From assembly GCA_003139995.1 (NCBI GenBank), contig PLIC01000067.1:4226-36781 (forward strand): DNA of 32,556 nucleotides, in the 5' to 3' direction. Below the pieces are notes generated by a model that ran no database searches, had not been told where the DNA came from, and saw only the letters and a list, made by a program, of their open reading frames with translations. The position numbers and the translations under genes are program-made. How positions within the stretch are numbered: position 1 is the first letter of the stretch; every line of letters begins with the position of its first letter. Shown in pieces: positions 1 through 32,556 of this stretch. This DNA is from Candidatus Acidiflorens stordalenmirensis (lineage in GTDB: Bacteria > Acidobacteriota > Terriglobia > Terriglobales > Acidobacteriaceae).

Positions 1-2
1 TA

Positions 3-3000
3 CACGCGCAACAGCGGCAAGCGCTTCAAACTCAGGTTGCGGCGCCGGCAGGCGCGAAGCTGATCGGCCGCCTTCCCGGCTCGCAGCGCTTGCGGCTGGC
101 GATCTCGCTGCCGCTGCGCAACCAGGACCAACTCGACAACCTGCTGCGTCAGCTCTACGACCCGGCCAGTCCGAACTACCGTCACTTTCTGACCGTGGAG
201 CAGTTCACGGAACAGTTTGGTCCGAGTGTGGGGGACTATCAGCGGGTGATCGGATTCGCACAATCGCATGGTCTGAAGGTGGTGCGCAGTTTTCCCAATC
301 GTCTGGCGCTGAGTGTAAGCGGATCGGTGGCCAACATCGAACAGGCCTTCCAGGTGACCATGCAGGTCTATGAGCATCCGACGGAAAACCGCACGTTCTC
401 TGCTCCCGATGTCGAGCCGACAGTCGAGTCCGGTGTGCCGGTGCTCAGCGTTGATGGTCTGAGCACCTACAACCTTCCACATTCCATGCTGAAACGAGCG
501 ACGCCGAACGAGGGCGTGCACAGCAACCAGACCGGCTCGGGACCGGGAGGTCAGTTTCTGGGAAGCGATATGAGAACGGCCTACGGCGGGGGCACGGCCC
601 TCGATGGCTCAGGGCAGGCCATCGGATTGATTGAGTTAGGTCCTTACCGGCTCACGGATGTTCTGGATTATTTCAGCACTCTCAGCCAGACGCTCAGTGT
701 CCCCATTGTCAATGTGCTGCTGGACGCCGACGGGATCTGCGCCGGCTCGCCGCCTTTTGGCTGCGATGATGGCGAGGAGGTCGTCGATATCCAGCAAGCC
801 ATTTCCATGGCTCCCAACGCTTCCGCATTGATCGTTTACGAAGCTTATGGTTCTGGCATTGATGCCCTCGCCGCGTACACTCAGGCCGCCACCGATAACA
901 TTGCCAAACAAATGAGCATGTCTTTTCTCTGGGGTGGCAATCCGGGATCGGAGCCGGGCTATGAACAGGTTTTTCAAAAGTTGGCGGCGCAGGGGCAGAG
1001 TTCATTTGTGGCCTCCGGTGACACGGGAGCGAGCATTCCTAGCCCAGGAAACTCTGGTGCACTGTACCCGGGGAACAGTCAATACATCACGGGCGCCGGA
1101 GGAACGGACTTAACTACGAATGGCGCGGGGGGAGCTTGGCAATCGGAAATGGGCTGGGTCGGCAGCGAAGGCGGGTGGAACAACGAGTCTCCAATCCCGA
1201 GTTGGCAGTCGCCGGTCATCAACTCGTCGAACGGAGGCGGTAGCAGTTACCGCAATATACCCGATGTGGCCGCGGAAGCGAATCTGGACAACTATTTCTG
1301 CGCCAACGGCGCTTGCGGGGGCGGAGCCGGCGGGACCAGCCTGGCAGCACCGCGGTGGGCGGGCGTTGTGGCGCTGATCAATCAGCAGGTTGCAGCCAAC
1401 GCTACCGCCGCAGGTAGCAACTCCACGATTGGCTTCCTCAATCCCACCATCTATACAGTCGGCCAAGGGTCAAGCTACGGCAGCGCCTTCCACGACATCA
1501 CCACTGGCAGTAACCCTTGCAGCAGCAGCCCCGGCTGTCCGGGCAGTTTCAGCGCCGTCACCGGCTACGATCTCGTGACTGGTTGGGGCACGCCCAATGG
1601 TCCGAGCATCTTCGGTGCTCTTGCTCCGATCTCCACGAACCCTAATTTTTCCATGTCGGCGACGCCGGGTATTTTGAATCTCACACCGGGCAACGGTGGA
1701 ACCAGTTCGATTGCGGTGAGTGCACTGCAGGGCTTCAACGCGGCGACTAATCTGACGGTGACGATCCCGGATTCGCCCACAGGCGTGACTGCCAGTTTGA
1801 GTGCGTCGTCGATTCCAGCCGGCGGCGGCCCGGTGACGTTGACGGTTTCGACAACCAGTGCAACCCCCGGCGGAACCTACGTGGCCGCCATTACCGGAAA
1901 AACCAGCGGAGGACTGACCCAAACGGTTTATGTGACGCTTGCGCTGCCCTGGTTCGAACTGACTACGGCGCCCGCAGCGGGTGTGTCCGTCAATCAAGGC
2001 GGGAGCGCAGCCGGCATTATTGCGGTCGACGGCTTCAACGGCTTCAATGGCTCCGTCAACCTCGCTGCGTCGGGCTTGCCGGGTGGAGTGACGGCGACGG
2101 TTACGTCGACCGGTTCCACCACCAATACGGCAACATTCTCAGCCAGCAGCACGGCAATGCTGACGGGTGCGGGCAGCCCCTACAGTGCGACGGTCAGCGC
2201 CACGTCGCCGGGCGTTGCCGCACAACGGGACGCCATCGCTCTGTTTGTAAACCCAGCCACCACGGGCGGCTCTGGGACAGAGGTAGATCTGTCTTCGGCG
2301 TACAACGTGTACGGCTTCTATACGGACGCGGACCAAGCTGCCATTACCGGCCCGAACAGCCTGGACGGCGTGGGCTACGCGTATTCAGCGAATCTGTTGA
2401 ACTCCGGGCTGGACTTCAACGGCGCCCAGTTCACTTTTGGACCGGCGAATCAACCCGATGCCGTCTACGGCACGGGCACTGCCATCCCGCTCCCCGCAGG
2501 CACGTACGCCACCCTGCAGATGTTGGCCACCGGAATCGAAGGCCCCCAGAAATCGCAGACGGTCACGGTGACCTACACCGACAACACGACCTCGCAGTTC
2601 ACACAGAGCTTCAGCGATTGGTGCAGCGGCCTCAACGGCGGCGGTTGTACGAGTCCTGGGGGCTATTCTGGCGAGTCAGTCGCGGTGGCCATGCCTTATC
2701 GCGATAGCTCTGGCGGATCGGACAACGGAGTTTTCTACCTGTACCACTATTCTTTTGCTCTCAGCACCAACAAGACCGTGCAGAGTTTGACTCTGCCAAC
2801 CAACCGGGATGTGGTGGCGCTTGCGGCCACATTGGCTGGTCCCGTCACTACGGGTTTTACGCTGTCGCCTGCTCCGAGTACCTTGAGCGTCCCGCAAGGG
2901 GGCAACAACACGAGCACGATCACGGTGAACCCCACGGGCGGCTTCACTGGCAGTGTGAACTTGGCAGCTTCGGGCCTGCCGGGTGGAGTGACCGCATCAT

Positions 3001-3701
3001 TCAACCCAAATCCCGCAACGACCACGAGCGCTCTGACGCTGACGGCGAGCGGCACGGCGACCACGGGCGGGCCGACCGCAGTGATCATCACCGGGACGTC
3101 GGGGAGCTTGACGCCGACGACCATGATCGACGTTACGGTGACGCCGCCGGCAAGCTATTCGCTCTCGGCCAGAACAGCCACCCCGGCATCGATCAATCCT
3201 GGCAGTACGTCGCAGGCTACGGTGACCGTAGCTTCGGCGAACGGCTATACCGGCACTGTCACTCTCTCGTGCAGCGTCACGTCGACAGTGACATTCACGC
3301 CAGCACAAGCAGCGTGCTCCTTCGGCAGCACGAGCCCGGTCACGGTCACCAGCAACGGTGGAACCGCAACGGTGACGTTCTCGACCGTGTCATCGTCAGC
3401 AACGATGTTCCGCAGGTCGGGTCCGCTCTACGCGCTGTTGCTCCCAATCCCGGGGCTGGCCCTGATCGCTCTCGGGCTGGGCGCCCGCGGTTCACGCCGG
3501 AATAGACTACTGGGCTTGTTACTCCTGTGGATGATGTTGGTTGTCCTGCTCATTCTTCCTGCTTGTAGCGGAAGCAGCGGCGGTGGAGGTGGTGGCGGCG
3601 GGACGCCTGCAGGAACCTACACGGTCACCATCACTGGCAAGGATGCCAACGGCATGGCTCAGACTGGCGCGGTTGCTGCCGCGACTGTTACCGTCCATTA
3701 G
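3..3701 (+). CDS. Secreted S53 (sedolisin/pro-kumamolisin) peptidase with Ig-like repeats, 5' end cut by window
   Basis: The frame is open to the left edge, and family-like residues (GRLPGSQRLRLAISLPL) precede the first possible TTG start at 90, so the true start lies outside the window. Numbering residues from that TTG, an activation prodomain covers about 1-130 (YRHFLTVEQFTEQFGP, then PNRLALSVSG) and the S53 catalytic domain about 160-510. The catalytic residues are visible: E229 and D233 in GEEVVDIQ, oxyanion D311 in ASGDTG, and nucleophile S417 in GGTSLAAP. Two Ig-like domains follow, then a region (about 725-925) I cannot assign, then two more Ig-like segments. The C-terminus has two hydrophobic stretches and a lipobox-like LPACSGS followed by a glycine run. 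Sedolisins are acid-acting endopeptidases; export and surface anchoring are inferred. The family call is firm, the substrate unknown. Confidence 0.93.
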   Translation, partial: HAQQRQALQTQVAAPAGAKLIGRLPGSQRLRLAISLPLRNQDQLDNLLRQLYDPASPNYRHFLTVEQFTEQFGPSVGDYQRVIGFAQSHGLKVVRSFPNRLALSVSGSVANIEQAFQVTMQVYEHPTENRTFSAPDVEPTVESGVPVLSVDGLSTYNLPHSMLKRATPNEGVHSNQTGSGPGGQFLGSDMRTAYGGGTALDGSGQAIGLIELGPYRLTDVLDYFSTLSQTLSVPIVNVLLDADGICAGSPPFGCDDGEEVVDIQQAISMAPNASALIVYEAYGSGIDALAAYTQAATDNIAKQMSMSFLWGGNPGSEPGYEQVFQKLAAQGQSSFVASGDTGASIPSPGNSGALYPGNSQYITGAGGTDLTTNGAGGAWQSEMGWVGSEGGWNNESPIPSWQSPVINSSNGGGSSYRNIPDVAAEANLDNYFCANGACGGGAGGTSLAAPRWAGVVALINQQVAANATAAGSNSTIGFLNPTIYTVGQGSSYGSAFHDITTGSNPCSSSPGCPGSFSAVTGYDLVTGWGTPNGPSIFGALAPISTNPNFSMSATPGILNLTPGNGGTSSIAVSALQGFNAATNLTVTIPDSPTGVTASLSASSIPAGGGPVTLTVSTTSATPGGTYVAAITGKTSGGLTQTVYVTLALPWFELTTAPAAGVSVNQGGSAAGIIAVDGFNGFNGSVNLAASGLPGGVTATVTSTGSTTNTATFSASSTAMLTGAGSPYSATVSATSPGVAAQRDAIALFVNPATTGGSGTEVDLSSAYNVYGFYTDADQAAITGPNSLDGVGYAYSANLLNSGLDFNGAQFTFGPANQPDAVYGTGTAIPLPAGTYATLQMLATGIEGPQKSQTVTVTYTDNTTSQFTQSFSDWCSGLNGGGCTSPGGYSGESVAVAMPYRDSSGGSDNGVFYLYHYSFALSTNKTVQSLTLPTNRDVVALAATLAGPVTTGFTLSPAPSTLSVPQGGNNTSTITVNPTGGFTGSVNLAASGLPGGVTASFNPNPATTTSALTLTASGTATTGGPTAVIITGTSGSLTPTTMIDVTVTPPASYSLSARTATPASINPGSTSQATVTVASANGYTGTVTLSCSVTSTVTFTPAQAACSFGSTSPVTVTSNGGTATVTFSTVSSSATMFRRSGPLYALLLPIPGLALIALGLGARGSRRNRLLGLLLLWMMLVVLLILPACSGSSGGGGGGGGTPAGTYTVTITGKDANGMAQTGAVAAATVTVH

Positions 3702-3744
3702 GGAAATACTAGGTAACGACCGTAATATGCTGATACCAAAGCGC

Positions 3745-3831
3745 TGGTGCCGGGAGGGGGAGTCGAACCCCCATGAGCCGAAGCTCAACAGATTTTGAGC
3801 CTGCCGCGTCTGCCAGTTCCGCCATCCCGGC
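3745..3831 (-). tRNA. tRNA-Leu (anticodon CAA)
   Basis: Read on the minus strand, the acceptor stem is GCCGGGA paired with TCCCGGC, followed by discriminator A and a genomically encoded CCA (3745-3747). The D-arm (GCGGAACTGGCAGACGC), a class II variable arm (TGAGCTTCGGCTCA) and the T-arm GGGGGTTCGACTCCCCC are all present. The seven-base anticodon loop CTCAAAA gives CAA (3795-3797), which decodes UUG. The gene is convergent with the S53 protease gene, whose stop is 43 bases away. Confidence 0.96.
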
Positions 3832-4128
3832 CTACTGCATAAATTAGTACATAAATTTGAGCAGAGGACTAGCTTAATTGACGATTTGAGGCTTTGCAAC
3901 CGCGACCCCTTTCGGGTCAACAGCAACCGAAGTGTCGTGATTTTGGGCCCGCCTCAGCGGCCACGCGACTTGCGTGTAACCTGCGCGCACAAGTACATAA
4001 GTCGTTTGTTTTTTTGTGGCTTGGCCTCTTCTATCGCGAGTAAGAATATGTCCTAAAGGTTGGGGGCGAGAGTGCCGATAGTGTAGACAAGCGGGGGTAG
4101 GGCTAGGGCTCCCGTGGAAGGTGAAACT

Positions 4129-4614
4129 ATGGGAATCAGTTCGATTTCGGCCGCAAGCCTCAGTCAGTACGTTCTCGCGTCCAGCAACTCCACTCCGCTG
4201 CAGCTGGCATTGGAGGCTCTGCAGAACAGTCTTGCATTGGGCGACCTGAATGGCGCCCAGTCGGCGTTTCAGACGGTGCAAAATCTGAACCAGAGCCTGG
4301 AGGCTGCCAGCGGAAACAGTCCGTCGAACAGTTTGCAGTTTTCCACCGATTTGACGGCGCTCGGCAGCGCGTTCAGCTCGGGCAATGTATCCACCGCCCA
4401 ATCTGCTTTCGCGACGGTTCAGAGCGACCTGAAAAGCTCAGCTTCGCCATCGCAGACACTCGAGACCAACGTCGCATCCCAATCCGAGCAGTTGGTCCAA
4501 GAACTGCTCAGCACGGTGAACGTGAGTAGTGCTTCTTCCGGCACCTCTGACAGCACGACTTCCGTGTTAGAGCGGGTATATGGAAGCGGGGGCAGCCTTA
4601 ACGTCCACGCATAG
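4129..4614 (+). CDS. Small protein with two GxxxxAQxAFxxVQ repeats, function unknown
   Basis: A 161-residue, Ser/Gln/Ala-rich protein with no cysteine. I prefer the ATG at 4129 because GGAAGGTG lies a few bases upstream; an in-frame GTG at 4114 would add five residues and overlap that site. The visible structure is a duplicated unit, GDLNGAQSAFQTVQ around residue 42 and GNVSTAQSAFATVQ around residue 92, each in a predicted helix-turn-helix-like hairpin, with a Ser/Thr-rich linker towards the C-terminus. I have seen similar repeat proteins in Acidobacteria and other soil bacteria but know no function. There is no clear signal peptide or membrane segment. It stands alone between tRNA-Leu and a convergent gene, and the 297 bases upstream hold nothing I recognise. 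Confidence 0.72.
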   Translation: MGISSISAASLSQYVLASSNSTPLQLALEALQNSLALGDLNGAQSAFQTVQNLNQSLEAASGNSPSNSLQFSTDLTALGSAFSSGNVSTAQSAFATVQSDLKSSASPSQTLETNVASQSEQLVQELLSTVNVSSASSGTSDSTTSVLERVYGSGGSLNVHA

Positions 4615-4701
4615 AGCTAGCGGTTGAGGGCGTCGCCTATGCTCGCTTGCACTCGTTCCCGGAAGCAGAGCGTTTGTGCCGAGAACTTGCGGGACACCAC
4701 C

Positions 4702-6456
4702 CTAGAAGCCCGGCAGAGGGGTGATTCCTTTTGATTCCACGCACTCATAGGCCCGGCCGGCCGCGAGGTTCTTGTATTCTTCCGTTCTTCCGCTGGGCCA
4801 TTCAATGACCAGACGATCGATCTTGTCGCGCTTGCCCAGCCCGAAGGTTACGGGCAGTTCCGATTGCGACAGATAGCTGGATCCGCCCTTGACCAGGCGC
4901 GATTGGCTCGTAGTTCCATTCAATGCACCGTGAAAGATTTTCACCGCAGCGCCGATGGCATCGCGATTAGACTTCGTCCCGACTAAATGGATCCGGATGC
5001 TTCGGTTTCCGGCAGTCTCGTCATTGCGATAGAGATAGGCTGGGCCGTTGTTAGTGGTGATCAACAGATCAAGATCGCCGTCGCGATCGAAATCGCCATA
5101 GGCAAGCCCGCGTCCGACCTTTGGTTGACTGAAGCCGCCGCCGATTTCAGCAGCCACGTCGACAAACGTTCCCTTTCCGCTGTTCAGGAAAAGTTGCGGC
5201 GGCTGCGCATAACCGACGCCGCTGACGTTGCGCACCGTGTCGTCGATATGCCCGTTCACCACTGCCAGGTCGAGTGCGCCGTCCAGATCGGCATCGAGAA
5301 ACACGCATCCGAATCCCAACTTATCTTTCGACGCCGCCCCCACTCCGCTCTGCATGGCTACGTCAACATAACTTCCGCTATCGGAAAGCCGGTAAAGCCC
5401 GGTCATCTCGTTATCGAAATTCGTGATGGCCACGCCCGAGTTTCCTGAATTGTCGAAGTCGGCCACGTCCACGCCCATTCCGGCGCGCGCCCTGCCCTCC
5501 ACGGAAAAGGCGATGCCGGCATCCACGGCTATGTCTATAAACGTGCCGTTGCGCTGATTCCGATAAAGTTTATTGGGCTGCGTGTCATTGGTGACCAGCA
5601 GATCGGGCCAGCCGTCGTGATCGTAGTCGAGCATGGCTACGCCCAGGGATTTCGAACTGCTGTCGAAAATTCCGCTCGTGGCCGTGACATCCTCGAAGGT
5701 TCCATTGCCGCGATTGCGAAACAACCAGCAGGTTTCTCCGCGGTAGGCTTCGGGAGTGCAATACGACTTGTGCTTGCCATCGAGGCTGCAAAACACATCG
5801 TGCTCGGAAGACCATTTGACGTAGTTGCAGACAAACAGATCCAGCAGTCCGTCGCGATCGAAATCAAACCACAAAGCGGACGAGCTCAACGCCTGTCGGC
5901 CGCCCAGCCCACTCGACTTAGTAACATCGATGAACGTCCCCTTGCCGGTGTTCTTGAACAGCCGGTTCTGCCCGACGCAGGTAATCAGGATGTCGGGATA
6001 GCCGTCGTTGTCGTAATCTCCGATCGCAACTCCCATGCCGTACATCTCGACGTCGAGCCCGGCGCTGCGAGTTACATCGGAAAACGTGCCGTTACGATTG
6101 TTGCGATAGAGCTTCAGCGTGCTGGGCTCCGACTTATGCTCCCGTTTGTGTCCGGGCCAATCGGCGCCGTTTACCAGAAGAATGTCCTGCCAGCCGTCGC
6201 GGTCGTAGTCGAGGAATGCGCAACCGGCGCCGAGCGTTTCCGGCAGCAGCTTCCCGCCGTAGGCGCCGCTGTTGTGACGAAAGCGAATTCCAGACTGGCC
6301 AGTTACATCCACCAGGCGGAAACCGGGATCAGGCGAGGGAGAAGCTGCGAATGCGTCCAAGAGCAAGCCTGATGTCGTTGTTGATGCCAAGCCTGCCATT
6401 GCCCACAGAAACGACCGGCGGTTCAGGGCAGGGAGGCTCACGGCAGGCCGATTCAC
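4702..6456 (-). CDS. Exported FG-GAP/VCBS repeat protein with C-terminal ASPIC/UnbV domain (CRTAC1-like)
   Basis: The GTG at 6456 overlaps the response-regulator stop as GTGA, giving 584 residues and probable translational coupling; a longer frame upstream only reads antisense-like sequence inside the regulator gene. The N-terminus carries a twin-arginine-like signal (NRRSFLWAMAGLAS) and a cleavable Ala-rich end. Seven calcium-binding loops of the DxDxDG kind follow (LDYDRDGWQDILL, GDYDNDGYPDILI, FDFDRDGLLDLFV, LDYDHDGWPDLLV, ADFDNSGNSGVAI, LDADLDGALDLAV, GDFDRDGDLDLLI), which predicts a beta-propeller. The last 100 residues are an ASPIC/UnbV domain (GAAVKI, GGSSYLSQSELPVTFGLG, IEWPSGRTEEY). 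Such proteins are extracytoplasmic. The role is not known, but the gene arrangement links it to the two-component system. Confidence 0.93.
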   Translation of the reverse strand: MNRPAVSLPALNRRSFLWAMAGLASTTTSGLLLDAFAASPSPDPGFRLVDVTGQSGIRFRHNSGAYGGKLLPETLGAGCAFLDYDRDGWQDILLVNGADWPGHKREHKSEPSTLKLYRNNRNGTFSDVTRSAGLDVEMYGMGVAIGDYDNDGYPDILITCVGQNRLFKNTGKGTFIDVTKSSGLGGRQALSSSALWFDFDRDGLLDLFVCNYVKWSSEHDVFCSLDGKHKSYCTPEAYRGETCWLFRNRGNGTFEDVTATSGIFDSSSKSLGVAMLDYDHDGWPDLLVTNDTQPNKLYRNQRNGTFIDIAVDAGIAFSVEGRARAGMGVDVADFDNSGNSGVAITNFDNEMTGLYRLSDSGSYVDVAMQSGVGAASKDKLGFGCVFLDADLDGALDLAVVNGHIDDTVRNVSGVGYAQPPQLFLNSGKGTFVDVAAEIGGGFSQPKVGRGLAYGDFDRDGDLDLLITTNNGPAYLYRNDETAGNRSIRIHLVGTKSNRDAIGAAVKIFHGALNGTTSQSRLVKGGSSYLSQSELPVTFGLGKRDKIDRLVIEWPSGRTEEYKNLAAGRAYECVESKGITPLPGF

Positions 6457-7082
6457 GGCAAATCTACCAGCCCGTTGCGGATCGCGTAGACGACCAACTC
6501 GGCGGTCTTGTGGGTTCCCAAAGCGTCCATCATGTTGGCACGATGCACGGCGACGGTGTTGGCGCTGAGGTCGAGCGCTGCCGCAATCTCCCTGTTGGAT
6601 TTGCCATCCACGATCATTTGCAGGACTTCGAGTTCGCGCGGGGTGAGCCCCGCCTGGCGCTTGCCTTTGAGCGCAACCGGGCGCTTGAGTTGGGAATCGA
6701 GCACAGTTTCGCCGTTCGCGACTCGCCGGATGGCAGCACCCAACTCCAGGTCCACGGCGTTTTTCAGAACATACCCGCGCGCGCCGGCATCGAGCGCCTG
6801 CCGCACCAGAGTCTCCTCCGGATGCATGCTGAGCATGAGCACCAAAGCCTGCGGATACTTCCGAAGAATCTGCCGCGTGGCTTCGAGTCCGTTCATGCCG
6901 GGCATGGCGCAATCCATGACAATCACTTTCGGACGAAGCTCATCCGCGAGTTTGATTGCTTCAGGGCCGTCGCCAGCCTCGCCGGCAACGGTAATGTCCG
7001 GCTCATCCTCCAGAATGCGCCGGAATCCTCGTCGCACCAGGGTATGGTCGTCAACCAGCAAAACTGAAATTTTATGCGGCAT
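6453..7082 (-). CDS. NarL/FixJ-family response regulator (REC + LuxR HTH)
   Basis: A 209-residue regulator starting at the ATG at 7082, which lies inside the last codons of the sensor kinase (11-base overlap). The receiver domain shows the acidic pair D11/D12, phospho-acceptor D57 (VIVMDCAMPG) and K107 (GYVLKNA). The LuxR-type DNA-binding domain begins at LTPRELEVLQ (about 146) with recognition-helix sequence NTVAVHRANMM. Residues 120-145 form the linker. It is the cognate partner of the kinase directly upstream and overlaps the FG-GAP/ASPIC gene downstream by four bases, so all three are very likely made from one transcript. The target promoters cannot be deduced from the sequence. Confidence 0.96.
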   Translation of the reverse strand: MPHKISVLLVDDHTLVRRGFRRILEDEPDITVAGEAGDGPEAIKLADELRPKVIVMDCAMPGMNGLEATRQILRKYPQALVLMLSMHPEETLVRQALDAGARGYVLKNAVDLELGAAIRRVANGETVLDSQLKRPVALKGKRQAGLTPRELEVLQMIVDGKSNREIAAALDLSANTVAVHRANMMDALGTHKTAELVVYAIRNGLVDLP

Positions 7083-8436
7083 GTAAGTCAAGCTTCTCTC
7101 TTGGGACTCGTAATCGAACCAGCGTTCCTTTTCCACCTTGCGCGGGCCGCAAAAATTCAACTGTGCCGCCAAGCAACTCCGCGCGTTCCCGCATCGCCAC
7201 CAGTCCAATTCCCTGCGTTGTAGCCCGCGCTTCAAAACCCCTGCCGTGATCTTCCACCTCGACTTCCAAAGCTTGCGGCAGAAATCGCAGGCGCACCCAT
7301 GCTTCCCTGGCTCCCGAATGGCGGGTCAAATTATTCAAGGCTTCTTGCATCACGCGATACACATGAATGGCGGCGTTGCCGTCCACGGGAAAGGGTTCGC
7401 CCGATTTCTCATAGAATACGCGAATCCCCGCCTGCCTTTCCAACACCGGCAAATACCAGTCGAGCGTGCTCTCCAGTCCGGTTTCTTCGAGCATCACCGG
7501 ATGCAAGGCCTGCGAAAGGCTGCGCACTTTGTCCAGCGCGCTTTGCGTAATCTCACAGACCTCGCGCAGTTCGGAGCGCAGCGCCGATCCCTCCGGAGCG
7601 TGACTTCCCGCGCGGGTCAGCATGGCGCCCACGGCGGTCAGAATCTGTCCGAACTCATCGTGCAATTCGCGCGAGATGTGGCGCAAAGTGGATTCCTGGG
7701 TCGAAATGAGCTTCTGGGCAAGTTCGCTGCGCTGTTCGGAAAGCGCCGCGAGTTGCGCGAACAATCGCCGGTTCGAGCGGATCAGGTAAAGGCTGGTAAA
7801 GAGAATGGCAATCAAAGTCGCCGTCAGGAACAGATACACCTGCCGCTGAACGCGGTCATAAATTTCCGCAATGCGCAGCGCAGCTTGCTCTTCGCTCTCA
7901 TTGTTCTGCACCAGCAGCCGGGACACGGCCGTGCTCAGCGCTTCCTGCCGGGCCCGCAGCGAGATTCGAATCTGCGTCCTGGCTTCCGCCTGGTTGGGGT
8001 CGCGCGCCAGGGCAAAGGTCCGATCCACGGCGTCCCAGAACTGCGTGACGGAATTCTCCAGGTATTGCTTTTGTTCGGGAGTTCGATTGACCGGGGCAAC
8101 TTGTTGCTCGCGGCGCAGCGCGTCGTCCAGATCCGTCCGCACGCGCTGGAACTGCGCCGACCACGCCGTCAGCGGGTAGGGCTCATCGTTGTCCAGCATG
8201 TCGCGCATCGCCAGCGCCAGCGTGTTCAAGTCGTTCTGGATGCGCAGCAGTTGCAGAGAGTCTTTCCGGTTGCGGTCCACCAGATTGTTCTGCAGTTCAC
8301 GCAAGCCGGAGATCTGCCGCGTGATGTATCCCGAGTAAGCCACCACGGCCGCCAGGGTGATGATCAGCCCAACAGATAATCCGGGAGTGGGAGACCGATG
8401 AAGCGCAGGAGAACGGAGCACGCCCCGAGAATACAA
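7072..8436 (-). CDS. Membrane sensor histidine kinase, HisKA_3 type
   Basis: About 454 residues from a TTG at 8436; a GTG at 8421 is an equally possible start, and neither has a strong Shine-Dalgarno sequence. The order is: TM helix at about 20-38; an extracytoplasmic helical sensor region of about 160 residues rich in Arg/Gln/Leu (CHASE3 or four-helix-bundle-like); TM helix at about 200-220; dimerisation domain with phospho-accepting H259 in RELHDEFGQILTAVG; then a HATPase_c domain with an N-box (EALNNLTRHSGA), G1 (EDHGRGF) and G2 (GIGLVAMRERAELLGG). The combination is typical of NarX/DegS-like kinases paired with NarL regulators. The ligand is unknown. Only ten bases separate it from the stop of the upstream selenoprotein gene. 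Confidence 0.94.
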   Translation of the reverse strand: MYSRGVLRSPALHRSPTPGLSVGLIITLAAVVAYSGYITRQISGLRELQNNLVDRNRKDSLQLLRIQNDLNTLALAMRDMLDNDEPYPLTAWSAQFQRVRTDLDDALRREQQVAPVNRTPEQKQYLENSVTQFWDAVDRTFALARDPNQAEARTQIRISLRARQEALSTAVSRLLVQNNESEEQAALRIAEIYDRVQRQVYLFLTATLIAILFTSLYLIRSNRRLFAQLAALSEQRSELAQKLISTQESTLRHISRELHDEFGQILTAVGAMLTRAGSHAPEGSALRSELREVCEITQSALDKVRSLSQALHPVMLEETGLESTLDWYLPVLERQAGIRVFYEKSGEPFPVDGNAAIHVYRVMQEALNNLTRHSGAREAWVRLRFLPQALEVEVEDHGRGFEARATTQGIGLVAMRERAELLGGTVEFLRPAQGGKGTLVRLRVPREKLDLHAA

Positions 8437-8446
8437 CGGGGACGGC

Positions 8447-9172
8447 CTAATTTACCAATCTTCCCAGCGCCGCGCGCAATTCTTCCGACCTAAAACCGAA
8501 CGGACCCGGCTTGGCCTTGTATGCAACATGCCCCTTTGCGTCGATCAGGTAAAGACGATCGGGCCAGCCCGTATAGGCTTGCTCGGTCGAGTTGCCGAAT
8601 CCGTCGATCACCGCGGGAATCTGGATGCCTAGTTTTCGCACGCACGCTCCTGCCACCAGCGCCCGCTCCTCTTCATCTTTCGGGCTGCCTAAAACAACTT
8701 TGTCTTTGAGATTGCTCTCCATCTGCCAGACGTCGCTCGGATGCGCTTCCGTGATGTACACCACCAGGAAAGCGACCCTGTTCCCGTATTGCTCGTAGAG
8801 CTTGTTAAGAGCGGGAACCTCCCGCCGGAACGGCGGTCAAGTGTAGCTGCCAAAGATCAGCACCACGGGGCGCCCTTGCGCCGTCAAACTCGATAACTGC
8901 ACCGAGGCGCTCTTGTCGAGCTTCATTAGCGAAAAATCCGGCGCAGGGTCGCCAACTTGCAAGTTACCGGCACGAGCATGCGTCCACAAGGTCTCAAATG
9001 GAAGCACGAGAAATGCGACCGGACCCGGTATCTTCGCCATGAACCGCGCAAATGCTTCCGGCGGTTTCCGCATGACCTCGTACAGCGCGCCGCAGGCAAG
9101 CGCCCACGCCCGAGCGATCACGCAAAATGCTCCGATCAATGCCCTCTTCACAAATGTGCGTCGTGTGCTCAA
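8447..9172 (-). CDS. Deiodinase-like redoxin selenoprotein with in-frame UGA (Sec) codon
   Basis: One continuous frame of 241 residues if UGA at 8837-8839 is read as selenocysteine. The UGA sits in FGSYT-U-PPFRREVPALNKL, exactly where iodothyronine deiodinase-like and redoxin relatives carry Sec or Cys. Family-consistent sequence continues after it (VVYITEAHPSDVWQ, VAGACVRKLGI, STEQAYTGWPDRLYLID, PGPFGF). Before it come a hydrophobic N-terminal helix and VGDPAPDFSL, the start of a thioredoxin fold. I chose the TTG at 9172 (AAAGG upstream); an ATG at 9073 (MRKPPEAF) and an ATG at 9262 are alternatives. It is likely a membrane-tethered peroxidase or disulfide-type oxidoreductase; deiodinase activity on a natural substrate is not implied. 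A conventional annotation would split it at the UGA into two hypothetical ORFs. A nonsense-mutated Cys gene is the competing explanation. Confidence 0.85.
8811..8839 (-). promoter_or_regulatory. Candidate bacterial SECIS element next to UGA
   Basis: On the minus strand, 17 bases after the UGA, GCGGGA-GGU-UCCCGC (8825 down to 8811) forms a perfect six-pair stem with a three-base GGU loop. Bacterial SECIS elements lie within the coding region just 3' of the UGA and have a small apical loop with an early G; in E. coli fdhF a GGU apex sits about 18 bases after the UGA. The bulged U known in the fdhF stem is absent. A competing hairpin, CCGCC-GUUCC-GGCGG (8836-8822), shares bases with the stem and cannot form at the same time. 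Confidence 0.72.
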
Positions 9173-9438
9173 GGAACCTTTTTCACAGACTTCTTCCAAA
9201 CATGCGCACGAAAACAGAAGCCCGATGCCAGAACACATTCCCCACCGAGCGTGCAAGGCCATGCGAAGCGATTTCGCACCCAGCTAAAGTGCCGTGATTA
9301 TAGGGAGGCAGACAGATAGGTCAATAATGTGAAACTAGTATGCTGGTCAGCCGAAGCCGTCGCGAGCCATCTTATCAATGAATTCGAGGACATAAGACGA
9401 TCACCGCAATAGGTTCGCAAGATTCCTGGCAAAAGCCA

Positions 9439-10236
9439 TCAGGCCAGCCCGCCGCCGTCCACGACGACGCAAGTCCCGGTGATCCACTTCGCCATGTCAC
9501 TGGCAAGAAACAGGACAGCATTCGCGACATCGCCGGCAGTCCCGACCCGATTGAGCGGACGGCTTGCGGCCTCTTTCATGAACTGCTCGGGATTTTCTCC
9601 AAGTTGGCGGCACTCACTCGCCAGCATCGGAGTATCGATATCGCCCGGGCACACGCAGTTGACACGAATGTTGTCTTTTCCATGGTCGATCGCCATGGCC
9701 CTGGTCAAGTTCAGCAGTCCGCCCTTCGCCGCACAGTAGGAAACCGCCTTCGCGCCCCCTTTGAGTGACCATCCCGATCCCGTATTGATGATGGTGCCTC
9801 CTCCGTTGCGGATCATGTGCGGAATCACTTCGCGCGAAAGCAGGTATACGCTCTTCAATGTCACATCGAGAACAGCATCCCACTCTTCTTCTTCCAGCGC
9901 TAAGGTGTCTTTTCGGATCACGATACCAGCGTTGTTGCAGAGGATGTCGATTCGCCCATAAGCGGCAACCGTCCGTTCCACCGCCTGGTGGCAATCGGAG
10001 CGCGAACGAACGTCGCACGCGATCGCTATGGCACTGCCACCGTCCCGCTCGATGCCGGCGACTGTCTCCATGCCGCCCTCGGCGTTCTTATCGAGAACGG
10101 CAACCGCCGCTCCCATCTCCGCCAGACGGACCGCGATCCCCCGGCCGATTCCCGACGCGGCCCCAGTCACTATGGCGACCTTGCCTTCGAGAGAGAGCAT
10201 CTGTTCCGCTCTATTGCGAATATTCTTGGAGTTCAT
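9439..10236 (-). CDS. Short-chain dehydrogenase/reductase (SDR family)
   Basis: 265 residues starting at the ATG at 10236, with TGAGG about six bases upstream; a second ATG twelve codons in (MLSLEGK) is also possible. The classical SDR signature is complete for cofactor binding: TGAASGIG at 24-31, D75 (CDV) and NNAG at 101-104. S154, Y167 and K171 (YCAAK) form the active site. PGDIDTPM follows the active site and the C-terminus ends in VVDGGGLA. The usual Asn of the N-S-Y-K tetrad appears to be Thr (DVTLKSVYL), which is uncommon. The substrate is unknown; the family name 3-oxoacyl-ACP reductase or glucose dehydrogenase would be over-calling. It stands alone, and a small inverted-repeat element begins 47 bases upstream of its start. 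Confidence 0.9.
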   Translation of the reverse strand: MNSKNIRNRAEQMLSLEGKVAIVTGAASGIGRGIAVRLAEMGAAVAVLDKNAEGGMETVAGIERDGGSAIAIACDVRSRSDCHQAVERTVAAYGRIDILCNNAGIVIRKDTLALEEEEWDAVLDVTLKSVYLLSREVIPHMIRNGGGTIINTGSGWSLKGGAKAVSYCAAKGGLLNLTRAMAIDHGKDNIRVNCVCPGDIDTPMLASECRQLGENPEQFMKEAASRPLNRVGTAGDVANAVLFLASDMAKWITGTCVVVDGGGLA

Positions 10237-10282
10237 TTCAACCTCATCATGCTAAGAACCAGCGCAAGATCGGCTGTCTCTC

Positions 10283-10417
10283 CTAGTACCGTGACCGCGT
10301 GATTGTTACTGCTGCCGATCTAAGCTTGCTGGTGGAGAGCCGAGTGTCCCCGCCTGGCTGGACGGGCGAGACGCCTATCTCTCTATCGTATAACTCATCA
10401 CGCGGTCACGGTACTAG
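10283..10417. mobile_element. 135-bp miniature element with 21-bp perfect terminal inverted repeats
   Basis: CTAGTACCGTGACCGCGTGA at 10283-10302, plus one more pairing base, is the exact reverse complement of 10397-10417. The arms enclose 93 bases with no open reading frame of note. Both ends are CTAG, a palindrome, so the outer four bases could be a target-site duplication. The core contains a GC-rich segment (GTGTCCCCGCCTGGC) capable of pairing locally. Size and structure fit a MITE or a non-autonomous repeat, though a large hairpin-forming intergenic repeat is equally possible. No transposase lies nearby. Confidence 0.6.
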
Positions 10418-10736
10418 CGGGCAACGTTGTTTTCCTGTTCTAGCTGCTTGCCTTCAAGCGCCTTGCCTGGGCCGCTGCCGGTCCCTCCTTGGCCAGCGGA
10501 AGCTCGGTGATTTTCCGGCAAGGATGTAAGGATGCGCGTTTCACGGTCGGGTCGAGTTTGGCGGGGAAATCGGCGGACCCAGATAGCTGCCAGGAAGGCA
10601 ACCGCGTCGGTCTTTAGATCCGCGTTGCCATTGGACAGTGAAGGCGCTGCCCTCCGTTGTACCGAATGGACCGAAAAACGCTGGAGAAAGTGGCACAGCA
10701 AAAGCTGCGTAACCGATTGAAGCCGAGAGGAAGATC

Positions 10737-10780
<44 letters not shown>

Positions 10781-10925
10781 TCAGTAGAGTCAACAGCTAA
10801 TTCATTGGTCTGGTACCGCTTACGAATCTTGGGCGCAAACTCTCAGTTGCACCCATGCACCCAGGCCAGCATCAGACTCCTGCCGCGGTTGGGATGAGCT
10901 GGCCGAAAATGCCCACCGGCTCTGG

Positions 10926-11465
10926 GTGAGCTTGGATGGCACTGAAGGCGGCCGGCAGCTTTGGTATGGACGGCGCGCCAACGATTTGGCCAACCAAGTC
11001 ACTCTTACTTGGCAGAAAGCGAAGCAGCCCTTGCCTGCGTTTGAACTCGCCGACCTCAGCGACAGGCCCTGGAATCTGGCTTCACTGAAGGGCAAGGTGA
11101 CGTTCATAAACTTTTGGGCATCGTGGTGCGGGCCATGTCGCGAGGAGTTGCCTCATTTGCAAAAGCTCATCGACCACTACAAGGATCGTTCTGATGCTCA
11201 GTTCATCACCTTGAACATGGACGAGAACCCCGGGCTCATCCAGCCCTTCCTGAAAGAGCACGAACTCTCCATAGTCGTGATCCCGGCTTCGAACTACGTG
11301 ACCGAGACGCTGAAGGTGCATGGAATCCCGCAGAATTGGATTGTGGATGAGCACGCCGTTGTGCGGCTGAAGAGTGTCGGTTACGGTCCGGCGGAACAGT
11401 GGGTAACGGGCATGGAAAACGCCATCGACGAGGTCAAGCCTGCCGCAAACGGGTCGCAACCCTAG
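10926..11465 (+). CDS. TlpA-like thioredoxin, apparently 5'-truncated relative of the 711-residue neighbour
   Basis: A 179-residue frame from GTG at 10926 that contains a complete TlpA/ResA-type thioredoxin domain: PAFELADLSDRPWNL, then FINFWASWCGPC with cysteines C68 and C71, and GIPQNWIVDEHAVV with the cis-Pro region. The in-frame sequence just upstream (ELAENAHRLW) still resembles the linker of the large gene at 11586-13721, so the start shown is only the first usable codon and the N-terminal TPR-like part seems lost. There is no signal peptide, which a periplasmic TlpA protein would need, so this is probably a gene remnant. The truncation falls close to the tRNA-Pro fragment at 10739-10780. 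It is convergent with its relative. Confidence 0.65.
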   Translation: MSLDGTEGGRQLWYGRRANDLANQVTLTWQKAKQPLPAFELADLSDRPWNLASLKGKVTFINFWASWCGPCREELPHLQKLIDHYKDRSDAQFITLNMDENPGLIQPFLKEHELSIVVIPASNYVTETLKVHGIPQNWIVDEHAVVRLKSVGYGPAEQWVTGMENAIDEVKPAANGSQP

Positions 11466-11585
11466 CTTCCTGGACGACCAGAAGATAAAATCTAGCAGCG
11501 TTGCCTCACCGCATTGCTGGCAAACATCGCTCATTGATCTCGTCGTGAGCGAAATCGCCTCTTCTATTTCGACACTAGGGCGGAC

Positions 11586-13721
11586 TCAGTTGCTTGTCTT
11601 GGCGGACTCCAGCTTTTGTGTCATCACTTCTCCCCAGTTGTCTTCCGCGCCATAACCGATCTGCGTCCACAGCCAATTGCCTTTCGGATCCACAACCCAG
11701 TTTTGGGGGATGCCGTCGTACCCAACCCCAACTTGCAAGTTGTTCACCAGCGAATAAGCAGGGAGGACGGGGAAGGTGTAGCCCTTATCTTTTACATAGG
11801 GCGCCAGCAGCCCAAGGTCTTCGTCAATGTCAAAAGTGAGGAGCTGAATATCGGGACGGCCGTTAAGTTGTTCGTAGAGTTTCTGGAGCTTTGCCAGTTC
11901 CTCTTGGCACGGGCCGCACCAAGTCGCCCACACGTTGATCAGGACTGCCTTGCCCCCAAGGTCCTTCAAGCGCCAGGTTTTGCCAGACAAATCGGACAGT
12001 TCGAATGCGGGAAGCGTTTTTTTCGGCTTTTCCCATCTCCCTTGTGCCAGTTCCGTTCCTTTCGAGGCGAGTGGCTTGCTCCATAGGGCCCATGCGGCGG
12101 CTGTACCGCCGGTCTCTTTCCAGAGTGCTTGGGCTTCGTCGGTAAGATCATCCCGGAACTTTCCTTTCGAGTATTGCGGCGGTTCCGAGCGGGTGCGTAA
12201 TGACGATTGATAGTAGGCGAGGGCGTCGAGCTTGCGGCCTTCCAGCGCGGCCAGCCGGGCGCGATTCCACCAGTAATCGGACTGCAGTTTTCCCTGGGTG
12301 GGCGGCCCCTCGACGAACTGTTTGATCGCCTTGACTGCATCCGGCCGCCCGGCGAGTTGAGCCGCCTTTAGTATCTGACCATCCAGCCGCAGGTCCCAAG
12401 CGAGATCCATCTCGTTAAAATGATCCCGATCTTCGGCAGAGAGATTGTCGTCCGGCTTTTGTAACGCGCGTTCCCTGGCTGACACTGTTTTAGCTTGCTC
12501 AAGCAGATCAAGCGCGCGGCTGGGCTGCCACTTATGTTTCAGCAGAAAGTCTGCAGCATGAAATTGGGGGGTCCAGGCGTCGGGCGAGTTGTATGCGGCA
12601 TTATATCGCAGATATTCGTCCATGGCGGCGATACCGTCTTTCTCAGTCAGCGAATCTTCGTCAGAAATCGCGTGGAACCACGCGTCGTGCGCAATATTGT
12701 CCGGGAAATCGCGAATCCATCCTTTTAGAGCCTCTTTGTAAGCCTCATGGTACTTGTCCCACGCCGCCGCATCCTTCTGGTCTTCGGGTTTCTTGTTCGC
12801 CTTTTGCCAACGCTCGGAGACTATATGGTAAGCCTCGCCGGAATGGGGACACTCGCGTAACAGGCGGTCCTCCATGGCGGTGATGGTCTCGGACGAAGCG
12901 CCGGCCTGCTTGTAACCATTGATCAGGAATGACTGCCATTCGGAATCTGGTTTCGGGTTGAGCGATTCAAGCCGCTTAAGGTCCGCAGCAATCTGCTTGC
13001 GCAGCGCATCATGCTCATGGGGCGGGTGCATGCGAAATTCAAGACTCCAGAGCGTCCCATAATCCTTCAAGCGTGCAAGGTCTGTTTCCTTTGCCAGACG
13101 GGTACTTAAGGCGGCAGCCACCTTTTGTTGCAAGCCGATATATTCGTCCATGGCGAGAAGCCCCTCCGCCCATTCGTTCGTCGAGTCGGGACACAGGGTG
13201 AAGAAGGCCGCCAGGTTCTCAGAGGATTTCTGTTTATCCATCCGCTTCCCCATTGAATAAGCCCCGGCAAGCAGGAGTGCCGGCCAAGGGAATTGCGGCG
13301 CCTTGGCCGCCTCAAGCAGGCGGAGACTTTCTGGGGTGTCCTTCCCGAACAATGCAAAACCGGCTACATAAAGGGCCAAAGGGTCATACGGATTTTGGGC
13401 CGCTTGCTTGCGGAACCTTTCCTGCAGAGCCGGATACCGGCCTGGGTCCCCGTGCGCGTCCTCAATCAGCCGGTTGTACGGCTCAACTTCTCGCGGATAT
13501 TTCGCAATCAGTCCCTCATAGACCGCGTGCCGGAGCGCTACCCGATCGCTGAACTTCATCTTGGCCAGATCTTTGTCGTTAAGCTTCTCGTCGAGGATCT
13601 TGCGAACCTCGGGCGCCGGCTCGCAGCCTGGCAGCGCCTGTGGGGACTGGGCCAAAGACGCGGCAGCAAGCACGATAACGGTGAGAAACATCCGCAAAAA
13701 AGAAACGGGCTTGCATTTCAT
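11586..13721 (-). CDS. Exported TPR-like protein with C-terminal TlpA thioredoxin domain
   Basis: 711 residues from the ATG at 13721, with AAGGAG seven bases upstream. Residues 1-24 are a signal peptide (FLRMFLTVIVLAAASLAQS). A long helical middle (about 60-560) has repeated helix pairs of the TPR/SEL1 kind without a tight consensus. The last 150 residues are a thioredoxin fold of the TlpA/ResA class (PAFELSDLSGKTWRL, then NVWATWCGPC with C602 and C605, and GIPQNWVVDPKG). Proteins of this build are extracytoplasmic thiol-disulfide oxidoreductases; the partner is unknown. A related thioredoxin fragment lies tail to tail 120 bases away, so the pair may come from a duplication. Confidence 0.88.
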   Translation of the reverse strand: MKCKPVSFLRMFLTVIVLAAASLAQSPQALPGCEPAPEVRKILDEKLNDKDLAKMKFSDRVALRHAVYEGLIAKYPREVEPYNRLIEDAHGDPGRYPALQERFRKQAAQNPYDPLALYVAGFALFGKDTPESLRLLEAAKAPQFPWPALLLAGAYSMGKRMDKQKSSENLAAFFTLCPDSTNEWAEGLLAMDEYIGLQQKVAAALSTRLAKETDLARLKDYGTLWSLEFRMHPPHEHDALRKQIAADLKRLESLNPKPDSEWQSFLINGYKQAGASSETITAMEDRLLRECPHSGEAYHIVSERWQKANKKPEDQKDAAAWDKYHEAYKEALKGWIRDFPDNIAHDAWFHAISDEDSLTEKDGIAAMDEYLRYNAAYNSPDAWTPQFHAADFLLKHKWQPSRALDLLEQAKTVSARERALQKPDDNLSAEDRDHFNEMDLAWDLRLDGQILKAAQLAGRPDAVKAIKQFVEGPPTQGKLQSDYWWNRARLAALEGRKLDALAYYQSSLRTRSEPPQYSKGKFRDDLTDEAQALWKETGGTAAAWALWSKPLASKGTELAQGRWEKPKKTLPAFELSDLSGKTWRLKDLGGKAVLINVWATWCGPCQEELAKLQKLYEQLNGRPDIQLLTFDIDEDLGLLAPYVKDKGYTFPVLPAYSLVNNLQVGVGYDGIPQNWVVDPKGNWLWTQIGYGAEDNWGEVMTQKLESAKTSN

Positions 13722-13842
13722 GTGGTCTCCTTCGGACGCAAATGAATTAAGAATGTCATTCAGCTTTCATTCCCTGCTATGTATGAAACAAAGAACAGGT
13801 TCCCGAAGAGATCTTGCGCCGCAATTCCAGTGTCGAGTTATC

Positions 13843-14097
13843 CTACAGCAAATCCAGGATTGCCGACCACAAGCGGCTGGCGAGCTGCGCCCTATCGAAT
13901 AGCTGAGATTCCTTCCGGTGATAATCGGCCCGGCGCCGGCGCTGGCATTCTGGCTGACTGCAGACGATTTGCTGCGGACGGTAAACGGAAGGCAGAAACA
14001 AACTTTGGCAGTAAGGGCAACGGCGGGCCCTGCTCAAGCCGACTCCTCGGGGATCATGGGATGAATCTCTGAGGAGAATCGAAACCGCGCGCAGCAC
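13843..14097 (-). CDS. Small zinc-ribbon-like ORF, probably truncated
   Basis: 84 codons with a clear C-x2-C ... C-x4-C arrangement (RRCPYCQSLFLPSVYRP, then VCSQPECQRRRRADYHRKE). Small acidobacterial proteins of this type continue beyond the YHR motif with another conserved helical segment; here the sequence after HRKE loses resemblance and ends within 22 residues, so the 3' part seems replaced. No good ribosome-binding site is visible for the first ATG. It may be a decayed gene in a rearranged stretch. The zinc ligands are seen directly; everything about function is open. Confidence 0.45.
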   Translation of the reverse strand: MLRAVSILLRDSSHDPRGVGLSRARRCPYCQSLFLPSVYRPQQIVCSQPECQRRRRADYHRKESQLFDRAQLASRLWSAILDLL

Positions 14098-14290
14098 GCA
14101 AGGCAGCAGGGCGAAGGCAATTTAGTCAATTGGAAGGTCTAAGGGTCCCCCGCACGAGACTCAAGCGAGAGAATACAATCGTTAGTGAAGTGTTAACGAC
14201 CTGTGCGCGGCCATGTTTATTGACCGGCAGTGTTTCACTTGTGAGCAAGCAGGAGCTGAAGAACTCGTCGCGGCTCATTGAAGGGGTGTA

Positions 14291-14560
14291 ATGCGAATAT
14301 CGACAGAAACAACGAGAAGAAACTTGGTTGGTGCAATGGCCTCTCTGATGATGTCCATTACTTGTGCGGCACAAACCTCCACCCAGCCTCTGGGTTGCCG
14401 GGTTTCGCAGCCGACCCTGGAAGTCCTGGCTAAACTGCATGTACCTGGAAACCCTCGGCAGCCAGCGGCCGAGCGGAAGACGCGAAAGCTCGAAGAACTG
14501 CGCAACGCTCGAGATCCAGCCTTAGAGCAAGGTAAGGCTCGGAACGGCTGGCCTGCGTGA
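14291..14560 (+). pseudogene. N-terminal fragment of an exported protein, cut by a rearrangement
   Basis: ATG at 14291 is preceded by AAGGGG at good spacing, and the first 25 residues form a plausible signal peptide (RRNLVGAMASLMMSITCAAQ) followed by about 25 residues of ordinary-looking sequence ([19 protein letters not shown]). From about 14446 onward the frame is merely the antisense of the AraC-type gene on the other strand. The natural reading is a real gene start joined by deletion or recombination to the broken end of that regulator. The family cannot be named from so little. Confidence 0.4.
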
Positions 14561-14876
14561 TCTGGGAAGCAACTGGCAGGGCAACGGAGAACACGATCAT
14601 GCGCGACGCATCGTACTCGTAGACCTCCTGCCCCACGATGACGGTCTTCGCTCCTTGGGCGACGATGCACAACGAGGGCGACCGGACGGAATGAAAACAT
14701 TCCGTGTTGATTCGTGAAAAGCGGCTGGCGTGCAAACCAGGGATGCGTAGCTCAAAACTATCGTCGTGAGGCGCATAGGCGGCAATCAAGCGTGCCAGTC
14801 TGGTCACATCCGGTTCACTTGGTCCCGCTCCGTTGCCTGCCTGCCGCGAAGACGCAGTTTTGCCGTTGGTCTTCAC
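14430..14876 (-). pseudogene. AraC-family regulator, N-terminal domain only
   Basis: 148 codons matching the AraC_N ligand-binding region ([20 protein letters not shown], then [14 protein letters not shown] and YLALRLDLE). After ARPLAAEGF (about 14446) the family resemblance stops and a stop codon follows. The two helix-turn-helix motifs that define AraC regulators are missing from this frame and from the neighbouring frames, so the gene cannot bind DNA in the normal way. Its GTG start overlaps the stop of the CMD relic (GTGA), implying that an ancestral operon placed this regulator directly after a CMD gene. Confidence 0.75.
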
Positions 14877-14917
14877 GCCTTCGAGAATACCTCTTTTGCA
14901 ATCATGATGGCAGTCAT
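14873..14917 (-). pseudogene. 15-codon 3' relic of a carboxymuconolactone-decarboxylase gene
   Basis: The minus strand reads [14 protein letters not shown]-stop. The intact CMD protein encoded at 15317-15637 ends in [14 protein letters not shown]-stop, so 11 of 14 residues agree and the flanking bases match as well. The relic starts inside the stop codon of the deazaflavin/nitroreductase-like gene and ends in the start codon of the AraC fragment. It marks a former second CMD copy whose body has been replaced by, or recombined with, that gene. Confidence 0.75.
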
Positions 14918-15276
14918 TGCATCTGGACTAGGACGGCAACGTCGAACTTTGAATAGTACTTCTTCACGTCGTTGGTACCGTACTTGGCGCGGAATTTCTC
15001 GGCCACGGACGACACCTGTGTGGCCTCAGTGACAAGAACAACCTTGACTTCAGCCTCTGTGCCCCGCGCATCGATCCGAATCATCGGGTTGTTGAGCACG
15101 TTCTTGTACCACTGTGTATCCGACCCGCGCACCGGCAGGAGGTAAAGCTTGTCTCCGTCCAATACGAACCAGACCGGGTTTGAGATGGTGCGTCCCGACT
15201 TTCTGCCGGTCACACTGATGTTGATTTCTCGAGATCGGGAGAGGCGGTCTCTTAGAGCATTGTCTTGCGTCGGCAT
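14914..15276 (-). CDS. Nitroreductase/deazaflavin-dependent oxidoreductase-like protein
   Basis: 120 residues from the ATG at 15276, with AGGAG five bases upstream; a GTG six bases earlier overlaps that site and is unlikely. The opening ([23 protein letters not shown] as a pattern of TGRKSG and NPVWF) and the middle ([22 protein letters not shown]) match the split beta-barrel family known as nitroreductase-family deazaflavin-dependent oxidoreductases (DUF385-like). Members bind F420 or flavin and reduce quinones or nitro compounds; the exact cofactor is not shown here. It is the last gene of a five-gene minus-strand operon, 40 bases after the CMD gene, and its stop lies at a recombination scar. 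Confidence 0.8.
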
Positions 15277-15316
15277 GTGCACTCCTGTCCCTAAGTCTTA
15301 GCTTATAACTCCTAGT

Positions 15317-15637
15317 TTACGGTTTAGAGAACAGCTCTTTTGCGATCATGATGGCGCTCATTGCGTTGGGCCAACCTGAATAGAACGCCAGATGCGTAAT
15401 GACCTCAATCAGTTCCTCCCTCTTGACTCCATTCTGCACGGCATAATTCAGGTGAAACCGCAACTGGTCCTGACGATTCAAAGCAATCAGCGCCGCAACA
15501 GTTGCGAGACTGCGGTCTCGCTTGGAAAGTTCCGGACGCTCCCAGACTTCACCGAAAAGCACGCGATCTGTCAGATCGACCAGCTTGGGCGCGAAGTCAC
15601 CAATCATCTTCTGGGCTGCTGTAGGCTCTTTACTCAT
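15317..15637 (-). CDS. Carboxymuconolactone decarboxylase (CMD) family protein
   Basis: 106 residues from the ATG at 15637, which overlaps the end of the cupin gene (ATGAGTAA); a GTG at 15646 is an alternative start. The family pattern is clear: [69 protein letters not shown]. It has the size and helical content of the CMD domain, but lacks the CxxC of AhpD-type peroxidases, so it belongs with the gamma-carboxymuconolactone decarboxylase-like group often paired with cupins and oxidoreductases. The reaction is not known for such stand-alone members. Coupling to the cupin gene suggests that the products act together. Confidence 0.9.
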
Positions 15638-16043
15638 GGCTATCACTCTTTCCTATGTATTGCTCGTCGCTGACCTGTTCCATCCAGTCGACAACCTTAC
15701 CGTCGAGCTTTTCCTGAATGGCGATGTGCGTCATGGCCGTGGTCGGCCTAGCCCCATGCCAGTGCTTCTCACCGGGCGCAAACCAGATCACATCACCCGG
15801 ATGGATTTCCTCGACCGGCCCGCCCCAACGCTGTGCCCAGCCGCAGCCGGCGGTGACAATGAGAGTCTGGCCGAGCGGATGCGTGTGCCATGCAGTCCGC
15901 GCGCCCGGCTCGAAAGTTACGCTGGCGCCTTGAACAAGCGCCGGATCGGGTGCCTGAAATAGTGGATCGATCCGTACCGTGCCAGTGAACCACTCTGCCG
16001 GCCCCTTGACAGAAGGTTGCGAGCCACTTCTTTTGATTTCCAT
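15630..16043 (-). CDS. Cupin-domain protein
   Basis: 137 residues from the ATG at 16043, with AGGAAG seven bases upstream; a GTG nine codons earlier lacks a ribosome-binding site. It is a single small cupin barrel: motif 1 in [20 protein letters not shown] supplies two His ligands and motif 2 in [17 protein letters not shown] supplies a further His. The C-terminal part ([24 protein letters not shown]) is typical of the cupins that accompany CMD proteins. The metal and substrate are unknown. The gene lies 29 bases after the alcohol dehydrogenase gene and overlaps the CMD gene by eight bases. Confidence 0.9.
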
Positions 16044-16072
16044 TTTCTGACTTCCTTTTCCTTGATTCACCT

Positions 16073-17128
16073 CTACAACTTGAGAGAAGCCATGTCGATG
16101 GAGAAGCGGTACTTCACATCGGACTTGAGCATTCTCTCGTAAGCTTCGTTGACCTTTTGGATTGGGATGACTTCGACATCGGCGGTGATGTTGTGCTGTC
16201 CGCAGAAGTCGAGCATCTCCTGGGTTTCGGGGATACCGCCGATGTTAGAGCCGGAGAGATTACGGCGGCCCATAATGAGTCCGAAGGCAGAGACCCCCAG
16301 GGGTTTCGCGGGAGCGCCGACAAGGGTAAGGTTGCCGTCGAGCCCGAGCAGGTTGAGATAGGCGTTGAGATCGTGCTCAGCGGAAACTGCGTCGAGGATG
16401 AAATCGAAGCTGCCCACGTGCTTCTGCATCTCGTTCGCATTGCGGGAAACGGCGACCTCGTCGGCGCCGAGGCGGAGAGCGTCCTCCTTCTTGTTGGGCG
16501 AGGTGGTGAAGACGACGACGTGGGCTCCGAGCGTATGTGCAAACTTCACGCCCATGTGACCCAATCCGCCGAGACCGACCACGCCAACCTTCTTGCCTTT
16601 GGTAATGCCCCAGTGGCGCATGGGCGAATATGTTGTGATGCCAGCGCAGAGCAGCGGTGCGGCCCCGGCGAGATCAAGGTTGGAGGGGACGCGCAGCACG
16701 AAGTGTTCATCGACGACGATGCTATCGGAATAACCACCGTAGGTCACGCCTCCGAGATGCTTGTCCGGGAAGTTGAAGGTCAGCGTCAGGTTCGGGCAGA
16801 ACTGCTCAAGCCCCGCTTTGCACCGGGGGCAGGTGCGGTCCGAGTCGACCAGGCAGCCGACGGCGGCCAGGTCGCCCGGCTTGCACCTGGTAACTGACGC
16901 GCCAACTTTGGCGACACGCCCGACGATCTCATGGCCCGGGACAATCGGGTAGACAGTGGGCATGAACTCGCTCCACTCGTTGCGGACCGAATGGAGATCA
17001 GAGTGGCAGATGCCGCAGAACAGGATTTCAATCTGAACGTCGTGTTCGGTTGGATCGCGCCGCGCGATCGTGGTCGAGGCCAGCGGCGATGTCGCACTAG
17101 CAGCGGAATAAGCTCTCGCGTTGTACAT
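16073..17128 (-). CDS. Zinc-dependent NAD(P) alcohol dehydrogenase (CAD/YahK-like)
   Basis: 351 residues from the ATG at 17128, with AAGG eight bases upstream. The medium-chain dehydrogenase layout is complete: catalytic zinc ligands C41 (GICHSD) and H66/E67 (GHE), a third catalytic Cys in LLCAGITTY, and the Rossmann motif GLGGLGHMG. The structural zinc lobe reads D97-x2-C100-x2-C103-x7-C111, so its first Cys is Asp. TTSPNKK after the second strand fits NADP preference. Relatives reduce aldehydes to alcohols. It lies eleven bases after the aldo/keto reductase gene, so both reductases are probably co-expressed. Confidence 0.94.
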
Positions 17129-17139
17129 GCACTTACCTT

Positions 17140-18574
<1,435 letters not shown>

Positions 18575-19099
18575 ATGATTACCAGTTCAGACTCCCCCGT
18601 GAACGTGACGCCCGAGATGCGGGTGTGCCGTGAAGAAATTATTGGGCCGGTGCTCTCGGTGATGCATGTGGATACGCTCGAGCACGCCATTGCGCTGGTG
18701 AATAGCGATCCACGTGGCAATGGCACTTCGATCTTTACGGAGAACGGCGCGGCCGTGCGGAAATACAGCCGGCGCATCGAAGTGGGCATGGTGGGCGTGA
18801 ATATCGGCGCGGCTGCATCCCCGGCTTATTTTCCGTTTTCCGGCTGGAAGGATTCGTTCTTCGGCGATTTGCGCGCCCACGGCTGGGATGCAGTCGAGTT
18901 CTTTACTCGCAAGAAAAGTGTAATGTCGCGCTATTTTTTATCGGGGAAACGGGGAAATGCTTTGTTGAGCAAGGGGAGAAGCACTAGCGTAAGGCCCCGG
19001 AAATTCGTGGCGGAATTCAACATTGTCATCCGGAGCGAAGCGAAGGACCTCGTGCATTGCGAATTCAAACACATAGGTCTTTCGCTTTCCTCAGGATGA
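18575..19099 (+). pseudogene. mmsA: C-terminal relic of methylmalonate-semialdehyde dehydrogenase
   Basis: From about 18602 (NVTPEMRVCREE) to about 18940 (FFTRKKSVMSRYF) the frame matches the last 110 or so residues of MmsA-type CoA-acylating aldehyde dehydrogenases: IGPVLSVMHVDTLEHAI, VNSDPRGNGTSIFTENGAA, VGMVGVNIG and FPFSGWKDSFFGDL. The cofactor domain and catalytic cysteine are absent because the 5' three quarters are missing, and the preceding bases show no homologous continuation. Past 18940 the frame runs through an intergenic repeat. MmsA converts malonate or methylmalonate semialdehyde to acyl-CoA, the step after beta-alanine transamination, which fits the neighbouring pyrimidine-degradation genes. 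Confidence 0.8.
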
Positions 19100-19100
19100 C
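19025..19100. repeat. Inverted REP-like repeat with 26-base imperfect arms
   Basis: The left arm (19025-19050) starts GTCATCCGGAGCGAAGCGAA. The right arm (19075-19100) is its near reverse complement (AGG-TCTTTCGCTTTCC-TCAGGATGAC), with a 24-base loop between them. Related single arms occur near 22706, 28231, 30437 and 32380. Such elements are common between acidobacterial genes. The hairpin could end transcription from both sides. Confidence 0.65.
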
Positions 19101-19147
19101 AGCCCAAACTTATGTCGCAAATCTACCTCGCGGCCCAAGCGCCACCG

Positions 19148-20539
19148 CTAGGGCTGGGCGTAAAGCGCCCGCTTGAGAAAGTCTCCCGCGCCCGCGCGTC
19201 CCAGAAACTTATCCGCTTCCACGACCACGCGGCCGCGCAACAGCACGGCGTCGGGCATGCCTGTAACTTGAATTCCCTCGAACATTGAATAATCGACGCG
19301 CATGTGGTGAGTCTTCGCGCTGATGGTGTGCTTGCGCTCCGGGTCGAAAATCACCAGGTCCGCATCGCTGCCCACTGCGATCGTGCCCTTGCGCGGATAC
19401 AGGCCAAAGAGTTTTGCGGGAGTTGTGGAAACCATTTCTACAAAACGGTTCACGCTGAATCGTCCCTGGGCAACGCCGCCGGAATAGATAAGGCTCATGC
19501 GGTGCTCGACTCCGGGACCGCCGTTCGGGATCTTGGTGAAATCGTTGCGGCCCAGCTCTTTTTGTTCTTTAAAACAGAAGGGGCAGTGATCGGTCGAAAC
19601 TACCTGCAGATGATCGGTCTTTAATCCGTTCCACAATTTTTCCTGGTGCCACTTCTCACGCAGAGGCGGCGTGAAGACATACTTGGCCCCTTCGAAACCG
19701 GGCGCGTCGAAGTTATCGAGTGAAAGATACAGATATTGCGGGCACGTCTCGGCGTAAACGGGAAGACCGCGGTCGCGGGCTTCGCGCACCTTTTCGAGAG
19801 CCTCATTGCAACTCAAATGGACGATGTAAACGGGCGCCCCGGCCATCTCCGCAAGGGCAATCGCTCGTGAGACTGCTTCCGCTTCCGCCGTCGTTGGACG
19901 AGTCAAGGCGTGATACTTCGGCGCTCTCTTCCCTTCCGCCACCGCCTGCTGCACGAGCACGTCAATCGCGCCGCCGTTTTCGGCGTGCATGCAGACGAGT
20001 CCGCCGTTCTTCGCGGTCGCGCGCAGAGCTTTGAAAATGCTCGCATCGTCGAGCATGAACACACCGGGATACGCCATGAATAACTTGAAGCTGGTGACAC
20101 CTTCGCGCACCAGGGCGTTCATCTCGTCGAGCTGCGCATCCGCCAGATCCGTGATGATGCAATGAAACGCATAATCGCAAACCGCTTTGCCGGCCGCTTT
20201 CCGCATCCACGTATCGAAAGCCGTTCTCAGGGTTTGGCCTTTGTACTGGATGGCGAAATCGATCAGCGTCGTCGTTCCGCCGAAAGCCGCGGCGCGCGTG
20301 CCGGTCTCGAAATCATCCGCGCTCGTGGTCCCGCCGAACGGCATGTCGAGGTGGGTATGCACGTCGATTCCGCCGGGAAACACGAACTTACCCGCCGCAT
20401 CGATAATTTTTCCCGCATTCTCTCGGGGCAGGCTTTGGCCGATGGCGGATATCTTTCCCTCGCTGATCGCGACGTCGCTCGTGTAAGTGTCGGTTGCGGT
20501 GGCTACGCGACCGTTAACGATGATGCTGTCAAAGCCCAT
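19148..20539 (-). CDS. hydA: Dihydropyrimidinase / D-hydantoinase
   Basis: 463 residues from the ATG at 20539 with GGAGGAG about eleven bases upstream. The amidohydrolase metal site is intact: H61 and H63 in DVHTHLD, carbamylated K152 in SFKLFMAYPG, H185 in MHAENG, H241 in VHLSC and D317 in STDHCPF. Length and motifs match dihydropyrimidinase, which opens 5,6-dihydrouracil or dihydrothymine to N-carbamoyl-beta-amino acids, the second step of reductive pyrimidine catabolism. The gene is divergent from the LLM-class oxidoreductase gene with about 120 bases between starts, so they probably share a control region. A beta-ureidopropionase-like amidase gene follows at 21743. No PreA/PreT (dihydropyrimidine dehydrogenase) is in the window. 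Hydantoinase activity cannot be excluded. Confidence 0.94.
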   Translation of the reverse strand: MGFDSIIVNGRVATATDTYTSDVAISEGKISAIGQSLPRENAGKIIDAAGKFVFPGGIDVHTHLDMPFGGTTSADDFETGTRAAAFGGTTTLIDFAIQYKGQTLRTAFDTWMRKAAGKAVCDYAFHCIITDLADAQLDEMNALVREGVTSFKLFMAYPGVFMLDDASIFKALRATAKNGGLVCMHAENGGAIDVLVQQAVAEGKRAPKYHALTRPTTAEAEAVSRAIALAEMAGAPVYIVHLSCNEALEKVREARDRGLPVYAETCPQYLYLSLDNFDAPGFEGAKYVFTPPLREKWHQEKLWNGLKTDHLQVVSTDHCPFCFKEQKELGRNDFTKIPNGGPGVEHRMSLIYSGGVAQGRFSVNRFVEMVSTTPAKLFGLYPRKGTIAVGSDADLVIFDPERKHTISAKTHHMRVDYSMFEGIQVTGMPDAVLLRGRVVVEADKFLGRAGAGDFLKRALYAQP

Positions 20540-20658
20540 GATTGTGTTTCTCCTCCGGCGGCGAAATACAGATTTTATGCTAAAGTCCCAACCCTAAGAG
20601 CGTCGATCTTCGGCTAGCATATTGATTGGAATACATTGACTCGGACAGAGGAGAGAAC

Positions 20659-21651
20659 ATGCAGTTCGGCATCACCTTCAAGCCCGACATGCCGGTAGAG
20701 CGGATCGTCGGACTCACGCGCCAGGCGGAGGCAGCCGGCTTTGAGTATGGCTGGATCTTCGATTCGCACGTCCTCTGGCTCGAACCTTATCCCATGCTCA
20801 CGCTCATGGCGAGCAACACGAAGAAGATGCGGCTCGGCACCTGCGTTACGAATCCGGCGACTCGCGACGTCACGGTCACATCGAGCCTGTTTGCGACATT
20901 GAATTTGATCTCGGGTGGGCGCATGCAGCTTGGCATCGGACGCGGCGACAGTTCGCGGCGTGTGCTGGGCAAAAAGCCGGCCACGATTGCGCAGTTGGAG
21001 CAGGCTGTAAGAACTTTCCGCGATCTCACGGGCGGGAATGAGACGGAATACGAAGGCCAAACGCCGCGGTTCACGTGGGCAACCGCTGGCGTTCCGCCGG
21101 TGTGGGTTGCGGGATATGGACCCAAAGTGCTCGACCTCGCTGGCCGAATCGCCGACGGTGTCATCTTGCAGTTCGCCGATCCGGACTTGATCGCGTGGTG
21201 CGTCGGTTTCGTCAAGAAAAGCGCCGAGGCCGCGGGAAGAGATCCGCGGAAGATCGAGATCATGGCGGCCGCGCCGGTGTGGGTTTCCGCCGATATTGAG
21301 GTGGGCCGGGAACGAGTTCGCTGGTTCCCCGCGCTGGTGTCGAACCACGTCGCCGATCTCGTTTCGCGCTACAAGCCCGAGGAACTCCCGCCTGCTCTGA
21401 CCTCCTATATACGCAATCGTGGGCAGTACGATTACCTTCACCATTGCGAAGTTGACAGCAGCAACCGGAGCTTCGTATCGGACGAAGTGACGGACCGATC
21501 TTGCCTGCTCGGTCCCGCCGAGGCGCACATTGAAAGAATCCGCACGCTCGCTCGCGCCGGGGTCACGCAGTTCAATATTTACCTGATGTGCGGGAACGAA
21601 GAAGACACGCTGGAAAAGTACAAGAAAGAAGTCTTGCCGGCATTTCGGTAG
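20659..21651 (+). CDS. LLM-class (luciferase-like) flavin/F420-dependent oxidoreductase
   Basis: 330 residues from the ATG at 20659, preceded by AGAGGAGAG; an upstream in-frame start eleven codons earlier has no ribosome-binding site. It shows the bacterial-luciferase TIM-barrel pattern: MQFGITFKPDMPVERIV, GWIFDSHVLW, MRLGTCVTNPATRD, LNLISGGRMQLGIGRGDSS and PPVWVAGYGPKVLDLAGRIADGVI. It resembles F420-dependent oxidoreductases of the TIGR03842 type that recur beside hydantoinase/dihydropyrimidinase genes. Whether F420 or FMN is used is not visible. Divergent placement against hydA supports a role in the same heterocycle-degrading pathway; the reaction is unknown. Confidence 0.92.
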   Translation: MQFGITFKPDMPVERIVGLTRQAEAAGFEYGWIFDSHVLWLEPYPMLTLMASNTKKMRLGTCVTNPATRDVTVTSSLFATLNLISGGRMQLGIGRGDSSRRVLGKKPATIAQLEQAVRTFRDLTGGNETEYEGQTPRFTWATAGVPPVWVAGYGPKVLDLAGRIADGVILQFADPDLIAWCVGFVKKSAEAAGRDPRKIEIMAAAPVWVSADIEVGRERVRWFPALVSNHVADLVSRYKPEELPPALTSYIRNRGQYDYLHHCEVDSSNRSFVSDEVTDRSCLLGPAEAHIERIRTLARAGVTQFNIYLMCGNEEDTLEKYKKEVLPAFR

Positions 21652-21672
21652 AAGCCCGCGGTAAAGCAGCTC

Positions 21673-21741
21673 CCAACTATCAGCTCTCAGTTTTCAGTAA
21701 AACCCGGTGGCACTAACTGAGAATTGAAAGCTGAGAGCCGA
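21673..21741. repeat. Imperfect inverted repeat, possible bidirectional terminator
   Basis: CAGCTCTCAGTTTTCAGT on the left faces ACTGAGAATTGAAAGCTGAG on the right around a GC-rich centre (AACCCGGTGG). It lies between two converging genes, so termination from both sides is a reasonable guess. The arms mismatch at several positions. Confidence 0.45.
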
Positions 21742-21742
21742 T

Positions 21743-22630
21743 CTACTCCGCCGTTTGTCCGGTCTGCGAAGTCAGCGCGCCGTAGGTTTCCGGACGCCGG
21801 TCGCGATAAAACTGCCAGACCTTTCTCACTTCCTGGATCATGCCGAGATCGAGATCGGCGACCAGCACCTCATCTTTATTGCGGCTGGCCTGGGCGAATA
21901 TCTTGCCGCGCGGATTGCAGAAGTAACTCTTGCCGTAAAACTCACCTATATTCCACGGCTTTTCCCTGCCCACGCGGTTGATCGCGCCCACAAAGTAGCC
22001 ATTCGCTGCCGCGTGCGCGGGTTGCTCGAGCTCCCACAAATATTCCGAGAGTCCCGCGACCGTGGCGGAAGGATTAAAAACAATTTCCGCGCCCTTCAGC
22101 CCCAGCACGCGCGCGCCTTCGGGAAAGTGACGGTCATAGCAAAGGTACACTCCGACGCGAGCATACTTCGTCTCAAAGACGGGATAACCCAGGTCTCCCG
22201 GGGTGAAATAAAATTTCTCCCAGAATCCAGGATGCAAGTGGGGGATGTGGTGTTTGCGGTACTTGCCGAGATACTTGCCGTCGGCGTCGATGACCGCGGC
22301 GGTGTTGAAGTACAAGCCCGGCATCTGCTCCTCATACACCGGGACCACAATCACCATGCCGTGTTTGGCCGCGATCTTCTGCATTAGCTGGGTCGTTGAT
22401 CCATCGGGGACTCGCTCGGCAAGGTCGTACCAGCGAATGTCTTGCTCCGCGCAGAAGTAAGGGCCGTAGAAAAGCTCCTGGAGACAGAGTATCTTCACTT
22501 TCTTTTTTGCAGCCTGCTCGATCAGCTTCAGGTGCTTGTCGATCATGGCTTTCTTGATCTCTGGCAGCGCGCGGCTGCTGCCGAGCGCGTTGCTTGCCTG
22601 AATCAGACCACAGCGCACATTGCGAGACAT
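21743..22630 (-). CDS. Beta-ureidopropionase / N-carbamoylputrescine amidase-like nitrilase
   Basis: 295 residues from the ATG at 22630 with GGAGGTG six bases upstream. The nitrilase-superfamily triad is complete: E52 (LQELFYGPYF), K126 (KYRKHHIP) and C164 (VYLCYDRHFPE), with the accessory Glu in PGFWEKFYF. Motifs and length fit carbamoyl-cleaving amidases. The presence of dihydropyrimidinase nearby favours N-carbamoyl-beta-alanine as the substrate, giving beta-alanine, CO2 and ammonia; N-carbamoylputrescine remains possible from sequence alone. It is on the same strand as hydA, but the plus-strand LLM gene lies between them, so it is a separate transcription unit. Confidence 0.92.
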   Translation of the reverse strand: MSRNVRCGLIQASNALGSSRALPEIKKAMIDKHLKLIEQAAKKKVKILCLQELFYGPYFCAEQDIRWYDLAERVPDGSTTQLMQKIAAKHGMVIVVPVYEEQMPGLYFNTAAVIDADGKYLGKYRKHHIPHLHPGFWEKFYFTPGDLGYPVFETKYARVGVYLCYDRHFPEGARVLGLKGAEIVFNPSATVAGLSEYLWELEQPAHAAANGYFVGAINRVGREKPWNIGEFYGKSYFCNPRGKIFAQASRNKDEVLVADLDLGMIQEVRKVWQFYRDRRPETYGALTSQTGQTAE

Positions 22631-22705
22631 GGATGCACCTCCGAGAAAGGAAATATACCAGACCTTTCAAGCACAGCGAGCGCAGCCGCGAAGTCTATTG
22701 AAGGC

Positions 22706-22739
22706 CCTTCCCCTTCGAATGGCTCAGGGCCGGGATGAC
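22706..22739. repeat. REP-like intergenic repeat copy
   Basis: On the minus strand this reads GTCATCCCGGCCCTGAGCCA then TTCGAAGGGG, a variant of the GTCATCC-GAGCGAAGCGAAGG family seen at 19025 and 30437. It sits just upstream of the amidase gene start. Confidence 0.45.
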
Positions 22740-22760
22740 AATTCAGAATTGTTCGATAAT

Positions 22761-23855
22761 CTAGTGCGTAAAAGAAAAATTCAGACCCGTCGCAATCTGC
22801 AGGTCGTTCTTTTTTGTTCCGGTCGGCGGGTTGCTGACATAAATATCCGCAAACGAATTCTGCCAGCCCAGCCACTTATTGAGCTTGGTGACCGTGCCGA
22901 AATTGAATGTGCCACGGTATTGTCCGGTCTGAGTAAGGTCCGGGTAGAAGAACAAGTTCTGCGTAATGACTGTGCCTTTCCCGATCTTCTGTGTGAAGGC
23001 GTCCCCCAGCGTCAAGCCCGCCAGGCTGTCGGTCTTAGCGGGGATGACCGTGGCAGTTGTGGACGGCGGCGCGGGCGGAATTGTGAAAGACGAGTAGCCT
23101 TCATGCGTGTAGTTAAGGCCCGCCAGCAGATCGAAGGTAGTGAAAGCATTCTTGATCGCATGCACGCCAATACCACCACCTGCCGTGGCCCGTAGATTCA
23201 GCTCTTGCAGTGCATTGGAAAGGAAATCGCCATTCACAAACCCGAACACTCGCGGGGAGAAATCGTGGTCGTAGCGGGCTCCTCCACCGGTCGAGTTCGC
23301 GGTGGTGTGGGGCGTTGCCGTGGGCAGCTCATTGGTGGCGTAAATCGAGTTGGTGTAAAGGATCAGCTTGTCGTGAAACCCCTTGCGCGTGGCATTAAAA
23401 GCGATGTTCAGATTCTTGGTCTCGCTGTTGCCGCGGGTCACGGCAAAGCCCAGATTCACACCACCGTTCCAGCCTTCTAAGAGACCCGGGTGCAGGCTCT
23501 TCTCATAAGCCGCCTACTCAGCCGGACTGCGCAGCATGGTGACAGAAACCTTCGGCGCCTCCACCAATCCCGCAGTCTTGGTTGCGACGACTACATCGTC
23601 GCCGCTCGTGGTCACAGGACCCACCACCGTCTTGCCACCTAGACTGACGTTCAGATCGCCTGCCGAGGTTATGCTTTGGATCGCGTCAAACTTCACGGTT
23701 ACGTCGCCGGCGTAGTCGGTCTTGATCACGAGTACCTTACCGTCGGACTTCGTGATCGAACCGGTCAACCGGTCGCCGTTCTTCAAGACGACCTGGTCGG
23801 CGAGCGCCGGAATCGCCAATAACACAAGAAGACCCACCACAAATTTCCTATGCAC
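22761..23855 (-). pseudogene. DUF481 outer-membrane-type protein interrupted by one in-frame TAG
   Basis: The whole 364-codon frame reads as one protein if the TAG at 23514-23516 (codon 114) is ignored. The first part has a signal peptide (MHRKFVVGLLVLLAIPALA) and VVLKNGDRLTGSITKSDGK repeats. The sequence crosses the stop as RSPAE-stop-AAYEKSLHPGLLEGWNGG and continues with the DUF481 barrel (VNLGFAVTRGNSETKN, LLAGLNYTHEGY, ending LNFSFTH). Relatives carry Gln at the stop position, so a single CAG-to-TAG change explains the break. DUF481 proteins are putative outer-membrane beta-barrels of unknown function. Recent nonsense mutation, sequencing error or suppression are the alternatives. The start at 23855 is an ATG. 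Confidence 0.85.
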
Positions 23856-24045
23856 AAGAGCCTCCCACGTGATTCAAAAATAGAATGGAATTCTTATTCC
23901 AAGCTCGCGAACACAATGGAGTCCCACAGTCAGAAAGTGAACTGCAAAACTCCCCCACTCGCCACAATCCATTGAGATTGGATACTGAGACTATATCGAA
24001 CTAGCGGCAATTCGGCACGCAGGCAACCAGGATGTTGCCGTGGGC

Positions 24046-24228
24046 TCAGGCTTTGTTTTCAGGCTTGTCTTCAGGCTTGGTATCGTGATCCTTCATACCA
24101 TCTTTCAGTGCGCGAATGCCCTCGCCCAGACCCTTGCCCAACTCCGGCAATTTCTTGGGGCCAAACACCAGCAATGCGATGAAGAAGATCACCAGCAGGT
24201 GCATGGGTTGAAACAAACCTTCAAACAT
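24046..24228 (-). CDS. tatA: Twin-arginine translocase subunit TatA/TatE family
   Basis: 60 residues from the ATG at 24228 with GGAGG six bases upstream. It has one N-terminal TM helix (MHLLVIFFIALLVFGP), the FGPKKLPELG hinge, an amphipathic helix (GKGLGEGIRALKDGM) and a short charged tail rich in Lys/Asp/Glu, which together define TatA. It would form the pore of the Tat pathway for folded proteins; the FG-GAP/ASPIC protein in this window has a Tat-like signal and is a possible client. TatB and TatC are not nearby. Confidence 0.93.
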   Translation of the reverse strand: MFEGLFQPMHLLVIFFIALLVFGPKKLPELGKGLGEGIRALKDGMKDHDTKPEDKPENKA

Positions 24229-24458
24229 AAAGCCTCCGAAACGGACGTGCCGGCCGGAAACCCGGAAAGCACAACCACTCTGTAGTGTATCCCAACTGAT
24301 CCCCGCGAGTCGCGCCGATTCCCCCGCGATCGCAACTACCGCGCTGGGCCATGTCCCTCAAAATTACTTCCGTGACCTACCGGCGCCGCCGCCGCCGGAC
24401 TATCTTGGCCACAGGGCGATTCTCGCGCGTCAAACCGCCAAAACCGCTGGAGGGCTTC

Positions 24459-26033
24459 GTGAAACGCTGCGTCCTGAGATGGCTTTTGCTACTGCTGGCG
24501 GCTGGCTCCTTGAAGGCCGAACAAGCTCCGCCCACGTGCGCCTCCGACGCCATTTTCCTGTGGTTGGCAGGGGGCATTTCGAACGCGCGGATCCAGCGTC
24601 TGATCCAAACACCGAGTGTCCAAACAAAGAACGTCCAAACGCAGGGCGAAGCCGGAAACTTTTCATGTCACGCCGCGTCGCAATGCGCCCAGCAATGCAC
24701 CCGTGCCCTGCAAAAGGCCGGAGCTGACTCTGCCTTGATTCAGAGCCTCGTGCGTCAGAGTCCTGATCGGAGTTCGGATCGGAGTCCCGACCGAAGTTCG
24801 AACCGAAAGTCAGCCGCCAGCGCCCCCTGTGCCTGCTCCAGCCAAGCCGCTCAGGTTGCCGCTCTGGTTCACGACAAGAACTTCGACGCCGCCGAAAACA
24901 ATATCCGCACCCTGCTTCGCGACCATGCGGACAATGATGCAAACAATGCTTTGCTGTATTTTGTCCTCGGAACCGTCCTGCGCCGCGAAGACCGGTTCGA
25001 CGACGCGCTCGACGCATTTACGGAGTCTTCGCGCCTGATGCCCGGTTTCCCCGAAACGCACAGCCAGCTTTCTTACCTGTTTTACCGGACGGACGATTCC
25101 GATGATGCCCTCGCCGAAGCGCGCACCGCCCTCAGCATGGATCCCGCCAATGCCGAGGCTTACCGCTGCCTCGGACTCGCGCTCTACGCCGATGGCCACT
25201 ACGATGCCGCCCTTCATGCCTTCGACGAAGCGCTCGCCCGCGAACCCGACGGCTCTCTCGCGAACGCCGACGTCTACTTCGACATGGGAATCACGCACCG
25301 CGATCAGGGAGACTTGCGCCGCGCCGCCATCGCCTATCGCCACGCACTCAGCCTGCGCCCCGACTTCTGGCAGGCGCACAGCAATCTCGGCGTCGTCCTG
25401 CACGACCAGGGCAAGCTGGATGAGGCGATCGCGGAATATCGCTTGGCCAAGCGTCTCAATCCCGACGAAGCCAGCGTCCGCAACAACCTGGGAAATACTC
25501 TTTGCGACAAGGAAGACTTCGATAGCGCCATCACGGAATTCAAGGACCTCTATCGTCAGAGTCCGGAGTGGGAAGGCGGTCACAACTGCCTAGCCCGCGC
25601 CTACATGTCCAAGCGTGACTACCCATCCGCCATTCGCCAGTTACAGGCTGCCATCGCCGCCAATCCCGCCGGAGCAGCCGAACACCGCGTTTTGGGGCAG
25701 GCCCTCCTTCTTTCGGGAAAAGACCAGGAAGCCGTGGACGTGCTCCGCAAAGCAGTTACCCTGAATCCCGAATCCAGCCTGGCGCACCACTATCTCGGCA
25801 CCGCGTTCGTGAATACCCAACAACTGGCGGAGGCTGAAAAGGAATTTCGTGAGGCCCTACGCCTCGAACCCAGCGCCCAGAACCACTATTCCCTCGCCGC
25901 CTGCCTGATGGCTCTTAACCAATACGAAGAGGCTCTCGGGGAACTTGAAATCGCCTCCCGCATGGATCCCAGCCAGAGTCTTTACCGGGTCCGCATGCAG
26001 GAGGTCGTCCGCCTGATTACAACCTCGAAGTAA
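24459..26033 (+). CDS. Exported TPR-repeat protein
   Basis: 524 residues from the GTG at 24459 with GGAGGG six bases upstream; the frame opens 36 codons earlier, but that part is Arg-rich and unlike a protein start. A signal peptide (CVLRWLLLLLAAGSLKAEQ) is followed by a cysteine-containing region, then a low-complexity stretch near residue 115 built from SPDRSSDR-like units. From about residue 145 to the end lie roughly ten TPR units with the A-x3-YxxAL and ALxxxP signature (for example DPANAEAYRCLGLALYADGH). TPR arrays are protein-binding scaffolds. The partner is unknown, and no catalytic domain is present. Confidence 0.9.
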   Translation: MKRCVLRWLLLLLAAGSLKAEQAPPTCASDAIFLWLAGGISNARIQRLIQTPSVQTKNVQTQGEAGNFSCHAASQCAQQCTRALQKAGADSALIQSLVRQSPDRSSDRSPDRSSNRKSAASAPCACSSQAAQVAALVHDKNFDAAENNIRTLLRDHADNDANNALLYFVLGTVLRREDRFDDALDAFTESSRLMPGFPETHSQLSYLFYRTDDSDDALAEARTALSMDPANAEAYRCLGLALYADGHYDAALHAFDEALAREPDGSLANADVYFDMGITHRDQGDLRRAAIAYRHALSLRPDFWQAHSNLGVVLHDQGKLDEAIAEYRLAKRLNPDEASVRNNLGNTLCDKEDFDSAITEFKDLYRQSPEWEGGHNCLARAYMSKRDYPSAIRQLQAAIAANPAGAAEHRVLGQALLLSGKDQEAVDVLRKAVTLNPESSLAHHYLGTAFVNTQQLAEAEKEFREALRLEPSAQNHYSLAACLMALNQYEEALGELEIASRMDPSQSLYRVRMQEVVRLITTSK

Positions 26034-26171
26034 CTCCCAAAGTGACTCGCGGCGAGATGCACCATCGGACATTACCTTTTGTATGTACTGTCGTGTATCG
26101 CTTCCGGCCATCAACAAACCTAAAATGTAAGAAGAAAGAGGGGCGCGCTCGCGGCGCCGCCGGGTCGGTCA

Positions 26172-26843
26172 ATGGCCGAGCCGACAATGGAAAGACCAAT
26201 GGAAACCAGCGCTACCAAGCAAGCCCGGGAAACGTCCGTCAGCCCTGCCGTAATATCCACACCAGAGCGGCATCTGCCGCAGAGGTCCGCGCCCGAGGCC
26301 CCCGCGGCGCCGGAGAAAAAAGCCATCGGCTACGGCATGCCTTGCTCGCACTGCCACGCCTATTATCCCGCTGATATGCGCGTCTGCCCGATCTGCAAGT
26401 CGCCGGATCGTGTCTCGCCCACCCAACCGGTGGCGCATCCCACGGCTTCCGCCGCGCCACAACCCGCAACCGGCGCACAAATCGACGCCGAACGCGAACG
26501 CTTGCTGAAAGAACTCAAGTCGCAGGCCTTCGCTTCCCACACTCAGATCAACGCCGCAGCCACGTTTCGTTGCGTTCTCCAACACCAGCACAGCGGCGCC
26601 AGCGAACCAGCCGCCGTCTGCCACACCTGCTACAGCGAGGTCCGCCAGCAAGCCGACCGCATGGAGGCCGCTCTCCACATGGACGCGAAAGAAGCGGCAA
26701 AGATTGTCTATGAAGCGGTCTGGGCCGATACGTCCGATCCCAATACCACTTACTTGAACGCCGCCAGCGCACTGCTGTCGGAGTTGCGCAAACGCGCCGG
26801 CATCGGTCTCCTCCTCGGTGCAAATCAGCCCCTGGCACACTAG
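26172..26843 (+). CDS. Zinc-ribbon protein of unknown function
   Basis: 223 residues from an ATG at 26172; ATGs at 26187 and 26199 are also possible, the last having GGAAAG just upstream. After a Pro/Ala-rich, probably disordered N-terminus, a C-x2-C ... C-x2-C zinc ribbon is plain (PCSHCHAYYPADMRVCPICK, about 58-75). A second set of Cys/His (RCVLQHQH, CHTCY) lies at about 130-155, within an otherwise helical C-terminal half (AKIVYEAVWADTSDP). There is no signal peptide. I do not recognise a characterised relative. It may be cotranscribed with msrB downstream, though 140 bases separate them. Confidence 0.75.
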   Translation: MAEPTMERPMETSATKQARETSVSPAVISTPERHLPQRSAPEAPAAPEKKAIGYGMPCSHCHAYYPADMRVCPICKSPDRVSPTQPVAHPTASAAPQPATGAQIDAERERLLKELKSQAFASHTQINAAATFRCVLQHQHSGASEPAAVCHTCYSEVRQQADRMEAALHMDAKEAAKIVYEAVWADTSDPNTTYLNAASALLSELRKRAGIGLLLGANQPLAH

Positions 26844-26983
26844 CCTCAGCGACAAGACCACCCGGATTCTCCAGCAAGTAAGTAGAAGCCAACCAGCATG
26901 CCCTTGCCGTTGATCCCACTCACCAGAGGCCGCGGTTTGCAACTTTCGCGCCCCTTCCGCATCTTAATTTCTGGAGACCCGTC

Positions 26984-27394
26984 ATGACCGACAAATTCAG
27001 CGACAAGATCGCCAAGACCGAAGCCGAGTGGCGGCAGCAGCTTACTCCGGAACAGTATCAGGTGGCCCGCGCCTGCGGCACCGAACGCGCTTTCACCGGA
27101 GAGTATTGGAACAAGCACGAAGACGGGACGTACCACTGCGTCTGCTGTGGCGCGCCGCTCTTCGACTCGGAAACGAAATTCGATTCGGGGACCGGATGGC
27201 CGAGCTTTTTCGCCGCCTCCGACCGCAAGAACATCACGGAACACACCGATACCACTTATGGCATGACTCGCACGGAGGCGCGCTGCGCCCGCTGCGATGC
27301 GCATTTGGGACACGTGTTTCCAGATGGTCCGGGGCCAACCGGGCTCCGCTACTGCATGAACTCGGCATCCCTCGACTTCAAGCCGAAGCAGTAA
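26984..27394 (+). CDS. msrB: Peptide-methionine (R)-S-oxide reductase MsrB
   Basis: 136 residues from the ATG at 26984 with GGAG eight bases upstream. It is the complete MsrB fold: zinc pairs C52/C55 (HCVCCGAPL) and C101/C104 ([13 protein letters not shown]), the GTGWPSFF motif at about 69-76, and the catalytic C124 in RYCMNSASL. The enzyme reduces methionine-R-sulfoxide using thioredoxin in the cytoplasm. The active-site residue is Cys, not selenocysteine. There is no fused MsrA domain. Confidence 0.97.
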
Positions 27395-27514
27395 GCGATC
27401 CCATAAAAGAAGATCGAGCAGAAAAAAGAAAACGATGGAGCGCCGGGCGTCCTCGCCCGGCCAGACGAAACGCCCGTCCCTCCATCGCCGTCGTTCGAAT
27501 TCAATTTCGTGAAA

Positions 27515-28009
27515 CTACGCGTTGCCCGCGGCCGCGGCCATCGCCTTGGGTGGTTCCGGCTTGTACTGGGCCTGGATCTGCGCTTGCGTTTTCTGGTCCT
27601 TCTTTTCGGCGTTGCGCACTTCGACACCGCCCTTGAGGATCGCGCCTTCTTCGACGCTGATGCGGTGCGTGATCACGTCGCCGGAAAGTACGCCTTCGCT
27701 GCGGATGTCCAGCCGGTCCGCGCAATCGACGTTGCCTAGCACTTTGCCCATGATCACGAGTTCTTTGGCGGTGATGTTCGCCGCGACGTTTCCGTTGCGG
27801 CCGATGGTGACACGATTGTCGGGGAAGCTAATCGTGCCTTCGACGCGTCCGTCAATGAAAAGCGATTCCGCACCCGTCACTTCGCCCTTGATGGCAAGCG
27901 TGCGTCCGATGTGGGCCTGATCCATCGGTGAGGTGGCCGGCTTGACCGGAGTGTAACTGTTGGTGGGGGCCGCGTTTGGAGAGTACTTCGGTTCCGGAGA
28001 CTGCAACAT
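27515..28009 (-). CDS. Bactofilin (polymer-forming cytoskeletal protein)
   Basis: 164 residues from the ATG at 28009 with GAGG seven bases upstream. A disordered N-terminus of about 30 residues (proline-rich) leads into the right-handed beta-helix core: IGRTLAIKGEVTGAESLFIDG, RVEGTISFPDNRVTIGRNG, NVAANITAKELVIMGKV and GNVDCADRLDIRSEG. The tail is Lys/Gln/Ala-rich. Bactofilins polymerise without nucleotide and organise envelope or cell-shape functions. The neighbouring genes give no further clue to its role here. Confidence 0.94.
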   Translation of the reverse strand: MLQSPEPKYSPNAAPTNSYTPVKPATSPMDQAHIGRTLAIKGEVTGAESLFIDGRVEGTISFPDNRVTIGRNGNVAANITAKELVIMGKVLGNVDCADRLDIRSEGVLSGDVITHRISVEEGAILKGGVEVRNAEKKDQKTQAQIQAQYKPEPPKAMAAAAGNA

Positions 28010-28727
28010 GAATGAACCTCACTTGAAATCCGCAACCGCAGCGGGAGTTGGCCCTGCGGTCGCGGTCGATGGGCTTCTAACGGCAAGAAGAGAATGGCAC
28101 GAAAGAACGTGTTACGACAGGTTACCGAAGTATGTGCCCGTTGGCGCGGCTCTTATCGTTGGGCTACTGACCATGAGAGCGCGTTCAGCGTTGCTGTAGC
28201 TCTCTCGTGTGGGGATGGGCGCCCTCGCGAGCCTGCCCTGAACGAAGCCGAAGGGTCCAAGCCGAGCGCACCGGGGCCCCCCTCCAAGCCCGGTGTTGGC
28301 TTGGCGGGGTGAAGCAATTCGGCAGCTGCCTGTGGTCACGGCAACTCTGGATTCGCTATAGACGTCGGCCCGGCATGCAGAAGTTTTTGCACGAAGCTCA
28401 CGCAATCATGAAAAAAATATCCTGAGATGTTCGCACCGAAAGTCCTGCGAAAAACTCCACGCGCCAGGATCGAGCTGCCGCTCTGATCCCTCTCCCTCGG
28501 AACTCCTCGCCCAAGGGTCCCAACCTATTGACCAGCTTATGGTTAAAGGACGCACCGCCTGCGTACTCCTTTTGTAACTTGGATTCGCACCCCATAACAG
28601 CCTAAGGTTAATTGGGTTGCGGTTTTTCGGTTTTCGGCCCCCAGCGTGCATCGAAGTATTTGAAAGTTCCGATGTTTACAGGCGTCCGAATAAGATTTAC
28701 GAACCAAGCGCAAAGAATAATAAAGTA
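28010..28727. other. Long intergenic region with one REP-like repeat
   Basis: About 700 bases between divergent genes without a supportable coding frame. Near 28231-28260 lies CCTGAACGAAGCCGAAGGGT, which belongs to the dispersed repeat family and produces spurious translations such as ERSRR. The stretch next to 28728 is AT-rich (AATAATAAAGTA) and may carry the promoter of the VWA gene. I see nothing else. Confidence 0.5.
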
Positions 28728-29753
28728 ATGGCGAAGGGCAACCAATTCGGGTTGGCACCGAGCGGATTCGCACTCATCGTATTCGCGATCGCCGTCATGT
28801 CCGTCCCCGCATACGCCCAAACCAACCCCTACGTCATCGCCGCTTCCAACGTTGCGGTAGACTCCAGCAGCGCCGCTGCTCTTCCCGCTGCCACCAGCGA
28901 CGAGGCGAACGATCCAATCCTCACCATCAAGAAGCGCGTCGATGAAGTCAACGTGGTGTTCATCGCTACCGATCGCCACGGCAAATTCGTCCGCAATTTG
29001 AACCAAACCGACTTCTCCATTTTCGACGACCACAAGCCCGTGCAGTCCATCCTCAACTTCCGCCGCGAGACCGACCTGCCCATCGAATTGGGCCTGCTCA
29101 TGGACGTGAGCGGCTCTGTGCAGGGCCGCTTTGGGTTTGAAAAAGAAGCAGCCACCGGATTTCTGCAGCACATCATCCGTCCCGGCTATGACCGCGCCTT
29201 CGTCGTAGGTTTCAACAAAGAGAGCCGCCTCACCCAGGATTTCACCGACCAGGTGCCATTACTCGCCGCCGGAGTGCAGCGCCTGAGCAATGGCGGCGGC
29301 ACCGCGCTCTATGATGCAATTTATAAAGCGTGCAAGGAAAAACTACTGCGCGAACCTTCCGATCGTCCCATTCGCAAAGCCATTGTCATCCTCAGCGACG
29401 GCGAAGACAATCAGAGCGAATACACGCGCGCCCAGGCCATTGAAATAGCGCAGCGCGCCGAAGTTCTCATTTATGCCATCTCTACCGACGACAGCGGCCT
29501 GATTATGCGTGGCGACAAGGTTCTCGAAGACCTTGCCTCCGCAACCGGCGGCCGCGCTTTCTTCCCCTACAAGATGAAAGACATCACGCACGCGTTCGCC
29601 GCCATTGAAGACGAACTGCGCAGCCAGTACGACGTTTCCTATAAGCCCTCCGACTTCGACGCCGACGGGCGCTACCGCTCGATCCAGATCACCGCCCTGA
29701 AAAAAGATCTGCAGGTCCGCGCCCGCCGCGGATACTACGCTCCCCGTCAGTAA
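28728..29753 (+). CDS. VWFA-domain protein of the acidobacterial type (TIGR03436-like)
   Basis: 341 residues from the ATG at 28728; the frame extends upstream 37 codons, but the signal peptide (GFALIVFAIAVMSVPAYAQ) begins after this ATG, and the ribosome-binding site is weak. A beta-rich lead-in with VNVVFIATDRHGKFVRNLNQ and FSIFDDHKPVQSI precedes the VWA fold. The MIDAS is complete: DVSGS, T in NGGGTALYDA and D in ILSDGEDN. The end (SYKPSDFDADGRYRSIQI, RARRGYYAPRQ) is characteristic of this acidobacterial family. It is exported and probably binds metal and a protein partner; its physiological role is undetermined. Confidence 0.93.
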   Translation: MAKGNQFGLAPSGFALIVFAIAVMSVPAYAQTNPYVIAASNVAVDSSSAAALPAATSDEANDPILTIKKRVDEVNVVFIATDRHGKFVRNLNQTDFSIFDDHKPVQSILNFRRETDLPIELGLLMDVSGSVQGRFGFEKEAATGFLQHIIRPGYDRAFVVGFNKESRLTQDFTDQVPLLAAGVQRLSNGGGTALYDAIYKACKEKLLREPSDRPIRKAIVILSDGEDNQSEYTRAQAIEIAQRAEVLIYAISTDDSGLIMRGDKVLEDLASATGGRAFFPYKMKDITHAFAAIEDELRSQYDVSYKPSDFDADGRYRSIQITALKKDLQVRARRGYYAPRQ

Positions 29754-29755
29754 GC

Positions 29756-29799
29756 AAGGTTTCAGGGATTGGAACCATACTCTGAAACTCTGAAACCTT
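29756..29799. terminator. Inverted repeat after the VWA gene, possible terminator
   Basis: AAGGTTTCAG (29756-29765) is the exact reverse complement of CTGAAACCTT (29790-29799), with a 24-base loop. Further GAAAC units follow and could pair alternatively. There is no pure T tract, so termination is only suggested. Confidence 0.4.
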
Positions 29800-29864
29800 G
29801 AAACTTTGAAACCTGGCTTTTCTGTGATAACGTCCCTTTTGAATCCCCCTCAAGGAGGGTCTCC

Positions 29865-30410
29865 ATGGCTTGGGTTGTTCTGGCAGTCATAGTTCTGTTG
29901 GGCATCTTCCTGATCGCGATGTACAACAGCCTGGTGCAGTTGCGCGTACGCACTGAATCGGCCTGGTCCGACATCGATGTTCAGCTGAAACGCCGCCACG
30001 ACCTGATTCCAAATCTGGTCGAAACCGTAAAAGGCTACGCCGCCCACGAAAAGGGTACGTTCGAGAACATCGCGAAATTCCGCTCCATGGCCATGCAGGC
30101 CACCGGCCCAGCCGACAAGGCTGCTGCCGAGAATCAACTGACCGGCGCGCTCAAGAGCCTGTTTGCCGTGGCCGAAAATTATCCGCAGCTCCAAGCCTCG
30201 CAGGAATTCACGCAGCTGCAGAATTCTCTCAGCGAGATCGAAGACGCAATTCAGAACGCGCGCCGCTACTACAACGCCGTCGTGCGCGACCTGAACACCA
30301 AGATTCAATCTTTCCCGACCAACATTCTGGCCGGGATGTTCGGCTTCCAGCAGAAGCAGTTCTTCGAAACCGCTGCCGCCGATCGCGAACCAGTCGCAGT
30401 GAAGTTCTAG
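29865..30410 (+). CDS. lemA: LemA family protein
   Basis: 181 residues from the ATG at 29865 with AAGGAGG six bases upstream. An N-terminal TM helix (AWVVLAVIVLLGIFLIAMYN) is followed by the LemA helical domain: AWSDIDVQLKRRHDLIPNLVETVKGYA, a Lys/Ala-rich loop, AENYPQLQASQEFTQLQNSL and IEDAIQNARRYYNAVVRDLN, then SFPTNILAGMFGF. LemA proteins are membrane anchored and of uncertain function. The downstream DUF2207 gene is a standard partner, and together they are thought to form an envelope unit. Confidence 0.96.
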   Translation: MAWVVLAVIVLLGIFLIAMYNSLVQLRVRTESAWSDIDVQLKRRHDLIPNLVETVKGYAAHEKGTFENIAKFRSMAMQATGPADKAAAENQLTGALKSLFAVAENYPQLQASQEFTQLQNSLSEIEDAIQNARRYYNAVVRDLNTKIQSFPTNILAGMFGFQQKQFFETAAADREPVAVKF

Positions 30411-30436
30411 GGACTTGTCGAAAACATTCATGAGTT

Positions 30437-30462
30437 GTCATCCCGAGCGAAGCGAGGGATCT
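30437..30462. repeat. REP-like intergenic repeat copy
   Basis: GTCATCCCGAGCGAAGCGAG then GGATCT, close to the left arm of the 19025 element. It lies in the 160-base gap between lemA and the DUF2207 gene. A weaker copy (GTCATCCTGAGGAGCG) is at 32380-32395. Confidence 0.6.
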
Positions 30463-30570
30463 GGAGTTTGTCGGAAGTCGGCAAGGACTGCGGATTCTCT
30501 GCCGCCTTCGCTCTGTGGAACGCCAACGAAAGGCTTTTTCGGCAGGGCTCCCAAGGGGGAAGTTCTCAAA

Positions 30571-32325
30571 ATGTTCCGCGGATCTTATATGTATCGCCGA
30601 CTCCTCGTTGTTCTATTCTCGCTGCTCGCGCTCCCCACCACCGCCTCTGCCCAGGCCCGCAACTGGCGCGTCGCCGATTTCCAGGACACCATCTCCATCG
30701 CCGCCGATGGCACGGCCCTGGTCAGCGAAAAAATCACCCTGGCTTTCGTCGGCGAGTGGCACGGCATTCACCGCACCATTCCGGTCGAGTATCCCGGACC
30801 GCAGGGCACCAACTACACGCTCTTTCTCGACGTCACGAGCGTCACCGACGAAAACGGAAACAAGTTGAAGTACGATTCCAGCAAGTCCGGAGCCTACCGC
30901 GATCTTAAAATTTACATTCCCGGCGCGGTCGACACGACACGCGTCGTCAATATCGATTACTCCGTTCGCAACGGCGTCCGCTTATTCGATAGCTACGACG
31001 AGTTCTACTGGAACGTGACCGGCAACGATTGGCCGGTTCCCATCGACCATGCTTCCGCCTTTGTGACCCTGCCCGAAAACGCCGCCGGAGGCTTGCGCGC
31101 CCAGGCTTTCACCGGGGCCTACGGTTCCAGGCAAAGTGAAGCGACCGCCGAAGTCAAAGGTGCCGACGTCCTTTTCGAAACCACCCAACCGCTTCCCATG
31201 CGCGGCGGCGTCACCATCGACATTTACATCCCGCAGGGAGTGCTCAAACCTCCGTCCGCGCTAACGAAGTTGGGCTGGTTTCTAAGCAGCAATCCCATCC
31301 TCTTCCTCCCGCTGCTCACCCTGGCCGTGATGTTCGCCCTTTGGTATTCCGTGGGACGCGACCCCGATCCCGGCGTCTCCGTGGCCCCGCAGTACGAGCC
31401 GCCCAAAGGCATGTGTCCCGCCGAAGCCGGAACGTTACTCGACGACTCCATCCACCCCCGCGACATCACCAGCACCATCGTCGATCTGGCCGTGCGCGGC
31501 TACATCAGGATCGAAGAAAAAGTCGACACTTTCCTCGTCTTTCACCACAAAGATTATCTTTTCCACCTTTTGAAACCGCGCGAGCAGTGGGGCCCCGACC
31601 TTACGCCGCACGAACGCGTGATGCTGGAAAACATTTTTCTGGGCGGCGCTGAAACCCGCTTGTCCAGCCTCAAGAATCGCTTCTACACCGTAATCCCCAT
31701 AGTCCGGCAGGACATCATGGCCGCGCTGAAGAACAAAGGCATCTACACGCTCGATCCGGAATCGGCCAATGGCTACAGTATCGTCGCCGGCGTCGCCATC
31801 GCGATCCTCGTCATCGCCGTGCAAGTCATGGGTTGGATGAACCTGTTCTATTCCATTCCGTTGGTGATTGGGAGCGTTGCCGCTTCCGTCCTGATCTGGT
31901 GGCTCTTCGCGCGCCAGATGACGGCGAAGACCCTCTTCGGTGTGCGCACCAGAATCGCCGTCCTCGGATTCCAGGAGTTCATGAATCGCGTGGACGCCGA
32001 CCGCATCAAACACATGCCGCCCGACACGTTCGAAAAATTTCTCCCCTACGCCATGGCGCTGGGCGTCGAGCACCACTGGGCACAAGCGTTCGACGGCATC
32101 GTGAAAGATCCGCCGAGCTGGTACGTTTCGCCGAACGGCTACGTCGGCTTCAGTCCGCTTTTCTTTTCCAGCTCGATGCACAGCATGGCCTCCGACATGC
32201 ACCAGGTCTTCGTCTCCGCCCCCAGAGCCAGTTCCACCGGATCGGGTTTCGGCGGAGGAGGCGGATTCGGCGGCGGCGGCTTTTCCGGAGGCGGTTTCGG
32301 CGGCGGCGGCGGCGGCGCGTTCTAG
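30571..32325 (+). CDS. DUF2207 membrane protein with glycine-rich C-terminus
   Basis: 584 residues from the ATG at 30571 with GGGGAAG nine bases upstream; an ATG at 30589 is a near alternative and the frame open before 30571 reads only repeat sequence. A signal peptide (RRLLVVLFSLLALPTTASAQ) leads into a beta-rich extracytoplasmic DUF2207 domain (GIHRTIPVEYPGPQGTNY, FDSYDEFYWNVTGNDWPVPI). A TM helix lies at about 235-255, followed by a cytoplasmic part, two TM helices at about 395-455, and a tail made of GGGFGGGG units. This is the usual partner of LemA. The function is unknown. Confidence 0.93.
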   Translation: MFRGSYMYRRLLVVLFSLLALPTTASAQARNWRVADFQDTISIAADGTALVSEKITLAFVGEWHGIHRTIPVEYPGPQGTNYTLFLDVTSVTDENGNKLKYDSSKSGAYRDLKIYIPGAVDTTRVVNIDYSVRNGVRLFDSYDEFYWNVTGNDWPVPIDHASAFVTLPENAAGGLRAQAFTGAYGSRQSEATAEVKGADVLFETTQPLPMRGGVTIDIYIPQGVLKPPSALTKLGWFLSSNPILFLPLLTLAVMFALWYSVGRDPDPGVSVAPQYEPPKGMCPAEAGTLLDDSIHPRDITSTIVDLAVRGYIRIEEKVDTFLVFHHKDYLFHLLKPREQWGPDLTPHERVMLENIFLGGAETRLSSLKNRFYTVIPIVRQDIMAALKNKGIYTLDPESANGYSIVAGVAIAILVIAVQVMGWMNLFYSIPLVIGSVAASVLIWWLFARQMTAKTLFGVRTRIAVLGFQEFMNRVDADRIKHMPPDTFEKFLPYAMALGVEHHWAQAFDGIVKDPPSWYVSPNGYVGFSPLFFSSSMHSMASDMHQVFVSAPRASSTGSGFGGGGGFGGGGFSGGGFGGGGGGAF

Positions 32326-32434
32326 CCTTCGCACGCACCCAGTGTCGTGTCCTGCAAGGTCGCGATATGAATCTCAACCGTCATCCTGAGGAGCGATGCA
32401 TGAATCGGCGACCGCGAGCTGGGAAACCTGTCGC

Positions 32435-32556
32435 ATGAAACGTGAATACCCTGAGTCTCCGCTGGTGGGCGTGGGCGCTGTGATCGTGCAGGATCAGCGC
32501 GTCTTGCTGGTCCGCCGCGGACAGCCGCCGCTGCTGGGCGAGTGGTCGTTGCCGGG
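32435..32556 (+). CDS. NUDIX hydrolase, 3' end cut by window
   Basis: Forty codons from the ATG at 32435 run off the right edge. They read SPLVGVGAVIVQDQRVLLVR then RGQPPLLGEWSLPG, the first strands of a Nudix fold and the LPG that leads into the Nudix box (GX5EX7REUXEEXGU), which is outside the window. The substrate group (ADP-ribose, 8-oxo-dGTP or other) cannot be told. The ribosome-binding site is weak (GGGAAA). Confidence 0.8.
   Translation, partial: MKREYPESPLVGVGAVIVQDQRVLLVRRGQPPLLGEWSLP

Follow-up and report, generated by a model that had tools for sequence, protein, structure and literature searches.

A deiodinase-like gene of soil Acidobacteriota in which an in-frame UGA is very probably decoded as selenocysteine

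Results

A deiodinase-like frame interrupted by a single UGA

The window, by which we mean the whole stretch of 32,556 nucleotides that was analysed, carries on its minus strand a deiodinase-like gene at positions 8447-9172. Translation of this interval gave a single frame of 241 residues (selenocysteine, Sec, included) that is terminated by TAG and whose sole internal stop is the TGA at 8837-8839 (minus strand), residue 112, inside the sequence FGSYT-U-PPF. This confirmed the preliminary description, in which one minus-strand frame with a lone UGA in that motif had been reported. The start codon is uncertain: the candidates are TTG at 9172, an in-frame GTG at residue 8, which is seven codons past the TTG, and an upstream ATG at 9262, up to which the open frame extends. 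ORF calling with translation table 11 splits the gene in two, 8837-9262 and 8447-8764. The two ORFs look unrelated, so ordinary annotation may miss the gene.

The read-through protein matched the T4_deiodinase family PF00837 with 118.6 bits (gathering cut-off 27 bits) over residues 71-238. The match spans both sides of the UGA, in agreement with the family-like flanking sequence noticed earlier, and the TGA occupies the redox position at which this family has Sec or Cys. Among sequences of solved structures, DIO3 (E 3.8e-23) and DIO2 (E 1.1e-21) were matched by sequence comparison (PDB 4tr3 and 9h48). In these alignments residue 112 falls on the active-site position, which is Cys in the crystallised chains, and the claim that the UGA stands at the active-site position of a deiodinase-like protein is thereby borne out. 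Native DIO2 and DIO3 have Sec there. The EAHP motif at residues 142-145 (8738-8749, minus strand) is also common to the animal deiodinases in the DIO2/DIO3 alignment, and E142, A143, H144 and P145 are invariant in a 39-row alignment.

The two table-11 ORFs are what a pure stop at the UGA would give: a short product alone, or a second protein as well if translation re-initiated at GTG 8764. In that case, however, the catalytic FGSYT-PPF motif would be cut in two, the reading frame from 8764 would begin past it, and the hairpin and third-position bias found right after the UGA would be left unexplained. We regard a pure stop as very improbable.

The active-site codon in relatives

From the class 399 genomes were sampled, and 137 of them had a PF00837 match. 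Although the gene may be missed in annotation, the match contains TGA in at least 116 of the 399 (hand count among the matches listed). In a sample of the phylum 23 of 297 genomes matched at E<=1e-12, 16 of these 23 with one TGA. In one class genome (G079) the match holds TAG and TAA alongside TGA.

The codon itself was read in 71 sources: the window, the 30 best class matches (L024-L053) and 40 loci (L054-L093) picked as 34 TGA and 6 non-TGA forms, a chosen sample whose counts are hence no frequencies. The motif pattern fitted 64 of the 71 and the codon was TGA in all 64; L051 also has TGA. All six non-TGA relatives examined have Cys at the aligned column. Thus the statement that homologues carry Sec or Cys at this position held for those examined, which have TGA or Cys only, and the proposed alignment of Cys homologues at the UGA gave the result foreseen. 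The Cys versions (L091-L093 and L071-L073) lie in longer open frames of 354 to 584 residues and are apparently fused to other regions.

A scan of named genomes found 231 relatives, of which the best 80 were kept. These are the ones most like the TGA-type query, which is a bias, and all 80 have TGA at the active-site codon (79 called by pattern; L142, with an NN gap just after the TGA, by eye). One of the two scan patterns, TCPPFRRE, should match Cys versions only, so that Cys relatives could be found. By title the 80 are acidobacterial metagenome-assembled genomes, with bog, fen, palsa or a soil depth named in many, plus three isolates: Edaphobacter lichenicola X5P2, Occallatibacter savannae AB23 and strain AB60. 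Recurrence of the TGA in many separate genomes makes a sequencing error untenable as its source, and its presence in 80 of the best 80 makes a chance stop very unlikely, as had been argued from the single sequence for a random nonsense mutation.

The same recurrence weighs against a pseudogene, that is, a nonsense mutation in a formerly Cys-coding gene. A lone in-frame stop is what such a mutation would leave, and read-through is deduced from sequence; but the sequence downstream of the TGA is conserved, and the hairpin and the Sec machinery described below are present. A pseudogene is therefore hardly credible.

Selenocysteine genes in the assembly

The assembly that contains the window (G000) is a draft of 5,493,220 bases in 313 contigs, with completeness 92.84 and contamination 1.46. 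It encodes SelA (534.7 bits; profile cut-off 267.9), SelB (376.1 bits; cut-off 242.25) and SelD (250.4 bits; cut-off 125; the gene is interrupted by an NN gap), and a tRNA-Sec (selC) of 67.4 bits (gathering cut-off 47) to which ARAGORN assigned the anticodon tca. All lie on contigs other than that of the window (C37): selA and selB on C241, selC on C79 and selD on C161. The preliminary description had predicted the four genes elsewhere in the genome, and all were found in the same assembly. The G+C content of the four fetched sel stretches is 0.57-0.61, against 0.58 for the window. A congener listed as 100% complete (G236) carries selA as well as the TGA gene, and contamination is therefore an unlikely source of the sel genes. 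The selD of the window's genome (L016:1342-1932) itself holds an in-frame TGA, in VKAAG-UGA-ASKLSP, so that selenophosphate synthetase is apparently a selenoprotein as well. This TGA is at the usual Sec/Cys position of SelD.

Reassignment or suppression of UGA as Cys or Trp was also considered. It would agree with the Cys at this column in the non-TGA relatives examined. Yet TGA terminates 5 of the 27 listed ORFs in the window, which makes the genetic code look unaltered, and selA, selB, selD and a tRNA-Sec with anticodon tca are present. We give this reading next to no credence.

In the class sample selA was found in 290 of the 399 genomes and in 111 of the 116 listed genomes with the TGA form (Fisher p 3.7e-13, a guide only, since the genomes are related). 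The five TGA-form genomes without a listed selA are G148, G393, G260, G357 and G336. In two of them selB was above the cut-off, in two it was partial, and in a 59%-complete one a short piece was present. The selB match of G260 (contigs C3, C12 and C16 are involved) does not cover the first 71 positions; two further contigs of this genome begin with an identically scoring fragment from the N-terminus of SelB, which would fit a repeated sel region having broken the assembly.

A hairpin 3' of the UGA

Directly 3' of the UGA a SECIS-type hairpin, GGCGGGA-GGU-UCCCGCU, is found at 8810-8826 (minus strand). It has a 7-bp stem and the loop GGU, which starts 17 nt after the UGA, and thus presents the G in a small apical loop that is looked for in a selenoprotein gene. 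Recoding, covariation and folding were used to assess it.

For the recoding test, 62 distinct sequences were each given 400 synonymous recodings of the 20 codons after the UGA, and the best SECIS-like hairpins were compared; as controls, 370 sites in other parts of these genes received 60 recodings each. A p value of 0.05 or less was reached by 36 of the 62 sequences (0.025 for the window) and missed by 26, against 21 of the 370 control places; the rows are related, so these counts are not independent. The encoded amino acids alone would predict a weaker hairpin than the conserved one.

The 143 loci yielded 126 distinct sequences. Stem pairs 2 and 3 are GC in 95 of them; CG stands there in 27 and 29, respectively. 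The changes in the stem are compensatory. A change of the protein from E-V-P to Q-V-G accompanies the flip of the stem pairs, with pairing kept, so that the protein sequence itself betrays the SECIS stem. GTT is the seventh codon after the UGA in 101 of the 126, whereas it makes up 682 of the 3082 Val codons of these genes. The hairpin is in the same register in 118 of the 126 and four nt further on in 5 (loop GGN or GTG); 3 have neither. Loci with the downstream register are L024, L026, L027, L039, L048 and L089, with the loop GGN/GTG and a different yet complementary stem; the recoding analysis prefers this register also in L040, L041, L043 and L053.

The isolated RNA of the window folds otherwise: for 38 nt the energy was -12.7 kcal/mol with a z score of -0.91, and 36 of 200 shuffles were as good. 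For the 34 nt after the UGA the minimum free energy (MFE) was -12.4, and the SECIS hairpin came to -11.1. To form, the competing hairpin requires the six nt immediately 3' of the UGA, which should be covered by a ribosome positioned at that codon. Over 115 distinct 38-mers the SECIS hairpin was part of the MFE structure in 89, and in 103 once the first 9 nt, the stretch that such a ribosome should cover, had been removed.

Genomic surroundings

A sensor histidine kinase ORF (7072-8436, minus strand; HisKA_3, HATPase_c and 4HB_MCP_1 domains) starts 10 nt downstream of the deiodinase-like gene and is followed by an ORF for a LuxR/NarL-type response regulator (6453-7235, minus strand). The kinase ORF is possibly co-transcribed with the deiodinase-like gene. 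A kinase is directly downstream in only 4 of the best 80 of the 231 named-genome relatives (L096, L097, whose fetched contig stops within the kinase, L098 and L100); in L099 it lies about 2 kb downstream and in L106 upstream on the other strand. Among 63 other loci the kinase was not seen beside the gene in any; the flanks of 29 of these extend about 1.5 kb or less from the match. A general functional link to the kinase/regulator pair was rejected on the count in the 80, and the kinase neighbour is not needed for Sec.

Upstream on the same strand, nine distinct relatives have selB (L059, L060=L164, L068, L069=L174, L158, L159, L161, L163 and L171), preceded by parts of selA where the fetched DNA reaches (L060, L068, L069, L163 and L171). 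In L155 selA is upstream on the other strand. An AhpD-like gene is directly upstream on the same strand in 18 of the 143 loci, which represent 15 distinct genomes when L060=L164, L069=L174 and L086=L154 are joined; selB precedes it in eight distinct relatives. The two AhpD-like neighbours tested both belong to the CMD family (PF02627), and the one also compared with NCBIfam is above the TIGR01926 peroxid_rel cut-off. These proteins thus adjoin the deiodinase-like gene in relatives, yet belong to a separate family. Their motif is CxxU in 15 loci and CxxC in L086, L154 and L150. The CPYU/CPFU versions, for example L171:2177-2794, L161:2218-2799 and those of 13 further loci, are candidates for a second selenoprotein. 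One query for an AhpD-like partner in the genome of the window gave no match, and as it was run without a known positive its emptiness shows nothing.

Protein features

A hydrophobic segment near the N-terminus (9083-9139, minus strand), found by hydropathy, is a probable membrane anchor. Such a segment is present in 123 of the 130 proteins long enough for testing, and the net positive charge is greater on its N side in 115 of the 130, with 13 ties and 2 reversed. This suggests that the segment is an anchor and that the catalytic domain lies outside the cytoplasm.

Cys177 (codon 8642-8644, minus strand), invariant in the 39-row alignment, is a candidate resolving cysteine. Each of 64 proteins has one only of two further cysteine sites, Cys177 in 35 and the residue-160 position in 29; none has both or neither. 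This is as expected if either Cys resolves the oxidised Sec, but it is weak evidence because the split follows lineage.

Discussion

The UGA at 8837-8839 is very probably decoded as selenocysteine, and the gene would then encode a bacterial deiodinase-like selenoprotein; insertion in vivo is inferred from the sequence data. That the organism reads this codon as Sec, as first proposed from the window alone, is supported by the sel genes, the alternation of TGA and Cys and the SECIS hairpin. The ribosome would reach the UGA during translation, the hairpin just 3' of it would recruit SelB with Sec-tRNA-Sec, the latter made by SelA with selenophosphate from SelD, and insertion of selenocysteine would yield the full-length protein.

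Bacterial Sec-containing deiodinase-like proteins have been known since 2005, so the kind itself is not new. Four Sec sequences and Cys homologues were described from the Sargasso Sea (PMC1088965, 2005), 22 deiodinase-like entries stand in a table of the GOS set (PMC2398784), and such proteins are listed in reviews (PMC9312934 and PMC13188914). The Sargasso and GOS proteins share with ours the PF00837 family, an in-frame UGA at the catalytic site, a bacterial SECIS and Cys homologues (PMC1088965 and PMC2398784), but they come from marine metagenomes and ours from soil Acidobacteriota. Occallatibacter riparius has been used as a Sec-decoding acidobacterium with three known selenoproteins in a method paper that mentions Acidobacteriota once and never deiodinase (PMC12013277). 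Among the open-licence full texts listed by the literature searches, none was found that links deiodinase selenoproteins with Acidobacteria or Acidobacteriota. Within that literature, the additions made here are the acidobacterial spread, the linkage to selAB and AhpD, and the two-site cysteine pattern. The predicted N-terminal anchor and, in some relatives, the selAB/AhpD linkage are features of the acidobacterial sequences compared here. Less expected were the spread through soil Acidobacteriota and the selA-selB-AhpD(CxxU)-deiodinase cluster of some relatives. The prokaryotic deiodinase-like family is extended from marine sets to soil bacteria, named isolates included, and E. lichenicola X5P2 and O. 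savannae AB23 make its activity testable.

The tables of the two reviews give UxxC as the family motif (PMC9312934 and PMC13188914), and the window protein departs from it with U-P-P-F. As DIO2 and DIO3 also carry PPF, this looks like a matter of sublineage. The best NCBIfam match, NF038285 deiodinase_rel, scored 191.7 bits, below its curated cut-off of 250; residues 72-236 aligned with profile positions 177-340 of 347, and the first half of the profile was unmatched.

With the animal enzymes the window protein shares the motifs T-U-PPF and EAHPSD-W of DIO2 and DIO3. Animal deiodinases have an N-terminal membrane anchor, which the predicted anchor of the window protein resembles. Their SECIS lies in the 3'-UTR, in contrast to the in-frame bacterial SECIS here. 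A further difference concerns the second residue before Sec: Cys in DIO3, it is Tyr in the window protein and Ala in DIO2. Identity to DIO3 is 37% over 166 residues for the window protein and 41% over 165 for L024, the best of 149 fetched bacterial relatives. In a tree with DIO2 and DIO3, which took in 44 of 151 rows, the two joined six proteins of another family in the class; this carries a risk of long-branch attraction, and an origin of the animal deiodinases is not claimed from it.

Concerning function, we favour with moderate confidence a peroxiredoxin-like selenol oxidoreductase anchored by its N-terminal helix. The Sec selenol would attack the substrate and then form a Se-S bond with Cys177, or, in a sister lineage, with a Cys that lies 17 residues closer to the N-terminus; a thiol donor would later reduce this bond. 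Plausible substrates are a peroxide or an organohalide. Also compatible with Sec decoding would be a true reductive dehalogenase of iodinated or halogenated aromatics in soil, acting like the animal deiodinases. The active-site position, T-U-PPF, EAHPSD-W and the identity to DIO3 speak for it, but the Cys that precedes Sec in DIO3 is replaced by Tyr, and the 2005 study expects no thyroid hormones in such bacteria and proposes a redox function (PMC1088965). We consider a dehalogenase of this kind rather unlikely, and return to the selenol oxidoreductase.

What it reduces and how it is recycled is a question for bacterial deiodinase-like proteins in general, for which the AhpD-like selenoprotein neighbour of some relatives is a concrete partner candidate. 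AhpD is the electron donor to AhpC in the AhpC/AhpD system. By analogy the AhpD-like neighbour could be an electron donor to the deiodinase-like protein. However, no export signal was seen in it when its sequence was inspected by eye, which conflicts with a catalytic domain outside the cytoplasm. One may go further and imagine a two-selenoprotein module, encoded with selA and selB in some lineages, in which an AhpD-like CxxU protein would deliver electrons to an anchored deiodinase-like Sec reductase of halogenated aromatics or peroxides, and suppose that, as far as the non-marine sequences go, animal deiodinases could have their nearest bacterial relatives in this terrestrial Sec clade; jointly these two ideas are decidedly unlikely.

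In the window two thioredoxin/AhpC-TSA-domain proteins are encoded near the gene, at 10926-11465 and 11586-13721, one of them with a long N-terminal region. Neither was seen next to the deiodinase-like gene in relatives, although the sequence around those loci spans this distance only in part.
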